Assembly: GCA_029252045.1 (NCBI GenBank) | Contig: JAQXCD010000022.1 | Location: 86,663 to 150,662 of the forward strand | Length of the DNA stretch: 64,000 nt | Origin: Sulfitobacter sp. | GTDB taxonomy: Bacteria; Pseudomonadota; Alphaproteobacteria; Rhodobacterales; Rhodobacteraceae | Reading direction: 5' to 3' | Program-made: the position numbers and the translations under genes | In this document: positions 1 through 64,000 of the stretch, piece after piece | How the letters are laid out: each line of letters starts with the position of its first letter | Position numbering within the stretch: position 1 is the stretch's first letter | Notes under the pieces: generated by a model | Seen by the model: only the letters and a program-made list of their open reading frames with translations | The model's database searches: none | Told to the model about the DNA's origin: nothing

Positions 1-639
1 CACTTGGCGTTTCTCACCTGAAGGGGCGGTCAGCTTCCAGACGTTGCCGCTGGACTGGTTGGAGTAATGCAGCAGCTTGTGGTCGTTCAGATCGTCGATC
101 TTTTCGGGGCGGCCGTATTTCTCGAAATAGGCAGGGGAGGCGATCATACGTTTGGTCGTCTCGGTCAGTTTGCGGGCCCGCAGGGTGCTGTCTTCCAGCT
201 CTCCGATGCGCACGGCCATGTCGAAGCCTTCCGAGATCAGCTCAACGTAGCGGTTGTTGAGGACCATGTTGACGGTGATGTCAGGGAAGTCACCTAGGAA
301 TTCAGAGAGGACCGGCGAGAGGTGGTTCACACCAAAGTCGGTCGCGACCGAGATCCGCAGCAAGCCTGAAGGCGCCGATTGCATCTAGGTGACAAGCGCG
401 TCTGCTTCGCCTGCATCATTCAGAACGCGGCGGGCGCGGTCATAATAGGCAAGGCCGATTTCCGTAGGGGAGACGCGGCGTGTTGTCCGGTTGAGAAGGC
501 GTGCGCCGAGGCGGGCCTCAAGCGAGGAGACGTGCTTTGAGACAGCGGATTTAGAAATCCCCATCTTCTTGGCGGCGTCGGTAAAGCCCCCTTGATCCAC
601 CACAGTGGCGAATGCTTCCATTTCTGTCAGGCGGTCCAT
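1..639 (-). pseudogene. LysR-family regulator interrupted by an in-frame TAG; runs off the left edge
   Basis: The start at 639 follows an AGGGG ribosome site. Residues 1-84 are a typical LysR winged-helix domain (MDRLTEMEAFATVVDQGGFT; then KKMGISKSAVSKHVSSLE). At 385-387 the frame meets TAG, but the same frame continues without another stop to position 1 and encodes a normal effector-binding domain (MQSAPSGLLRISVATDFGV onwards). A CAG-to-TAG change in an otherwise intact gene is the simplest reading. As sequenced, translation would give only the DNA-binding half, without the co-inducer and oligomerisation domain. The target is unknown because the natural neighbour lies outside the window. A sequencing error cannot be excluded. 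Confidence 0.85.
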
Positions 640-785
640 ATGCCGTCCCCTTCCATTCTTATTTCGAGGATCAGCTATGAAGGTGGAATGGGGCGCAATC
701 GGGGCAGGGGTGGGACAGTAGCAAGGTAATTGCGGAACCGTTGCAAGGCAGGAAACAGGGGAACAGTGTGTTTCGGGCGATTCTG

Positions 786-1721
786 CTAGATCCACTTTTT
801 CCAGCGAATGACGATCAAAAGCAGCACGGCAAGGAGGGCCATTGATGCGCAAAGTATTGCAAAGGCCCAAGGGCTGTTGAGGCCCGGCATCCCGCCGATG
901 TTGACGCCGAACAGACCTGTGAGAAAGCTGATGGGCAGGAAGATCCCTGCGCCAACCGAAAGAATAAAACTGTTGCGGGCCTGTTTTCGGGCGACATCGA
1001 GATCGTGATCGTCCTGCACGGCATTCAGCCTTTCGCGCTGGGCGTCCAGTTCCTCTACCGCCATTGTGGTGCGGTTTGCCAGTTCGCGCAGAGAGGGTTG
1101 ATCCTCGGAAGGGATCAGGGGTTCTGCGGCCAAGGTATTCAGGGCGGCGCGCTGGGGGTCCAGATAACGGCGCAAGCGAATGACGCGGCGGCGGGCCAAG
1201 GGCAGCTCGGACGGGATGGGGGTTGAGCCGTCGTCCAGATCGGCTTCGAAGAATTCGGTGAGTTTACTGATGGACATGACTTCGGCTTGCACACGGGCGG
1301 TGAGACGGGTCACCAATGCTGTGACAAACGCGGCAGGGGTTGGCGGGGCCATATCGGCCTCGGCGCTCTGGCGGATTTCGTCTATGGCGAAGACCCGCCG
1401 CACGCGGGCTGTCACCACGACGTTGTCCGTTACCCACATGCGGATTGAGACCATCTCCTCGGCGGGCTGGCCGGCATTGAGGTTGATGCCGCGCAGGTTG
1501 AGGATCAGGCCGTCTTCGTATGTATCACAACGCGGCCGTGTTTCCGGCTGGACCAAGGCGCCTGCGGGAATTGCAGGCAGGTTCGTTTCGCACCAGTCGG
1601 CCAAGTGAGGGTCGGATATATCGAAGTGCCACCAGCGATAACGCGCCGGCCCATTGAGATGTGTATCGGTGGGGATTGTGGCACTGCCATCGGCAGCAAT
1701 GTCGAAAACACACAGGGGCAC
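786..1721 (-). CDS. zntB: CorA-family zinc/divalent cation transporter ZntB
   Basis: This 311-residue inner-membrane protein belongs to the CorA/ZntB (2-TM-GxN) family. A cytoplasmic N-terminal domain of about 240 residues with a long charged helical stretch (residues 165-245) precedes two C-terminal membrane helices (about 250-272 and 283-304). The family signature between them appears as FGVNIGGMPG, that is GVN rather than the GMN of true CorA, which favours ZntB. The chain ends in a basic RWKKWI tail, usual for these funnels. Members form pentamers and move Zn2+ or other divalent cations. It stands alone, 146 bp from the broken LysR gene. Confidence 0.85.
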   Translation of the reverse strand: MPLCVFDIAADGSATIPTDTHLNGPARYRWWHFDISDPHLADWCETNLPAIPAGALVQPETRPRCDTYEDGLILNLRGINLNAGQPAEEMVSIRMWVTDNVVVTARVRRVFAIDEIRQSAEADMAPPTPAAFVTALVTRLTARVQAEVMSISKLTEFFEADLDDGSTPIPSELPLARRRVIRLRRYLDPQRAALNTLAAEPLIPSEDQPSLRELANRTTMAVEELDAQRERLNAVQDDHDLDVARKQARNSFILSVGAGIFLPISFLTGLFGVNIGGMPGLNSPWAFAILCASMALLAVLLLIVIRWKKWI

Positions 1722-1787
1722 GGCGCATCCTTTGGTTCAGGTGTTGCGCCATTGTTTACTTCTAGCACGCGGGTTGCAAGTGCGGTT

Positions 1788-1862
1788 AGGGGCCAGCCCC
1801 CTTGGCCCAAGGGCCAATCCCCCGGAGGATATAGGGCCAAGAAAGATAGGGGGGCTGGCTGG
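1788..1862. repeat. Intergenic palindromic repeat, copy A
   Basis: Between zntB and fadH lies GGGGCCAGCCCCC, then TTGGCCC-AA-GGGCCAA, then CCCCCGGAGGATA and a purine-rich tail, closed by GGGGGGCTGGCTGG, which is complementary to the first block. A second copy lies near 18555-18616. The central stem is 7 bp here and 6 bp in copy B, with both arms changed together, so the hairpin itself appears conserved. Similar CCCCCGGAG-containing intergenic sequences are familiar from Roseobacter-group genomes (from memory). Confidence 0.7.
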
Positions 1863-1866
1863 TTCC

Positions 1867-3972
<2,106 letters not shown>

Positions 3973-4026
3973 TCAGCCTGAGGGTGCTTTCGATACCTGT
4001 GTGGGTGATGTAGGTTGGCCGGGAAT

Positions 4027-4533
4027 ATGATCAACAAAAGTGACCTGAGCATGACGCCCGAAGAAATTGAAAAACTGCCCTACCGTCCTTGTGTGGGATT
4101 GATGCTGTTGAACGCCGCGGGCGAGGTGTTTGTAGGTCAGCGGCTGGACCGTGATTATGAGGCCTGGCAGATGCCACAGGGGGGTGTTGACCCCGGTGAA
4201 GACCCGCGCGATGCGGCGCTGCGCGAGCTGGAAGAGGAAACCGGCATCACCCGTGATCTGGTAGAGATAGAAGCAGAGAGCGCAGGTTGGCTGCCGTATG
4301 AGTTGCCGCGGGAGTTGGTGCCAAAGCTGTGGAAGGGTAAATATCGCGGGCAGGAGCAGAAGTGGTTTTTGCTGCGGTTTAACGGGACGGATGATCAGGT
4401 GAACATCCAGACGGCCGAGCCGGAGTTCCGCGAGTGGCGGTGGCTGGCGGCGGCGGAAATGCTGGACGGGATTGTGCCGTTCAAGCGCGATGTTTACGCG
4501 CGTGTTGTTGAAGAGTTCGGGGAGTTTTTATGA
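4027..4533 (+). CDS. rppH: RNA pyrophosphohydrolase (Nudix)
   Basis: A 168-residue Nudix hydrolase with a complete Nudix box ([20 protein letters not shown], followed by TGI). Length and flanking sequence ([37 protein letters not shown]) match the RppH/IalA group, which removes pyrophosphate from the 5' end of mRNA or cleaves dinucleoside polyphosphates. An in-frame TTG lies at 4015 and another ATG at 4051. I chose the ATG at 4027, although no strong ribosome site supports it. The 3' end overlaps the next gene by ATGA. Confidence 0.88.
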
Positions 4534-5015
4534 AGTACCTGGTTCTTGCGGCGTTGGTCGCTTGCGTGCCTGTTACGGCGACAGCGCTGTCGTGCAGGCC
4601 CCATTCCGTTGTGGCGGCGTTTCAGCAGGCCCAAGCATCAGAGTCACATTTTGTTGTTGTACGCGGCAAGCTGAATTTTGATGTCCGCAAGCTGCCGAAG
4701 GTAAATTATAATAATCAGGGCGCAACACCGGAGCTGACTTTGATCAAAGCCAAGCTGACGGGGATGCCCCTTTCGAAGACCGGCTTCAACGCGCCTTTCA
4801 GCAAGCCGGTGACGCTTGCGGTTTCCTGTTACGGGCCGTGGTGCGCAACTGTTCAGCAGGGGACCGAAGTGCTGGCCTTTGTTGAACTGGGTGCGAAGGG
4901 GAATGTGGTTTCGACCAATCCGTGCGGGGGATACCTGTTTGGCACACCCACACCACGCATGATCCGTTCCGTGACGGGATGTTTTTCAGGAAAGTCCTGC
5001 GCGCCGCTTAGATGA
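4530..5015 (+). CDS. Secreted cysteine-containing protein of unknown function
   Basis: Starts on the ATGA that ends rppH, so the two are probably translationally coupled. The 161-residue product begins with a typical signal peptide ([21 protein letters not shown], cleavage predicted near residue 19). The mature part holds six cysteines ([24 protein letters not shown]), suggesting disulfides in the periplasm. I recognise no enzyme motif. Its stop overlaps the convergent acetyltransferase gene by a few bases. The function is unknown; only secretion and disulfide bonding are inferred. Confidence 0.7.
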
Positions 5016-5598
5016 TCGGGAAGGCGGGCGCTGCATCGGCGGGAAGAAACCCTGACAGGCGGGGATCGTCGTCGATGTCGATCTCGCGTTTGAAGGGGGT
5101 AAAACCCGAGCGGATGTAGAATGTCAGCGCCTGCGGGCTGTCGTTTGTGCAGGTATGGACATGAAAGCGGGTGATGTCTGCGGCCCACGCGCGGCGGATG
5201 GCCTGTGTCATCAGATAGCGCCCCGCACCTGATCCGATCAGTGCTTTTGTCAGGCCGAAATACGCCAGCTCGCATTCACCTTCCTTGCGAAAGTCCAGCT
5301 CCAGCAGGGCTTCGTCCTGCCAGTCTTTGGCGAGGGTATAATATTCGATAGACGGATTTGCCAAACCCTCTGCGAGGGCTGTCTGGTCCAGCATCAGGCG
5401 CCCGTACCAGAGCCAGTCTTGCCCCACGCGCGAAAATACATCGCGGTACCATTCTACTGTTGGCATCACACGCCGGAAGGTGATGCCGTCGGGCAGGGGG
5501 AGATCGGCAAGGGCCGGGGGTTTGTGCATTTCCAGATAGGTGACGACCACAGGCATTTTGCCCGCAGGGACGGCGTGCAGACCGTTTGACAGGCTCAT
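5008..5598 (-). CDS. GNAT-family N-acetyltransferase
   Basis: The product has 196 residues. The C-terminal part carries the GNAT core: the beta4 strand (ECELAYFGLTKALIGSGAGRYLM) with a modified acetyl-CoA loop, then TRFHVHTCTNDSPQALTFYIRSGF, the usual end of the fold. The acceptor is not predictable. The start at 5598 lies in an ATGA overlap with the kinase gene upstream; the open frame extends further 5' only as a shadow inside that gene. It is the last gene of an nth-kinase-acetyltransferase operon in which every junction is a 4-bp overlap. Confidence 0.8.
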   Translation of the reverse strand: MSLSNGLHAVPAGKMPVVVTYLEMHKPPALADLPLPDGITFRRVMPTVEWYRDVFSRVGQDWLWYGRLMLDQTALAEGLANPSIEYYTLAKDWQDEALLELDFRKEGECELAYFGLTKALIGSGAGRYLMTQAIRRAWAADITRFHVHTCTNDSPQALTFYIRSGFTPFKREIDIDDDPRLSGFLPADAAPAFPII

Positions 5599-6587
5599 AC
5601 CAGACCTTCTTTGCGGAAAATCTCCATCATGTCCCTTTCGGGGCGGGGGCCGATGTGGCTGATGACTTCGGCGCCGCATAGATTGCCCATGCGCCCGCAG
5701 GTTTCCAGATCACGGCCCGTTGCCATGCCGTAGATGAAACCGGCGGCGAATTGATCGCCGGCGCCCGTCGCATCAACAGGGGTAACGCGGGCAGGGGCCG
5801 GAATGTCCACCCGCTCGGATCCGGCGATAAGGGTTACACCGTCCCCGCCACGGGTGCAGACCATCACGGGGCACATGGCGGCAGTGCGGGCCATGGCGTC
5901 TTCCAGATCATCGGTCTGGAATAGGGATTCGATCTCGGCCTCATTGCCGATGACAAAGTCCAGCTCGTGTTCGATCATTTGCAGGAAATCGGCGCGGTGG
6001 CGTTCAACGCAGAATGGATCGGAGATTGTAATGCCTGCTTTGCCGCCGCCCGCTTTGGCTGCGCGTGCGGCCTCGCGGAAGGCGGTTTTGCCGGCGTCTT
6101 CGTCAAAGAGATACCCTTCGAGGAACATGATCTTGGCGTTGCCAGCAACAGGGGCAGGGACATCGGCAGAGGACAGGCCGGTGGAGATACCCAGATAGGT
6201 GTTCATCGAGCGCTCCCCATCGGGGGTGACAAAGATCATGCTGCGGGATGTGGGTGTGTCGCCATCTGTAACGGGGACGTTCACAAAGTCGATGCCGTTG
6301 TCTGTCATCGCTTTGGCGTAGAAGCGGCCCAGACCATCATCGCGTACCCGCCCGATAAAGGCGGTGTTCAGGCCCAAGGCGCCAACGCCCGCAACGGTGT
6401 TTGCCACAGCGCCACCCGGCGTTTGAACACGGTCATCCATCGCGGCGTACAGCTGTTCAGCGCGGTCCTGCGGGACCAGCTGCATGATGCCTTTTTCGAT
6501 GCCCATGTTATCCAGAAACGCATCATCCGAATGGCTGATGACATCCACCACGGCATTGCCGATGCCTACGAGGTCATATGTTTTCAT
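5595..6587 (-). CDS. PfkB-family sugar/adenosine kinase
   Basis: A 330-residue ribokinase-family (PfkB) kinase. The N-terminal motif GNAVVDVISH and the C-terminal signature DATGAGDQFAAGFIYG, with its anion-hole GAGD and catalytic Asp, are intact. Among PfkB proteins the overall sequence resembles the alphaproteobacterial adenosine kinases, but the substrate could be another nucleoside or sugar. The start at 6587 is preceded by AGGA about 9 bases upstream and overlaps the nth stop by ATGA. It sits between nth and an acetyltransferase gene, an arrangement that gives no clue to the substrate. Confidence 0.85.
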   Translation of the reverse strand: MKTYDLVGIGNAVVDVISHSDDAFLDNMGIEKGIMQLVPQDRAEQLYAAMDDRVQTPGGAVANTVAGVGALGLNTAFIGRVRDDGLGRFYAKAMTDNGIDFVNVPVTDGDTPTSRSMIFVTPDGERSMNTYLGISTGLSSADVPAPVAGNAKIMFLEGYLFDEDAGKTAFREAARAAKAGGGKAGITISDPFCVERHRADFLQMIEHELDFVIGNEAEIESLFQTDDLEDAMARTAAMCPVMVCTRGGDGVTLIAGSERVDIPAPARVTPVDATGAGDQFAAGFIYGMATGRDLETCGRMGNLCGAEVISHIGPRPERDMMEIFRKEGLV

Positions 6588-7237
6588 GTCGTCTTGTCCT
6601 TGTATGCGCAGAGGTCTTTGATGATGCAGGTGCGGCACTGCGGATTGCGTGCCTTGCAGTGATACCGGCCATGCAGGATCAGCCAGTGGTGGGCGTGCAG
6701 CTGGAAGTCTGCGGGAATGTTGTCTTCAACCGCGCGCTCGACCGCTTCGACGGTTTTACCCGGCGCGATGCCGGTGCGGTTCCCCACGCGGAAGATATGG
6801 GTGTCCACCGCCTGTGCAGGTTGCCGCCACCACATGTTCAGCACGACATTGGCCGTCTTGCGCCCGACACCCGGCAGTGATTGCAGGGCAGCGCGGGAAT
6901 TGGGAACGATGCCGTCATAGTCATCGACCAATATCTGGCTCAGCTTGATGACGTTCTTGGCTTTCTGGCGGAACAGCCCGATGGTCTTGATGTGCTCGGT
7001 CACACCTTCTAGGCCAAGGTCCAGCATTTTCTGCGGTGTGTCTGCGATCTGGAACAACGCGCGCGTGGCTTTGTTGACGCCCACATCGGTGGCCTGCGCA
7101 GATAGGGCCACGGCCACAACCAGCGTGTAGACGTTCACATGCTCCAGCTCGCCTTCAGGCTCTGGATCAGCATCCCGAAAGCGTTCCATGATGGCGCGGA
7201 TGGTGTGATAATCGAGTTGTTTCGACGGTTTGCTCAT
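6584..7237 (-). CDS. nth: Endonuclease III
   Basis: A DNA N-glycosylase/AP lyase of base excision repair that removes oxidised pyrimidines. The 217-residue product has the helix-hairpin-helix LPGVGRKTANVVLN with the catalytic lysine, the catalytic aspartate in VDTHIFRV, and a C-terminal 4Fe-4S motif C-X6-C-X2-C-X5-C (CKARNPQCRTCIIKDLC). The start at 7237 (MSKPSK) is used rather than the longer open frame because that extension runs into the divergent ada promoter. It heads a three-gene overlapping operon and lies divergent to an Ada-like repair gene, giving a small DNA-repair cluster. Confidence 0.95.
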   Translation of the reverse strand: MSKPSKQLDYHTIRAIMERFRDADPEPEGELEHVNVYTLVVAVALSAQATDVGVNKATRALFQIADTPQKMLDLGLEGVTEHIKTIGLFRQKAKNVIKLSQILVDDYDGIVPNSRAALQSLPGVGRKTANVVLNMWWRQPAQAVDTHIFRVGNRTGIAPGKTVEAVERAVEDNIPADFQLHAHHWLILHGRYHCKARNPQCRTCIIKDLCAYKDKTT

Positions 7238-7299
7238 GGCGGGAAGGTATGCGCAGGTTTCGGGTCGCTTGCAAGACAGCGGGCGCATATTGTGGCGCC

Positions 7300-8199
7300 A
7301 TGACACAGATGATCCATCAGCCCGACGATTCCGGAACCGCCTATCATTACGGCGTCATTGCCCGCGCTATTGCGTTGATTGACGGGGCTGCGGAACCGCT
7401 GAGCCTTGAGGCGCTGGCGGCGAAAATGGGGATGAGTGCTGCGCATTTCCAACGGGTGTTTTCTGCTTGGGTAGGCGTATCGCCTAAACGCTATCAGCAG
7501 TACCTGACGCTGGGCCATGCCAAGACGCTTCTGCGCGAGCAGTTCACGACGCTGGAGGCGGCGCATTCTACGGGGTTATCAGGCACGGGGCGGTTGCACG
7601 ATCTGTTTGTGCGGTGGGAGGCGATGAGCCCCGGAGAGTTTGCTACCGGCGGGGCGGGGTTGCAGATATTCTGGGGCTGGTTCGAGAGCACCTTTGGCCC
7701 TGTGGTGGTGATGGCAACGGAGAAGGGAATCTGTGGCCTGTCACTGGCTGCCGAGATGGGCGAAGAGGCGGCGATGGCTGATCTGCTGGCGCGGTGGCCT
7801 GCTGCGACGTTTACAGAAGATCCTGTGCGGTTGCGCCCTTGGGTGCTGGCTGCATTCGGGATTGAAAGCGGCTTGGACCGTGCGCCGCTCTACCTGATTG
7901 GCGCGCCATTCCAGATCAAGGTTTGGGAGGCGCTGCTGCATTTGCCGGAGGGGCAAGTGACAACCTATGGCGCAATTGCGCAGGCCATTGGCAACCCCAA
8001 GGCGGTGCGGGCGGTGGGCACGGCGGTAGGGCGCAATCCCATCGGCTATCTGATCCCCTGTCACCGCGTGTTGCGCAAATCGGGCGGTTTGGGCGGCTAT
8101 CACTGGGGCTTGCCGGTAAAGCGCGCGATGTTGGGCTACGAAGCTGCACGCCGTGAAGGTGCGCGGGATGCCGCTTATTCCCCGCAATCCGGCATTTAG
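7300..8199 (+). CDS. ada: Ada-like AraC regulator / O6-methylguanine-DNA methyltransferase
   Basis: The 299-residue protein joins an AraC-type helix-turn-helix domain (residues about 15-100; LSLEALAAKMGMSAAHFQRV) to a methylguanine methyltransferase domain (about 120-290). The active site IPCHRVLR, with the methyl-accepting cysteine, is intact. The N-terminal zinc-binding methyl-phosphotriester domain of E. coli Ada is absent, so the usual methyl switch on that domain cannot operate. It should repair O6-methylguanine and may still bind DNA. The start at 7300 (MTQMIHQ) is chosen because the upstream extension overlaps the nth promoter. Confidence 0.9.
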   Translation: MTQMIHQPDDSGTAYHYGVIARAIALIDGAAEPLSLEALAAKMGMSAAHFQRVFSAWVGVSPKRYQQYLTLGHAKTLLREQFTTLEAAHSTGLSGTGRLHDLFVRWEAMSPGEFATGGAGLQIFWGWFESTFGPVVVMATEKGICGLSLAAEMGEEAAMADLLARWPAATFTEDPVRLRPWVLAAFGIESGLDRAPLYLIGAPFQIKVWEALLHLPEGQVTTYGAIAQAIGNPKAVRAVGTAVGRNPIGYLIPCHRVLRKSGGLGGYHWGLPVKRAMLGYEAARREGARDAAYSPQSGI

Positions 8200-8280
8200 T
8201 CAGGAACGATTCCGCCTTATATTGGGTTTACCGAAAAGATGCTTCGCCCGAACGGAGCCGAAACAGTAAGGCAGTATACT

Positions 8281-8958
8281 ATGACATTTATAAAATTCCC
8301 GGCACTGGCCGCATTGGTGACGGTTGTTGCGCTGGGCGCATGTACCAACCCGAACGGCTCCATTTTGGCCCAGCCGAATGATCCGAACCAGAAACTGAAA
8401 AACGGCGTGCTGATTGGCGCGGCGTCAGGTGCCGTTATCGGTGCGCTGTCCAAAGGGGATGGCAACCGTGACAAGGGTGCGTTGCGTGGTGCAATCATTG
8501 GCGGTGCGCTGGGTGCAGGAGCGGGTGCGCTGCTGGACAAGCAGGAGCGCGATCTGCGTGCCAGCCTCGGCAATGACAACGTGACCATCAACAACACCGG
8601 CGACCGTCTGATTGTGACGCTGCCGCAGGACATCCTGTTTGCAACAGGTTCCAGCGCTGTGCGCCCTGATTTGCAGCGTGATCTGGGTGCCGTTGCGGGT
8701 AACCTTCAGGCCTACCCTGACTCGACCATCCAGATTATCGGTCACACCGACAGCGATGGTGATGCAGGTTCCAACCAGCAACTGTCCGAGGACCGTGCCA
8801 ACGCGGTTGCAAACGTATTACTGAACAACGGCATCTCGCGCTCGCGCGTGCAGGCCTATGGCCGTGGCGAAAGCCAGCCCGTGTCCAGCAACCTGAACCC
8901 GCAAGGCAAGGCGCAAAACCGTCGTGTGGAAATTGTGATCCTGCCAAACGCGGCGTGA
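8281..8958 (+). CDS. OmpA-family outer-membrane lipoprotein (YiaD-like)
   Basis: The 225-residue product has a lipoprotein signal ending in LGAC (Cys about residue 21). A glycine-rich segment follows (residues 42-83, GAASGAVIGAL and GAIIGGALGAGAGALL), probably a glycine-zipper region. The C-terminal OmpA domain contains DILFATGSSAVRP, IQIIGHTDSDGD and a run of NRRVEI, the residues that hold peptidoglycan diaminopimelate. It is expected to anchor the outer membrane to the cell wall. It is followed by a strong terminator and appears monocistronic. Confidence 0.9.
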   Translation: MTFIKFPALAALVTVVALGACTNPNGSILAQPNDPNQKLKNGVLIGAASGAVIGALSKGDGNRDKGALRGAIIGGALGAGAGALLDKQERDLRASLGNDNVTINNTGDRLIVTLPQDILFATGSSAVRPDLQRDLGAVAGNLQAYPDSTIQIIGHTDSDGDAGSNQQLSEDRANAVANVLLNNGISRSRVQAYGRGESQPVSSNLNPQGKAQNRRVEIVILPNAA

Positions 8959-8977
8959 TCCTACTCTAATCCGGATT

Positions 8978-9015
8978 AAGGCCCTGATGCAGTTTCGCAT
9001 CGGGGCCTTTTTTGT
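8978..9015 (+). terminator. Rho-independent terminator of the OmpA-family lipoprotein gene
   Basis: AAGGCCCTGATGC and GCATCGGGGCCTT form a long GC-rich stem around a short AGTTTC loop, followed by a run of T residues at about 9007-9013. It lies 20 bp after the stop codon. Confidence 0.9.
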
Positions 9016-9119
9016 TGCCTGCGCAAAAGCGCACATCCGGTGTGTTGTTGCGTACCTTGAGAGTGAGGAAAAAAGCCACACATATAAGGACAAGAGACAT
9101 TCAATTAAGGACGACACCC

Positions 9120-9659
9120 ATGGCTTCTCCCAAACTCCTCGGCATTTCAGGTTCGCTTCGCAAGGACAGCCACAATTCACTGTTGTTGGCAGAGGCCGTG
9201 CGGCTGTTCGGGGATGCGCAGTACACGCAGGCCGATATCAACCTGCCGCTGTACAACGGCGATGACGAAGAGGCGCATGGTGTGCCTGCCGCTGTGGACG
9301 CGTTGGCGCAGCAAATCGCGGGTGCGGATGCGGTTTTGATCTCGACGCCCGAATATAACAAAGGCCCGTCAGGCGCGTTGAAAAATGCACTGGACTGGAT
9401 CAGCCGCTCACAAATCAAGCCGTGGGGCGGCAAGCCTGTGGCGGTCATGTCCGCCGCAGCAGGCCGCGCGGGTGGCGAGCGTGCACAGATGGTGCTGCGC
9501 GGCTTTATGGTGCCCTTCCGTCCGCGTATCCTGCAAGGGCCGGAAATCCATGTGGCTGCCAGCTATGAAGCGTTTGATGCCAATGGCCAGCTGACGGGCG
9601 AGGTGTACATCAACGAGCTGACCCAGTTGATGGCTTCCTTGCGCAGCGAAATCCGCTAG
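9120..9659 (+). CDS. NADPH-dependent FMN reductase
   Basis: A 179-residue flavodoxin-like reductase. The N-terminal FMN phosphate loop GISGSLRKDSHN and the middle motif ISTPEYNKGPSGALKNALDW are those of the NADPH-dependent FMN reductase/chromate-quinone reductase family (ChrR, azoreductase-like). Members reduce quinones, chromate or free FMN in the cytoplasm with NAD(P)H. The start at 9120 follows TAAGGA with about 8 bases of spacing; longer open sequence upstream overlaps the terminator region. Its stop overlaps the convergent VOC gene by 4 bp. Confidence 0.88.
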   Translation: MASPKLLGISGSLRKDSHNSLLLAEAVRLFGDAQYTQADINLPLYNGDDEEAHGVPAAVDALAQQIAGADAVLISTPEYNKGPSGALKNALDWISRSQIKPWGGKPVAVMSAAAGRAGGERAQMVLRGFMVPFRPRILQGPEIHVAASYEAFDANGQLTGEVYINELTQLMASLRSEIR

Positions 9660-10054
9660 GCGGGTGTGCTGACCTCGATCAGGTTTCCATCAGGATCCCG
9701 CAGATAGAGCGACAAGATAGGTCCGGTAGCCCCCGTGCGGGGCACCGGGCCTGTTTCTATTTCAAAACCTGTTTGTGCAAAATGGTTCTGCCACACCGAT
9801 AGGGGCGTATCGGACAGAAAGCACAGATCGGCCGAGCCCGTCTGGACGTGGCGGGCTTTGGGTTCAAACTCTGCGCCGTGCTGGTGCAGGTTGATCTTCA
9901 TTGTCCCGAAACACAGGGCGTGGCGGGTTGTGCCATCCGCGACTGTGAAGGATGTCGGGGTCATGCCGAGGGCCTGTTGGTAAAAGGCAAGCGTGGCAGG
10001 GATATCGGCCACTGTCAGCACAAAGTGGTCCAGCGTTTTTAGGCGGGGTGTCAT
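9656..10054 (-). CDS. VOC-family (glyoxalase/dioxygenase-fold) protein
   Basis: The 132-residue product is a single vicinal-oxygen-chelate module pair: LDHFVLTVADIPATLAFYQQ at the start, INLHQHG in the middle and LYLRDPDGNLIEV at the end. The conserved His and Glu positions are compatible with metal binding. Members of this size are often annotated as glyoxalase/fosfomycin-resistance-like proteins, but the substrate cannot be read from sequence. Its ATG overlaps the stop of the upstream oxidoreductase (ATGA), so the two are co-transcribed. Confidence 0.82.
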   Translation of the reverse strand: MTPRLKTLDHFVLTVADIPATLAFYQQALGMTPTSFTVADGTTRHALCFGTMKINLHQHGAEFEPKARHVQTGSADLCFLSDTPLSVWQNHFAQTGFEIETGPVPRTGATGPILSLYLRDPDGNLIEVSTPA

Positions 10055-11082
10055 AGGCTATCCTCCACACGGAATCCTTTGGGAATGGTGTCTTTGGCGT
10101 CCAGCAGTAGGTCAGCCATAACTTGAGCCACTTTGGGGGCCATGCCAAAGCCGATCTTGAAGCCGCCATTGGCGATGTAATGGCCGCTGCGGTCCGGCCA
10201 AGGCCCCAGCATCGGGGCACGCGACCGTGCGCGCGGCCGCACGCCTACCCAGCGTGCAATCACGGGCGCCTCGCGCAGGGCCGGCACGGCGGCGCGGGCG
10301 GCAGCGATGACATTGTCCAGTTGCGGGTCTGTGCTGGTGGGGTCATCGTATGTGTTTTCGGAGGTGGAGCCGATGGCGACAGTGCCGTCCAGATGCGGGA
10401 TCAAATGCACCCCGCCGGCAAACAGTTGCGGCAGTCCCGCAGCATCATAGCGGAGCAGGGCGGCCTGCCCTTTGACGCCGCTGCCCATAGTGCGCGTGTG
10501 TCGTGCGTTTAGCGCCTCCAGTCCGGCAACACCTGTCGCCCATAGCACGGCTCCTTTGTCCGGCCCATCGTGCTGGATGTGAACGCCTGCATTCAAAAGG
10601 GCGGCAACCAGCGCGTCGCAGGCCTGACGGGGGTGTATATGCGCGCTGAGGGTGTCGCGGATCAGGTGGCCATCGGGGCTGGCTGGTTCCCAATGGCCTA
10701 GGGGCGCTGTGATGACTTCCCAAGTGGCGTTGTCACTCCATAATTCCTGCGCAGTCTCGACACGGCGCAAGGCCAGTGCGCGTGCATGCGCGTCAGCGAT
10801 GGGTTGTAGCCGTCCGGTGCGGGCGTAGCCTGCGCTTTTGCCGCCCGCTTTTGCCACATCGCCCCAGAACTGTTCTGCCATAAGCAGACTTTCGAGTTGG
10901 AACGCCTTTTTCGGGTTCCAGTTTTCCGGCACATGCGGGGCCAATGCGCCCACTACCCCGCCGCTGCTGCCGGCACCCGCGCCGCCCGGATCAATGATCT
11001 GTACGGATGCGCCGCGTTGCACGCAGGCCCATGCAATTGACAGTCCGAAGATGCCGGCGCCTTTGATGGTGATATCGGTCAT
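10051..11082 (-). CDS. FAD-dependent oxidoreductase, probable MnmC(o) half
   Basis: A 343-residue DAO-fold flavoprotein. The N-terminal FAD motif is KGAGIFGLSIAWACVQRGAS; GSSGGVVGALAPHVPENW and GVRPRARSRAPMLG-like segments match the oxidase half of MnmC, which removes the carboxymethyl group from cmnm5U34 of tRNA. The methyltransferase half is encoded by the divergent neighbour at 11141. Length and context support tRNA modification, but a free amino-acid oxidase (glycine oxidase/DadA-like) is a possible alternative. The start at 11082 follows AGGGG. The gene overlaps the VOC gene downstream by ATGA. Confidence 0.75.
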   Translation of the reverse strand: MTDITIKGAGIFGLSIAWACVQRGASVQIIDPGGAGAGSSGGVVGALAPHVPENWNPKKAFQLESLLMAEQFWGDVAKAGGKSAGYARTGRLQPIADAHARALALRRVETAQELWSDNATWEVITAPLGHWEPASPDGHLIRDTLSAHIHPRQACDALVAALLNAGVHIQHDGPDKGAVLWATGVAGLEALNARHTRTMGSGVKGQAALLRYDAAGLPQLFAGGVHLIPHLDGTVAIGSTSENTYDDPTSTDPQLDNVIAAARAAVPALREAPVIARWVGVRPRARSRAPMLGPWPDRSGHYIANGGFKIGFGMAPKVAQVMADLLLDAKDTIPKGFRVEDSL

Positions 11083-11140
11083 TGCCCCTGCCTCACTTTG
11101 CGCGCAAGTTGCGCCGGAATGACAGATACAGGGCATATGC

Positions 11141-11800
11141 GTGCAGGACCAGACGGCAGATATTGAATGGCGTGACGGCGTGATTCCGGTCTCGACCATG
11201 TTCGATGACCCCTATTTCAGCCTCGACAACGGGATGGAGGAGACGCGGCATGTGTTTCTGGGCGGCAATGACTTGCCCGCACGTTTTGTCGACGGGTTCC
11301 ATGTGGCCGAGCTTGGCTTTGGCACGGGGTTGAATTTTCTGGTGGCCTTGCATGCGTTCCGTGCCTGTGGCTGCGGGGGCACGCTGCGCTTTACCAGTTT
11401 CGAGGCCTATCCGATGGCAATGGACGATCTGCATGCGGCGTTGCGTGCCTTTGACGGGTTGCCGGATGATCTGGCACGGGCTGATACCTTTCCGCGCCAT
11501 CTGGAGGGTGCTGACTTTGAATTACGTGTTGTGATCGGGGATGCCCGCGAGGCCTTGCCCGAGTGGTGCGGGGCGGCTGATGCATGGTTTCTGGACGGGT
11601 TTTCGCCTGCGAAAAATCCTGAACTCTGGTCGCCCGAGTTGATGGCGCAGGTCGCACAGCATACGGCCAAAGGTGGCACAGCGGCGACCTACACAGCGGC
11701 AGGATTTGTACGGCGCGGGCTGGCGGATGCGGGTTTTGACGTGCGCCGCGTGCAGGGCTACGGGCGGAAAAGACATATGACACAGGCGGTACTGACATGA
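11141..11800 (+). CDS. mnmD: tRNA (5-methylaminomethyl-2-thiouridylate)-methyltransferase, free-standing
   Basis: The 219-residue product is the MnmC methyltransferase domain (DUF752) alone. It contains DDPYFSLDNGMEETRHVFL, the SAM-binding AELGFGTGLNFLVA and the DAWFLDGFSPAKNPELW catalytic segment. It should convert nm5s2U34 to mnm5s2U34 in the wobble position of several tRNAs. In E. coli this is fused to the oxidase domain; here that domain is a separate divergent gene. The start is GTG at 11141 with AGGG 8 bases upstream; no in-frame ATG is available nearby. It overlaps the exporter gene downstream by ATGA. Confidence 0.88.
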   Translation: MQDQTADIEWRDGVIPVSTMFDDPYFSLDNGMEETRHVFLGGNDLPARFVDGFHVAELGFGTGLNFLVALHAFRACGCGGTLRFTSFEAYPMAMDDLHAALRAFDGLPDDLARADTFPRHLEGADFELRVVIGDAREALPEWCGAADAWFLDGFSPAKNPELWSPELMAQVAQHTAKGGTAATYTAAGFVRRGLADAGFDVRRVQGYGRKRHMTQAVLT

Positions 11801-12672
11801 CGACGGCGCAGAGCAACAACATTCCGCTGGGCATTGGCCTGATGATTGCCACAACCTTTGTGTTTGCAGTGCAGGACGGTCTGTCGCGGCATCTGGCGGG
11901 GGAATACAACGTCCTGATGATTGTAATGATCCGCTACTGGTTCTTTGCGGCCTTTGTGATCACCATCGCCAAGCGGCGTGCCGGTGGTATCCGAGCAGCA
12001 GCGCGCACGCAGCAGCCGTTGATCCAGATCACCCGCGGCCTGCTGTTGTCGCTGGAGATTTGTGTGATGGTTGCCGCATTCACCATTCTGGGTCTGGTGG
12101 AAAGCCATGCGGTGTTCACCTGCTATCCGCTGTTGGTAGCCGCCTTGTCAGGGCCGGTGCTGGGCGAGCGTGTTGGCTGGCGGCGTTGGGCGGCGATTGG
12201 TGTGGGGTTCATCGGGGTGATCATTATCTTGCAGCCCGGCCGCGAGGTTTTTGACATTCGCGCGCTGATCCCGCTTTTGGCGGCTGCGATGTTTGCGGTC
12301 TACGGGTTGCTGACCCGCTATGCCGGACGGCGCGACAGCACGGCCACCAGCTTTTTCTGGACCGGTACGGTGGGGGCTGTTGCCATGACCGTGCTTGGCG
12401 CGTGGTTCTGGGAACCGATGAGCGGGCAAGACTGGATCTGGATGGGTTGTTTGTGTCTCACTGGCGTGACGGGCCACTGGCTGTTGATCCGCTGCTATGA
12501 GGTGGCAGAAGCCAGCGCGGTGCAGCCTTTTGCCTATCTGCAACTGGTGTTTGCCGCCACAATCGGCATCACCCTGTTCGGGGAGACCATCAGCACCAAT
12601 GTGGCCATCGGTTGTGTGATTATTGTGGCGGCGGGGCTATTCACCTTTTGGCGCGAACGGCAGCAGCGTTGA
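11797..12672 (+). CDS. DMT-superfamily (EamA) transporter
   Basis: A 291-residue inner-membrane protein with about ten hydrophobic segments arranged as two EamA repeats (residues about 10-140 and 150-285). No substrate can be assigned; relatives export metabolites or amino acids. Its start overlaps the mnmD stop, so it is translated with the tRNA methyltransferase. Its last 36 bases overlap the convergent lytic transglycosylase gene, which leaves no room for a terminator between them. Confidence 0.85.
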   Translation: MTTAQSNNIPLGIGLMIATTFVFAVQDGLSRHLAGEYNVLMIVMIRYWFFAAFVITIAKRRAGGIRAAARTQQPLIQITRGLLLSLEICVMVAAFTILGLVESHAVFTCYPLLVAALSGPVLGERVGWRRWAAIGVGFIGVIIILQPGREVFDIRALIPLLAAAMFAVYGLLTRYAGRRDSTATSFFWTGTVGAVAMTVLGAWFWEPMSGQDWIWMGCLCLTGVTGHWLLIRCYEVAEASAVQPFAYLQLVFAATIGITLFGETISTNVAIGCVIIVAAGLFTFWRERQQR

Positions 12673-14604
12673 GCCGGTCAGCTCTTCGTAGAAGGGAATT
12701 GGCAGTGGCTCTTTCCCCAGTCGTGCGCGGTAGACGGGCAGGGACTCTGTCACACGCATGATGTAGTTCTGCGTCTCGCGGAAGGGGACCATCTCAACCC
12801 AGTCCACGATGTAGATATCACCATCGCGCGGATCGCCGTAGTCTTCTATCCAGCGGATAGGGCGGCTGGGGCCGGCGTTATAGGCGGCGGAGACCATGAC
12901 GACATTCCCGTCAAACCGGCCTGCCAGTTCGGATAGATATTGCGAGCCAAGGCGGGCGTTATAGACCGGATCAGCGGTCAGGCGGTCCGTTGTATGTTGT
13001 GGCCCGATTCCTAGTTTTTGTGCGACTTCCTTTGCGGTGGCAGGCATCAGCTGCATGAGGCCACGCGCGCCCACGCTGGATTGTACAACCGGGTCAAACT
13101 CGCTCTCGCGGCGGGCGATGGCCAGCGTCATTTCGGGGGCCATCGGCAAAGCCGCCTCGCCCGCTGGGTGCAGCGCGTAATATGCCGAGGCAATTTCCAG
13201 CCCGCTTTGTGCGGCACGTTTACCGATCATGACGGCGATGTGGGGTTGATCCACGTCAATGGCGGCTTGTCCCAACAGCTCCAGATCGGGTTCCAGCAAC
13301 TGGCCCGCAAGGTGGGTCCAGAAACGCTCTGCGAGGTTCAACTCGCCCGAAGCTTGCAGCAGAAGGCCCGCCTCGAACAGCGGGGCAGAGGCCAACGGAC
13401 TGATGCGCCAGTCCTGCGCGGGGCGGGCGCCGCGCAGTTTTTCCGGGAAGGGAATGCGCGCGCGTTCGGCGGCCAGCAGGCCGTAGAAAGAGGTTTGGAA
13501 ATTCGCACCTGCCTGATAGGCCGCAGAGGCACCTTCGTTGTCGCCGGCTTCTTCCAGTGCGCGGCCCTGCCAGTATCCGGCGCGGCCCTGGCTGATGGGC
13601 GATTCAACAGCGCCATCGTGACTTTTGAAATGCTTGAGCGCCCGAGCGGGGTCTTTGAGGAACCGCAGAGCGATGTAACCGGCAAGCCATTCAAGGTCGG
13701 CAAAATCAGACCCTGCCGTGAGAAAGTGCTGTGAGGCCATTGCATAGGCCAGCTTTGGATCACCCGAGCGCATTTCGTCGCGCGCCAGTGCACGGCGGCG
13801 GTTGCCCCATGCGGTGGGGTTTCCGAGGGTTTCGATGCTTTTGGATGCTTCCAGCAGCAGGTCTTTTGCGTCCTGTTCACGGCCCGAACGGATGCGCCAC
13901 TCAAAGCGTGCGTGGTTGACACCGCCCGTGACCTTCAGGGCGGCAGGCAGGTCTTCATAGGTTTGCACGGCACTGTCCAGCCGGCGATAGAAGGCAATGC
14001 GCGCTTCGGCTGCCTGTTCCGCACCCTTGCTGGCAATGCCGTACATCTGGCGGGCTTCGTCGTATTCACGCTCCCAAACCATGGCATCGAGCCGGGCGTC
14101 GTGGTGGGGTTTCAGCAGCTCTGCATGATCGGCCAGAAAGGCAGCTTGCTCGAGGGTGTCCATAGGCATCGTCCGCCATGCCAGAACCAGATTTGCCTGT
14201 GCGGGCCCTGTAAGGCCTTTGGCGGTCAAAGCGCGGGCGTGGGCCAGAACACCCATAGGAGTCTGTGCTGCCATCCCTTCAAAGAAAGCTATGATCTCGT
14301 CATCGCTTTGTTCAATCACAACCGGTTCGGAGCGGCGGCGGAGGTAATCCATGCCGGGCCAGTCGGGGCGGCGTTTGAGGAAGTCTGTGATTTGGGCATA
14401 GTCGCCTTGGGCGTTGCGCAAGCGGTGCCAGACGATCACATCACGCGCCACGGCGCCGTCCCGTTCTGCGATCCTTTCGGCGGCATCAAAATCACCGCCG
14501 CGCATGGCGTCCAATGCCCAGCCCAAAGGCCTTGGCCGTTGCTCCGCAGCGAGGGGGAATGCAGTGGCACACAGCAGCAACAGGGCGGTCAGATAGCGTC
14601 TCAT
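12637..14604 (-). CDS. Soluble lytic murein transglycosylase (Slt family)
   Basis: The product has 655 residues: a signal peptide (LLLLCATAFPLAAEQ), a long alpha-helical superhelix domain (about 30-470), and a C-terminal SLT domain (about 480-630). The catalytic glutamate lies in ARRESEFDPV, followed by the typical SSVGARGLMQLMPATAKEVA and AAYNAGPSR. It cleaves peptidoglycan glycan strands with 1,6-anhydro formation in the periplasm. The start at 14604 is preferred over the ATG at 14613 because AGGAA lies 9 bases before the former and directly abuts the latter. Confidence 0.92.
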   Translation of the reverse strand: MRRYLTALLLLCATAFPLAAEQRPRPLGWALDAMRGGDFDAAERIAERDGAVARDVIVWHRLRNAQGDYAQITDFLKRRPDWPGMDYLRRRSEPVVIEQSDDEIIAFFEGMAAQTPMGVLAHARALTAKGLTGPAQANLVLAWRTMPMDTLEQAAFLADHAELLKPHHDARLDAMVWEREYDEARQMYGIASKGAEQAAEARIAFYRRLDSAVQTYEDLPAALKVTGGVNHARFEWRIRSGREQDAKDLLLEASKSIETLGNPTAWGNRRRALARDEMRSGDPKLAYAMASQHFLTAGSDFADLEWLAGYIALRFLKDPARALKHFKSHDGAVESPISQGRAGYWQGRALEEAGDNEGASAAYQAGANFQTSFYGLLAAERARIPFPEKLRGARPAQDWRISPLASAPLFEAGLLLQASGELNLAERFWTHLAGQLLEPDLELLGQAAIDVDQPHIAVMIGKRAAQSGLEIASAYYALHPAGEAALPMAPEMTLAIARRESEFDPVVQSSVGARGLMQLMPATAKEVAQKLGIGPQHTTDRLTADPVYNARLGSQYLSELAGRFDGNVVMVSAAYNAGPSRPIRWIEDYGDPRDGDIYIVDWVEMVPFRETQNYIMRVTESLPVYRARLGKEPLPIPFYEELTGSTLLPFAPKGE

Positions 14605-14773
14605 GGCTTGCATTTCCTATGTCGCTCACAGTACAGGCTATCACCATAGACTATCTAAGCTCGGGTTCAATTCACGCCTTCGCGCGCAGGCGGTCTTCCC
14701 CCTATGTCCCGTATTGGCGGGGCGTTTCATCCCCGGTGGCCTTTCGGTCTCCAGCACATAAAGGAGCGTGCAC

Positions 14774-15646
14774 ATGTTTTCAGGTTCTCTACCTGCCCTC
14801 GTCACGCCGTTTCGCAACGGCGAGCTGGATATCGAAACACTGAAGAAACTTGTCGAATGGCATATCGGTGAAGGCAGTAACGGGTTGGTGCCTGTTGGCA
14901 CTACAGGCGAATCGCCCACGTTGACCCATGCAGAACACGAAGCCGTTGTGGAAGAAGTGGTGAAAGCCGCCGCTGGCCGGATTCCCGTTATCGCGGGTGC
15001 AGGCAGCAACAACACACTGGAATCCATCCGCCTTGCCCAGCATGCGGAAAAGGTGGGCGCGGACGGTATCCTGCTGGTCACGCCCTATTACAACAAGCCG
15101 ACCCAGCGCGGCTTGATTGCGCATTTTACGGCCGTGCATGATTGCTGTGCGCTGCCGATCATCATCTACAACATCCCCGGCCGTTCAGTTGTGGACATGT
15201 CGCCTGAAACCATGGGTCAGTTGGCCAAGCTGGAGCGGATTGTCGGCGTCAAGGATGCCACAGGCGATCTGGCGCGGGTTTGCGACCAGCGTATGACCTG
15301 CGGTCCGGATTTCATCCAGCTGTCGGGCGAGGATGCAACCGCGCACGGGTTTAACGCCCAAGGCGGGGTTGGCTGTATTTCTGTCACGGCTAATGTGGCG
15401 CCCAAGCTGACGTCGCAGTTGCAGGCCGCTTGCGCTGCGGGGGATTATGCCGCTGCGCTGGCCATTCAGGATAAACTGATGCCGCTGCACAAAGCCATCT
15501 TCACCGAGCCGGGTCTGGTTGGCGTGAAATACGCCATGTCGCGTCTTGATTTGTGCGCAGAAGAGGTGCGTCTGCCGCTGACGGGTCTCAGCGACGAGAC
15601 ACGCGCGCTGGTGGATGCGGGCCTCAAGCACGCGGGCCTTTTGTAA
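14774..15646 (+). CDS. dapA: 4-hydroxy-tetrahydrodipicolinate synthase
   Basis: First committed step of diaminopimelate/lysine synthesis: condensation of pyruvate with aspartate semialdehyde. The 290-residue protein has the Schiff-base lysine in GVKDATGDL, the catalytic tyrosine region YNIPGRS and [11 protein letters not shown], and the GTTGES pyruvate-binding loop. The start at 14774 lies 7 bases after AAGGAG; a GTG at 14768 is too close to that site. It is divergent from the transglycosylase gene, 169 bp away, so one intergenic region serves two cell-wall-related genes. Confidence 0.95.
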
Positions 15647-15654
15647 AATTCTCC

Positions 15655-15674
15655 AGGGCGCGTAACAGCGCCCT
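15655..15674 (+). terminator. Weak hairpin after dapA
   Basis: AGGGCGC and GCGCCCT form a perfect 7-bp stem around GTAACA, 9 bp after the dapA stop. There is no T-run, so termination, if any, would be weak or Rho-assisted. Confidence 0.35.
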
Positions 15675-15735
15675 ACACATGTGCGGTTTTCGGACGTAGG
15701 CTGGGATCAAACCCCTTACGTCCGGAGCCAGCACC

Positions 15736-16899
15736 ATGAATATCCTCCCCATTATTTCCGATAGCACTGATGAGCTGAACGCGATTTTCCGCGATCTGCA
15801 CGCGCATCCTGAAATCGGCTTCACCGAAGAGCGGACCAGCGGAATCGTGGCGGAGAAGTTGCGCGAATATGGTGTGGACGAGGTCCATACCGGACTGGGG
15901 AAAACCGGCGTTGTCGGGTTGATCCACGGTAAGCAAAAAGGCAACCGCCGTGTGGGTTTGCGGGCGGATATGGACGCGCTGCCGATCCATGAGATCACCG
16001 GGCTGGACTATACCTCGACCAACGATGGCGTGATGCATGCCTGCGGCCATGACGGGCATACAACGATGCTGCTGGGAGCGGCGAAACATCTGGCGGCGAC
16101 GCGGGATTTTGACGGGACAGCGGTGATTGTGTTCCAACCGGCGGAGGAAGGTCTGGGCGGCGCGCGCCAGATGATTGAAGACGGATTGTTCGAGCAGTTC
16201 CCCTGCGACGAGATTTACGGCATGCACAACATGCCCAACGGCCAGCATGGCAAGGTGGGCATTTGCAAAGGTGTTGCCATGGCGGGGGCTGCGTTTTTCG
16301 ACATCAAGGTGACGGGTAAGGGCAGTCATGCGGCGCGGCCGTCGGATGGGCGTGACGCGCTGATCATCGCGGCCAGCTTGGCGACCGAGCTTCAGACGAT
16401 CCTCAGCCGCAATGTACCTGCACTGGATGCTTGCGTGTTATCGGTGACGCAGTTGCACGCGGGGTCGGCTTATAACATCGTGCCGGAAGTCGCCACGCTG
16501 GCGGGCACAATCCGCTATTTCAAAGACGGGATTTACGAGCTGGCCACAGGCCGGATGCAGGCGATTTGTGACGGCTTTGCTTTGGCGCATGGGGTGCAGA
16601 TTGCGCTGGATCTGCGCAACGTCTTTGACGTGCTGATCAACGACAACGATCTGTCAGACGCCTATATGGAGGCGGCGACGGATATTGTCGGGGCGGAGAA
16701 CATCTTTCACAAGGAAGAGCCTTCGACGGGGTCGGAGGATTTTGCGGATATGCTGAAGGTGGTGCCGGGGGCTTACTGCGTTGTCGGGCATGGAGGGACT
16801 GTGCCGCTGCACAATCCCTCGTTTGTATTGGACCCTGCGATCCTGCCCATTGGCGCGTCCGTTATGGCGCGCATTGTGGAAAAGCGCCTGCCGCTTTAG
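15736..16899 (+). CDS. M20-family amidohydrolase (hippurate hydrolase-like)
   Basis: A 387-residue M20D metallopeptidase. HACGHDGHTTMLLGAAKHLA carries the metal-binding histidine and aspartate, FQPAEEGLGGARQMIEDG the catalytic and metal-ligand glutamates, and TGSEDFADM the last conserved acidic position. Relatives hydrolyse N-acyl amino acids such as hippurate or N-acetyl-diaminopimelate. Placement after dapA (89 bp, same strand) permits a role in acyl-DAP or amide metabolism, but this is only context. Its stop overlaps that of soeC by 4 bp, convergent. Confidence 0.88.
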   Translation: MNILPIISDSTDELNAIFRDLHAHPEIGFTEERTSGIVAEKLREYGVDEVHTGLGKTGVVGLIHGKQKGNRRVGLRADMDALPIHEITGLDYTSTNDGVMHACGHDGHTTMLLGAAKHLAATRDFDGTAVIVFQPAEEGLGGARQMIEDGLFEQFPCDEIYGMHNMPNGQHGKVGICKGVAMAGAAFFDIKVTGKGSHAARPSDGRDALIIAASLATELQTILSRNVPALDACVLSVTQLHAGSAYNIVPEVATLAGTIRYFKDGIYELATGRMQAICDGFALAHGVQIALDLRNVFDVLINDNDLSDAYMEAATDIVGAENIFHKEEPSTGSEDFADMLKVVPGAYCVVGHGGTVPLHNPSFVLDPAILPIGASVMARIVEKRLPL

Positions 16900-17768
16900 C
16901 GCTTGCCGTAGTACAGGCCGACAACGTGTTCGGCCTGTGCAAAGAACAGCCAGCGTGCTGCCAGCACACCTGCGACATGTGAAACCACGGCCAGCAGGGC
17001 GAGCCAGTGGCTGAACGGCAGCAGCAGCAATATCACGGGTAGAACGGCCATCAGAACAAGCGCAATGATCCGCAGCTTTTGTGCGTGTTTGCGACCGATC
17101 ACATAGACAAATTCGCGCAGCAGATAGTTGGTGCCTGTATGGGGCGGCTCAAACGCGCGGACTGTGCCGATGCTGCCAAGGCCCGTAGCGGTGGCCATAT
17201 TGGTGCCGCTGGTTGCAAAGGCGGTATCACCGCGCAGCCATGTGGCGAGCTGAATTGCGCCCGCGACCACCATCAGGATCAGCGTCAGGTTGCCTTGGTC
17301 GGCCAGCAGGGCACCGCCTGCAAGGCTAAGCGACAGGAAGTTGGCAGAGGTGTAGTAGGTGTTCCAGCGCGGAACGGTTTTTAGCTGTCCATAGATCATC
17401 GACGTGGTGAAAACCGTTGCCAGTGACGCAATCGCGCCGAGCATGCCAATCAGGGTCCATTGCTGGGCAAAGAAGACAAGACCAGCGCCGTAAATCGCCA
17501 TCAGCACAAGGGCCGCAACAGCGCACCATGCTTCACGCGAAAGCCAGCTGGAACGCCATTGGCTGAAGGCCTTCAAGGCGCGTTCCGGGTGGCCGAGGTG
17601 GAAGGTGGAGGAGATTAATCCGCCCACTGCCAGCACATAGGCGAAAGCGAAGAACACAAACGCAACCCAGCCTGTTGGCACAAACATCCCGAATCCGAGA
17701 AAGCCTAGAAGGCCAAAACCAAGACCCGAAAAGGTGGAGAAGAAGATGACGGAAGGTGCCGGATGCAT
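16896..17768 (-). CDS. soeC: Membrane anchor subunit of sulfite dehydrogenase (DmsC-like)
   Basis: The 290-residue product has about eight transmembrane segments and belongs to the DmsC family of quinone-linked anchor subunits. It should carry electrons from the SoeB iron-sulfur subunit to the membrane quinone. The start overlaps the soeB stop (ATGA). Assignment as SoeC rather than DmsC rests on context: the operon is fused to pta and xsc, which generate sulfite. It is the last gene of the operon, converging with the M20 gene. Confidence 0.8.
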   Translation of the reverse strand: MHPAPSVIFFSTFSGLGFGLLGFLGFGMFVPTGWVAFVFFAFAYVLAVGGLISSTFHLGHPERALKAFSQWRSSWLSREAWCAVAALVLMAIYGAGLVFFAQQWTLIGMLGAIASLATVFTTSMIYGQLKTVPRWNTYYTSANFLSLSLAGGALLADQGNLTLILMVVAGAIQLATWLRGDTAFATSGTNMATATGLGSIGTVRAFEPPHTGTNYLLREFVYVIGRKHAQKLRIIALVLMAVLPVILLLLPFSHWLALLAVVSHVAGVLAARWLFFAQAEHVVGLYYGKR

Positions 17769-18526
17769 CAGAGTTTCTCCAGTGTCTTGTCGAGCCAGCT
17801 GAGGAAGCCTTTGGCCTCTGTCGCTACGGGTTCAAGGAAGGGGGCGAGGATATCAATCTGTTCGTCGTTCTGCGTCAGCTGGTCTTTGGGACGCGGGGGC
17901 AGGTATTTGTTGACGGGTTTGGTCCCTTGTTCGGGCATCAGGTCCATCCCGCCGCGTTCCAGCACCAGCTGGCTGACGGCGGAGTCTGGATCTGCGAAAT
18001 CACCGAAGTGACGGGCGTTGGACGGGCAGGTCCGCACGCAGGCAGGTTCCCGGTCAACCTCGGGGAGGTTTTCGTTGTAGATGCGGTCGACGCAGAGGGT
18101 GCATTTCTTCATCACACCTTCCGCCTGATCCATCTCGCGCGCGCCATAGGGGCAAGCCCATGCGCATAGACCGCAGCCGATGCAATCGCTCTCGTTCACC
18201 AGTACGATGCCGTCTTCGACGCGTTTATAGCTGGCACCTGTGGGGCAGACGGTGACGCAGGGCGCGTCCTCGCAGTGCAGGCATGACTTGGGGAAGTGGA
18301 TAAGCTGGGCTGCGCCTTGGTCCGGCTGGACCTCAAAGCTGTGCACGCGGTTGAGGAAAGTCCCCGACGGGTTGGCCCCGTAGGGGTCTTGGTCACTGAG
18401 CGGTGCGCCGTAGTTTTCGGTGTTCCAGCCCTTGCAGGAGATCACGCAGGCATGGCAGCCGACGCAAGTGTCCAGATCAATGACGAGGCCCAGCTTTTTC
18501 TGGGTCTGGGTGGGCAGTTGTGTCAT
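17768..18526 (-). CDS. soeB: Iron-sulfur subunit of sulfite dehydrogenase
   Basis: A 252-residue DmsB/NrfC-type ferredoxin with four 4Fe-4S cysteine sets: CVGCHACVISCKGWN, CLHCEDAPCVTVCPTGA, CIGCGLCAWACPYGA and CTLCVDRI with the later CVRTCPSNA. It is cytoplasmic and should pass electrons from the molybdenum subunit to SoeC. The start at 18526 follows AAGGAG with 8 bases of spacing; the open frame upstream runs through the repeat element. The 94-bp soeA-soeB gap is filled by repeat copy B. Confidence 0.88.
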   Translation of the reverse strand: MTQLPTQTQKKLGLVIDLDTCVGCHACVISCKGWNTENYGAPLSDQDPYGANPSGTFLNRVHSFEVQPDQGAAQLIHFPKSCLHCEDAPCVTVCPTGASYKRVEDGIVLVNESDCIGCGLCAWACPYGAREMDQAEGVMKKCTLCVDRIYNENLPEVDREPACVRTCPSNARHFGDFADPDSAVSQLVLERGGMDLMPEQGTKPVNKYLPPRPKDQLTQNDEQIDILAPFLEPVATEAKGFLSWLDKTLEKL

Positions 18527-18554
18527 GTGTTCTGCTCCTTGAGAGAGGTTGTTT

Positions 18555-18616
18555 GGGGGCCAGCCCCCATTGGCCAAAGGCCAATTCCCCCGGAGGATTT
18601 AAGGCCAAATGAGAAA
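18555..18616. repeat. Intergenic palindromic repeat, copy B
   Basis: GGGGGCCAGCCCCC, ATTGGCC-AAA-GGCCAAT, CCCCCGGAGGATTT and a purine-rich tail fill the gap between soeA and soeB. It matches copy A near 1788-1862 over about 60 bp. Inside an operon it could form a hairpin in the message, separating the strongly expressed catalytic subunit from the others, but this is inference. Confidence 0.7.
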
Positions 18617-18620
18617 GGCA

Positions 18621-21461
18621 TCATGATCCTACCTTCCATTTCAGCTCGGACGGGGCGTTGGGCACCGGAGAGTTGATGGGCGGGAGAGCGGGTTGCGAAA
18701 GAGCATCCTTTGGCGCGTCGACTTTGCGGACTGCGACTTTCAGGTCGAACCATGCGGCCTGTCCTGTAATCGGGTCAGAGTTGGCCCACCGCATGCCGTC
18801 GCCTTTTGGTGGCATCAGCTCGTGAATGATATGGTTCAGCAAAAAGCCCTTGGTCGCTTCTGGTGCTTTTTCATCCAAGGCCCAGGCACCTTTGCGTTTG
18901 CCGATGGCGTTCCATGTCCAGATTGTATTTTCGTTCAAAGCGGCCATTTCCATCACGGGGACTGTGATGGCGCCATGGGGCGAGGTGATCTCGGCCCAGT
19001 CGCCATCTTGCAGCACGTGGGCGCGCATCAGCTTGGTCGGCAGATACATCGGGTTGCGGCCGTGGAGTTGGCGGAGCCATGCATTCTGGCTGCCCCATGA
19101 GTGGTACATTGCCATGGGGCGTTGTGTGAGTGCGTTGACGGTGAAGCCTTCGTTGCCTTGCTGGTCTGTCTCGTACCAGATCGGCAGAGGCGACATCTTT
19201 TCCTTGATGCGGGCGCGCAGGTGATCCGGCGGCTGGCGTTTGCCGTGGCCTTCGGCGGCCAGTTGGAATTTGCGCATCGGTTCCGCGTAGAGTGTGAACA
19301 GATAGGGTTGCGGTGTATCGAACAGGCCAATTTTCACGGCCCAATCCTGATAGGCTGCGTTCCATGGTTTGTAGTAGTTGGCACCATCGGGGATGTGTTC
19401 AACGAAGAAGCCGCCGTTCTCGATGTAATTGTCCAGCTGGGATGCGTTTGGGCCGCCGCGCCCGCCTTGGGGCCCGTTTTCGCCCATGCGCCATCCGGCA
19501 AGGGGGCCCACACCCGGGCGGCGTTCGTGGTTGACGATGTAGTCTGCGTAATCGGCGTATTTCTGGCTGCCGTCTTCGTTGGTGAAAGCGGGCAGGCCCA
19601 GCTTGGCGCCCAGATCACATAGCGCTGATTGGAAGCCTTTTACGTTGCGGTCAGGCTCTACCACAGGCCAGCGGATGGCATCGGCCAGTCCGTCGGCCTC
19701 GCAAATGGGGCGATCCAGCAGGGAGATGCAGTCATGCCGTTCGAGATAGGTGGTATCGGGCAGGATCAGGTCCGAGTAGGCGACCATCTCGGAGCTGTAG
19801 GCATCGGAATAGATGATGCGGGGAATGACGTATTCGCCGTTTTCGTCTTTATCCGTCAGCATCCCCATCACGCCTGAGGTGTTCATGGAGGAGTTCCACG
19901 ACATGTTCGCCATATACATGAACAGGGTGTCAATTTTGTAGGGATCTCCGGCGTGGGCGTTGGAGATGACCATATGCATCAGGCCGTGAACGGACATGGG
20001 GTTTTCCCATGTGAACGCCTTGTCGATACGGGCGGGTGAGCCGTCTTCCTTGAGCGCAAGATCATCAGGGCCGTGCACAAAGCCCAAGTGTGGGCCGTTG
20101 AGGGCAGCGCCCGGATTTACGCCGGTATGGGGTTTGGGATGTGCCGTGGCGGGTTTGGGGTAAGGTGGCTTGAACCGGAAGCCGCCGGGCACTTCGACGG
20201 TGCCAAGGATGATTTGCAGCGTGTGAAGCGCGCGGCAGGTCTGGAAGCCGTTGGTATGGGCTGAGATACCGCGCATGGCGTGGAAGGAGACGGGGCGGCC
20301 TGTCATCGTCTTGTGATGCTCGCCGCGGAAATCGGTCCACTCGTGGTCCAGCTCGAAGGATTCCTCGAATGCGACGCGGGCCAGTTCGGCGGCCAGCGTG
20401 CGGATGCGTTTGGCGGAGATGCCGCAACGCGCGGCCACGGCCTCGGGCGCGTATTGGTCGTCCAGATACATTTCCGCCATCTGGTGGAATACGGGACGGT
20501 GGGTGATGCCGGCATCGCGGTAGGTGGCGGCCAGATCGGGGCGTACGCCCTTTTGATCGTAGGGGGCGAGCTTGCCTGTGGTGCGGTCGATCACCAGTTC
20601 CTTGCCGTTTTCGTCGCGCAGTTTCAGGCCGAACTCGGGTGATTTTTCGTCGCCGTTGATCAGCACAGCGGCGTCTGTGTATTGCGCGAGATAGTGCAGG
20701 TCCATCTTGCCCGCCTTCATCAGGCAGTGGATCATCGACAGGATGAACAAGCCGTCGGTGCCCGGTGTAATGCCGACCCAGTCATCGGCCACGGCGTTAT
20801 AGCCGGTGCGGATCGGGTTTACGCCGATCACACGCGCACCGCGTTTCTTGATCTTGCCGATGCCCATTTTGATGGGGTTGCTATCGTGGTCTTCGGCGAC
20901 GCCGAACAGCATAAACAGCTTGGTATGGTCCCAATCGGGTTGACCGAACTCCCAGAACGCCCCACCCATGGTGTAGATGCCAGCAGCAGCCATGTTGACC
21001 GAGCAGAACCCACCGTGGGCTGCGTAATTGGGCGTGCCAAAGGACTGTGCCCAGAGCGATGTAAAGCTTTGCGACTGGTCGCGGCCTGTGAAGAACGCCA
21101 GCTTCTCGGGGTTCGTCTCGCGGATGGGTTTCAGCCAACTTGCGGCGATCTCATAGGCCTCGTCCCAGCTGACTTCCTCGAACTTGCCTTCGCCGCGCTC
21201 GCCCACACGTTTCATCGGCGCGCGCAGGCGCGACGGCGCGTTGTGCTGCATGATGCCGGCGGAGCCTTTGGCGCAGAGCACACCTTTGTTCACGGGGTGG
21301 TCGCGGTTGCCCTCAATGTAGGCGACCTTCAGATCGCCCAGCGGGTCTTTTTTCATGTGGACGTTGATGCCGCAGCGGCAGGCGCACATGTAGCAAGTTG
21401 TCTTGCGGATCTCGTCGGAGACTTTCGGGCTCAGGTCCAGCGTGGGCTGTTTGTGGGTCAT
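18621..21461 (-). CDS. soeA: Molybdopterin subunit of cytoplasmic-facing sulfite dehydrogenase
   Basis: The 946-residue protein is a DMSO-reductase-family molybdoenzyme. The N-terminal 4Fe-4S ligands are CYMCACRC and the later GVLCAKG. There is no twin-arginine signal, so the catalytic subunit stays in the cytoplasm, unlike periplasmic DmsA. Known SoeABC enzymes oxidise sulfite to sulfate on the cytoplasmic side and reduce quinone. The gene lies 16 bp from pta and downstream of xsc, whose reaction releases sulfite; a Ruegeria pomeroyi cluster with the same order is known to me from the literature. The start follows AGGAGA. A polysulfide/thiosulfate reductase-like enzyme is the main alternative. 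Confidence 0.85.
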   Translation of the reverse strand: MTHKQPTLDLSPKVSDEIRKTTCYMCACRCGINVHMKKDPLGDLKVAYIEGNRDHPVNKGVLCAKGSAGIMQHNAPSRLRAPMKRVGERGEGKFEEVSWDEAYEIAASWLKPIRETNPEKLAFFTGRDQSQSFTSLWAQSFGTPNYAAHGGFCSVNMAAAGIYTMGGAFWEFGQPDWDHTKLFMLFGVAEDHDSNPIKMGIGKIKKRGARVIGVNPIRTGYNAVADDWVGITPGTDGLFILSMIHCLMKAGKMDLHYLAQYTDAAVLINGDEKSPEFGLKLRDENGKELVIDRTTGKLAPYDQKGVRPDLAATYRDAGITHRPVFHQMAEMYLDDQYAPEAVAARCGISAKRIRTLAAELARVAFEESFELDHEWTDFRGEHHKTMTGRPVSFHAMRGISAHTNGFQTCRALHTLQIILGTVEVPGGFRFKPPYPKPATAHPKPHTGVNPGAALNGPHLGFVHGPDDLALKEDGSPARIDKAFTWENPMSVHGLMHMVISNAHAGDPYKIDTLFMYMANMSWNSSMNTSGVMGMLTDKDENGEYVIPRIIYSDAYSSEMVAYSDLILPDTTYLERHDCISLLDRPICEADGLADAIRWPVVEPDRNVKGFQSALCDLGAKLGLPAFTNEDGSQKYADYADYIVNHERRPGVGPLAGWRMGENGPQGGRGGPNASQLDNYIENGGFFVEHIPDGANYYKPWNAAYQDWAVKIGLFDTPQPYLFTLYAEPMRKFQLAAEGHGKRQPPDHLRARIKEKMSPLPIWYETDQQGNEGFTVNALTQRPMAMYHSWGSQNAWLRQLHGRNPMYLPTKLMRAHVLQDGDWAEITSPHGAITVPVMEMAALNENTIWTWNAIGKRKGAWALDEKAPEATKGFLLNHIIHELMPPKGDGMRWANSDPITGQAAWFDLKVAVRKVDAPKDALSQPALPPINSPVPNAPSELKWKVGS

Positions 21462-21477
21462 GGTCTCTCCTGACGGG

Positions 21478-22476
21478 TTATGTGGCGGCCTGAAGCGTGG
21501 TTACAGCGATCATGTTGGTCACATCGGCGGCGGTACAGCCGCGCGACAGGTCGTTAGCCGGTTTGGCAAGGCCCTGAAGGACGGGGCCGATGGCGTCGCA
21601 CCCCCCGATCCGCTGGGCAATTTTGTAGCCGATATTGCCGGCATCGAGGTTCGGGAAGATCAGCACGTTGGCATGGCCCGCCACTTTTGATCCGGGCGCT
21701 TTGGAGGCGCCGACGGAGGGCACAAAGGCGGCGTCGAATTGCAACTCGCCATCGGCGGGCAAATCGGGGTGACTGGCGTGCAAAAGTGCAAGCGCGTCGG
21801 TGACTTTGGTCACCCGTTCGTGACGTGCCGACCCTTTGGTGGAAAAGCTGAGCATGGCCACCTTGGGCATATCACCCAGCAGTTGGGTGCACGACGCCGC
21901 AGATTGCGCGGCAATGGCGGCCAGTTCAGCAGCGTCAGGGTCAATAACCAAGCCGCAATCGCCGAAGATCATGGCCGATCTTCCGCTGGGATGGTTCGCA
22001 GGGAGTGCCATCAGAAAGAACGAGGACACAAGTGCCGCATCGGGGGCTTTGCCGATCATGGTGAGGGCGGCGCGTACCGTGTCCGAGGTGGTCGCGACGG
22101 CCCCGCCCACGGTGCCATCCGCATCGCCGTTGCGCACCATCAGGGCGGCAAAAACCATCGGGTCGCGGGCCTGTTGGGCGGCAACTTCTTCGCTCACGCC
22201 CTTGTGCTTGCGCAGGTCGTAGTAGAGCGCGGCATAGGTTGCGGTCAGCGTCGAGTTTTCGGGGTCTTGGATGTGCAGACCTTCGCGGCCTGTGGCGCCT
22301 GCGTCCGCGAGCCGTTCTTTGATCTGCGCTGTCGGGCCAACCAGAGTGATCGGACCCATTCCGGTATTGAGTGCATCCAAAGCGCCGGCCACAACCCTTG
22401 GGTCGTGGCCTTCACTCAGGACGATGTGGGCAGGCCGGGCGGCTGCGCGGTTTTGTAGATCACGCAGAACATTCAT
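21478..22476 (-). CDS. pta: Phosphate acetyltransferase
   Basis: The product has 332 residues, the short single-domain Pta type, with the LSEGHDPRVV start, GLVIDPDAAELAAIA and FPNLDAGNIGYKIAQRIGG segments of the family. It converts the acetyl phosphate made by sulfoacetaldehyde acetyltransferase into acetyl-CoA. It lies between xsc (38 bp) and soeA (16 bp), all on the same strand, so one transcript should supply carbon recovery and sulfite disposal together. Confidence 0.93.
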   Translation of the reverse strand: MNVLRDLQNRAAARPAHIVLSEGHDPRVVAGALDALNTGMGPITLVGPTAQIKERLADAGATGREGLHIQDPENSTLTATYAALYYDLRKHKGVSEEVAAQQARDPMVFAALMVRNGDADGTVGGAVATTSDTVRAALTMIGKAPDAALVSSFFLMALPANHPSGRSAMIFGDCGLVIDPDAAELAAIAAQSAASCTQLLGDMPKVAMLSFSTKGSARHERVTKVTDALALLHASHPDLPADGELQFDAAFVPSVGASKAPGSKVAGHANVLIFPNLDAGNIGYKIAQRIGGCDAIGPVLQGLAKPANDLSRGCTAADVTNMIAVTTLQAAT

Positions 22477-22514
22477 TCCGGCCTTACCCTTTTGTCTGAC
22501 ACGTGGATCGTCAC

Positions 22515-24293
22515 TTAGACTGTTTGCTCACGCATGTCGGCGGCGTCGATGCCTGCAACCTGCACTGGCTGCTTCATCGCGTCACGGCGGAAAGGGTCAC
22601 CCAGTTCCTGATTGATCATCGCTTCGATCAGGGTGGTCTTGCCGTGGTTCATCTGGTCGTCGATCGCTTTGGCGAGGGCTGCTGTCAGCTCTTCCTGAGT
22701 GCGGGCGACAACACCTTGCAAGCCGCAAGCTTGCGCGATGCCGGCGTAGGAAACCTGCTCGTCCAGCTCGGTGCCGACAAAGTTATCATCGAACCAAAGG
22801 GTCGAGTTCCGCTTTTCCGCGCCCCACTGGTAGTTGCGGAAAACGATCTGCGTGACCGGAGGCCAGTCACCACGGCCAATCGCCGTCAGTTCGTTCACTG
22901 CGATGCCAAATGCGCCGTCACCGGCAAAACCGACAACCGGCACGTCAGGCTGGCCGATTTTCGCGCCAACAATGGCGGGCAGACCGTAGCCGCAGGGGCC
23001 GAACAGGCCGGGTGCGAGGTATTTGCGGCCCTCATTGAAAGAAGGATAAGCGTTGCCGATGGCGCAGTTGTTGCCGATGTCGGAGGAGATGATCGCCTCT
23101 TGTGGCAGCGCCTGCTGGATCGCACGCCATGCCATGCGTGGGGACATCCAGTCAGGCTTGGCCGCACGGGCGCGCACGTTCCAGTCTGTGCCGGGATCGT
23201 CCTGCTCTTCTGTCATGGAGGTCAGTTCCTGCGCCCATGCGGATTTTGTCTGGGCGATAAGGGCTGTGCGGTCCTTGCGTCCTGTGTCGCCTGCGGTCTC
23301 GGCCAGTTTGGCCGTGATGGATGTTGCGACTTTGGCGGCGTCACCTACGATACCCACGGTGACCTTTTTGGTCAGGCCGATGCGGTCGGGGTTGATGTCG
23401 ACCTGAATAATTTTGGCATCTTTGGGCCAGTAATCAATGCCGTAGCCGGGCAGGGTCGAGAACGGGTTGAGGCGGGTACCGAGGCAGAGCACCACATCAG
23501 CTTTCGCGATCAGCTCCATGCCGGCCTTCGATCCGTTGTAGCCCAGTGGGCCTGCAAACAGGGGGTGGTTGCCGGGGAAGGCATCGTTGTGCTGGTAGCC
23601 GACGCAAACAGGCGCATCCAGCTTTTCAGCCAGCACGCGGGAGGCTTCGATACCGCCCTTGGCCAGAACCACACCAGCACCGTTCAGGATGACGGGGAAC
23701 TTGGCGGTCGACAGCATCTCGGCTGCTTTGGCAACGGCGTTTTCGCCACCCTGTGGCAGTTCAAAATCCACCACTTCGGGGATTTCGATGTCGATGACTT
23801 GGGTCCAGAAATCGCGCGGCACGTTGATCTGCGCAGGGGCAGAGGCGCGCTTGGCTTGCATGATCACGCGGTTCAGTGTTTCGGCGATGCGCGATGGGTC
23901 ACGCACTTCTTCCTGATAGGCCACACAATCGGCGAACAGGTTCATCTGCTCCATCTCCTGGAAGCCACCCTGACCGATGGTTTTATTCGCGGCCTGTGGG
24001 GTTACCAAAAGTAAAGGAGTGTGGTTCCAATATGCTGTCTTTACCGCAGTTACAAAGTTGGTGATGCCGGGGCCGTTCTGGGCGATCATCATGGACATTT
24101 TGCCAGTGGCACGGGTGTAGCCGTCAGACATCATACCGGCGGAGCCTTCATGCGCGCAGTCCCAGAACTTGATCCCCGCTTTGGGGAAGATGTCCGAGAT
24201 CGGCATCATGGCAGAGCCGATAATGCCAAACGCATGCTGGATGCCGTGGCGCTGCAGCGTTTTTACGAAAGCTTCTTCGGTGGTCATCTTCAT
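22515..24293 (-). CDS. xsc: Sulfoacetaldehyde acetyltransferase
   Basis: A 592-residue thiamine-diphosphate enzyme that splits sulfoacetaldehyde with phosphate into acetyl phosphate and sulfite. It starts MKMTTEEAFVKTLQRHGI, has the ThDP motif GDGAFGIAVNELTAIGRGD and ends at the family's usual length. Acetolactate synthase is the obvious look-alike, but the neighbours (tauR, pta, soeABC) identify Xsc. The start at 24293 follows AAGGA with 9 bases of spacing. Direct repeats resembling TauR boxes lie 74-106 bases upstream. Confidence 0.95.
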   Translation of the reverse strand: MKMTTEEAFVKTLQRHGIQHAFGIIGSAMMPISDIFPKAGIKFWDCAHEGSAGMMSDGYTRATGKMSMMIAQNGPGITNFVTAVKTAYWNHTPLLLVTPQAANKTIGQGGFQEMEQMNLFADCVAYQEEVRDPSRIAETLNRVIMQAKRASAPAQINVPRDFWTQVIDIEIPEVVDFELPQGGENAVAKAAEMLSTAKFPVILNGAGVVLAKGGIEASRVLAEKLDAPVCVGYQHNDAFPGNHPLFAGPLGYNGSKAGMELIAKADVVLCLGTRLNPFSTLPGYGIDYWPKDAKIIQVDINPDRIGLTKKVTVGIVGDAAKVATSITAKLAETAGDTGRKDRTALIAQTKSAWAQELTSMTEEQDDPGTDWNVRARAAKPDWMSPRMAWRAIQQALPQEAIISSDIGNNCAIGNAYPSFNEGRKYLAPGLFGPCGYGLPAIVGAKIGQPDVPVVGFAGDGAFGIAVNELTAIGRGDWPPVTQIVFRNYQWGAEKRNSTLWFDDNFVGTELDEQVSYAGIAQACGLQGVVARTQEELTAALAKAIDDQMNHGKTTLIEAMINQELGDPFRRDAMKQPVQVAGIDAADMREQTV

Positions 24294-24352
24294 AGCGGGT
24301 GATCCTTGATGTTATGTGAATACGAATCTTGTTTTGCTGTATGGTACGGAGT

Positions 24353-24399
24353 CTGGGTCTAAAGGGTTAGGGCCAGATTTTAAGACGGAATATGACCAG
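24353..24399 (-). promoter_or_regulatory. Candidate TauR-binding repeats upstream of xsc
   Basis: On the xsc strand, CTGGTCATAT (24399-24390) and CTGGCCCTAA (24376-24367) are spaced 23 bases start to start. An opposite-strand copy, CTGGGTCTAA (24353-24362), makes an inverted repeat with the second box around AGGG. The known TauR target in Rhodobacter capsulatus is, from memory, CTGGACYTAA in direct repeat. The distal box lies in the end of the tauR coding region. Confidence 0.5.
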
Positions 24400-25864
24400 C
24401 ATGTGTCATTGCTTCTATCTCTGACGCAAGCGCTTGCAGTCCGTCAGGTATCCGGCTCGACGGGATCGAGGAATACCCGAGCCGGTAGAAATTGCGGGGC
24501 TGTTCTTCGCCGTTGAAAAATGAATGTCCGGGTTCGATGAGGACACCGCGGGTGCGGGCGCGGGCCGCCAGCTGTTTAGCGTCAATCCCTTCGGGGGCGC
24601 GCATCCAGAAGGACGAGCCACCATGTGCGCCCTGTCCTGCAATTTGCAGGTCGTATTTCGCAATCGCCTCTTCCATCTTGGTGCGGCGTTCATGCAGCAC
24701 GTTGCCCATCCGACGGACCAGCGCATCGTAATGGCCCAGCGACAGGAAGTAGGAGGCCGTGCGTTGGATGTGGCCGGGCGGATGGCGCAGCACCGAAGCG
24801 CGCAGGGCGCGGGCCTCGCGAATGAACGGCTCGGACCCGACCAGATACCCAAGGCGCAAACCGGGAAACAGCGATTTGGAAAAGCTGCCCACATAGATCA
24901 CGCGGCCATCGGTATCGAGCGATTTGAGGGCGGGTGAAGGCGGGCGCAGAAATGACGTCTCGAACTCGTAATCGTCCTCGACGATGATGGCATCCATCTC
25001 GCGCGCACGGGCCAGTAATTCGCGGCGGCGGGCCATAGGCATGGTCGCGTTGGTGGGGCATTGGTGGCTGGGGGTGGTGAAAATCACATCCGTATCAGGC
25101 GGAATGGCCTCGGGGGGCAGGCCGTCCTGATCCACCCGCACAGGCGACACATGGCAGCGTGATTGCACCAGAATATCGCGCAGAGCGTGATAGCAGGGGT
25201 CCTCCAGGGCTGCGCGTCTGCGTTGTGTGAGCAGGACCTGTGCGGTCAGCCACAGCGCGTTCTGTGCGCCCATTGTGATCAGGATTTGTTCGGGGGCAGC
25301 GGTGATGCCGCGGCGCGGCAGAGTGTGGCGCGCAATAAACTCGATTAGCTGGGGATCATCCTGATCGTAGTAGTCGGAGGTCATCGAGGTGAAGTCACGC
25401 TGGCCCAGAGCCTGCAACGCACAAAGGCGCCAGTTGGCATGGTCAAACAGCGTTTGATCGGCCTGCCCATAGACGAAGGGATAGCGATATTGGGACCAGT
25501 CTTGTGGCTTGCGCGGGGTGACGCCGCCGCTGAACTTTTGACCGATGGCGCGGGTCCAGTCGACTGAGTCCAGAGTATCAGGGCTGGGCGTGAAAGAGGG
25601 TGGACTGGGCGCATTCTCGGACACAAAATAGCCGGAGCGCCCTTTGGAGGCGAGGTAATCATTGGCCAGAAGTTCGGTATAGGCGATGGTCACGGTGATC
25701 CGGCTGACCCCGAGATGTAGCGCCAGTTTTCGGGTGGAGGGCAGCTTTTCCCCGCGTTGGAAACGGCCCGACAAAATGCCCTGCGCGATCATCTGCTGGA
25801 TCTGCGACTGCAAGGTGCCCTGAGCATCGGGCTTAAGGAAAAACGTCTCTACCGGAAGGGCCAT
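24380..25864 (-). CDS. tauR: TauR, MocR-type GntR/aminotransferase-like activator of taurine genes
   Basis: The 494-residue protein has an N-terminal GntR winged helix (residues about 15-80; GEKLPSTRKLALHLGVSRITVT) joined to a fold-type-I aminotransferase-like domain (about 110-490). The pyridoxal-phosphate lysine sits in YVGSFSKSLFPGLRLGYL. MocR proteins sense substrates with the aminotransferase domain; TauR activates taurine genes in relatives. It lies 86 bp upstream of xsc on the same strand. The repeat pair at 25880-25911 overlaps its own promoter region, so autoregulation or a divergent target is possible. Confidence 0.88.
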   Translation of the reverse strand: MALPVETFFLKPDAQGTLQSQIQQMIAQGILSGRFQRGEKLPSTRKLALHLGVSRITVTIAYTELLANDYLASKGRSGYFVSENAPSPPSFTPSPDTLDSVDWTRAIGQKFSGGVTPRKPQDWSQYRYPFVYGQADQTLFDHANWRLCALQALGQRDFTSMTSDYYDQDDPQLIEFIARHTLPRRGITAAPEQILITMGAQNALWLTAQVLLTQRRRAALEDPCYHALRDILVQSRCHVSPVRVDQDGLPPEAIPPDTDVIFTTPSHQCPTNATMPMARRRELLARAREMDAIIVEDDYEFETSFLRPPSPALKSLDTDGRVIYVGSFSKSLFPGLRLGYLVGSEPFIREARALRASVLRHPPGHIQRTASYFLSLGHYDALVRRMGNVLHERRTKMEEAIAKYDLQIAGQGAHGGSSFWMRAPEGIDAKQLAARARTRGVLIEPGHSFFNGEEQPRNFYRLGYSSIPSSRIPDGLQALASEIEAMTHAGHIPS

Positions 25865-25879
25865 GAGGCATCTTGTATA

Positions 25880-25911
25880 TTGGACCTAATTGGAAATCAA
25901 TCTGGACCTAG
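25880..25911 (+). promoter_or_regulatory. TauR-box direct repeats upstream of tauR
   Basis: TTGGACCTAA (25880-25889) and CTGGACCTAG (25902-25911) are direct repeats 22 bases apart, two helical turns, and are nearly identical to the CTGGACYTAA box reported for TauR. They are oriented away from tauR, as expected if they once served a divergent target such as tpa, which is divergent from tauR in some relatives. They lie 16-47 bases before the tauR start codon. Confidence 0.65.
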
Positions 25912-26123
25912 TGAGGGGTGAAATGAAGTTTCACAGGACATTTAGCATAGGGAATTCTGAAGATAGTGAAATTAATAATTGAGACTATGGGTTTCAAAAG
26001 TGATGCCATTTCGTGAGTTGGATGCCGGTGCCATCGGTACACCCCCTGTACACCGTGCGGTGTCTTTTGAGAGTTTTAGCTTTGGGGTTTCATGCTTGGG
26101 CCGGAAATTGAGGGAGAAGGCAA

Positions 26124-26465
26124 ATGAACCGTAAAGACGCACATAGCCAGATGATCCACGAACTGGAGCGGTTGCAGGAGGAGATGTCGGCGCAGTGGCT
26201 CGACAAGAGCCTGCCAGATGATTGGAGCGGGCTGGATTTCTGGGACGAGGTGAAGCGCAAGAAAATGCGGGTCACGATCCGGCTGGATGCCGATATGGTC
26301 GCGTGGTTCCGCAAAATGGGCCCCAACTATGGCCCGCGCATCAACAAGGTTCTGCGGATCTATTACGCGGGTGTCGTATCGGGGAATGTGTCTGCCTACC
26401 CCAATGACCGGGTGGTGCCGCGTTTGCAGTTGGCGGCGCAGAGAGATGGACAAGCTGCGGGCTGA
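26124..26465 (+). CDS. BrnA-like antitoxin without a partner toxin
   Basis: The 113-residue product has a charged N-terminal helix and a central KRKKMRVTIRLDADMVAWFR followed by NYGPRINKVLRIYY, the ribbon-helix-helix pattern of BrnA antitoxins (KVRVTIRLD, then RINxVLR). In type II BrnT/BrnA modules the toxin gene precedes the antitoxin by a short gap. Upstream here are 259 bases with no brnT-like frame, so the antitoxin is an orphan. GGGAGAAGG provides a good ribosome site. It may be a relic or a stand-alone DNA-binding protein. Confidence 0.65.
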   Translation: MNRKDAHSQMIHELERLQEEMSAQWLDKSLPDDWSGLDFWDEVKRKKMRVTIRLDADMVAWFRKMGPNYGPRINKVLRIYYAGVVSGNVSAYPNDRVVPRLQLAAQRDGQAAG

Positions 26466-26814
26466 TTTGAAGAGGTGAGGGACGTGTGGCAAGGCCTTTG
26501 GCTGTTGGGGTGATATCGGCAGAATACGGTGAGCGGCAGGTTTGAGCTTAGTTCGCCGAATTCTGCGTGATGCATGGATGTCTTTTGTCAAGAGAGAGCC
26601 AAAAACCTTCCACAACTGGTTAGGTTTTGAACTGGGTTTGTGGCGGCGCGGATTTGGGTGGTTTTGGGCACTTCCAAAAAGGAGCGTTTTTGGAAGAGCC
26701 AGAAGTGTCACCGATGCAGGCGTTCTTCGCAATCGAACTGTGGCGGCTTTCCCAGACCTAATTCCTCACTTACACATTGGCCTTTAGAAGACATCTAGAC
26801 TGCGGAGGTGAATT
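26466..26814. other. 349-bp low-GC spacer, no convincing gene
   Basis: I find no supported gene. It holds a perfect 10-bp inverted repeat, CTTCCAAAAA (26671-26680) and TTTTTGGAAG (26687-26696) around GGAGCG, and a 7-bp inverted pair GCAGAAT/ATTCTGC (26519-26525, 26560-26566). The end supplies GGAGG (26804-26808) for the following gene. A short open frame at 26542-26787 lacks a credible start site and known motifs. Confidence 0.5.
26671..26696. repeat. Perfect 10-bp inverted repeat
   Basis: CTTCCAAAAA and TTTTTGGAAG surround a 6-base GGAGCG loop. The T-tract lies in the stem rather than after it, so this looks more like an operator, a small-RNA hairpin or an element scar than a standard terminator. 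Confidence 0.5.
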
Positions 26815-27735
26815 TTGGCGCAAGGAAATAACTCGAAGAACCATCACTGGTGGCCAGTTGGTTTGCAAAAATATTGGACTGACAGGCGTGGAGATCTTTC
26901 GTGGATTGAACCAAACGGCGCAACAAAAAAAAAGAGGTCAGCGAACAAGAAAATTGGTTATAAACGTTATGGTCATACGATGCTCAAGGGTAGTGTCTGG
27001 GAAAGTAATTTTGAGAGTAAATTTGATGTTGATAACGAGGTTCATCACATAATCAGTGGTATTTGTGACCTAAAACCTTTCGGACGAACGCCTTCAGAAT
27101 TCTTTACCATGCTCAGACTCACCCGAAAGAAGGACCGCACACTTCGGGATATGTGCAAGTTCTATCATCTAGACGAAAAACTTCACCGCAATTTACTTTT
27201 GCTTCTACACTCGCTCCTTATCAGAAGCCCTTCTAATAGATCCCAATACGAAGGTACTCCGAGATTGATCTGACTGCCTCCCAATGAAGACGTTGGAAAA
27301 GCCAACGTGATTCAGAACTACAGTATCGCAAAGAAGCTTTGTCAGAATGGGTTTATCTCAAATCAGTATTTCGTACTTTTACATTCACCTCTGAAAAAGT
27401 TTGTCTTCGGTGATGGAAGCCTCGACTGGTTGACCAGTGGTTTGATCGCAAATCGTATCAATGGGCGCGCCCTTCTACCGCTTACACCCCACATCTGCGT
27501 GTATTTCTGTACGCCAATGTCGATGCGGACAACGCCAAACTGTGCGTCTCTAAGTGCAGCCCCATGGATGGTGGATTGGGTAAACCAGATTACTCAGACC
27601 TACTCCAAGGATCAGCTCTTCTTTCTTGGGAAACCTCCCAAACTGATCGACGCTTTTCATCAGCAGAAATTCCTTGAACACAAAGAAAAAACTGACGCTT
27701 TAATCGGCATGCTAGATGAGGTCGCAGGCATCTGA
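26815..27735 (+). pseudogene. DUF4238-like gene interrupted by one in-frame TGA
   Basis: Translation begins at TTG 26815, six bases after a perfect GGAGG, with MAQGNNSKNHHWWPVGLQKY, similar to the N-terminal NHH pattern of DUF4238 proteins. After 152 codons a TGA at 27271-27273 stops the frame. The same frame continues to 27735 with sensible protein (LPPNEDVGKANVIQNYSIAK onwards; later LLPLTPHICVYF and PPKLIDAFHQQKF). The intact product would be about 306 residues. CGA to TGA is the likely change. Codon use and GC are lower than in the neighbours, which suggests transfer. Read-through at TGA-C is possible but unsupported. Confidence 0.65.
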
Positions 27736-27976
27736 AGGCGGCATGGTTCGTTATTTATGGGCTTTAGCAAACTTTAGTTACATGCGCTGTATCCATAATC
27801 ATGGATGTGAAACGGCGATGTATGACCTTCCAAAAACGACCGTTTGTTGAACGGTGCGCCGAAGCAGACTTTGGCGCATGTTGAACTATGGTCCGAAAAG
27901 TCCCGCACAGCGGGCCAGCGGGTAGGGTCGTCCCGTATTAAGGGGCAGTCAAACAATTGCGCCCATGTCTGAACAG

Positions 27977-28011
27977 AAAAAAGGCCCCGCGTTTCCGCGA
28001 GGCCTTTTGTT
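27977..28011 (-). terminator. Terminator of tpa
   Basis: GGCCTCGCGG and CCGCGGGGCC-type arms close on a GAAA/TTTC loop, flanked by A/T runs on both sides (AAAAAAGGCC and GGCCTTTT). It lies 18 bp after the tpa stop and could act in both directions. Confidence 0.85.
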
Positions 28012-28028
28012 TGTCGGTGTGGGGCGGT

Positions 28029-29420
28029 TTAGCCCAGAACGCGGCCCAATGCGGCGTCGACGGCGCCGACGATTTGGTTGATATCGTCTTTGGTGCAGAT
28101 CAGTGCGGGCGAGAAGCACAGGGTGTTGTTTTTACCCGGCAGCGAGCGGTTGGTGGCGCCGATGATCACGCCTTGCTGCATGCAGTCTGCGACGACGGCA
28201 CCGACCAGTTTTTCGGGCAGGGGTTCTTTGGTGGCGCGGTCTGTGACCAGCTCGGCGCCAAGGAACAGGCCTTTGCCGCGCACTTGGCCGATGGACGGAT
28301 GCTTGTCTGTCAGTGCGTTCAGCTGGTCCAGCATGTAGTGGCCCATGGCTGTGCAGTTGTCCAACAGGCCTTCACGCTCGATGATCTTCATGTTCTCGAT
28401 GCCCGCAGCGGGGCCTGCGGTGCAGCCGCCAAAGGTCGAGATATCGCGGAAGTAGCTGAGATGATCGGTTGGATCGTCCTTGAACATATCGAACACGGCT
28501 TCGGTTGTGACGCAGCACGAGATTGCCGCGTAGCCGGAGGCGACACCTTTGGCCATGGTCACGATATCCGGCTTGATGCCGTAGTGCTGGTAGCCGAACC
28601 AAGTGCCTGTACGGCCTACACCGCAGACAACTTCGTCGATGTGCAGAAGGATTTGGTACTGGTCGCAAATCTCGCGGATACGCTCCCAATAGCCGTCGGG
28701 GGGCGTGATCACGCCGCCGCCTGCTGTCACTGGCTCAAGGCACAGCGATCCTACGGTGTCCGGGCCTTCGCGCAGGATGACTTTTTCGATCTCGTTGGCA
28801 GCCCAGACGCCGTAGTTCTCTTCGGGGGCGCCGTCCTGCTCGTGCTTGCGGTACTCAAGGCAGTGAGGGACGCGGATAAAACCATCGGGGAAGGGGCCGT
28901 ATTGCGCGTTCCGCTCGTCCTGACCGCCTGCGGCCATCGTGCCGATGGTGCCGCCGTGGTAGTCGCGCTCGCGGTAGAGGATTTTGTGCTTCTTGCCGCC
29001 ATAGCGCTTGTGCGCGATCTGGCGGACCATCTTGAAACCCTTCTCGTTCGCCTCGGAACCGGAGGAGGCGTAGTAGACGCGGCTCATGCCCGGCATCTTG
29101 TCGATCAGCATTTCGGAGAAGATGGAGCCGGGGATGGAGCCCGCTGTGCCGCCGAAGAAGTTCAGCTTTACCAGCTGGTCGCGCACCGCGTTGGCGATTG
29201 ATTCGCGGCCGTAGCCTACGTTTACGGTCCAGACACCGCCGGCGACGGCGTCGATGTGTTCCTTGCCGTGCTGGTCCCAGACGCGCAGGCCCTTGCCTTC
29301 GACGATGATGCGCGGGTCGTTTGTTTCATACTGTTTATGCTGGCTTAGGTGGTGCCAAACGTGGGCGCGGTCCGCCTCCACGATGCGGGAGATGTCATTT
29401 TCGTTGAATGTACCGTCCAT
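28029..29420 (-). CDS. tpa: Taurine--pyruvate aminotransferase
   Basis: A 463-residue class-III pyridoxal-phosphate aminotransferase. The family pattern HIDEVVCGVGRTGTWFGYQH leads to the lysine motif PDIVTMAKGVASGYAAIS. It moves the amino group of taurine to pyruvate, giving sulfoacetaldehyde and alanine. Other omega-aminotransferases look similar; the tauABC genes next door and xsc nearby fix the assignment. CTGG-type repeats lie 92-124 bases before the start. Gene order differs from the divergent tauR-tpa arrangement I recall from relatives: here 2.2 kb of other DNA lies between them. Confidence 0.93.
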   Translation of the reverse strand: MDGTFNENDISRIVEADRAHVWHHLSQHKQYETNDPRIIVEGKGLRVWDQHGKEHIDAVAGGVWTVNVGYGRESIANAVRDQLVKLNFFGGTAGSIPGSIFSEMLIDKMPGMSRVYYASSGSEANEKGFKMVRQIAHKRYGGKKHKILYRERDYHGGTIGTMAAGGQDERNAQYGPFPDGFIRVPHCLEYRKHEQDGAPEENYGVWAANEIEKVILREGPDTVGSLCLEPVTAGGGVITPPDGYWERIREICDQYQILLHIDEVVCGVGRTGTWFGYQHYGIKPDIVTMAKGVASGYAAISCCVTTEAVFDMFKDDPTDHLSYFRDISTFGGCTAGPAAGIENMKIIEREGLLDNCTAMGHYMLDQLNALTDKHPSIGQVRGKGLFLGAELVTDRATKEPLPEKLVGAVVADCMQQGVIIGATNRSLPGKNNTLCFSPALICTKDDINQIVGAVDAALGRVLG

Positions 29421-29511
29421 GATGGTGACCTTTCGAATGAGCGAGAAATAGGGAAATCAGCGGCATGCCGCGTGACTGATACCATACTAGACGGAGAATA
29501 TGGGCAAAAAA

Positions 29512-29544
29512 ATAGGGCCAGCACCGGGCGATGAATAAGGCCAC
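29512..29544 (-). promoter_or_regulatory. Candidate TauR boxes upstream of tpa
   Basis: On the tpa strand GTGGCCTTAT (29544-29535) and CTGGCCCTAT (29521-29512) lie 23 bases apart start to start. They resemble the xsc and tauR boxes but with CC in place of AC. The spacing match to xsc is the best argument. Confidence 0.45.
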
Positions 29545-29608
29545 TTTGCGCTGGCTTTGGAAAACACCTTGTTTTTGATGTTTTTGTGTCGCCACCATCG
29601 GGCCACGG

Positions 29609-30045
29609 ATGGTGCGGGATGCCCCTGTGCGGAAAACTTGGGAGCGGGTTGTGACGGAGCAGGGCATCTTTTGGCAGCAGACTGCGGGTGCGGCACAGGA
29701 CGCCCAGCGGTTGGGGGGCGATGCCAGCTATGATGTGGCTGTTGTGGGCGCAGGGTTTACGGGGCTGAATGCGGCGCTGCATCTGGCCGAGGCAGGTGTG
29801 AGGGTTGCCGTGTCCGAGGCGGGCGCGGTGTTGCAATGAGCCATGTCGTCGGGCGGGAAATGGCGCGTATGGCGCTGGGAGTTGCGCGGTCCGAAATCCC
29901 GATTCCCGTCACCGCAATGCCCCGGCACCGCTTTCGTGTTTCGCAGGTTTTGGGGGCAGGTCTGGCGATGGCTGCCTTGCGTTGGAAGGATGAACGAGAG
30001 GCGCGTGCGACTGGACTCATCGCGGCTGACGAACTGGACATTTGA
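29609..30045 (+). pseudogene. Remnant of a DadA/OrdL-type FAD oxidoreductase
   Basis: Two pieces in different frames join directly. The first (from 29609, stop at 29837-29839) has the flavoprotein start YDVAVVGAGFTGLNAALHLA. The second (29836-30045) matches the C-terminus of the same kind of enzyme (VGREMARMALGVARSE, then PVTAMPRHRFRVSQVL). About two thirds of a normal 430-residue protein is missing between them, so an internal deletion has destroyed the gene. FAD oxidoreductases of this class occur near taurine genes in relatives (for example TauY-like dehydrogenases), so this may be a lost alternative taurine route, but that is inference. Confidence 0.7.
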
Positions 30046-30388
30046 ATTTCGTTGGTAACGGAGAGAGTGGCTGTCACGGTAAAGGGAGGGATGTAGTGCC
30101 GAAATTTTGTGCACACCGGCGTGTTGATTTCTTATAGAAAGAGAGCGGGTTTCTAGCGCTAATACTTTGCGCTGTATCAGAGACCAAATCGCATGCTCTA
30201 GCTGCACTATTGGTGAATTTCTGGCCAAAATGGATATGCTCGTTCCGATCCCGCGTGAAACCTTGTTGCAAGTGGCAGGGGTATAGATAGGGTACCCACG
30301 CTAGGTGTAATCAACGCGAGATACGACACCAACCAATCCCGAGTTCTGATCAAGGGGCCGGGTAATAAACAACTGGGAGACTATAAGA
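30046..30388 (+). promoter_or_regulatory. 343-bp tauA upstream region
   Basis: No gene is apparent. The tauA ribosome site (GGGAG, about 30370) is at the end. Two CTGGAC sequences 23 bases apart, CTGGACTCAT (30011-30020) and CTGGACATTT (30034-30043), lie just upstream in the pseudogene end. They match TauR-box spacing but sit about 345 bases from tauA, so their role is doubtful. Confidence 0.35.
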
Positions 30389-31384
30389 ATGATGAAGAAA
30401 ACAGTAAGCGCATTTGTCGCTGCCGCCGTGATGTCCATTGCTGGCACATCCGCATTTGCCGAAGGTGAAATCACCGTTGGTTACTTCCTGGAATGGCCAA
30501 TGCCGTTCATGATTGCCAAAAATGCAGGCACATATGACGAAGCGCTGGGCATGAAGGTAAACTGGGTTTCCTTCGAGACTGGTACAGCCATGTCCGCTGC
30601 AATGGCGTCCGGCGATGTACAGCTGTCCGTGTCCCAAGGCATTCCACCTTTTGTGGTTGCAGCCTCCGGCGGTCAGGACATCCAAGTTCTCGACGTAGCG
30701 GTATCCTATTCCGAGAATGACAACTGCGTGATCGCGGCTGGTCTGGAAATCACCAAAGAAACAGCCGGCGAGCTGGCAGGCAAGAAAGTGGCTGTGCCAT
30801 TGGGTACCGCTGCGCACTACGGCTTCCTGCGCCAGATGGACCATTTCGGCATCGATGTAGGCACCTTGCAGGTTGTCGACATGGCGCCACCGGAAGGTGC
30901 AGCAGCGCTGGGTCAGGGCGCGGTTGATTTCGCCTGCGGTTATGGTGGTGGCCTGTCGCGCATGCGCGAATTCGGCAACTCTCTGCTGACAGGTGCCGAA
31001 AAAGAAGAGCTGGGCATTCTGGTGTTTGACGTAACATCCGGCCCTGCCGGTTATGTTGCTGAAAACAGCGATACAGTTGCCAAGTTCCTGAAAGTGACTG
31101 CTGACGCAAACGCCGAGTGGGCTGCAAACCCGTCGGACGAGCATCTGGCGGTGATCGCAAAAGAATCTGGCATGGATCTGGAAGGCGCGCGTGCGTCTAT
31201 TGCAACGATGAAGTTCCCGACCGTTGACGAGCAACTGTCCCAGAAATGGTTGGGTGGTAATGCCGCGACCTTCATGAAGGGTGTGGCGGATGTATTCGTT
31301 TCCGCAGGTTCCATCGATGCGGCGCTGGATGACTACTCTGGTGCGGTAAACGTTGGCCCGTTGACTGCTGCGAACGGCATGTAA
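30389..31384 (+). CDS. tauA: Taurine ABC transporter substrate-binding protein
   Basis: A 331-residue periplasmic binding protein with a signal peptide (KKTVSAFVAAAVMSIAGTSA, then FAE). It starts its mature part EGEITVGYFLEWPMPFMIAK, a SsuA/TauA-type fold. It should bind taurine or related sulfonates and deliver them to TauBC. The codon pattern is tidy, as in highly expressed genes. A terminator-like hairpin separates it from tauB, which should keep the binding protein in excess. Two successive ATG codons (30389, 30392) are possible starts. Confidence 0.92.
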   Translation: MMKKTVSAFVAAAVMSIAGTSAFAEGEITVGYFLEWPMPFMIAKNAGTYDEALGMKVNWVSFETGTAMSAAMASGDVQLSVSQGIPPFVVAASGGQDIQVLDVAVSYSENDNCVIAAGLEITKETAGELAGKKVAVPLGTAAHYGFLRQMDHFGIDVGTLQVVDMAPPEGAAALGQGAVDFACGYGGGLSRMREFGNSLLTGAEKEELGILVFDVTSGPAGYVAENSDTVAKFLKVTADANAEWAANPSDEHLAVIAKESGMDLEGARASIATMKFPTVDEQLSQKWLGGNAATFMKGVADVFVSAGSIDAALDDYSGAVNVGPLTAANGM

Positions 31385-31402
31385 TCCTTTAGCGGATTAA
31401 GC

Positions 31403-31438
31403 GGGTCCGGCGTGTACACTGTGCGCCGGACCCTTTTC
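31403..31438 (+). terminator. Intra-operon terminator between tauA and tauB
   Basis: GGGTCCGGCG and CGCCGGACCC form a perfect 10-bp stem around an 11-base loop, followed by TTTTCT. Partial termination here would raise TauA relative to TauB and TauC, as is common for binding-protein transport operons. Confidence 0.8.
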
Positions 31439-31503
31439 TACCGAAAACGAGGCGGGGCCAACCCCGTCCTACCGGCTGTGGATTTCAGCCAGAAAGCAGG
31501 GAC

Positions 31504-32310
31504 ATGTCCGGACTTTCCATTGATAAACTCTCCATGCGATTTGATCTGCCCGGTGGCGGATCGGTGCAGGCGCTCAAAGACGTATCGCTGGACCTGAAGG
31601 CGGGCGAGTTGCTGAGCGTGCTTGGGCCGTCCGGTTGTGGCAAGACAACGCTGTTGAATATTGTTGCGGGCTTTCTGGCGCCGACCGAAGGTGTGATGAC
31701 GCTGAACGGTCACAAGATCACAGGCCCCGACGCCGAACGCGGTATGGTGTTCCAGCACGGTGCGCTGTTCGAGTGGATGAGCGTGCGGGACAACGTTGGT
31801 TTTGGTCCTTCGATGAAGGGCATGCCAAAGAATAACAAAGCCGAGATTGTGAACCATCTTCTGGATGTTGTCGGTCTGCAGGACTTTAAGGAAAAGGCGG
31901 TTTACGAGCTGTCTGGCGGTATGCAGCAGCGTGTGGCACTGGCCCGCTGTCTGGCAAATGACCCCGATGTGATCCTGATGGACGAGCCGCTGGGTGCGCT
32001 GGATGCGCTGACCCGTGAGAAGATGCAGTCGCTTGTGCTGAAGCTCTGGAAAGAAACGGGTAAGACGATCATCCTGATCACCCACTCGGTAGATGAGGCA
32101 TTGCTGCTGGGCGAGCGCGTGATTGTCATGGCACCGCGTCCGGGGCGTATTCACAAAGAGTACCGCCTGCCGTTTGCTGAAATGGGCGTGAACGCGGACC
32201 TGCGGGATGTTAAAAAACACCCCGATTTCGCGCCAAAGCGTGAAGAGATCCTCGCTATGATTTGGGCGATGGAGGAAGAAATTATGGGCCGCACGGAGGA
32301 AAAAGCATGA
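31504..32310 (+). CDS. tauB: Taurine ABC transporter ATP-binding protein
   Basis: The 268-residue ATPase has Walker A GPSGCGKTT, signature LSGGMQQRVALARCLA, Walker B VILMDEP and the switch histidine in LITHSVDEA. It belongs to the nitrate/sulfonate/taurine importer group. It powers TauC. The stop overlaps the tauC start (ATGA). Confidence 0.95.
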   Translation: MSGLSIDKLSMRFDLPGGGSVQALKDVSLDLKAGELLSVLGPSGCGKTTLLNIVAGFLAPTEGVMTLNGHKITGPDAERGMVFQHGALFEWMSVRDNVGFGPSMKGMPKNNKAEIVNHLLDVVGLQDFKEKAVYELSGGMQQRVALARCLANDPDVILMDEPLGALDALTREKMQSLVLKLWKETGKTIILITHSVDEALLLGERVIVMAPRPGRIHKEYRLPFAEMGVNADLRDVKKHPDFAPKREEILAMIWAMEEEIMGRTEEKA

Positions 32311-33575
32311 CCGGTTTTATCGTACTGGCTGTTTATGTCGGCATCTTTGTTGGCTCGATGATGCTGTTTACCCGCATTGGAGCGGGCATTCGGGATTATA
32401 CATCGCTCAAAACCGTTACATTTGGCGATGAAAGTGCTGTGCGTCCCAATCGCGCGGCGGGCATCATCTCGATCCTGACGCTGTTTTTGCTGTGGGGGAT
32501 GTTCACGGGCTCGTCTTTGATCCCCGGTTTTCTGCACGCGCCTGGTCCTTTTGCGGGACAGACATCGTTTGAATATACGGTTGAGGCAAATGGCCAGACC
32601 GATACGGCGACGGTGACCGTTCTGGTGCACGACCGTGAGGAGAATCCGGACCCGATCAGTGTTGAAGAGGGGGACGGCATTGCCAAGAACGACAGCATCA
32701 CGGTGGCGCAATACCGCAGCCAGCTGGTGTCTTTTGACAAGAACGACGATGTGAAAAAGAAGGACGGTGCGACAATCGTTGCGATCAACGGGAAGAAGGT
32801 ACGTCCGGGGGACCGCGTCGAGATTGAGGGCGGGTCGGTAACGATTTCCGACAAAGGGACGCCAAACTTCTCCCCCGAGAACGGGTTGCAGATGGAGCCG
32901 CTCTATCTGCCATCGCCCGAGGCGGTGTTTGACCGGACGCTCAAGGTTCTCGATGAAGGTTTCCGCGGTACGTCGCTGTTAGGCCACCTTGGATGGTCGC
33001 TGTTCCGTGTTATTGCGGGCTTTGTCTGTGGCGCCGTAGTGGGTATCCCGCTGGGTTATGCGATGGGTCTGAGCAACTGGTTCCGTGGCTGGTTTGATCC
33101 GATTGTAGAATTTATGCGCCCTGTGCCGCCGCTGGCCCTGATCCCGCTGGTGATTATCTGGGCGGGGATTGGCGAGACGGGCAAGATCATCCTGCTGTTC
33201 CTTGCGGCGCTCTGGATTATGGCGATTGCCGCGCGTTCGGGGGTGTCGGGTGTGAACATCGCCAAGGTGCATGCGGCCTATTCGCTGGGGGCCAGTAAAT
33301 GGCAGATCATGCGGTATGTCATCATTCCGAACTCGCTGCCCGAGATCTTCACGGGTGCGCGTGTGGCGATGGGTGTGTGTTGGGGCACTGTTGTTGCGGC
33401 CGAACTGGTTGCAGCAGAGAAAGGGGCGGGCATGATGATCATGGTCGCGTCCAAGTTCCAGAACACGGATATTGTTATTCTGGGTATCATCCTGATTGGT
33501 GTGATCGGTTTCGGCATTGATATGCTGATGCGCGGCGCCGAGCGGATTTTGGTGCCTTGGAAGGGCAAAGCCTGA
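32307..33575 (+). CDS. tauC: Taurine ABC transporter permease with an extra extracytoplasmic domain
   Basis: The C-terminal 200 residues are a normal TauC/SsuC permease (six helices; EAA loop AAYSLGASKWQIMRYVIIP). The 422-residue length exceeds the usual 250-280. Residues about 1-20 and 50-70 are two extra hydrophobic segments, followed by a soluble stretch (about 78-195) with TSFEYTVEANGQTDTATVTV and short beta-rich repeats. That domain is probably outside the cytoplasmic membrane and might meet TauA. The start at 32307 overlaps the tauB stop; the longer open frame is a shadow inside tauB. Similar long forms may be usual in this family of bacteria. Confidence 0.88.
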   Translation: MTGFIVLAVYVGIFVGSMMLFTRIGAGIRDYTSLKTVTFGDESAVRPNRAAGIISILTLFLLWGMFTGSSLIPGFLHAPGPFAGQTSFEYTVEANGQTDTATVTVLVHDREENPDPISVEEGDGIAKNDSITVAQYRSQLVSFDKNDDVKKKDGATIVAINGKKVRPGDRVEIEGGSVTISDKGTPNFSPENGLQMEPLYLPSPEAVFDRTLKVLDEGFRGTSLLGHLGWSLFRVIAGFVCGAVVGIPLGYAMGLSNWFRGWFDPIVEFMRPVPPLALIPLVIIWAGIGETGKIILLFLAALWIMAIAARSGVSGVNIAKVHAAYSLGASKWQIMRYVIIPNSLPEIFTGARVAMGVCWGTVVAAELVAAEKGAGMMIMVASKFQNTDIVILGIILIGVIGFGIDMLMRGAERILVPWKGKA

Positions 33576-33605
33576 GCCAGAGATTGGTTTGACCTGATGA
33601 AGTGA

Positions 33606-33637
33606 AAAGGCCGGAGCAGATGCTCCGGCCTTTTTCG
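33606..33637 (+). terminator. Terminator of tauABC
   Basis: AAAAGGCCGGAGCA and TGCTCCGGCC form a perfect 10-bp stem around GA, followed by TTTTT. It lies 34 bp after tauC and is A-flanked on the other side, so it may also work for the convergent helicase gene. Confidence 0.92.
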
Positions 33638-33661
33638 TTGGTCTGACAGTGCGGCGGGAAC

Positions 33662-33703
33662 CGATTTTTTGAAAAAATCGTGCCGGAATTTTTCACAAAT
33701 TCC
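33662..33703. repeat. Two adjacent AT-rich palindromes
   Basis: CGATTTTTTGAAAAAATCG (33662-33680) and GGAATTTTTCACAAATTCC (33685-33703) are separate hairpins between the convergent tauC and helicase genes. Either may act as a terminator for the helicase transcript on the minus strand; the tandem form is reminiscent of dispersed palindromes in this bacterial group. Confidence 0.55.
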
Positions 33704-33722
33704 GCTCCCCGTAGCGCGTGTC

Positions 33723-35870
33723 TTACTTCTTCGGGCCTCTGGGGCCTGTAGGCTTTTTGCCTTTGCCCGGAGGGGTGAACCGCTTGGACGCATCTGCCGC
33801 GCGGTTGTAGCCGCCTTCGGGTTTTGCATCACGGGATGGCGCGCCTTCCTTGGTGGGTTTTTTCCAGACTGCTTTTGCGCCTGATTTCGCTTTGGCGGCA
33901 CTGTTGTCGCTTGCGGCACCTGCCGGCTTGTCTTTCCACACCGGCTTGGACTTGGGCTTGTCACCCGCCTTCATCGGTGTCCGCTCGGTCTTGTGGGACT
34001 TTGGCGGGCGGGCTGCATCGCGTTTCGGCTTGGCCGGTGCGGCCCCGCGTGGTTTGTCGCTGGCGGGACGTGGTTTGTATTCCGCTGCTGGCGCCTCATC
34101 ACGGGAGGGGCGTGGCTTGGAGTAGGCGGGCTTTGGTGCATCCGGATCATAGGCAGGTTTGCCGCGGTGTGCGGGTTTCTTGTCGTATGCCGGTTTTGGG
34201 CCACGGTCTGGACGATCCCCGCGATCGGGGCGGGGGCCACGCTCAGGGCGGTCGCCACTGCCTTTGTTTTCCGGGCGGCCTGTGCGTGGGCCAAAATCTG
34301 GTACACCGTCAAGACGTGTCAGGGTAACGCCGTCTTCTGCTTTCATATCGGCACCCAGTGCATTGACCAGTTTCGGTACAGCACCTTCGGCGACTTCTAC
34401 ATAGGAATGGCGGGGCTGCACGCGGATGGCACCAATGTCATCGCGGGTCAGGTCCGCGACGCGGCAGAGCATCGGCAGAATTGTGCGCGGCTCTGCGCCA
34501 TCGTTGCGGCCGGTGGAAATGGTGAACCAGATGGATTTACCGAACTCCATACGGGGCGCGTTTTCTTTGCCGTCACCAGGATTTGACAGCTCTTCCGGCG
34601 CTGAGCCGCGCGAGCGGTGCAGGTTTACGAAAGCGGTTGCAAGCTGCTCGGGTGTGTAGCGCTCTACCAGAGTGCCAACGAACTCGACGGCATCGTCTGG
34701 CGTTGGTGTTGTCCATGCATCATCGTTCAGCAGGCGTTCCTGATCTGCGGCATTCACTTCCGAAGCGGAAGGGGGCAGCGCCCATTCGACAGACAGTTTG
34801 GCCCAGCCCAAAAGGCGTGTGGCCTTCGAGCGCATCTTTGGCGGTACGATCAGTGCCGAGACACCTTTGCGGCCTGCGCGGCCCGTCCGGCCGGATCGGT
34901 GTAGCAGCGTGTCTGCGTTGGTGGGCAGATCGGCGTGGATCACCAGCTCAAGATTGGGAAGGTCGATGCCGCGTGCGGCAACATCGGTGGCCACACAGAC
35001 GCGGGCGCGGCCATCACGCAATGATTGCAACGCGTTTGTACGTTCCTGTTGGGACAGTTCGCCCGACAGGGCCACAACCGAGAAGTTGCGGTTTGTCAGA
35101 CGTGTGGTCAGGCGGGCGACGGCAGCGCGGGTGTTGCAGAACACAATTGCGTTCTTGGCTTCATAAAAGCGCAGGATGTTGAGGATCGCATTTTCTGTAT
35201 CACGCGGGTTCACGGTGAGTGCGCGATATTCGATATCCGAGTGTTGTTTGCCATCGGAGACAACAGAAACCCGCTGCGCATTGCGCTGATAGCCTTTTGC
35301 CAGCTGGGCGATAGCCGCCGGAACAGTGGCCGAGAACATCAGCGTGCGGCGTGTGTCAGGGGATTCGCCGAGGATAAACTCGAGGTCCTCGCGGAAGCCC
35401 AGATCCAGCATCTCATCTGCTTCGTCCAGCACCACGGCGCGGATGTCGGTCAGGTCGATGTTGTTGCGTTTGATGTGGTCGCACAGGCGGCCGGGAGTGG
35501 CGACAACGACGTGCGCGCCACGGTCCAGCGCGCGGCGTTCCGTGCGGGTGTCCATGCCGCCGACGCAGGTGGTCACAATTGCGCCTGCCTTGCTGTAAAG
35601 CCATGTCAACTCACGACTAACTTGCATCGCCAGCTCACGCGTGGGGGCAATTACAAGGGCCAGAGGTGCGGCGGCGCGGCCAAATGTTGTTTGGTCGCCC
35701 AGCAGTGTGGGGGCGATGGCCATGCCGAATGCTACGGTTTTACCGGAGCCGGTTTGTGCGGAAACCAGAAGGTCTGCGCCGTCGAGTTCCGGGGCAATTA
35801 CGGCCTCCTGAACGGGTGTCATTGTCTCATAGCCTTGGGCGGCCAGTGCGTCTGCGATCGTTTGAATCAA
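33723..35870 (-). CDS. DEAD-box RNA helicase with DbpA-like RNA-binding domain and basic tail
   Basis: The 715-residue protein carries all helicase motifs: AQTGSGKT, PTRELA, VATPGR, DEADEM (DEAD), SAT, and HRSGRTGRAGRKG. After the core (to about 380) comes a DbpA-type RNA-recognition domain (about 460-530, GAIRVQPRHSYVEVAEGAV). A 170-residue low-complexity tail follows, rich in Arg, Asp, Pro and Lys with KPAY-type repeats. It belongs to the CsdA/DeaD group of ribosome-assembly and cold-shock helicases. The disordered basic tail could bind RNA without sequence preference or promote condensates (inference). Confidence 0.92.
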   Translation of the reverse strand: MIQTIADALAAQGYETMTPVQEAVIAPELDGADLLVSAQTGSGKTVAFGMAIAPTLLGDQTTFGRAAAPLALVIAPTRELAMQVSRELTWLYSKAGAIVTTCVGGMDTRTERRALDRGAHVVVATPGRLCDHIKRNNIDLTDIRAVVLDEADEMLDLGFREDLEFILGESPDTRRTLMFSATVPAAIAQLAKGYQRNAQRVSVVSDGKQHSDIEYRALTVNPRDTENAILNILRFYEAKNAIVFCNTRAAVARLTTRLTNRNFSVVALSGELSQQERTNALQSLRDGRARVCVATDVAARGIDLPNLELVIHADLPTNADTLLHRSGRTGRAGRKGVSALIVPPKMRSKATRLLGWAKLSVEWALPPSASEVNAADQERLLNDDAWTTPTPDDAVEFVGTLVERYTPEQLATAFVNLHRSRGSAPEELSNPGDGKENAPRMEFGKSIWFTISTGRNDGAEPRTILPMLCRVADLTRDDIGAIRVQPRHSYVEVAEGAVPKLVNALGADMKAEDGVTLTRLDGVPDFGPRTGRPENKGSGDRPERGPRPDRGDRPDRGPKPAYDKKPAHRGKPAYDPDAPKPAYSKPRPSRDEAPAAEYKPRPASDKPRGAAPAKPKRDAARPPKSHKTERTPMKAGDKPKSKPVWKDKPAGAASDNSAAKAKSGAKAVWKKPTKEGAPSRDAKPEGGYNRAADASKRFTPPGKGKKPTGPRGPKK

Positions 35871-36039
35871 GGGGTATTCCTGAGCGGATAAAGGTGGAGT
35901 TCGCCCGCCCCTAAAGGGTTGTGGCGCATTTGTATACGGGCGATTTCGCGCAGGCGGCTTTGCGTTGTGCGCAGATCGGCGGTGTATTGCCCTTTGTGGG
36001 GGGTAAAATCGATGCTGTCAAATTGGGGTATTTCATTTA

Positions 36040-36054
36040 GAACAAAAAGTGAAC
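36040..36054 (+). promoter_or_regulatory. LexA (SOS) box of imuA
   Basis: GAAC-AAAAAGT-GAAC is an exact alphaproteobacterial LexA operator, GAAC-N7-GAAC. It lies 18 bases before the chosen imuA start. It implies DNA-damage control of imuA, imuB and probably dnaE2. An in-frame GTG at 36049 falls inside the box and is rejected as the start. Confidence 0.88.
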
Positions 36055-36072
36055 AAAATGGAGGGATGGATG

Positions 36073-36765
36073 ATGGGCGATTCTTCATATGGACAATTGG
36101 TGCAGCTGGATGCGGCGCGTGGTGTGGTGGATGTGCCTGCGCCCGATGTGTCGCAAGGGGTGCTCAAGGATGCATTGTCAGCCAAACCGTTCGATGCGGC
36201 GGTGACGGCGTTTGTGCTGGCTTGTCTGCCGCGCACGGCGGCACCTGTGCTCTGGGTGCAGGACCGCGCTTCGCGGTTGGAGAACGGGCGGGTCTATGGG
36301 CCTGCATTGAGGGGGGTGACCCTGTTACGCGTAGACGTCAGCAATGCGCGCGACGTTCTGTGGGCGATGGAGGAAGGGGCCGCGTGCAGTGGTCTGGCGG
36401 CTGTGGTGGGCGAGGTGCACGGCGCCCCGCCGGTGCTGGATTTCACTGCGACCAAACGGCTGGCGCTGCGGGCCGAGACATCGGGTGTGCCTGTCTGGCT
36501 GATCCGGTCTGGCGCTGTGGAGGGGTTGAGTGCGGCGCGCGAGCGTTGGCGCATCGGCGCGCTGCCGTCGCAGAGGCATCCGCACAATGGGGCAGCTCCG
36601 GGTGCGCCTGTTTGGGAGGCCGAGCTGTTTCGCGCACGCGGGCGCAGTCCCGGTGTCTGGGCGGTGCAGTATGACGGAGGCAAGAGTAGTCTCCGTTTTC
36701 TGCCCCGATCTGGCGATGGACCGCTGGAAGCGGATCACAGCCGCGCAACGCACGCTGCCGGATGA
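36073..36765 (+). CDS. imuA: ImuA, SOS mutagenesis accessory protein
   Basis: A 230-residue RecA-like protein that works with ImuB and DnaE2 in damage-induced mutagenesis. Middle segments such as DVLWAMEEGAACSGLAAVV and TKRLALRAETSGVPVWLIR match the ImuA/SulA-like family. The start at 36073 is preferred because GGAGGG is 7 bases upstream; ATG codons at 36058 and 36070 are too near it. The end overlaps imuB by 95 bases, an unusually long overlap that suggests tight co-translation. Confidence 0.82.
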   Translation: MGDSSYGQLVQLDAARGVVDVPAPDVSQGVLKDALSAKPFDAAVTAFVLACLPRTAAPVLWVQDRASRLENGRVYGPALRGVTLLRVDVSNARDVLWAMEEGAACSGLAAVVGEVHGAPPVLDFTATKRLALRAETSGVPVWLIRSGAVEGLSAARERWRIGALPSQRHPHNGAAPGAPVWEAELFRARGRSPGVWAVQYDGGKSSLRFLPRSGDGPLEADHSRATHAAG

Positions 36766-38200
36766 GGCACTGCCGGTGGTGTTGGCTGCGGCGGGGCGCC
36801 ACGGGCCGGTGGTGCATGCGGTGAATGCGGCTGGCATGGCGCGCGGAATTATGGCTGGCGCACGGGTGGTTGATGTACAGGCGATCCACCCTGATCTGCA
36901 TGTCGAGCAGGCGGATATCGAGGGCGACCGCGCACTGTTGGAGCGGTTGGCGCTTTGGGCGCGGCGCTGGTGCCCTTGGACGGTGGCGGAAGCGGACGGG
37001 ATACTGATGGACGTGCGCGGTGCGGCGCACCTGTTTGGTGGCGAGGCGCAGATGCTGCGCGACATCCACAGGCGGTTTGCGATGCAAGGGCTGCGCGTGC
37101 GGCTGGCGCTGGCGCCCACACGCGGTGCGGCACAGATGCTGGCACGGTTCGGGCCGCAGGGGGTGATGTGTAGCGCCGGGGATGTGGGGCAGATGTTGGC
37201 GCCGCTGCCGGTCGTGGCGCTGCGGTTGCCGCAAGACACGGTGCGGTTGCTGGAGCGGTTAGGGCTCAAGACCGTTGGCGCGCTGGCAGAGGTGCCGCGC
37301 ACGGGGCTGATGCGGCGGTTTGCGGGGATGGCAGGGGCGGCGCATCCGCTGGTGCTGTTGGACCGCGCGCTGGGGCGCAGTGCCGATCCGCTGGATGCAC
37401 CGCGAGAAGCGCTGCGGCTGATTGCGCGGGTGCGCATGGCAGAGCCTGTGATGGACCCTGTGCCGTGGCTGGACGGGCTGGCCGAGGATCTGGCGGCGCA
37501 ATTGGCACAGGCGGGGCAGGGCGCGCGGCGCTTGCGGATGACTGTTTACCGCGTGGATGGCGAGTGGCGGTTCCGTGATGTGGCCACGGCCAGCGCCAGT
37601 CGGGATGCGTTGCATTTTGTGCGGTTGGTTGCGGACAAGCTGGAGGGATTGGACGCGGGTTTCGGCTTTGACCTGATGACGCTGGAGGCGGCACGGATGG
37701 AGCCGCTGGCCCTGCGTCAGGTGCGGCTGGATGGGGTGCGGGATGCTGCGGCTGATGTGGCCGCATTGCTGGACCGGCTGACGGCAAAGCTGGGACCGGA
37801 CAAGGTGACGTGGTCTGCGTGGGTGCAAAGCCACCGTCCCGAGCGGGTGGAAGGCCGGATGCCCGTGCTGGCGGGCGGGACCGCCCAGATGCCCGAATTG
37901 ATGCGGGAGCGGCCCTTGCGCCTGTTTGATCCGCCCGAGGAGGTTGTGGTCCTTTATGCGGTGCCCGAAGGGCCGCCTGCGCGGTTCTCATGGCGGCGGG
38001 TGGCGTTTTTGATGACGCGTTTCGAGGGGCCGGAGCGGATTGCCCCCGAATGGTGGCGCGACCGCAGCGGTACACGTCTGCGCGACTATTATAAGGTCGA
38101 GGTGACGGACGGGCGGCGGTTCTGGCTGTTTCGGGAGGGGATTGTGGGGGACGCGCGGGGCGGTGATCCGCGCTGGTTTGTGCAGGGGGTGTTCGGGTGA
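36671..38200 (+). CDS. imuB: ImuB, inactive Y-family polymerase-like protein
   Basis: The 509-residue protein has the Y-family fold but the catalytic acidic motifs are changed. Where active enzymes have SIDEA-type sequence, this has AEADGILMD, and the first motif reads VFCPDLAMDRW. Such ImuB proteins act as a hub, joining the beta clamp, ImuA and DnaE2. A clamp-binding-like PLRLF occurs at about residue 417. The start at 36671 lies within imuA. The gene is part of an SOS operon headed by the LexA box at 36040. Confidence 0.88.
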   Translation: MTEARVVSVFCPDLAMDRWKRITAAQRTLPDEALPVVLAAAGRHGPVVHAVNAAGMARGIMAGARVVDVQAIHPDLHVEQADIEGDRALLERLALWARRWCPWTVAEADGILMDVRGAAHLFGGEAQMLRDIHRRFAMQGLRVRLALAPTRGAAQMLARFGPQGVMCSAGDVGQMLAPLPVVALRLPQDTVRLLERLGLKTVGALAEVPRTGLMRRFAGMAGAAHPLVLLDRALGRSADPLDAPREALRLIARVRMAEPVMDPVPWLDGLAEDLAAQLAQAGQGARRLRMTVYRVDGEWRFRDVATASASRDALHFVRLVADKLEGLDAGFGFDLMTLEAARMEPLALRQVRLDGVRDAAADVAALLDRLTAKLGPDKVTWSAWVQSHRPERVEGRMPVLAGGTAQMPELMRERPLRLFDPPEEVVVLYAVPEGPPARFSWRRVAFLMTRFEGPERIAPEWWRDRSGTRLRDYYKVEVTDGRRFWLFREGIVGDARGGDPRWFVQGVFG

Positions 38201-38270
38201 CGACGCGCGCGTGCCGCGACGCCCCGCCCACCCTCCCGCAGAGCGTTAGAGACTGTTTTTAAGGTGCAAT

Positions 38271-41200
38271 ATGCCACAGCAGGAAGGATTCAAGCGTCGC
38301 TCTCTTGAGGCGGATAATCCGTTTCAGGCCAACCCGCCCGCACCCTATGTGGAGCTGGGACTGGCTTCGTGTTTCTCGTTTCTGCGTGCGGCGTCGGATG
38401 CTGTCGATCTGGCGGTGACGGCGAATATGCTGGGTTATGACGCCATAGGTGTGGCGGATCACAACACGTTGGCGGGGGTGGTCCGGCTGCATGTCGAGGC
38501 GCGCACGGCCAAGGTGCGTCCCTTGATCGGGGCGCGTCTGGTGCTGTTGTGCGGGACACAGTTGCTGGCCTATCCGCGTGACCGCGATGCCTATGCGCGG
38601 CTGAGTACGTTGCTGTCGAAGGGAAAGATGGCGGATGTGGAAGGGGGGTGGCAGCTGAAGGGCGAGACGCATCTGACGCTGGAGATGGTGGCGGACCTGA
38701 GCGAGGGTGTGCAGCTGATTGTGATGCCGCCCGATAATCTGGATGTGTTCGAGGCGGGGCTGGCGCGTTTGTGCCGTGCCTTGCCGACGTTGCGGCATGT
38801 CGGGGCGGCGTACCTGTATCGCGGGGATGATGTGGCGCGGATTGGCCGTCTGGACAGCATCGCGCGCCGCCACGGGCTGGGGATACTGGCGACAAATGAC
38901 GTGCTGTATCACCACCCTGCGCGGCGCCCCTTGCAGGATGTGATGACCTGTATCCGCCATGGCAAAACCATTGAGACGGCCGGTTTTTTACTGGAGGCAA
39001 ATGCCGAGCGCTATCTCAAGCCGCCCGCCGAGATGTGCCGCCTGTTTGCGCCATGGCCCCATGCGATTGCGGCGACACGGGCAGTGGCGGATGCCTGCGG
39101 CTTCAGTCTGGATGATCTGAAGTACGAGTACCCGCACGAGATTGTACCGCAGGGGCGCACAGCTATGGAGGAGTTGGAGCGGCTGACATGGGCGGGGGCA
39201 GAGTGGCGGTATCCGCAGGGCGTGACCGACCGCGTGCGCGGGATCATCGAAAAGGAATTCGATCTGATCCGGCGCAAGGAAATCGCGCGCTACTTCCTGA
39301 CGATCAACGACATCGTGCGTTTTGCCCGCAATGACGCCAGCCCGCCGATCCTGTGTCAGGGGCGCGGATCGGCTGCGAATTCGGTGGTGTGTTTTTGTCT
39401 GGGCATCACGGCGGTGGACCCCGAGGAGCATGACGTATTGTTCGAGCGTTTCCTGAGCGAGGAGCGGGACGAGCCGCCCGACATCGACGTGGATTTCGAG
39501 CATGAGCGGCGTGAAGAGGTGATCCAGTATATGTACGCCAAATACGGGCGGGAACGCGCAGGGCTCTGTGCGACTGTGATCCACTATCGCCCGCGCAGTG
39601 CCATCCGTGAGGTGGGCAAGGCGATGGGGCTAAGCGAGGATGTGACCAGCAAGCTTGCCAGCACGGTTTGGGGCAGTTTCGAGGGGCAGATGGGCGATGA
39701 GCGGGTGCGCGATGCGGGGATGGACCTGTCCGACCCGTACCTGCGCCGCGTGATTGCCATTGCACGGCAAATGACCGGCATGCCGCGGCATCTGTCACAG
39801 CATGTGGGCGGGTTCATCCTGACGGAGCGGCCGCTGACGGAAATGGTGCCGATTGGAAATGGCGCGATGCCCGAGCGGAGTTTCATCGAGTGGGACAAGG
39901 ACGACATCGACGCGCTGGGCATCTTCAAGGTGGATATTCTGGCGCTTGGGATGCTGACCTGTATTGCGAAAGTGTTCGACCTGATGGAGGCGCACTATGG
40001 CGTGCGGCATGATCTGGCGTCTGTGCCCAGTGATGATGAGGACACCTATGACATGTTGTGTGCGGGCGACTCATTGGGCGTGTTTCAGGTGGAAAGCCGG
40101 GCGCAAATGGCGATGTTGCCCAAGCTGCGGCCACGCAAGTTTTATGATCTGGTGATCGAGGTTGCGATTGTGCGGCCCGGCCCTATTCAGGGGGATATGG
40201 TGCATCCGTATTTGCGCCGCCGTCAGGGGCTGGAGGGGGTGTCCTACCCCGCGCCGGGGCCGGAGCATCCGCAGGACGAGCTGCTGAAGATATTGGGCCG
40301 GACGCTGGGCGTGCCGATCTTTCAGGAGCAGGCGATGAAGATTGCCATTGATGCCGCAAGGTTCAGCCCGAAGGAGGCGAACGAGTTGCGTAAGGCGATG
40401 GCTACGTTCCGCTCGCGCGGGACAATCGAGACATTGCAGAACAAGATGGTGGGCCGGATGACCGAGCGTGGCTATGACGCGGAGTTTGCACAGCGCTGTT
40501 TCAACCAGATCAAAGGCTTTGGTGATTACGGCTTTCCCGAGAGCCATGCGGCGAGTTTTGCCAAGCTGGTTTATGTGTCCAGCTGGATGAAGTGCCACTA
40601 TCCGGCGGCCTTTGCCTGCGGGCTGCTGAACAGTCAGCCGATGGGGTTTTATGCGCCTGCGCAGATTGTGCGCGATGCCCGTGAACATGGCGTGGAGGTG
40701 CGCGGTGTGGATGTGAATTATTCCGATTGGGACTGCACGTTAGAGCCTGATAACAAGGGGTTTGCCCTGCGATTGGGGTTGCGGCAGGTGGACGGGATGC
40801 AGCGCGTTGCGGCATTTCGGATCATGGGTGCGCGCGATGCGCCGTTTGTGGATGTGGCAGACCTCAAGGCGCGGGCAAAGCTGGATCGTGGGATGATGGG
40901 GAAACTGGCAGCGGCGGATGCGTTCCGTTCGTGCGGGATAGACCGGCGACAGGCCTTGTGGCAGGCGCAAGGGGTGCGCGATGCGCCCGCGCTTGCGCTG
41001 TTCGAGCATGCGCAGGCCGCGGGCGAGGGGCCGGAGCCGGAGGTGGTCCTGCCCGCAATGGCGCAGGCGGAGCATGTGGTGGCCGATTACCAGACGCTGC
41101 GGCTGTCGCTCAAGGCGCATCCGATGAGTTTCTTCCGCAGTTCCTTGAAGGCGCAGGGATTTGCCAGCACCCACAACCTGATCCACATGGGCCACGGGCA

Positions 41201-41585
41201 GCGGGTATCGCTGGCGGGGCTGGTGTTGGTGCGGCAAAAGCCGGGCAGTGCCAAGGGCGTGTGTTTCATCACGCTGGAGGATGAGGACGGTGTGGCCAAT
41301 CTGGTGATCTGGCCCAAGCTATTCGAGCAGTATCGCGCCCTGATCATGGCCGCGCGGCTGTTGGTGGTGCAGGGCCGTGTGCAGACGGACGGGCGGGTGA
41401 TCCATGTGGTGGCGGAAAGGTTGGAGGATAAGACCGCGCGGCTGGATACACTGGCGGACGGGCGTGTGCCAGCAACCAACGTGCGGGGGGATCATATGAA
41501 CCATCCGTTGCCCGCGCAGGTAGGCGGGGGGCGCAAGCATCCGCGTGATGTGCGGGTGATCCCGAAATCTCGTGATTTTCACTGA
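38271..41585 (+). CDS. dnaE2: Error-prone DNA polymerase DnaE2
   Basis: The 1,104-residue C-family polymerase has a PHP domain at the start (YVELGLASCFSFLRAASDAV; IGVADHNTLAG), the catalytic aspartates in PPDIDVDFEHERREEV and FKVDILALGML, and a C-terminal OB fold (VSLAGLVLVRQKPGSAKGV). It copies across lesions in SOS mutagenesis together with ImuA and ImuB. It starts 70 bp after imuB with AAGGTG as ribosome site. The length and order imuA-imuB-dnaE2 are those of known alphaproteobacterial cassettes. Confidence 0.95.
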   Translation: MPQQEGFKRRSLEADNPFQANPPAPYVELGLASCFSFLRAASDAVDLAVTANMLGYDAIGVADHNTLAGVVRLHVEARTAKVRPLIGARLVLLCGTQLLAYPRDRDAYARLSTLLSKGKMADVEGGWQLKGETHLTLEMVADLSEGVQLIVMPPDNLDVFEAGLARLCRALPTLRHVGAAYLYRGDDVARIGRLDSIARRHGLGILATNDVLYHHPARRPLQDVMTCIRHGKTIETAGFLLEANAERYLKPPAEMCRLFAPWPHAIAATRAVADACGFSLDDLKYEYPHEIVPQGRTAMEELERLTWAGAEWRYPQGVTDRVRGIIEKEFDLIRRKEIARYFLTINDIVRFARNDASPPILCQGRGSAANSVVCFCLGITAVDPEEHDVLFERFLSEERDEPPDIDVDFEHERREEVIQYMYAKYGRERAGLCATVIHYRPRSAIREVGKAMGLSEDVTSKLASTVWGSFEGQMGDERVRDAGMDLSDPYLRRVIAIARQMTGMPRHLSQHVGGFILTERPLTEMVPIGNGAMPERSFIEWDKDDIDALGIFKVDILALGMLTCIAKVFDLMEAHYGVRHDLASVPSDDEDTYDMLCAGDSLGVFQVESRAQMAMLPKLRPRKFYDLVIEVAIVRPGPIQGDMVHPYLRRRQGLEGVSYPAPGPEHPQDELLKILGRTLGVPIFQEQAMKIAIDAARFSPKEANELRKAMATFRSRGTIETLQNKMVGRMTERGYDAEFAQRCFNQIKGFGDYGFPESHAASFAKLVYVSSWMKCHYPAAFACGLLNSQPMGFYAPAQIVRDAREHGVEVRGVDVNYSDWDCTLEPDNKGFALRLGLRQVDGMQRVAAFRIMGARDAPFVDVADLKARAKLDRGMMGKLAAADAFRSCGIDRRQALWQAQGVRDAPALALFEHAQAAGEGPEPEVVLPAMAQAEHVVADYQTLRLSLKAHPMSFFRSSLKAQGFASTHNLIHMGHGQRVSLAGLVLVRQKPGSAKGVCFITLEDEDGVANLVIWPKLFEQYRALIMAARLLVVQGRVQTDGRVIHVVAERLEDKTARLDTLADGRVPATNVRGDHMNHPLPAQVGGGRKHPRDVRVIPKSRDFH

Positions 41586-41630
41586 CGGAATGCTGGGGTA
41601 AGGTGCATCGAAACAGACGAAGGCCATAGC

Positions 41631-43127
41631 ATGCAGAACCCGCTTTATGATACGATGTTTGCCCCCCACACAGGTAAGGCTACGCCCTTTTTGCACCTCC
41701 CTGATGGTGAGGTGATCACCCACGAAGCCTTTATCGGGCGGGCGGCGCAGCTGGCCCATGCGCTGGTGGCATTTGGTGTGCAGACGGGTGACCGTGTGGC
41801 GGTGCAGGTTGAAAAATGCCCCGATATGCTGGCGCTCTATGCGGCTTGTGCACAGCTGGGGGCGATCTTCCTGCCGTTGAATACCGCTTACACAGCTGCC
41901 GAGCTGGCGTATTTCGTCGGCGACAGTGGTGCCCGTTTGCTGGTTGGTGATCCGGCGCGTGCGCAGGAACTGGCGGAGGTGGCTGCGGCCTGTGATGCGG
42001 GATTTGCCACGTTGGACGCAAACGGCGGGACGTTGGCAGAGCGTGCGGATGCGCAGGCCGTGACCTTCGAGACGGTTGCGCGCAGCGAGGATGATCTGGC
42101 GGCGTTTCTTTATACATCGGGTACGACGGGCCGCTCCAAAGGTGCGATGCTGAGCCAGAAAAACCTGATCAGTAATGCGGCGACGCTGACGGAGCTGTGG
42201 CAGTTCACGGATGCTGATGTGCTGTTGCACGCCTTGCCGATCTTTCACACGCACGGCCTGTTTGTGGCGACAAACGTGATGCTGATGGCGGGCGGGGCAA
42301 TGGTGTTTATGCCCAAGCTGGACGTCGACCAGTTGATCACATGGATGCCGCGCGCCACGGCGATGATGGGGGTGCCGACCTTCTACACCCGTCTTCTGGA
42401 TGATGTGCGGTTTGATCGTGAAATGGCGGCGGGCATGCGGTTGTTCATCTCCGGTTCTGCCCCGTTGCTGGCGGACACGCACATCGCATTCGAGGCGCGG
42501 ACGGGCCACCGGATTCTTGAGCGTTATGGTATGACGGAAACGAATATGAACACTTCCAATCCTTACGGCGGGGATCGGCGCGCAGGCACAGTGGGGCTGC
42601 CGCTGCCGGATGTGGAGCTGCGCGTGGCGGATGCCAGCGGCACGGAACTGCCGCGCGGCGAGACGGGTGTGGTCGAGGTGCGCGGGCCGAATGTGTTTCA
42701 GGGCTATTGGAACATGCCGGAAAAGACGGCGGAAGACATGCGCGCAGACGGGTTTTTCATCACCGGTGATCTGGGTGTGCAGGACGCTGAGGGTTACGTC
42801 ACAATCGTCGGGCGCGGCAAAGATCTGATCATTTCGGGCGGGTACAACATATACCCCAAAGAGCTGGAGCTGCTGCTGGATGCACAGGACGGCGTTTTGG
42901 AGAGTGCCGTGATTGGGGTGCCCCATGCCGATCTGGGGGAGGTGCCTCTGGCTGTGCTGGTGCCGCAGCCGGGCGCGGAGATTAATCTGGAGGCGGTGAA
43001 GACCGCGGTGGGTGCAGCACTGGCGCGGTTCAAGCAGCCGCGCGAATACCGTGTGCTGGAGGCGTTGCCGCGCAATACAATGGGCAAGGTCCAGAAGGTG
43101 GCCTTGCGGGCGGAGTTCGGGGAATGA
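41631..43127 (+). CDS. matB: Malonyl-CoA synthetase (acyl-CoA ligase family)
   Basis: A 498-residue ANL-superfamily ligase. The phosphate loop is YTSGTTGRSKGAM, with the downstream ERYGMTETNMNTSNPYGGDR, TGDLG and catalytic lysine near NTMGKVQK. The MTETNMNTSNP motif is that of MatB, which makes malonyl-CoA from malonate. The substrate could be another short dicarboxylate such as methylmalonate. Its stop overlaps the start of the glycerate kinase gene by ATGA, so they form an operon. Confidence 0.86.
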   Translation: MQNPLYDTMFAPHTGKATPFLHLPDGEVITHEAFIGRAAQLAHALVAFGVQTGDRVAVQVEKCPDMLALYAACAQLGAIFLPLNTAYTAAELAYFVGDSGARLLVGDPARAQELAEVAAACDAGFATLDANGGTLAERADAQAVTFETVARSEDDLAAFLYTSGTTGRSKGAMLSQKNLISNAATLTELWQFTDADVLLHALPIFHTHGLFVATNVMLMAGGAMVFMPKLDVDQLITWMPRATAMMGVPTFYTRLLDDVRFDREMAAGMRLFISGSAPLLADTHIAFEARTGHRILERYGMTETNMNTSNPYGGDRRAGTVGLPLPDVELRVADASGTELPRGETGVVEVRGPNVFQGYWNMPEKTAEDMRADGFFITGDLGVQDAEGYVTIVGRGKDLIISGGYNIYPKELELLLDAQDGVLESAVIGVPHADLGEVPLAVLVPQPGAEINLEAVKTAVGAALARFKQPREYRVLEALPRNTMGKVQKVALRAEFGE

Positions 43128-44383
43128 TTGATTCAACCAAGCAGGCATTTTTGACAAAGTTGTTCGAGGCGGCGGTAATTGCGGCAGATGCCAAGGCAGC
43201 CCTTGCCCCGCATCTGCCCGCGCGGCCCAAGGGGCGCACGGTTGTGGTGGGGGCGGGGAAAGGGGCGGCACAACTGGCTGCCGCGTTTGAAGAGCTGTGG
43301 GCCGCGCCGCTGGAGGGTGTTGTGGTCACCCGCTACGGCTATGCCTGCCCGACACAGCACATCCGTGTGATGGAGGCGGCGCATCCGGTGCCGGACGCTG
43401 CGGGGCTTGCTGCTACGGCTGCGCTGTTCGATGCGGTGTCCGGTCTGGGGCCTGATGATTTGGTCGTGGCCCTGATCTGTGGCGGGGGCTCGGCACTGCT
43501 CCCTTGCCCGCCTGAGGGGCTGATGCTGGCGGATGAACAGGCGTTGAACGAGGTGCTGCTGGCCTCGGGTGCGCCGATTGGTGTGATGAACGCGATCCGC
43601 AAACATGCGAGCGGGATCAAAGGCGGGCGTTTGGCAGCGGCAGCGCATCCGGCGCGGGTGGTGAGCCTGATTGTCTCGGATGTGCCGGGCGACAATCCGG
43701 CACAGGTGGCATCCGGCCCCACAGTACCTGATTCTGTCACGCTGGAGGACGCACAGGCGATGATTGCGGCGCGGGGGCTGGAGTTGCCCGCGCAAGTGAT
43801 GGCACGGTTGCAGCCTGCGCCCTTGCCGGATGATCCGGTGTTTGACGGCAACGAGGTTCACGTCATTGCCTCTGCACGTCTGTCACTGGAAGCGGCGGCG
43901 CGGGTGGCAGAGGCGGCGGGTGTGCCTGCGGTGATTCTGTCAGACGCGATCGAGGGTGAGGCGGAAGTGATTGGCCAGATGCACGCGGCGATAGCCCACG
44001 AAGTTGTCGCACAGGGGCGGCCCTTCAAGGCGCCGGTTGTGATTCTGTCGGGCGGAGAGACGACGGTGACCCTGCGCCACAAAGACGGGCGCGGCGGGCG
44101 CAACACGGCGTTTCTGCTGGGGTTTGCACAGGCGATTGACGGTATTGCAGGTATCACCGCGCTGGCGGCAGATACGGACGGCGTCGACGGGTCAGAGGAT
44201 AACGCGGGTGCTTTTGCAGACGGAGGCACAGCGGCGCAGATGCGGGTGGCGGGTGTTGATCCTGCGGATGCGCAGCGGCGCAATGATGCCTGGGGGGCGT
44301 TTGACGCGGCAGGCACGATATTCCGACCCGGCCCTACAGGCACAAACGTGAATGATTTTCGGGCGATATTGATCGAAGGATAG
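43124..44383 (+). CDS. Glycerate 2-kinase (MOFRL family)
   Basis: The 419-residue protein belongs to the GckA/TtuD group. It has an N-terminal nucleotide-binding domain (TVVVGAGKGAAQLAAA; ALICGGGSALLPCP) and a C-terminal MOFRL domain (VILSGGETTVT; GRGGRNTAFLLGFA). It phosphorylates D-glycerate to 2-phosphoglycerate, feeding glycolysis. Older annotation calls such proteins hydroxypyruvate reductase. It is co-transcribed with matB, but no direct metabolic link is evident. Confidence 0.86.
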   Translation: MIDSTKQAFLTKLFEAAVIAADAKAALAPHLPARPKGRTVVVGAGKGAAQLAAAFEELWAAPLEGVVVTRYGYACPTQHIRVMEAAHPVPDAAGLAATAALFDAVSGLGPDDLVVALICGGGSALLPCPPEGLMLADEQALNEVLLASGAPIGVMNAIRKHASGIKGGRLAAAAHPARVVSLIVSDVPGDNPAQVASGPTVPDSVTLEDAQAMIAARGLELPAQVMARLQPAPLPDDPVFDGNEVHVIASARLSLEAAARVAEAAGVPAVILSDAIEGEAEVIGQMHAAIAHEVVAQGRPFKAPVVILSGGETTVTLRHKDGRGGRNTAFLLGFAQAIDGIAGITALAADTDGVDGSEDNAGAFADGGTAAQMRVAGVDPADAQRRNDAWGAFDAAGTIFRPGPTGTNVNDFRAILIEG

Positions 44384-44518
44384 ACAAACAAGCGTGCGGT
44401 GCTGTCGTCGTCAACCTGTTGTTGCCTAGGTGCGCTTTTTCCTTCTGGTCCCTTTCGTGCTCTTTGCTTTGCAAAGACACTGTCGGGACGAGGCGTTTTA
44501 TATTTTGTAAAAAGCGCT

Positions 44519-44594
44519 TGGTGGAGCATAGCGGGATCGAACCGCTGACCTCCTGCATGCCATGCAGGCGCTCTCCCAGCTGAGCTAATGCCCC
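44519..44594 (-). tRNA. tRNA-Ala(GGC)
   Basis: Seen on the minus strand as GGGGCATTAGCTCAGCTGGG at the 5' end, anticodon arm CCTGC-ATGGCAT-GCAGG with anticodon GGC, GGTTCGATCC in the T arm, and ATGCTCC-A-CCA at the 3' end. CCA is encoded. The acceptor stem pairs with one G-U. Alanine is assigned from anticodon GGC; total length is 76 bases. Confidence 0.97.
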
Positions 44595-44731
44595 AAAACA
44601 CGCAAGCGTGGTTGGTATCCCGTGAGGGACCTGAGTTTGGCCTCCTGCGAGGCCGATCGTAATGTGCCGTGTATTAGGCACCCGCGACGGCGGGATCAAG
44701 CGAAAAACGCACGCCCCGCCGTCAGAGTTGT

Positions 44732-45058
44732 TTAGTCGTCGTCGTTTGCTGCAACGTCCGCGATTTCTTCGAGCGGAACTGTATCGTCTTCGTCTTCGTC
44801 GTCGTCCAGCAGATCATCGTCCAGATCTACGTCAACATCATCGTCATCTACCAGATCATCATCATCGACGACCTCCGATGCTTTTGCTTTTGCTGTCGCT
44901 GCATCTTCCGCGTCAGCGGCGATCATGCGGGACTTGGAAATGTCGATTTCCACGACCTCGCCCGTGTAGGGGCTGATGATCGGGGTTTTGTTCAGGTCAT
45001 AGAAACGCTTGCCCGTGGTGGGGCACAGGCGCTTGGTTCCCCATTCTTCGTTGGGCAT
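44732..45058 (-). CDS. Acidic FYDLN-domain protein (TIGR02300 family)
   Basis: The 108-residue product begins EEWGTKRLCPTTGKRFYDLN, the conserved head of the family, with KTPIISPYTGEVVE. The second half is almost entirely Asp and Glu (about 27 acidic residues in the last 45), probably disordered. The function is unknown; the family is alphaproteobacterial. It sits between a tRNA gene and a peptidase gene in opposite orientation. Confidence 0.85.
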   Translation of the reverse strand: MPNEEWGTKRLCPTTGKRFYDLNKTPIISPYTGEVVEIDISKSRMIAADAEDAATAKAKASEVVDDDDLVDDDDVDVDLDDDLLDDDEDEDDTVPLEEIADVAANDDD

Positions 45059-45166
45059 GTATTTCCCCTTTTTTTTGGTGTTGTGTCTAGATGATTCAGG
45101 GGAATTGCCATATGCAAGGCATGCTGTCCAGCCCTAAGCCATTTGTCCCCACCCCGAGAGCCCCGC

Positions 45167-45853
45167 ATGTCCGACCCGCATTTGCCCGGAGATCCTCCGA
45201 TTCCCCTGATCTTGCGGCGTTCGGCGCAGGCCAGACGCATTTCTCTGCGGATCAGCCAGTTGGATGGGCGGGTGACGTTAACCATGCCAAAACGGTTAGC
45301 CGAGCGCGAGGCGTTGGATTTTGCGCGCAGCAAGGAAGGCTGGATTCGCCAGCATCTGGAGGCGCGGGGCGATGATGTGGTGGTTGGCGACGGCGTCGAG
45401 ATTCCTTTGGGCGGCAAGATGTACTGCGTGCAGGCAAGCAAAAGCAAACGCGTCCAGATCACACCTGAGGGGATTTTTGTGCCCGGCCCGTCCGAGCGAA
45501 TGGGCAAGCGGCTGGCAGCCCATCTGAAAGAAATCGCCCGTGACCGGCTGGCAGGTGCCAGCGACGATTATGCCGCACTGCTTGGGCGTAAGTATACGCG
45601 GCTGAGCCTACGGGATACCCGCTCGCGCTGGGGGTCGTGTACGTCTGATGGCAGTCTGATGTATTCATGGCGTCTGGTGATGGCGCCGCCCGAGGTGCTG
45701 GATTATGTCGCGGCCCATGAGGTGGCGCATCTGGCTGAAATGAACCATTCGGCGGCGTTCTGGGATGGGGTGACGCGGATTTACGGCGACTATGCGCAGG
45801 CGCGTGGCTGGCTTCGCAAGCATGGCAGCACGTTGCACCGCTATAAATTCTAG
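45167..45853 (+). CDS. YgjP-type metallopeptidase (DUF45/SprT-like)
   Basis: The 228-residue protein has the zinc site HEVAHLAEMNHS preceded by SRWGSCTSDGSLMYSWRL, the hallmark of the YgjP/M48-like family. The catalytic glutamate and both histidines are present. The physiological substrate is unknown. The start at 45167 is chosen because the TTG at 45143 lies in poor context. It is on its own, divergent from the acidic protein gene. Confidence 0.85.
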   Translation: MSDPHLPGDPPIPLILRRSAQARRISLRISQLDGRVTLTMPKRLAEREALDFARSKEGWIRQHLEARGDDVVVGDGVEIPLGGKMYCVQASKSKRVQITPEGIFVPGPSERMGKRLAAHLKEIARDRLAGASDDYAALLGRKYTRLSLRDTRSRWGSCTSDGSLMYSWRLVMAPPEVLDYVAAHEVAHLAEMNHSAAFWDGVTRIYGDYAQARGWLRKHGSTLHRYKF

Positions 45854-45918
45854 CAGTATACGGGGGGCTGCCTTGCGGAGTTGCTTGACGGAATGCCTTT
45901 TTGTGATCACAGAAAGGC

Positions 45919-46569
45919 ATGAACCTATCACCGCGTCCCGCTGACCCCGCCCCGCTGGCACATGATCGTGTCTATCGGCATTTGCGCTCGCGCATCATGC
46001 ATGGAAATATTCCACCCGGACACGCGCTGACGTTGCGGGGGATTGGCGCGGAATATGAGGTGTCGATGACGCCTGTGCGTGAGGCCGTGCGCCGTTTGGC
46101 GGCTGAGGGGGCATTGAGCATGTCGAACTCGGGGCGTATTTCGACGCCGTTGCTGAGCAACGAGCGGATCGAGGAGCTGGCGGCGTTGCGGGCGTTGATC
46201 GAGGTTGAGCTGGCGTCCCGTGCGCTGCCGCGTGCGCATCTGGCGCTGATCGAGCGGTTGCAGAACATCAATGCTAAAGTTGGTGAGGCAGTCGCCCACC
46301 GTGATGCGGTCAGCTATATCAGGACAAATCTGGAGTTTCACCGCGCTTTGTATCTGCGCGCTCAGGCCCCCGCGATGTTGGCGATGGCCGAGACGGTCTG
46401 GCTGCAGATGGGGCCGACGATGCGTGCGCTCTATGGGCGTCTGCGGCGCACCGACCCGCCGCAGTATCACAAGTTGATCATTGCGGCTTTGCGGGCTGGT
46501 GACGAGCCGGGGCTACGGCTGGCGGTGCGGTCTGACGTGACGCAGGGGTTGCGGATGTTGGCGACCTGA
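45919..46569 (+). CDS. GntR-family regulator with FCD domain
   Basis: The 216-residue protein has an N-terminal winged helix (VYRHLRSRIMHGNIPPGHAL, then GIGAEYEVSMTPVREAVRRLA) and a C-terminal FCD ligand domain (about 80-210) with RTNLEFHRALY, where the metal-coordinating histidine pattern starts. These regulators usually respond to a small organic acid. The target is unknown, as no clear catabolic partner is adjacent. Confidence 0.85.
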   Translation: MNLSPRPADPAPLAHDRVYRHLRSRIMHGNIPPGHALTLRGIGAEYEVSMTPVREAVRRLAAEGALSMSNSGRISTPLLSNERIEELAALRALIEVELASRALPRAHLALIERLQNINAKVGEAVAHRDAVSYIRTNLEFHRALYLRAQAPAMLAMAETVWLQMGPTMRALYGRLRRTDPPQYHKLIIAALRAGDEPGLRLAVRSDVTQGLRMLAT

Positions 46570-46647
46570 CTGTTAACGCTGCTGTTGCGCGCGCTGAGAC
46601 AGCAGGATTGAGTTTATGGGCAAAATGAAGCCGGGCGTGGTGGAAGA

Positions 46648-47076
46648 TCAGGCCTGTGGTGTCATGATCTGACGGATAAAAGCGGCCTGTTCTGTCGTAT
46701 CCGGCACGGGGACGCCGCGCATTTTGCTGACATGTGCGAGGGCAGTGGGGGCTGTATAGCCGAAATGGCCCAGTGTGGTGCAGGCCAGCATGCCCGAGCG
46801 GCCGATGCTGGCGTGGCAGTGCACGGCAACCTGGGCGCCGCGGCGCATGCGGGCTGCGATGTCGGTTGCGAAAAGCTGGAAGGCGGCAGGATCGGGGAGA
46901 TGCATGTCGCGGATCGGGTGGTTGAGGAATATGATGCCCAAGCTGGTGCAGACTTGTGCTTCGCGGGACAGGCCGACTGCTGCGGCTTCGGCGGGTTCCA
47001 GCAGGGAAATGATGGTATCCACACCTGCGTTTTTGACTGCGGCGAGATCGGCGTGCAGGTCTTGCGGGCGCGCCAT
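46648..47076 (-). CDS. Protein-tyrosine/dual-specificity phosphatase-like protein
   Basis: The 142-residue product carries the phosphatase loop VAVHCHASIGRSG, which fits CX5R with the catalytic cysteine (CHASIGR). The ATG at 47076 (MARPQD) is the first standard start. However, the frame upstream reads sensibly as far as accA (LYPLIGNLPGALSI), and a CTG at 47125-47127 overlaps the accA stop, so a non-standard start may be used. It lies directly after accA on the same strand and is probably co-transcribed. Confidence 0.72.
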   Translation of the reverse strand: MARPQDLHADLAAVKNAGVDTIISLLEPAEAAAVGLSREAQVCTSLGIIFLNHPIRDMHLPDPAAFQLFATDIAARMRRGAQVAVHCHASIGRSGMLACTTLGHFGYTAPTALAHVSKMRGVPVPDTTEQAAFIRQIMTPQA

Positions 47077-47123
47077 GATGGACAGCGCACCCGGCAGGTT
47101 GCCGATGAGAGGGTAGAGCGTGC

Positions 47124-48086
47124 TCAGGCTGCTAACCCGCGGTCGCCCATATCGAGATATTTGTCGCGGCGGTCTTTGATCAGGGCTTTGGGAGACTTGC
47201 CTTCGAGGGACTTCAGCATATCGGATATGGCTTCGGCCACAGCAGCGATGGCTGTTTTTGGATCGCGGTGAGCGCCGCCTTTTGGCTCCGGAATGATCCG
47301 GTCGTTGACGCCCAGCTGTTTGAGGTCTTGTGCGGTCAGGCGCAGCGCTTCGGCGGCTTCGCGCATTTTGTCGGCGTCTTTCCACAGAATGGAGGCGCAG
47401 CCTTCGGGCGAGATAACCGAGTAGACGGAGTGCTCGAGCATCGCGACGCGGTTGGCGGTGGCGAATGCCACAGCGCCGCCGGAGCCACCTTCACCGATGA
47501 TCACGCTGACCATTGGCACGCCGATTTCGAGGCATTTCTGGGTGGCGCGGGCGATGGCCTCGGACTGGCCGCGTTCTTCTGCGCCTTTGCCCGGGTAGGC
47601 GCCGGGGGTGTCGACCAATGTGATCACCGGCAGGCCAAAGCGGTGGGCCATTTCCATCAAGCGCACGGCCTTGCGGTAGCCTTCGGGGCGGGCCATGCCG
47701 AAGTTACGCTCGATCCGCGACTTGGTGTCATTGCCCTTTTCATGGCCGATCACCATCACCGGTTTGTCGTTGAAGCGTGCGAGGCCGCCCATCACGGCGT
47801 GGTCATCGGCAAAGTTTCTGTCACCGGCCAGCGGGGTGTATTCGGAGAACAGTGCGTCGATGTAATCTTTGCAATGGGGGCGGTCGGGGTGGCGGGCCAC
47901 CTGACATTTGCGCCAGGGTGTGAGGTTTTTGTAGAGATCGTCCAGCATCTTGGCCGCCTTGACGTCGAGGGCTTTTGCCTCTGCTGTCATGTCGGTGTCA
48001 GGATCACGTCGCGCCATCGCGCGCAGTTCTTCTGCCTTGCCTTCGATTTCTGCAAGGGGTTTTTCGAAATCCATATACTGGGTCAT
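47124..48086 (-). CDS. accA: Acetyl-CoA carboxylase carboxyltransferase subunit alpha
   Basis: The 320-residue protein is standard for AccA. It includes [17 protein letters not shown], the carboxyltransferase core [20 protein letters not shown] and [14 protein letters not shown]. With AccD it transfers carboxyl from carboxybiotin to acetyl-CoA in the first step of fatty acid synthesis. The start at 48086 (MTQYMDFE) follows GGAG. A 208-bp upstream region separates it from the LysE-type gene. Confidence 0.96.
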
Positions 48087-48294
48087 CATACGCTCCACAC
48101 AAGTATTGCGCATTATATGGCTGTCAATTTGGCGGTTTGCAACGCGTGGCGTTATTGTTAGGCCAAGCGGCCTAAATGGAGTGGCGGGAGGGCCAGCTTT
48201 TTATTGTGGCTGGTTTGAGTGGTCTCATAGCAAATCAGGGCGCTGCCCCCTCTGTGTGGTTCAACAGACAAGGGGCTGATTGCCTGCTGCGGGA

Positions 48295-48894
48295 CTACTG
48301 ACCGATCCCCAGCACCGGATAGAGTGATGCCACCAGTAGGCTGGCCATAGTCCAGTTGTAGAGGCGCAAGCGGCGTGGATTTGTGAGAAAGCGCTGCATC
48401 TGTTGTCCTGCGACCGTCCAGATAGAGACGGAGGGCAGATTGACCAGAGCGAAGATTAAAGCGGCAGTGGCAAGCCAGATCAGGCCTGCGTCACCCACAT
48501 AAACGGTGATTGCTGTCAGGGCCATGGCCCATGCTTTGGGATTGACCCATTGGAAGGCGGCTGCTTGGAAAAACGTCATCGGTGCGCCTGCTTCAGCGTT
48601 TTTGGTGACGGGGGCGGCGTGGGCAATTTTCCATGCGAGCCAGATCATGTAGATTATGCTGACCACTTTGAGCACATCGTAGATCACGGGAAAGCGGTCG
48701 AATATCTGGACCAGACCTGCGCCGACCGAGAAGAGCATGACCATAAACCCGCCAGATATCCCAGACATGTGCGGAATCGTGCGCCAGAATCCGAAGTTTG
48801 CGCCCGATGCAAGCAGCATGAGGTTGTTTGGCCCCGGGGTGGCGGAGCTGACGAAAGCGAAAATAGCGAGGGCGGTCAGGGTTTCAAAATTCAT
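48295..48894 (-). CDS. LysE-family amino acid exporter
   Basis: The 199-residue inner-membrane protein has about six hydrophobic segments and the LysE/RhtB mark near the start (SSATPGPNNLMLLASG). It should export an amino acid or homoserine lactone-type compound; the substrate is unknown. The start at 48894 (MNFETLTALAIF) is chosen because the long open frame upstream has no membrane or signal character. Confidence 0.85.
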   Translation of the reverse strand: MNFETLTALAIFAFVSSATPGPNNLMLLASGANFGFWRTIPHMSGISGGFMVMLFSVGAGLVQIFDRFPVIYDVLKVVSIIYMIWLAWKIAHAAPVTKNAEAGAPMTFFQAAAFQWVNPKAWAMALTAITVYVGDAGLIWLATAALIFALVNLPSVSIWTVAGQQMQRFLTNPRRLRLYNWTMASLLVASLYPVLGIGQ

Positions 48895-49094
48895 GGGGAC
48901 GGTTTGCGCCATATTTTGGCGAGTTGAAATTCCAAAATGTGTTTGGGTCGTTTCCATGGGGGAAATAATTTGCGAAATCCGGCGGCTTTGCATGGCAAAT
49001 CCGTGTGAAACAGACTGTTTCCATCGGATTTCTGGCGAATTGAGGCAAGAAGTTGTCTGAATAAGGCAGGAATGTGTTTCGAAGGCGTCAAAAT

Positions 49095-49226
49095 ATGAAT
49101 CTGGTAAATTATGTATTGATGGGGTTGCTAGGTGCGATCTTTGGTATCGGGCTCTATACGGTCCAGACTGATATGTCGCGCAGCAGTGATCTGGGGCAGC
49201 GGCCTGCGGTTGTTGTGATCGTCTAG
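49095..49226 (+). CDS. Predicted 43-residue single-helix membrane protein
   Basis: ATG 49095 follows GAAGG by 9 bases, and the frame ends at TAG 49224-49226. The product begins MNLVNYVLMGLLGAIFGIGL, one likely membrane helix, followed by a polar DMSRSSDLGQR segment and a hydrophobic VVVIV end. A strong terminator follows 20 bases later. This arrangement of ribosome site, coherent hydrophobicity and terminator supports a real small gene. I do not recognise the family. Confidence 0.5.
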   Translation: MNLVNYVLMGLLGAIFGIGLYTVQTDMSRSSDLGQRPAVVVIV

Positions 49227-49246
49227 CCCAATCGACAGTCCAAAAC

Positions 49247-49276
49247 AAAACGGCCCGCCATTGGCGGGCCGTTTGT
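49247..49276. terminator. Bidirectional terminator between the small gene and mclA
   Basis: ACGGCCCGCCA and TGGCGGGCCGT form an 11-bp stem around T, with AAAAC on the left and TTTGTC on the right. It serves the small gene on the plus strand and mclA on the minus strand. Confidence 0.8.
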
Positions 49277-49294
49277 CGTTTGAAGGGGGTTGTT

Positions 49295-50251
49295 TTAGCC
49301 TGCAATCATCTCGGACTGGCGCACGATCACTTCGGCTTGTTTGATGGATGCGATATCCACAAGGCGGCCTTTGTAGACGGTGGCGCCTTCGCCGTTTGCC
49401 TTGGCGGTCTCCATCGCGGCGAGGATTTCGCGCGCTTCGGCAACGGCTTCCTCGGAGGGGGTGAAGACCTCGTTTGCGAGACCGATCTGTTTGGGGTGGA
49501 TGGCCCATTTACCAACCATGCCAAGTGTTGCAGAGCGGCGCGCCTGTGCGCGGTAGCCTTCATCATCGGAAAAATCACCGAACGGGCCGTCCACAGGCAA
49601 GATACCATGGGTGCGGCAGGCCGCAACAATTGCTGTCTGCGCCCAGTGCCACGGATCGGACCAGTATTTGGCCCCTTCACGCAGCATGTAATAGTTTTCC
49701 TGCGTGCCGCCGATGCCGGTGGTCTGCATGCCCATGGAGGCGGCGAAATCGGCGGCACCCAGACTCATCGCCTGAAGGCGCGGGGAGGAAGCCGCGATGG
49801 CTTCGACATGGGCGATGCCTGCGGCAGATTCGATGATGACCTCAAAGGCGATACGTTTTTTGCGGCCCTTTGCGGTTTCGATTGCGGAGACAAGCGCGTC
49901 GACGGCATAGACGTCTTCCGCACAGCCAACCTTCGGGATCATGATCTGGTCAAGGCGGTCGGAGGCCTGTTCCAACAGGTCCACCACGTCGCGGTACCAA
50001 TAGGGAGTGTCGAGGCTGTTGATGCGCACGGACAGGGTTTTTGTGCCCCAGTCTACGGTGTTGATTGCTTCGATCACATTGGCGCGGGCCACGTCTTTGT
50101 CGTTGGGGGCAACGCTGTCTTCGAGATCGAGGTTGATCACATCGGCGGCGGAAGCGGCCATTTTGGCGAAGAGTTTTGTGTTGGAGCCCGGGCCGAAGAG
50201 CTGGCAGCGGTTGGGGCGGGCAGGTGGTGTCGGCTGGAGGCGAAAGCTCAT
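49295..50251 (-). CDS. mcl1: L-malyl-CoA/beta-methylmalyl-CoA lyase
   Basis: The 318-residue HpcH/CitE-family lyase contains DVINLDLEDSVAPNDK with the metal-binding acid, then IPKVGCAEDV and a conserved EVIIESAAG. Mcl1 cleaves malyl-CoA and beta-methylmalyl-CoA in the ethylmalonyl-CoA pathway and related routes. The start at 50251 (MSFRLQPTPPARPNRC) matches family starts; a long open upstream frame overlaps the dgcN promoter and is rejected. Confidence 0.9.
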   Translation of the reverse strand: MSFRLQPTPPARPNRCQLFGPGSNTKLFAKMAASAADVINLDLEDSVAPNDKDVARANVIEAINTVDWGTKTLSVRINSLDTPYWYRDVVDLLEQASDRLDQIMIPKVGCAEDVYAVDALVSAIETAKGRKKRIAFEVIIESAAGIAHVEAIAASSPRLQAMSLGAADFAASMGMQTTGIGGTQENYYMLREGAKYWSDPWHWAQTAIVAACRTHGILPVDGPFGDFSDDEGYRAQARRSATLGMVGKWAIHPKQIGLANEVFTPSEEAVAEAREILAAMETAKANGEGATVYKGRLVDIASIKQAEVIVRQSEMIAG

Positions 50252-50497
50252 GCGGGCTGATCCTTTTGAGACATAAAGTGTCGTATACTTGCTTGGCACG
50301 GTTATAAAGTTACGCGGGACCGCTGCAAGGGTATTTTGCAGGTGCAGCAATTTTGAGTGCGCAAGAATTGTGCGTCGATAGGTCCAGTTTGAGGAAGTTT
50401 GTGCGCCCAGAACGGCAAGTGCGCCAAATATGAGATTGAATTGCGCCTGTTTTGCCTCAATCTGCAGATCAGTCATTCACTCACGGAGATTCGGACC

Positions 50498-51499
50498 ATG
50501 ATTCAAACACCTTACCTGCTGTTCCTGGGCGATGCGCCGGATCAACTCTCTGCGAAAGTTGCGCAGGGCATCAAGGACTGGCGTCCTGACAATGCTGTTG
50601 GCCAGATCCGTATGGACGGCTGCAAGGCGAATGTGGGCCTTGAGGACATGACGCTGGAGCAAGCGCAGGCTGCGGGCGCCAAAACGCTGGTGATCGGTGT
50701 GGCCAACCGTGGTGGCTATATTTCGCAGGCGTGGAAAGCTGTTTTGATCGAAGCGCTGGCGATGGGCTATGATCTGGCGTCGGGTCTGCATAACCTGCTG
50801 AGCGAAGAGGCCGATCTGGTAGAGGCCGCCGCGAAGCATGGGCGCGAATTGCACGATGTGCGCATTCCATCCGTTGAATACCCGATTGCCAGCGGTGTGA
50901 AGCGTACGGGCAAGCGTGTGCTGGCTGTGGGCACAGATTGCTCTGTGGGCAAGATGTATACGGCACTGGCGCTGGACGAGGCGATGCGCGCGCGGGGTAT
51001 GAAAAGCACGTTCCGCGCGACGGGCCAGACGGGCATTCTGATCACCGGTGAAGGTGTGCCGCTGGATGCTGTTGTGGCGGATTTTATGGCGGGTTCGATC
51101 GAGTATCTGACGCCCGACAATGATGCGGACCACTGGGATGTGATCGAGGGGCAGGGCAGCTTGCACCACGTCAGCTATTCCGGCGTCACTCTGGCGTTGG
51201 TCCATGGTGGCCAGCCTGATGCCCTTATCATCTGTCACGAGCCGACACGCCCGCATATGCGCGGTCTGCCGGATTACAAAGTGCCAACGATGGAAGCGAT
51301 CCGTGATGTGGCGCTGTCCTTGGCGCGGGTGGCAAACCCCGCCTGTCAGGTTGTTGGTGTGTCGATCAACACGCAGCACATGTCCGATGAAGAAGCGCGG
51401 GCCTATCTGGCGAAGGTCGAGGCGGAAATGGGGTTGCCTGCGGTTGATCCGTTCCGTCACGGCGCAGAGCGCCTTGCCGAGGCGTTGGAAGCTCTTTAA
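50498..51499 (+). CDS. dgcN: DUF1611 protein, probable D-glutamate N-acetyltransferase DgcN
   Basis: A 333-residue DUF1611 protein with a Rossmann-like start (YLLFLGDAPDQLSAKVAQGI) and a P-loop-like segment VLAVGTDCSVGKMYTALALD. It is followed by an enolase-superfamily epimerase gene. In marine proteobacteria this pair (DgcN and DgcA) is reported, from memory, to convert D-glutamate to N-acetyl-D-glutamate and then epimerise it. The third gene is a D-amino acid aminotransferase. The start at 50498 follows ACGGAGA. The neighbourhood, not the sequence alone, fixes the function. Confidence 0.78.
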   Translation: MIQTPYLLFLGDAPDQLSAKVAQGIKDWRPDNAVGQIRMDGCKANVGLEDMTLEQAQAAGAKTLVIGVANRGGYISQAWKAVLIEALAMGYDLASGLHNLLSEEADLVEAAAKHGRELHDVRIPSVEYPIASGVKRTGKRVLAVGTDCSVGKMYTALALDEAMRARGMKSTFRATGQTGILITGEGVPLDAVVADFMAGSIEYLTPDNDADHWDVIEGQGSLHHVSYSGVTLALVHGGQPDALIICHEPTRPHMRGLPDYKVPTMEAIRDVALSLARVANPACQVVGVSINTQHMSDEEARAYLAKVEAEMGLPAVDPFRHGAERLAEALEAL

Positions 51500-51585
51500 C
51501 CCCCTGTGCCCGTTGAGAGTGCGGGATTTGGGATATGGAAAAGGGTGCAAGCGGGAATGCTTGCACCTGTATAGCGGGGTGAGTG

Positions 51586-52551
51586 ATGCAAATTGAAGTG
51601 ACGAGCGATGTGTTTCGTCTGGCGCAGGTGTTCACCATCTCGCGTGGGTCGCGGACAGAGGCCAAAGTGTTGACCGTGCGGATTACCGACGGCGGCGTGA
51701 CGGGAGTTGGCGAATGTGTGCCTTACGCGCGTTATGGTGAGACGTTGGAGAGTGTGACGGCGCAAATTGCGGGGTTGTCCGGTGTTCTGACCCGCGAGGG
51801 GTTGTATGATCTGTTGCCTGCGGGGGCTGCGCGTAATGCGGTTGATTGTGCGTTGTGGGATCTGGAGGCCAAGCGGAGTGGCACACCTGTGTGGCAATTG
51901 GCGGGGCTGGCGCCTTTGAAGCCGGAGATGACGGCCTATACATTGTCGCTGGATACGCCCGAGAACATGCGCGCGCAGGCGGCCAAGAATGCATTCCGGC
52001 CTTTGTTGAAGATCAAGCTGGGGACGCCGGATGATATGCCGCGGCTTGAGGCTGTGCGCGCTGGTGCGCCGGACAGCACGATTATTGTAGATGCAAACGA
52101 GGGATGGTCGGCGGCGGTCTATGCCGACCTTGCGCCGCATCTGGTGCGTTTGGGTGTGGCCTTGGTCGAGCAGCCGTTACCTGCGGGGGAGGATGATGCG
52201 TTGATCGGGATGACGCGGCCTGTGCCTGTTTGTGCGGACGAGTCGTGCCATGACCGCGCGAGCCTGCCTGCGTTGAAGGGCAAGTATGACGTGGTGAACA
52301 TCAAGCTGGACAAGACGGGCGGGCTGACCGAGGCGCTGGCCTTGCGCGCGGATGCACTTGCGCAGGGGTATAGCGTGATGGTGGGCTGTATGGTGGGATC
52401 ATCGCTGGCGATGGCACCTGCGTTGTTGGTGGCGCAAGGAATGAGCTTTGTAGACCTTGACGGGCCGCTTTTGTTGGCGGAAGACCGCGATGCAGCGATG
52501 ACATTTGATGCGGCGGGGATTCATCCGGCAAGCCGCGCACTTTGGGGATAG
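51586..52551 (+). CDS. dgcA: Enolase-superfamily epimerase, probable DgcA (N-acetyl-D-glutamate racemase)
   Basis: The 321-residue protein has the muconate lactonizing/dipeptide epimerase fold: KIKLG with the catalytic lysine, IIVDANEGW with the first metal aspartate, VEQPLP with the second acid, CADESCHD with the third, and VNIKLDKTGG with the second lysine. It was once classed as L-Ala-D/L-Glu epimerase. Beside dgcN it should racemise N-acetylglutamate. The start at 51586 is the ATG after a GTG at 51583. It ends 4 bp before dat. Confidence 0.8.
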   Translation: MQIEVTSDVFRLAQVFTISRGSRTEAKVLTVRITDGGVTGVGECVPYARYGETLESVTAQIAGLSGVLTREGLYDLLPAGAARNAVDCALWDLEAKRSGTPVWQLAGLAPLKPEMTAYTLSLDTPENMRAQAAKNAFRPLLKIKLGTPDDMPRLEAVRAGAPDSTIIVDANEGWSAAVYADLAPHLVRLGVALVEQPLPAGEDDALIGMTRPVPVCADESCHDRASLPALKGKYDVVNIKLDKTGGLTEALALRADALAQGYSVMVGCMVGSSLAMAPALLVAQGMSFVDLDGPLLLAEDRDAAMTFDAAGIHPASRALWG

Positions 52552-52555
52552 ACAG

Positions 52556-53416
52556 ATGCGGACAGTTTATGTGAACGGCGAATACATGCCGGAAAATGAA
52601 GCCACGATTTCGATCTTTGATCGCGGGTTTCTGATGGCCGATGGCGTGTATGAAGTGACGTCTGTGCTGGGCGGCAAGTTAATTGACTTCGAAGGGCATG
52701 CGGTACGTTTGGCCCGGTCGCTGGGCGAGTTGGACATGCGCAATCCGATCAGCAAGGAGGACCTGTTGGAGGTCCACCGCGAGCTGGTGCGTGCCAATGA
52801 CATCGACGAGGGCCTGATCTATTTGCAGATCACACGGGGGTCCGATGGGGACCGTGATTTTGCGTTCCCTGATCCCGAAACCACAGAGCCTACAATTGTG
52901 ATGTTCACACAGAAAAAGCCGGGCATGGCGGATAGTCCTGCGGCCAAACGCGGGGCCAAGGTGATCAGCATCGAGGACATCCGCTGGGGTCGCCGTGATA
53001 TCAAGACAGTGCAGTTGCTCTATCCGTCGATGGGCAAGATGATGGCCAAGAAGGCCGGTTGTGATGATGCGTGGATGATCGAGGACGGTTTTGTAACCGA
53101 GGGCACTTCGAACAACGCGTATATCGTGAAAGGCAACAAGATCATCACCCGCCATCTGGGTAACGAGATTTTGCACGGAATCACGCGGGTTGCTGTGCTG
53201 CGTATGGCGCGTGAGGCGCAGATGGAAGTGGAAGAGCGGTCGTTCACGATTGATGAGGCCAAAGCGGCGGATGAGGCGTTTACCACCTCGGCCAGTGCGT
53301 TTGTGATGCCTGTGGTCGAGATTGACGGTGTCGCCTTGGGTGACGGGACGCCGGGAAAAGTGGCTGTGCGTCTGCGGGAAATCTATCTGGACGAGATGCG
53401 CAAGGTTGCGATCTGA
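52556..53416 (+). CDS. dat: D-amino acid aminotransferase (class IV)
   Basis: The 286-residue PLP enzyme starts RTVYVNGEYMPENEATISIF, a usual D-alanine aminotransferase N-terminus. It contains DIKTVQLLYPSMGKMMAKKA with the cofactor lysine, and GFVTEGTSNNAYIV, the class IV signature. It moves the amino group between D-amino acids and 2-oxoacids, commonly D-Ala and D-Glu. Its place after dgcN-dgcA suggests that other D-amino acids are funnelled to D-glutamate and thence to the L form. A branched-chain or aminodeoxychorismate-type relative is less likely. Confidence 0.86.
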   Translation: MRTVYVNGEYMPENEATISIFDRGFLMADGVYEVTSVLGGKLIDFEGHAVRLARSLGELDMRNPISKEDLLEVHRELVRANDIDEGLIYLQITRGSDGDRDFAFPDPETTEPTIVMFTQKKPGMADSPAAKRGAKVISIEDIRWGRRDIKTVQLLYPSMGKMMAKKAGCDDAWMIEDGFVTEGTSNNAYIVKGNKIITRHLGNEILHGITRVAVLRMAREAQMEVEERSFTIDEAKAADEAFTTSASAFVMPVVEIDGVALGDGTPGKVAVRLREIYLDEMRKVAI

Positions 53417-53580
53417 CGATGGGCGGGCAGCTTGGGGGTGCCGGGCTGCCTGCGCCTGCTTTGGGTAGGGATTTTGGGTCTCGAACCCAGTGGCGTTGTT
53501 ATTCGGGGCGTTTGTCGGTTTTAGGCTAGATCGGATTTTTGAAGTGATCTCGACTGTTTGGAAATGGCAGGGAGGATCTC

Positions 53581-54423
53581 ATGAATTATCACGCCGCAAA
53601 TCTGATTAATTTGGCCCAGTATCCAATTCAACGCGATTGCGCGGAGCGCGACGCAATTCTTGAGCAGGTGCGCTGTGACCTTGCCCGTGATGGCTGTGCG
53701 GTGTTGAAAGGATTCCTGACCCAGGACGGCATTGATGCGCTGCGCCAAGAGGCGGATGGGGTCGCGGAAAAGGGGCATAAATCCCGTAGCCGGACAAACG
53801 TATATTTCACAAAAGATGACCCCAACCTGCCCGAGGATGACCCGCGTCGTCAGTATTTTGATCGCTCCAATGCGTTTATTCCGGCGGACAATTTCACCAC
53901 TGATGGCGCTTTGCGCACAGTTCACGACTTTGACGGGTTTGATACTTTTATCCAAAGTTGCCTACTGGAGGATAAATTCTATCGCTATGCCGATCCGCTG
54001 GCCGATGTGATTGTGAACATGGCAGATGAAGGCAACGGCTTTCCTTGGCATTTCGACACCAATAATTTTACAGTTACCTTGGCGATCCAGAATGCCGAAG
54101 AGGGCGGGGCGTTTGAATATGCTCCCGGTATCCGTGAGGGTGACGAGAACTTTGACGAAGTCAAACGGGTGCTGGATGGCAGATCCGATAAGGTCAAGGT
54201 GCTGGAACTGGAGCCGGGCGATTTGCAGCTGTTTCGTGGCCGCTATTCCTTGCATCGGGTGGCACCACTCAAGGGTAATACGCCGCGCTACGTTGCTATC
54301 TTCTCATATGTAGAGGAGCCAGACATGGTGGGGAACCCAGAACGGACAGAGCAACTGTATGGTCGCACGCTGCCGATCCATTGGGAGCGCGCGGGCAAGC
54401 GGGCAGATTCCTATATTGACTGA
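53581..54423 (+). CDS. Phytanoyl-CoA dioxygenase-like Fe(II)/2-oxoglutarate oxygenase
   Basis: A 280-residue protein with a jelly-roll core. The metal triad appears as FPWHFDTNNF (His-X-Asp) and SLHRVAP (distal His), with the 2-oxoglutarate arginine in PRYVAI. The Asp is present, so it is a hydroxylase-type enzyme, not an HXG radical halogenase. It resembles the HalD/ArpA group acting on free or peptidyl carrier-bound amino acids; the substrate is unknown. It begins 164 bp after dat, perhaps as its own transcript. Confidence 0.75.
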   Translation: MNYHAANLINLAQYPIQRDCAERDAILEQVRCDLARDGCAVLKGFLTQDGIDALRQEADGVAEKGHKSRSRTNVYFTKDDPNLPEDDPRRQYFDRSNAFIPADNFTTDGALRTVHDFDGFDTFIQSCLLEDKFYRYADPLADVIVNMADEGNGFPWHFDTNNFTVTLAIQNAEEGGAFEYAPGIREGDENFDEVKRVLDGRSDKVKVLELEPGDLQLFRGRYSLHRVAPLKGNTPRYVAIFSYVEEPDMVGNPERTEQLYGRTLPIHWERAGKRADSYID

Positions 54424-54473
54424 TCTCTAGCACGGTTCGGTAGACCGCAGGCGCAGTCCGCCAGCGGGGGATA

Positions 54474-55370
54474 TCAGAAGCTACCGTTGGCAAGATCCTG
54501 CGCGTCGAACACAGCAACTTGTACGTTGGGGATGTCCGCACTGGTCAGGCCATTCAACACAGCGACTTCGTCACCGCGCCAGAAGGCCCGCACGAGGTTT
54601 TCAGAAGGATCATAACGCAGATCAACGGTTTCGGTGTCGGAATTCCCGTCAGGAACAAACAGGGCCAGCGTATCATCTGTTGTGCTGAAGTCTGTGATGA
54701 TGACTTCTTCCGAGGGCGAGTTGGCGGGCTTGATGATCGAGAAGACATCCGTGCCTGTGCCGCCGGTCATCACGTCTGCATTGTCACCAAATAGGGCGTC
54801 ATCGCCAGCCCCGCCATCAATTGTATCAGGCGCATCAGGGGTTTGGCCGGTGCCGAAGGTTGCCAGGATATCATCGCCGCTGTCTCCGTAGATGGTATCG
54901 CTGCCGCTTAGATCGATGACACCGTCATCGCCTGCGCCGCCCCGAACAAAGTCATTGCCCCGGTCGGCATCGGCATCATCAATCGGAGTGTAGGTATCAT
55001 CGCCATCGCCAAGAAAAATGCGGTCATTGCCGAAGCCGCCCTCGACAGCATCGTTTCCATCACCTGCGTAAATTATGTCGTTTCCGGTGCCGCCGAAAAT
55101 GGAATCGTTCCCGCCAAATCCTTGCAGAAAGTCGTTGCCGCCCTGTCCGGAAATCTCGTTTGCGGCGTCGGAGCCTTCTACACGGTCGGGGCCTTGAAAG
55201 CCGCTGAAGTCCTGATTGCCGGTTAGGACGGTTGTTGTATCCGGACCCGTCTGTGGCGGGTCAATTGGGTCCACATCTTCGGCAATATCATTATCTGCTT
55301 CGGTATCATCACCGCCATCCATGATCAGGGCGAGTCCAAGAAGGGCGGGGATGAGGAAGAGTGCGAGCAT
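54474..55370 (-). CDS. RTX calcium-binding repeat protein
   Basis: The 298-residue product has a hydrophobic N-terminus (LALFLIPALLGLALIM) and an acidic linker. The middle (about 70-205) carries hemolysin-type nonapeptide repeats, GGNDFLQGFGGNDSIFGGTG and further GDGNDAVEGGFGNDRI-like units, which bind Ca2+. No enzymatic domain is evident. The N-terminal segment could be a membrane anchor rather than a cleaved signal. Such proteins are frequently exported to the surface in this group of bacteria. Downstream lies the convergent dioxygenase gene. Confidence 0.85.
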   Translation of the reverse strand: MLALFLIPALLGLALIMDGGDDTEADNDIAEDVDPIDPPQTGPDTTTVLTGNQDFSGFQGPDRVEGSDAANEISGQGGNDFLQGFGGNDSIFGGTGNDIIYAGDGNDAVEGGFGNDRIFLGDGDDTYTPIDDADADRGNDFVRGGAGDDGVIDLSGSDTIYGDSGDDILATFGTGQTPDAPDTIDGGAGDDALFGDNADVMTGGTGTDVFSIIKPANSPSEEVIITDFSTTDDTLALFVPDGNSDTETVDLRYDPSENLVRAFWRGDEVAVLNGLTSADIPNVQVAVFDAQDLANGSF

Positions 55371-55469
55371 AGGTACAGCCTTGATTTCAGAACAATTTGA
55401 TTTGAAATCAACCTAAGGGCGAATGATGGCGGGGTTGTGGAAATCGCCCGTTTTTTAAGAGGTAGGCCG

Positions 55470-55787
55470 CTATGGCTTGTTTACGTTTTCCTCGAATGCG
55501 ACTGTAAATGCATCCTGCTGGGCACCTGTTGCCTCGGTCTGATAATTGGCTTTCCATTCGTCCATGGTCATTCCGTAGAACAGCTCGCGTGCTTCCATTT
55601 TGCCGATTTCGATGCCGCGGTCTGCGGCGGCCTCCTGATACCAGCGCGACAGGCAGTTGCGGCAAAAGCCTGCCAGGTTCATCATGTCGATGTTTTGCAC
55701 ATCTGTGCGGTCTTGCATCAGGTGTTTTTGCAGGCGGCGGTATGCAGCGGCTTGGAGTTCGATTTCTTGCTGGTTGTACTCGGTCAC
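55470..55787 (-). CDS. DUF1244 protein
   Basis: A 105-residue protein that begins VTEYNQQEIELQAAAYRRLQ and contains the diagnostic VQNIDMMNLAGFCRNCLSRW with its paired cysteines. The start is GTG 55787 with AGGAG eight bases upstream; the ATG at 55844 adds 19 residues with no family match. The function is unknown. Confidence 0.85.
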   Translation of the reverse strand: MTEYNQQEIELQAAAYRRLQKHLMQDRTDVQNIDMMNLAGFCRNCLSRWYQEAAADRGIEIGKMEARELFYGMTMDEWKANYQTEATGAQQDAFTVAFEENVNKP

Positions 55788-55961
55788 GTTGGCGGCTCCT
55801 GTAAGGTATGTTTGATAGATAGGCGGAGCGGGCGTTTCGGGCAAGGCGGGGTTCCTGTCATAAGATTGAAACTGTTTTGGTGTTTGCGTTAGACGTTACG
55901 CGCGGTTTACTGATATGTGAACGCTAACAGTTGTGTAGAAGTGATGTAGAGGAAGACCTGA

Positions 55962-57407
55962 ATGAGACGCCAACGCAATGTAAAGATCGTGGCAACGCTG
56001 GGACCGGCCTCTGACACGCATGAGATGATCGCGGCGCTGCACAAGACGGGGGCGGATGTGTTCCGCCTGAACATGAGCCATGGCAGCCATGAGGATATTC
56101 GCGCAAAACACGCAATCATTCGCGCGGTGGAAGCGGAACTGGGTTCGACCATTTGTATTCTGGCGGATTTGCAGGGACCCAAGCTGCGTGTCGGCGTGTT
56201 TGCCAATGAGAGTGAAGAACTGGTTGAAGGGGCAATGTTCCGGCTGGATCTGGATACTGCCGAGGGGGACGCAACGCGCGTGTGCCTGCCGCATCCCGAG
56301 ATTTTTGCAGCCCTGAAAGAGGGTGCGTCGCTGCTGGTGAATGACGGTAAAATCCGGCTGAAGGTAAAGGCCTGTGGCGTTGATTTTGCGGATTGTGAAG
56401 TGGTTTTCGGGGGGACGATCTCCAACCGGAAAGGCGTGAACGTGCCGGACGTGGTGCTGCCGTTAGCCGCGCTGAGTGACAAAGACCGTGCCGATCTGGA
56501 GTTTGTCTGCGAGCTGGGTGTCGACTGGCTGGCGCTGTCGTTTGTGCAGCGGCCTGAGGATGTTGCGGAGGCGCGTGCGCTGGCGAAGGGCCGCGCGGCG
56601 ATCCTGTCCAAGATTGAAAAGCCGTCGGCGGTTGAGTGCTTTGACGATATTCTGGCCGTCAGCGACGGGATCATGGTTGCGCGCGGCGATCTGGGGGTTG
56701 AGCTGCCTGTGTCCGCTGTGCCGCCGATCCAGAAGCGTCTGGTGCGCCGCTGCCGCGCGGTGGGCAAACCCGTGATCGTGGCGACGCAGATGCTGGAGAG
56801 CATGATTGACAGCCCGATGCCGACGCGTGCCGAGGTGTCAGATGTGGCGACAGCCATTTACGAGGGTGCGGATGCGATCATGCTTTCGGCTGAATCCGCG
56901 GCGGGCAGCTATCCTCTGGAAGCTGTGACCACGATGGATAACGTGGCGATCGAGGTGGAGCGTGATCCGACCTACCGCCAGATTATCGAGGCGAGCCGCA
57001 CAGCGTCACGGTCCGGCATTGCTGATGCGATGGTGTCTGCCGCGCGCGAGATTGCCGAGACGACGGATGTGAAGGCGATCTGTTGCTTTACCCATTCCGG
57101 TACAACTGCGCTGCTGACTGCGCGCGAGCGCCCGCGTGTGCCGATCATCGCGCTGACCCCGCTCAAGCGGACGGCGCGGCGGCTGGCGCTGAGCTGGGGT
57201 GTGAACTGCGTGATGACCGAAGAGCTGGATCGCTTTAAAAAGGCGGTGGTCAGTGCGGCGCGTGCCGCGCGTGAGGAAGGTTTTGCCGAGGCGGCGGATT
57301 TTGTTGTTGTGACAGCGGGTGTTCCGTTCAACGTACCCGGCAGCACAAATATCCTGCGGGTGGCCCCGTGTGATGAACGTTTGATCTTTGCCTCCGATCC
57401 GGAGTAA
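55962..57407 (+). CDS. pyk: Pyruvate kinase
   Basis: The 481-residue protein has VATLGPASDT at the start, the ADLQGPKLRVG loop, the catalytic lysine in ILSKIEKPSAVE, IMVARGDLGVELP and the allosteric C-terminal domain (about 345-475). It makes pyruvate and ATP from phosphoenolpyruvate. It is followed 33 bp later by a small membrane-protein gene and then the ribosomal genes. Confidence 0.95.
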   Translation: MRRQRNVKIVATLGPASDTHEMIAALHKTGADVFRLNMSHGSHEDIRAKHAIIRAVEAELGSTICILADLQGPKLRVGVFANESEELVEGAMFRLDLDTAEGDATRVCLPHPEIFAALKEGASLLVNDGKIRLKVKACGVDFADCEVVFGGTISNRKGVNVPDVVLPLAALSDKDRADLEFVCELGVDWLALSFVQRPEDVAEARALAKGRAAILSKIEKPSAVECFDDILAVSDGIMVARGDLGVELPVSAVPPIQKRLVRRCRAVGKPVIVATQMLESMIDSPMPTRAEVSDVATAIYEGADAIMLSAESAAGSYPLEAVTTMDNVAIEVERDPTYRQIIEASRTASRSGIADAMVSAAREIAETTDVKAICCFTHSGTTALLTARERPRVPIIALTPLKRTARRLALSWGVNCVMTEELDRFKKAVVSAARAAREEGFAEAADFVVVTAGVPFNVPGSTNILRVAPCDERLIFASDPE

Positions 57408-57440
57408 CTAAACCAAGTTTTGTTACTATGAGGTCTTTTT

Positions 57441-57665
57441 ATGGACACCGATCTGGTACTCCTTGTGGGTATTGTCATTGCCGCGCTCTCGGTTCCTTCC
57501 GTGTTGTCGGCTCTCAGTGACAAGCGCGCGCCGCGTGCGTCTGCTATCACGATCCTGATTGCAGGCGGGCTTATTCTGTTTGCGATGCAGGGCAAGCCTG
57601 GTGGCTACCGGCTGGCGGAATTGCCTGGCATCGTGGTGAACGTCATTGCGCGGTATATGCCCTAA
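57441..57665 (+). CDS. Small membrane protein between pyk and rpmI
   Basis: The 74-residue product has two hydrophobic segments (about 4-22 LVLLVGIVIAALSVPSVLS and 34-48 ITILIAGGLILFA) flanked by basic residues, and a hydrophobic tail. The position after pyk suggests a conserved co-transcribed gene. I recognise no known function. Confidence 0.65.
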   Translation: MDTDLVLLVGIVIAALSVPSVLSALSDKRAPRASAITILIAGGLILFAMQGKPGGYRLAELPGIVVNVIARYMP

Positions 57666-57797
57666 ACGCCGGACCTGCTGTGCATTCGCCTATTGCCTTA
57701 TAAGGCGGTGCATCCTATAGCAGCGTCTCATTCCTGCGCGGCCGGCCCAAGTGGCATGCCGAGTCGCGCTTAAACTGTAGACTTATAGGAGACAGAA

Positions 57798-57998
57798 ATG
57801 CCCAAGATGAAGACGAAGTCGAGCGCCAAAAAGCGCTTTAAGATCTCGGCGACCGGCAAGGTCATCGGTGCTCAGGCTGGTAAACAGCACGGCATGATCA
57901 AGCGGAGCAACAAGTTCCTGCGCAACGCACGCGGCACCACAGCACTTTGTGCAGCCGATGCCAAGATCATCAAGGGCTTTATGCCCTACGACCGTTAA
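57798..57998 (+). CDS. rpmI: Ribosomal protein bL35
   Basis: A 66-residue basic protein starting [20 protein letters not shown]. It is a component of the large ribosomal subunit and lies 11 bp before rplT. In many bacteria rpmI-rplT are feedback-controlled by L20 binding to the leader; the 132-bp upstream stretch here has hairpin-like parts, but I cannot identify the site. The usual infC partner is not adjacent. Confidence 0.97.
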
Positions 57999-58009
57999 GG
58001 AGAGCCGAT

Positions 58010-58375
58010 ATGTCCCGTACAAAAGGTGGTACAGTTACCCACGCCCGTCACCGCAAGGTCATCAAGGCAGCCAAAGGCTATTATGGCCGTCGCAAGAGCA
58101 CCTTCAAGGTCGCGCGTCAGGCCGTCGACAAGGCCAACCAGTATGCAACCCGTGACCGTAAGGTTCGCAAGCGTAACTTCCGCGCATTGTGGATCCAGCG
58201 TATCAACGCGGCTGTTCGTATGCACGATGCAGAGCTGACATACTCCCGCTTCATCAACGGCCTGAACCTGGCCGGTATTGAAGTGGACCGCAAAGTTCTG
58301 GCCGATCTGGCCGTGAACGAGCCGGAAGCGTTTACAGCGATCGTAAAGCAAGCACAGGCGTCTCTGGCAGCCTGA
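58010..58375 (+). CDS. rplT: Ribosomal protein bL20
   Basis: A 121-residue basic protein ([20 protein letters not shown], then [12 protein letters not shown]). It is needed early in large-subunit assembly and represses its own operon in many bacteria. AAGGAGAG is the ribosome site. A strong terminator follows 26 bp after the stop. Confidence 0.97.
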
Positions 58376-58401
58376 TAGGCGCCGACGCTCTGAAAATTGA
58401 G

Positions 58402-58432
58402 AAAGCCGCGCCTTCGGGGGCGGCTTTTTTCG
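58402..58432 (+). terminator. Terminator of rpmI-rplT
   Basis: AAAGCCGCGCC and GGGGCGGCTTT pair around TTCG, a stable tetraloop, followed by a TTTT run. It separates the ribosomal operon from pheS. Confidence 0.93.
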
Positions 58433-58522
58433 TTTGTACAAGAGGGACACCAAACGCCGCATGGGTTGCGTTTGGCGGCGGTTCTGGTAGCAGGATTGCA
58501 ACATCGAGAGGACGCGGGCGAC

Positions 58523-59596
58523 ATGGACGATCTCAAGCAAAAATACATTTCAGCGATTGCAAATGCAGCTGATGAATCGGCGTTGGAAGACATCCGGCTT
58601 GCCGCTGTTGGCAAGAAGGGCGAAGTAGCCCTGAAGATGCGTGAACTGGGCAAGATGAGCCCTGAGGAGCGCCAGACAGCCGGCCCCGCGCTGAACGCGC
58701 TGAAGGACGAGATTAACAGCGCCTTGGCCGCCAAGAAGATGGCGCTGGGCGATGCGGCGCTGGACGAGCGGCTGCGCAGTGAATGGCTGGATGTGACCCT
58801 GCCCAGCCGTGGCCGCCCTGCGGGGACGCTGCACCCTGTGTCACAGGTCACCGAAGAGCTGACGGCGATCTTTGCCGAAATGGGTTTCAGCGTTGCCGAA
58901 GGGCCGCGCATTGATACCGACTGGTACAACTTTGATGCGCTCAACATTCCGGGCCACCACCCTGCACGCGCAGAGATGGACACGTTCTATATGGCGCGTG
59001 CAGAAGGCGACGACCGCCCGCCGCACGTCCTGCGCACGCATACCAGCCCTGTGCAAATCCGCACGATGGAGGCGCAGGGCGCGCCGTTGCGCATCATCTG
59101 CCCCGGTGGGGTTTACCGTGCCGATTATGACCAGACCCACACGCCGATGTTCCATCAGGTGGAGGGCTTGGCGATCGATAAAGACATCTCCATGGCGAAC
59201 CTGAAATGGACGCTGGAGGAATTCTTTGCCGCGTTCTTCGAGATCGACGGCATCAAGACCCGCTTCCGCGCCTCGCACTTTCCGTTCACCGAGCCGTCGG
59301 CAGAGGTGGATATCCAATGCTCATGGGTCGATGGACAGCTGCGTATTGGTGAGGGCGATGGATGGATGGAAGTCCTCGGTTCCGGCATGGTCCACCCCAA
59401 GGTGCTGGCGGCGGGCGGGATTGATCCTGACGTCTATCAGGGCTTTGCCTTTGGTATGGGCATCGACCGGATTGCGATGCTGAAGTACGGGATACCCGAT
59501 TTGCGCGCGTTCTTTGATTCAGACCTGCGCTGGCTGCGGCACTACGGGTTCGCGAGCTTGGACCAGCCGAATTTGCATGGTGGGTTGAGTAGGTGA
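58523..59596 (+). CDS. pheS: Phenylalanyl-tRNA synthetase alpha subunit
   Basis: The 357-residue catalytic subunit begins [20 protein letters not shown]. Class II motif 2 contains [17 protein letters not shown] and motif 3 lies in [13 protein letters not shown]. It charges tRNA-Phe together with PheT. The ATG at 58523 is preceded by GAGAGGACG. The stop codon overlaps a GTG (GTGA) of the inserted frame, which continues to pheT. Confidence 0.96.
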
Positions 59597-59697
59597 GGGT
59601 TGAGTATGTTATCGCTCTCTTCCGGACATTCAGGATTTCACAAGAGGAAAGAAGGATTGTTCAACATCGAACTGCTCCACTAGGCAATGAACTGAAT

Positions 59698-60135
59698 ATG
59701 GCTGGTCAGGTGGAAAACGCCGAGCGATGGATATCTGCTCTAGAAAGCAAAACGGGCACTCTACTAACTCACATATCAATGATGATTGCTATCACAGGGC
59801 TTATGCTTGCAATCAGCAACGACTCAATGTGGTATGAGGTGGTCTTGGCTTTAGAGTTGATATTCTATCTTTTGTTGGCCATGCTATGTATCCGCTGCCA
59901 AAAACACTATAGAACTGATGAGTTTTCTAAACCGATTTCAAGGGGTCGAGAATCAAAAAATCGCCCTCCTCATAATGTTTATCAGAGTGCTGTTTTTGGT
60001 GAGCTATTCTATCGGGAGCGGCTATTTCGCTTTATCCAGAGGACATTGTACGCTCTCACGTTCCTACTAATTCTGACCGTATTTTATGGACTCCTTGCCG
60101 ATGAGTTTGGTGTTCTTTCTGGAGGAAAATCATGA
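59698..60135 (+). CDS. Membrane protein inserted between pheS and pheT
   Basis: The 145-residue product (start at ATG 59698; GTG 59593 at the pheS stop would give 180) begins VENAERWISALESKTGTLL. It has three hydrophobic segments (about LLTHISMMIAITGLMLAI, VVLALELIFYLLLAMLCI and TLYALTFLLILTVFYGLL). The layout, an NAER-W-ESKTG-LL head then a helical pair and another helix, resembles Pycsar-type effector membrane proteins (PycTM), but I cannot confirm this and see no cyclase gene nearby. It has lower GC than its flanks. It overlaps pheT by ATGA, so it is translated with the synthetase. Confidence 0.65.
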   Translation: MAGQVENAERWISALESKTGTLLTHISMMIAITGLMLAISNDSMWYEVVLALELIFYLLLAMLCIRCQKHYRTDEFSKPISRGRESKNRPPHNVYQSAVFGELFYRERLFRFIQRTLYALTFLLILTVFYGLLADEFGVLSGGKS

Positions 60136-62531
60136 AATTCACACTCTCTTGGCTCAAAGAGCACCTCGACACCACGGCTTCGGTCGAAGAGATCACCTAT
60201 GCCCTGACCGATCTGGGTCTGGAAGTGGAGGGGGTCGAGGACCGTGGCGCTAAGCTGCGCGCGTTTACCTTGGGCTTTGTGAAATCCGCCGAGAAGCATC
60301 CCGATGCGGACCGGCTGCGCGTGTGTCAGGTCGAGACGGACGAGGGGCTGCAACAGATCATCTGTGGTGCGCCCAATGCGCGGGAGGGGATTACGGTCGT
60401 GATCGCCAAGCCCGGCGTTTATGTGCCCGGCATCGACACCACCATTGGCGTCGGCAAAATTCGCGGGATCGAGAGTTTTGGCATGATGGCCTCCGAGCGG
60501 GAGCTGGAGCTGTCGGAAGAGCATGACGGGATTATCGAGCTGCCGTGGGGTAATGTGGGCGACAGCTTTGTCGATTGGCTGGCCGAGAATGATCCGGCCA
60601 AGGTCGATCCGGTGATCGAGATTGCGATTACGCCGAACCGTCCTGATGCGCTGGGCGTGCGCGGCATTGCGCGTGATCTGGCGGCGCGTGGCTTGGGCAA
60701 GCTGAAGCCGCGTGACGTGGATGTGATCAAAGGCGCGTTCCCGTGCCCCGTGAGCGTCAGCATTGACGAGGACACGCTGGAGCAGTGCCCAGTGTTCTAT
60801 GGCCGCGTCATTCGCGGTGTGAAGAACGGGCCAAGCCCTGTGTGGTTGCAGGACAAGCTGCGCGCCATTGGTCTGCGGCCGATCAGCTTCCTTGTGGATG
60901 TGACCAACTTCTACACCTTTGACCGCAACCGCCCGCTGCATGTGTTTGACGCGGACAAGATTGCCGGCAACGCCCTGCGCGTTCATCGCGCCAAAGGCGG
61001 CGAGACCTTGGTGGCGTTGGACGACAAAGAATACACAATGCAAGAAGGCATGACGCTGATTTCCGACGCCAATGGTGTGGAAAGCATCGGCGGCGTGATG
61101 GGCGGTCTGCCCTCTGGTGTGACCGACGAGACGGTTAATGTGTTCATCGAGGCGGCGTATTTCGATACGGTGCGCACGGCGTATACGGGCCGCGCGCTCA
61201 AGATAAATTCGGACGCGCGGTACCGGTTCGAGCGGGGGATCGACCCCGAGTGGACGCCCTACGGGATCGAGCATGCCACGCGGATGATCCTTGACCACGC
61301 GGGCGGTGAGCCGTCGGATGTGGTGGTTGCCGGCAAGATACCGGATACAGCGCGCGCCTACCGTCTGAACGCCAAGCGGGTGGTTTCGCTGGTGGGCATG
61401 GAAATTCCTGAGAGCGAGCAGCGCCAGACCTTGACCGCGCTGGGGTTCCGTCTGGAGGGCGATATGGCCCATGTGCCCAGCTGGCGCCCCGATGTGCAGG
61501 GTGAGGCCGATCTGGTGGAAGAAGTGGCGCGGATTGCGTCCTTGACCAAGCTGGAAGGTGTGCCTTTGCCGCGTCTGACGGCGGGTGTGCCGCGCCCTGT
61601 GATGTCCCCCGTGCAGCGGCGTGAAGTGGCCGCGCGGCGCACTGCGGCGGCACTCGGCTATCATGAGTGTGTGACCTATAGCTTTATCGACCAGCCCTCG
61701 GCGGCGCTGTTTGGCGGCGGTACCGATGCGACACGTCTGGAAAACCCGATCAGCAATGACATGAGCCACATGCGCCCTGCGTTGTTGCCCGGTCTGTTGC
61801 AAGCCGCGGCACGTAATCAGGCGCGCGGCTTTGCCGATATGGCGCTGTTCGAGGTTGGGCCTGCGTTCAGCGGGGGCGAGCCCGGAGAGCAACACATGCT
61901 GGTGACGGGTTTGCTGGTTGGCCGGACCGGCCCGAAAGATGTCTTGGGTGCCGCGCGTGATGTTGATGTATTTGATGTCAAAGCCGATGCAGAGGCAATT
62001 CTGGCCGCCATTGGCGCGCCCGCCAAGGTGCAAATCCTGCGTGGGGCCGAAGAGTGGTGGCATCCAGGCCGTCACGGCAAAATCTGCCTTGGGCCGAAGA
62101 AGGTGCTGTGTGTCTTTGGTGAAGTCCACCCGAAGGTATTGGCCGCGATGGATGTGAAGGGGCCTGCGATGGCCTTTACCATCTGGCCTGCCGAAGTGCC
62201 GCTGCCGCGTAAGATTGGGGCCACACGGCCGGCGCTGAAGATTAGCGACCTGCAAGCGGTCGAGCGTGATTTTGCATTTGTGGTGGATGCGGATGTGGAT
62301 GCGCTGACCTTGGTAAATGCTGCGATGGGTGCTGATAAGGTACTGATCGAAGACGTGCGTGTGTTTGATGAATTCATTGGCGGCAGTTTGGGGGAGGGTA
62401 AGAAGTCCCTCGCGCTGACCGTGCGTTTGCAGCCGCGTGACCAGACGTTGAAGGATGCGGATATCGAAGCCGTTGGCGCGCGGGTTATCGCATCGGTCAC
62501 CAAGGTCACGGGCGGTGTTTTGCGCGGGTGA
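60132..62531 (+). CDS. pheT: Phenylalanyl-tRNA synthetase beta subunit
   Basis: The 799-residue protein begins MKFTLSWLKEHLDTTASVEE. An EMAP-type tRNA-binding domain lies at about 40-150 (ADRLRVCQVETDEG; ICGAPNAREG), then B3/B4 editing segments, B5, and a C-terminal FDX-ACB anticodon-binding domain (about 705-799). With PheS it forms the alpha2-beta2 synthetase and proofreads Tyr. Its start overlaps the inserted membrane-protein gene. Confidence 0.96.
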   Translation: MKFTLSWLKEHLDTTASVEEITYALTDLGLEVEGVEDRGAKLRAFTLGFVKSAEKHPDADRLRVCQVETDEGLQQIICGAPNAREGITVVIAKPGVYVPGIDTTIGVGKIRGIESFGMMASERELELSEEHDGIIELPWGNVGDSFVDWLAENDPAKVDPVIEIAITPNRPDALGVRGIARDLAARGLGKLKPRDVDVIKGAFPCPVSVSIDEDTLEQCPVFYGRVIRGVKNGPSPVWLQDKLRAIGLRPISFLVDVTNFYTFDRNRPLHVFDADKIAGNALRVHRAKGGETLVALDDKEYTMQEGMTLISDANGVESIGGVMGGLPSGVTDETVNVFIEAAYFDTVRTAYTGRALKINSDARYRFERGIDPEWTPYGIEHATRMILDHAGGEPSDVVVAGKIPDTARAYRLNAKRVVSLVGMEIPESEQRQTLTALGFRLEGDMAHVPSWRPDVQGEADLVEEVARIASLTKLEGVPLPRLTAGVPRPVMSPVQRREVAARRTAAALGYHECVTYSFIDQPSAALFGGGTDATRLENPISNDMSHMRPALLPGLLQAAARNQARGFADMALFEVGPAFSGGEPGEQHMLVTGLLVGRTGPKDVLGAARDVDVFDVKADAEAILAAIGAPAKVQILRGAEEWWHPGRHGKICLGPKKVLCVFGEVHPKVLAAMDVKGPAMAFTIWPAEVPLPRKIGATRPALKISDLQAVERDFAFVVDADVDALTLVNAAMGADKVLIEDVRVFDEFIGGSLGEGKKSLALTVRLQPRDQTLKDADIEAVGARVIASVTKVTGGVLRG

Positions 62532-62625
62532 TCTAACGCCGCTGCTGTATGTGTGGCGGCGGCGGGATTGAGTTTAGAGGCACAATAAAGAAGGAGCGTG
62601 GCGCGCGTTCTGCAAAGGAGTAACT

Positions 62626-63069
62626 ATGTTGAAGGTATACCTTTCTGGAGAAATCCATACCGATTGGCGCGAGCAGATTACGCGTGGGTCGCAGGGGCTG
62701 GATGTTGTGTTTTCGGGACCTGTGACGGATCACGCGGCCAGTGACGATTGTGGCGTGGCGATCCTGGGGGCCGAGGCAGACAAGTTCTGGCATGACCGCA
62801 AGGGTGCGCAGATTAACGCAATCCGGACCCGTAAGGGGATTGCCGACGCGGATGTGGTCGTGGTGCGGTTCGGGGATCAATACAAGCAGTGGAATGCCGC
62901 ATTTGATGCGGGTTACGCGGCAGCACTGGGCAAATCGCTGATTATTTTGCACGGGCCGGATCACGCGCATGCGTTAAAAGAAGTGGATGCAGCTGCCCTT
63001 GCGGTGGCGACAGAGCCAGCGCAGGTAGTAGATATTTTGCGCTATGTTTTGACGTCGAAACTGGGGTGA
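62626..63069 (+). CDS. YtoQ-family protein
   Basis: The 147-residue product starts MLKVYLSGEIHTDWREQIT, with SGPVTDHAASDDCGVAILG and IADADVVVVRFGDQYKQWNA, typical of the YtoQ family (nucleoside deoxyribosyltransferase-like fold). AAGGAG provides a strong ribosome site 7 bases upstream. The substrate is unknown. A hairpin lies just after the gene. Confidence 0.85.
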   Translation: MLKVYLSGEIHTDWREQITRGSQGLDVVFSGPVTDHAASDDCGVAILGAEADKFWHDRKGAQINAIRTRKGIADADVVVVRFGDQYKQWNAAFDAGYAAALGKSLIILHGPDHAHALKEVDAAALAVATEPAQVVDILRYVLTSKLG

Positions 63070-63098
63070 CGGGCGCCTGAGGAATGCAGGTGCCCGTC
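63068..63098. terminator. Hairpin between ytoQ-type gene and GST gene
   Basis: GACGGGCGCCTG and CAGGTGCCCGTC pair over 12 bp with one G-T, around a 7-base loop, between convergent genes. There is no clear T-run, so termination is probable but not typical. Confidence 0.45.
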
Positions 63099-63106
63099 AT
63101 TGCGCG

Positions 63107-63808
63107 TCATTCTCGTGGGGGCGTTACCAGCCCTTTTTGCATCGCCGGACGTTCCAGAAACCTGTCCAGGTAACGGACGAGGTTTTTGTGCTGGTCCCAT
63201 TCCAGAAGCTCTTTCACCCCATAGAAGTCCAGTGCGCGCAGCCAAGGCCCGATGGCGATGTCGGCGATGGTATAGTCCTTGCCGATGATCCAGTCTTTGC
63301 CCTCCATTTCACGCTCCAGCACATTGAGCAGGCGCCGCGCTTCGGTGAGGTAGCGTTGCTGGGGGCGTTTATCTTCCCACTCGGATCCCGCGAATTTGCT
63401 GAAAAATCCCATCTGGCCAAACATGGGCCCAAGTCCGCCCATTTGAAACATCAGCCATTGGATGGTTTTTGCTTTGTCTGACGCGGTCTGGCCCATCAGC
63501 TGACCTGATTTTTCAGCTAGATAAATCAGGATTGCACCGCTTTCGAAAAGTCCGATCGGGCGCCCGTCCGGTCCATTGGGATCAATAATCGCCGGAATTT
63601 TGTTATTGGGGTTGAGCGACAAAAACGGGGCAGATTTCACATTGGCATCGGACAAAGTAACTGTATGTGCCTCGTAGGGTAGTCCTGTTTCTTCCAGCGC
63701 AATGGAGACTTTTACACCATTGGGAGTAGGGAAGGAGTAGAGCTGGATCGCTTGCGGGTTTTGGGCGGGCCATCTTGTTGTGATTGGAAATGTTGCAGCG
63801 TCAATCAT
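63107..63808 (-). CDS. Glutathione S-transferase
   Basis: The 233-residue protein has a thioredoxin-like N-terminal half (IQLYSFPTPNGVKVSIALEE; NPNNKIPAIIDPNG; LFESGAILIYLAEKSG) and an all-helical C-terminal half with DYTIADIAIGPWL, the conserved Asp of the GST fold. It resembles the YfcG/YghU group (disulfide-bond reductases). The start at 63808 (MIDAATFP) is used. The upstream open extension reaches towards the mobile element and is rejected. Confidence 0.9.
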   Translation of the reverse strand: MIDAATFPITTRWPAQNPQAIQLYSFPTPNGVKVSIALEETGLPYEAHTVTLSDANVKSAPFLSLNPNNKIPAIIDPNGPDGRPIGLFESGAILIYLAEKSGQLMGQTASDKAKTIQWLMFQMGGLGPMFGQMGFFSKFAGSEWEDKRPQQRYLTEARRLLNVLEREMEGKDWIIGKDYTIADIAIGPWLRALDFYGVKELLEWDQHKNLVRYLDRFLERPAMQKGLVTPPRE

Positions 63809-63875
63809 GGTGTGAACTCCTGTTAGATCTGCACAATGATACTGCGATTTCCCCATAAATACAGGCTGCCGGCAG

Positions 63876-64000
63876 TGCTCCCAGAGGTGGTCGCGGATTT
63901 TCGGACCAGTTGTTAAGGTGGATTGCATGACGAAAGAAGTGATCCCAAATGACAAAACGAAAGAACCATTCGCCCGATTTCAAAGCCAAGGTTGCGCTTG
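63876..64000 (+). mobile_element. Left end of an IS3-type insertion sequence (cut by window edge)
   Basis: The left end is probably near 63876-63890 (about AGGTGGTCGCGGATTTTCGG), resembling known IS3-group terminal repeats. The transposase OrfA start follows at 63949. The true boundary and target duplication cannot be seen because the right part is outside the window. Confidence 0.6.
63949..64000 (+). CDS. IS3-family transposase OrfA, 5' part only
   Basis: The frame begins MTKRKNHSPDFKAKVAL and runs to the window end. The residues are the standard start of an IS3-type OrfA (helix-turn-helix transposase N-terminus, KAKVALEA-like). Only 17 codons are visible. Confidence 0.75.
   Translation, partial: MTKRKNHSPDFKAKVAL

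Follow-up and report, generated by a model that had tools for sequence, protein, structure and literature searches.

What is a gene of foreign appearance doing between the two subunit genes of phenylalanyl-tRNA synthetase, and how did it get there? The question is raised by a stretch of 64,000 nucleotides from Sulfitobacter sp. (hereafter the window), in which a single open reading frame, here called the slot gene, occupies the interval between pheS and pheT (Table 1). The reading favoured here, to which a probability of roughly 0.55 is given, is that pheS and pheT enclose a cargo slot whose content varies between species and which the slot gene fills in the window. The gene likely encodes a small phage-defence membrane effector, its translation is predicted to proceed by re-initiation after pheS, and it likely arrived by recombination through its pheS and pheT flanks.

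A low-GC gene between pheS and pheT

The initial annotation had described a foreign-looking, low-GC gene inside pheS-pheT, joined to both neighbours by overlapping codons, and this description holds. An ORF of 180 codons is present, its GC content of 43.3% lies below the 59.3% of the window (only two stretches of which reach so low in windows of 540 bases), and it overlaps pheS by GTGA and pheT by ATGA. The slot gene is real, since it has 11 database homologues that are 53–98% identical, and its GTG start is supported because several homologues open likewise (M/V-R-x-E-H) and the N-terminus is mostly common to them. A site scan of the slot found no promoter-like site inside it, and an Rfam scan of nt 58300–60500 returned two matches, both below threshold. 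The source assembly comprises 3.08 Mb with a completeness of 90.17, so that 9.8% of the genome is possibly missing.

Table 1. Features of the pheS-pheT region of the window. Terminator-like sites are close to chance in number (five found, 4.1 expected).
Feature	Position (nt)	Strand	Basis
Slot gene (180 aa), predicted membrane protein resembling PycTM	59593..60135	+	GTG start; ORF call, profile match, homologues, structure model
pheS, phenylalanyl-tRNA synthetase alpha subunit	58523..59596	+	ORF; matched in 59/62 Sulfitobacter genomes
pheT, phenylalanyl-tRNA synthetase beta subunit	60132..62531	+	ORF; matched in 60/62 Sulfitobacter genomes
GTGA, slot-gene start codon overlapping pheS stop codon	59593..59596	+	sequence
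ATGA, pheT start codon overlapping slot-gene stop codon	60132..60135	+	sequence
GGAGG, Shine-Dalgarno-like for pheT, within slot-gene 3' end	60121..60125	+	sequence, 4-mer count
36-nt pheS tail, AT-rich third positions, most alike among start-coupled carriers	59558..59593	+	identity comparison
Terminator-like site, rplT-pheS interval	58409..58430	+	consensus match alone; weak
Terminator-like site, 3' of pheT	62539..62575	+	consensus match alone

Width of the pheS-pheT gap

Outside the family Rhodobacteraceae the two genes nearly touch. Among 106 alphaproteobacterial genomes, 103 gave a PheT match, and the better-scoring 79 (one of them from Rhodobacteraceae) were searched for PheS. The gap was measurable in 75 of the 78 genomes of other families, with a median of 8 bp; 68 of these 75 gaps are 60 bp or less, four are at least 150 bp, and 24 overlap (by one base, in the measure used). 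The Rhodobacteraceae were sampled with 394 genomes, about one per genus, of which 388 gave a PheT match; PheS was sought at the best 150 places and in two additional genomes (G206 and G061; G numbers denote genomes and L numbers loci), and a distance was obtained for 132 of 151 genomes (G061 added), the remaining 19 being unmeasurable. With G000, G055 and G138 left out of the count (the last for a negative distance), the median gap over 129 genera is 842 bp, in a sample that consists of the best PheT scorers and is skewed to close relatives; 110 gaps are at least 150 bp wide and four are 60 bp or less. A set of 80 named loci, which partly overlaps this sample, gave 68 measurable gaps with a median of 802 bp, 57 of them at least 150 bp. 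Within Sulfitobacter, 58 of 62 genomes (the window's own included) yielded a distance, ranging from 66 to 2399 bp, and 56 of the 58 reach 150 bp. The widened gap is restricted to Rhodobacteraceae in the sample used. Two gaps of more than 13 kb, 16.7 kb in G204 (L007) and 13.7 kb in G080 (L008), were excluded from the profile scans of cargo described below.

Overlapping codons at both ends of the cargo

The double overlap seen in the window recurs, and this recurrence, with the purifying selection described below, makes it more than a chance arrangement. When the 56 Sulfitobacter gaps that reach 150 bp are examined, an ORF of 60 aa or more starts on the pheS stop codon in 20, always as GTGA, and in 19 such an ORF has its stop on the start codon of pheT. 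Fourteen (the window and 13 others) are filled exactly, by one ORF running from GTGA to ATGA; the GC content of these exact fills is 41.2–52.7% against 57.2–63.8% for their flanks, and 10 of them carry at least one predicted membrane segment. In the remaining Rhodobacteraceae set a start-coupled ORF was found in 22 of 110 gaps and an exact fill in four of 110. Shine-Dalgarno-like 4-mers precede pheT in 51 of 58 Sulfitobacter slots, in 8 of the 14 exact fills versus 43 of the 44 others; as a control, they occur in 386 of 2900 random 15-mers from the gaps. The lower frequency in exact fills would fit reliance on coupling, with pheT reached by re-initiation. Ribosomes ending pheS would then re-start at the GTG of the slot gene, translate it and pass on to pheT through the ATGA. 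A cassette of this kind would need no separate promoter, being carried on the housekeeping transcript, and any damage to it could endanger PheT synthesis; the selection against polar loss envisaged in the initial annotation would follow from such an arrangement.

Cargo types and turnover

The 20 start-coupled Sulfitobacter ORFs fall into 14 BLAST clusters. In an alignment of several clusters (A5; mean column identity 20%), one membrane helix is followed by a helical part, a common layout which suggests that some clusters may be distant relatives. A homologue search with this one-helix type returned at least eight matches among 7995 candidates scored, all to unnamed proteins, and none of its 19 members matched NCBIfam. 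Content changes even between near neighbours: the flanks closest to those of the window, in G449, are 96.4% identical, and the G449 slot gene has no detectable similarity to that of the window. When each of the 56 Sulfitobacter genomes was compared with its nearest-flank neighbour, some gap homologue was common to the two in 32 cases and none in 24.

Among 150 Rhodobacteraceae gap ORFs, the Pfam families found at E ≤ 0.001 include GATase (glutamine amidotransferase, 19), YrhK (18), ASCH (11), esterase-like hydrolases (up to 12), Cupin_2 (4), BLUF (3) and DUF2513 (3), with HepT-like, NTP_transf_2 (MNT-type nucleotidyltransferase) and Fic occurring once each, in a tally that covers 25 of the 31 families matched. 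From a reading of the sequences, the HepT/MNT pair is assigned to G087 and Fic to G221. With PADLOC, four of the ORFs matched the PycTM model PDLC02363 at E ≤ 0.01, and a small number of candidate-defence models were each matched by a single ORF. No integrase or mobile-element gene was found in the window slot or among those 25 of 31 families. Of ten Sulfitobacter slot proteins scanned with Pfam, one is a DarT (G441) and one a DUF2513 protein (G452), and the other eight gave no match above cut-off. The DarT (PF14487, of the DarTG system; Pfam E 3e-17, above cut-off, PADLOC 1.3e-14) is from Sulfitobacter sp. F26204. It belongs to a different family from the window protein, and the remaining 298 bp of its gap leave little room for the usual antitoxin, DarG. 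Its gene lies at nt 300–818 of L187, and also in L195. Genes for YrhK-like, GATase, esterase and ASCH proteins recur across genera in the gap (L102, L111 and others) and may be older residents of the slot.

Phage defence is suggested by the kinship of the window protein to PycTM (see below) together with the DarT, HepT/MNT and Fic genes that occupy the slot in other genomes; since much of the cargo is ordinary or without an assigned family, defence is a likely rather than a demonstrated use. The mixed content is also what would be expected if the cassettes were neutral or selfish hitch-hikers, at a junction that tolerates short promoterless ORFs and keeps them because leaving would break pheT expression. 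Such an account, which we regard as rather unlikely, gains from the often enzymatic nature of the cargo, from the exact GTGA/ATGA fit, which would explain retention without any benefit, and from the lack of a defence profile match (PADLOC, E ≤ 0.1) in nine of the ten Sulfitobacter slot proteins scanned. Against it, particular membrane-protein types recur at pheS-pheT across genera, and the slot cassettes common to two species are under purifying selection in both pairs tested, with dN/dS of 0.10 for G401/G433 and of 0.05, with saturated dS, for G449/G436.

It is very unlikely that the cassettes instead serve the PheRS operon, for example by setting the PheS:PheT ratio or as membrane-bound sensors of phenylalanine or of tRNA charging. 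Their location within the operon and their coupling at both ends would suit such a role, but the unrelated proteins of the 14 clusters would need to share one job, and in other families a touching pheS-pheT pair suffices.

The window protein and its resemblance to PycTM

The initial annotation had likened the window protein to the PycTM effectors of cyclic-nucleotide defence while seeing no cyclase nearby, and had proposed a search for other cargo at the same junction in relatives, which was found in many. The likeness to PycTM stands in part: the PADLOC PycTM models match the protein weakly but genuinely, at E 7.9e-5 (PDLC02363), 0.0011 and 0.0034 over residues 38–101 in all (residues 40–101 for PDLC02363), whereas the Pfam model PF18967 remained unmatched at E values up to 10. 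No other Pfam family, and nothing in NCBIfam, scored above cut-off. One homologue (P0006) carries a precomputed PF18967 label, and our own scan of it gave no PF18967 match at E ≤ 1.

Two papers describe PycTM as a receptor for cyclic pyrimidines which, once bound to them, disrupts the integrity of the membrane (PMC11224242, PMC12489823). The window protein is similar to it in size, in having a helical N-terminus followed by membrane helices, and in an E/D-x-K-x-x-x-LL stretch, in addition to the profile match. Three hydrophobic segments are seen by Kyte-Doolittle count. A structure model places helices at residues 33–74, 79–103 and 127–177; it is poor (mean pLDDT 65.7), and a fold search with it returned 213 matches at E ≤ 10, none of them at E ≤ 0.001. 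A sequence search of solved structures gave no match. The gene differs from a Pycsar effector in its position inside pheS-pheT and in having no PycC cyclase beside it, its neighbours being pheS and pheT. The protein may work in the manner of PycTM, a resemblance that falls short of demonstrated membership of a Pycsar system. Nor is there a dedicated antitoxin partner in the window slot, which is filled by the single ORF.

The cyclase could conceivably be encoded elsewhere in the genome, in which case the gene would supply the effector for a genuine Pycsar system or for another one based on cyclic nucleotides. This is very improbable: the PADLOC PycTM match and the possibly missing 9.8% of the genome leave room for it, but a search for class III cyclases (PF00211) found none in the 90%-complete assembly, and the same search, which covers PF00211-type cyclases only, was positive in 5 of 14 control genomes. 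The trigger of the window protein is not a PycC-type cyclase found in the source assembly.

The distribution of relatives bears on the favoured reading as well. Three alignments were used: A1, a profile built from close database homologues of the window protein and chosen without regard to context; A4, a second slot family; and A3, a wider alignment combining the A1 group and A4. The A1 profile matched one of 62 Sulfitobacter genomes (the window's own) and five of 388 genomes of Rhodobacteraceae, so a housekeeping gene of the PheRS operon, universally conserved at this site, was rejected. In four of these five genomes, each of another genus and one of them the window's own, the match follows pheS immediately on its 3' side. 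The fifth, in G308, is a distant relative that adjoins an integrase-like ORF (L006/L134), and the family can therefore also sit on a mobile element. The A3 profile found 15 places in 14 of the 388 genomes, 14 of them directly 3' of pheS; this count rests on a mixed profile, nine of the 15 matches being A3 members and the six non-members all lying 3' of pheS. PDLC02363 matches 10 of the 18 members of A3 at E ≤ 0.01 (best 6.6e-6). Profile-profile comparison did not join the A1 group to A4 (probability 1.75), and the two were rejected as proven homologues. In G053 (L135, L286), some 1.4 kb separates pheT from pheS, the two genes are on opposite strands and a weak A3 match comes after pheS; the operon appears to have been split by rearrangement. 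Direct similarity gave no sign of a phage or plasmid gene, and that reading was rejected too: tblastn of plasmids and phages gave no match; viral contigs contained no relative of the slot gene, and a pattern search of genome contigs, suited to close relatives only, likewise gave none.

Remnants of the flanking genes

Severed pieces of the flanking genes lie beside cassettes in seven genomes, two of them recognised by matches of 11–15 nt and one at E 5e-4. Remnants of the pheT head are found at cassette ends in G385, G375, G424, G405, G087 and G206, and remnants of the pheS tail in G385 and G296. The most elaborate arrangement is that of G385, where pheS is followed by an A1-type gene, a fused pheT-head/pheS-tail remnant, an ORF that opens the second cassette at the GTG of this pheS-tail piece, another PycTM-like gene and finally pheT. 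G296 has two cargos with a pheS-tail remnant between them. In G375, a frame-broken one-helix cassette has its ATGA end on a 33-codon pheT-head remnant, 97% identical to the real head, while in G424, G405 and G087 the pheT-head remnant at the cassette stop is followed by other cargo and then by the real pheT. G206 (L133) has pheS, a slot gene and a 31-codon pheT-head remnant (the match at E 5e-4), with no full pheT in the 11 kb stretch examined. Five of nine matches in the remnant search (E 0.002–0.008, one of them a third match in G385) were dropped as chance, as was one of two in a further search (G429, E 0.007, opposite strand). The start word of pheT occurs in 204,042 bp of gap four times on the plus strand and once on the minus strand, and all four plus-strand matches are at a cassette end; a chance origin of any single match is not negligible.

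Severed pheT heads and pheS tails beside cassettes suggest that the cassettes travel with their flanks and are swapped by recombination, and exchange through the flanks is likely on the evidence of these remnants. Donor DNA carrying a pheS tail, a cassette and a pheT head would recombine with the locus already present, giving a clean swap if a double crossover takes place. An imperfect event would leave two cargos in tandem, separated by a cut-off piece of pheT head or pheS tail.

The pheS tail itself was compared between carriers and non-carriers. The mean identity of the last 36 nt is 0.890 in the 19 start-coupled carriers versus 0.796 in 38 others, and that of the pheS body, as control, 0.863 versus 0.835; the tail difference was reached by 4 of 1000 permutations, in a test confounded by kinship and by the selection of GTGA genomes, in which pheS ends in TGA. 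In the window, 13 nt around the pheS stop (GGGTTGAGTAGGT, in the region 59582–59609) recur with one mismatch at nt 59597–59609, at the start of the slot gene. This 12/13 repeat exceeds all 380 control draws. That a site-specific recombinase recognising the pheS 3' end places the cassettes, as integrases do at the 3' ends of tRNA and other genes, is most improbable: the alikeness of the tail among carriers, its near copy right after the pheS stop of the window and the integrase-like neighbour of the G308 relative speak for it, but the near copy is not general (one of 19 coupled cassettes, the next best reaching 11/13) and no integrase was found in the window slot or among the 25 of 31 Pfam families noted above.

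Proposed mechanism and comparison with known systems

In the favoured reading of a variable slot filled through homologous flanks, the window protein would have its helical N-terminus in the cytoplasm, span the membrane with roughly three helices, lie inactive in the inner membrane and, on infection, impair the membrane as reported for PycTM. A wider proposal, which we put forward tentatively as possible though short of probable, is that Rhodobacteraceae possess an integrase-free slot for one-gene cassettes inside a coupled essential operon. The pheS tail and pheT head would act as homology arms through which each cassette replaces its predecessor, and the PheRS operon would lend expression and protection, giving fast-turning small membrane effectors a single address.

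Several known systems offer partial parallels. Defence hotspots and islands are fixed chromosomal sites with fast-changing cargo that includes toxin and defence genes. The slot shares the fixed site and this kind of changing cargo, but differs in that its cargo consists of single genes fitted between two essential genes by codon overlap, neither an integrase nor a mobile element was found in it, and the remnants point to homologous recombination. In mosaic operons, or in situ displacement, horizontal transfer swaps genes inside an otherwise inherited operon, as foreign genes appear to be swapped here; at pheS-pheT, however, the turnover is confined to a single junction and concerns additional, unrelated genes, not the replacement of operon members by orthologues. 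Chromosomal integrons exchange one-gene promoterless cassettes at a fixed site, features that the slot has in common with them, whereas the window slot has no integron integrase and its cassette is framed by the pheS stop and the pheT start. A literature search found no paper on pheS-pheT cargo, most subscription journals being outside its scope.

If the proposal is true, defence-like genes could be found between two universal genes across a large marine family, without a defence-island signal to mark them, and a list of small unnamed membrane proteins would be at hand to try against phages. The locus would also be a natural experiment on the entry of foreign genes into an essential operon without breakage, and would offer a testable reason for the retention of a cassette, namely that its loss endangers PheT.

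The wider neighbourhood

The rplT-pheS gap is variable too, from 94 to 3806 bp with a median of 722 bp, as measured in 56 of the 80 named loci (L193–L272), so that the neighbourhood is plastic beyond the pheS-pheT slot alone. Coupling is absent from that gap, because it apparently lies between two transcription units. One record titled Nocardioides marinus (L218) has a Rhodobacteraceae-like pheS, 87% identical, and is probably mislabelled or contaminated. The other low-GC stretch of the window, nt 26713–27512, holds two short ORFs (26815–27273 and 27307–27735), possibly fragments of a single foreign gene.
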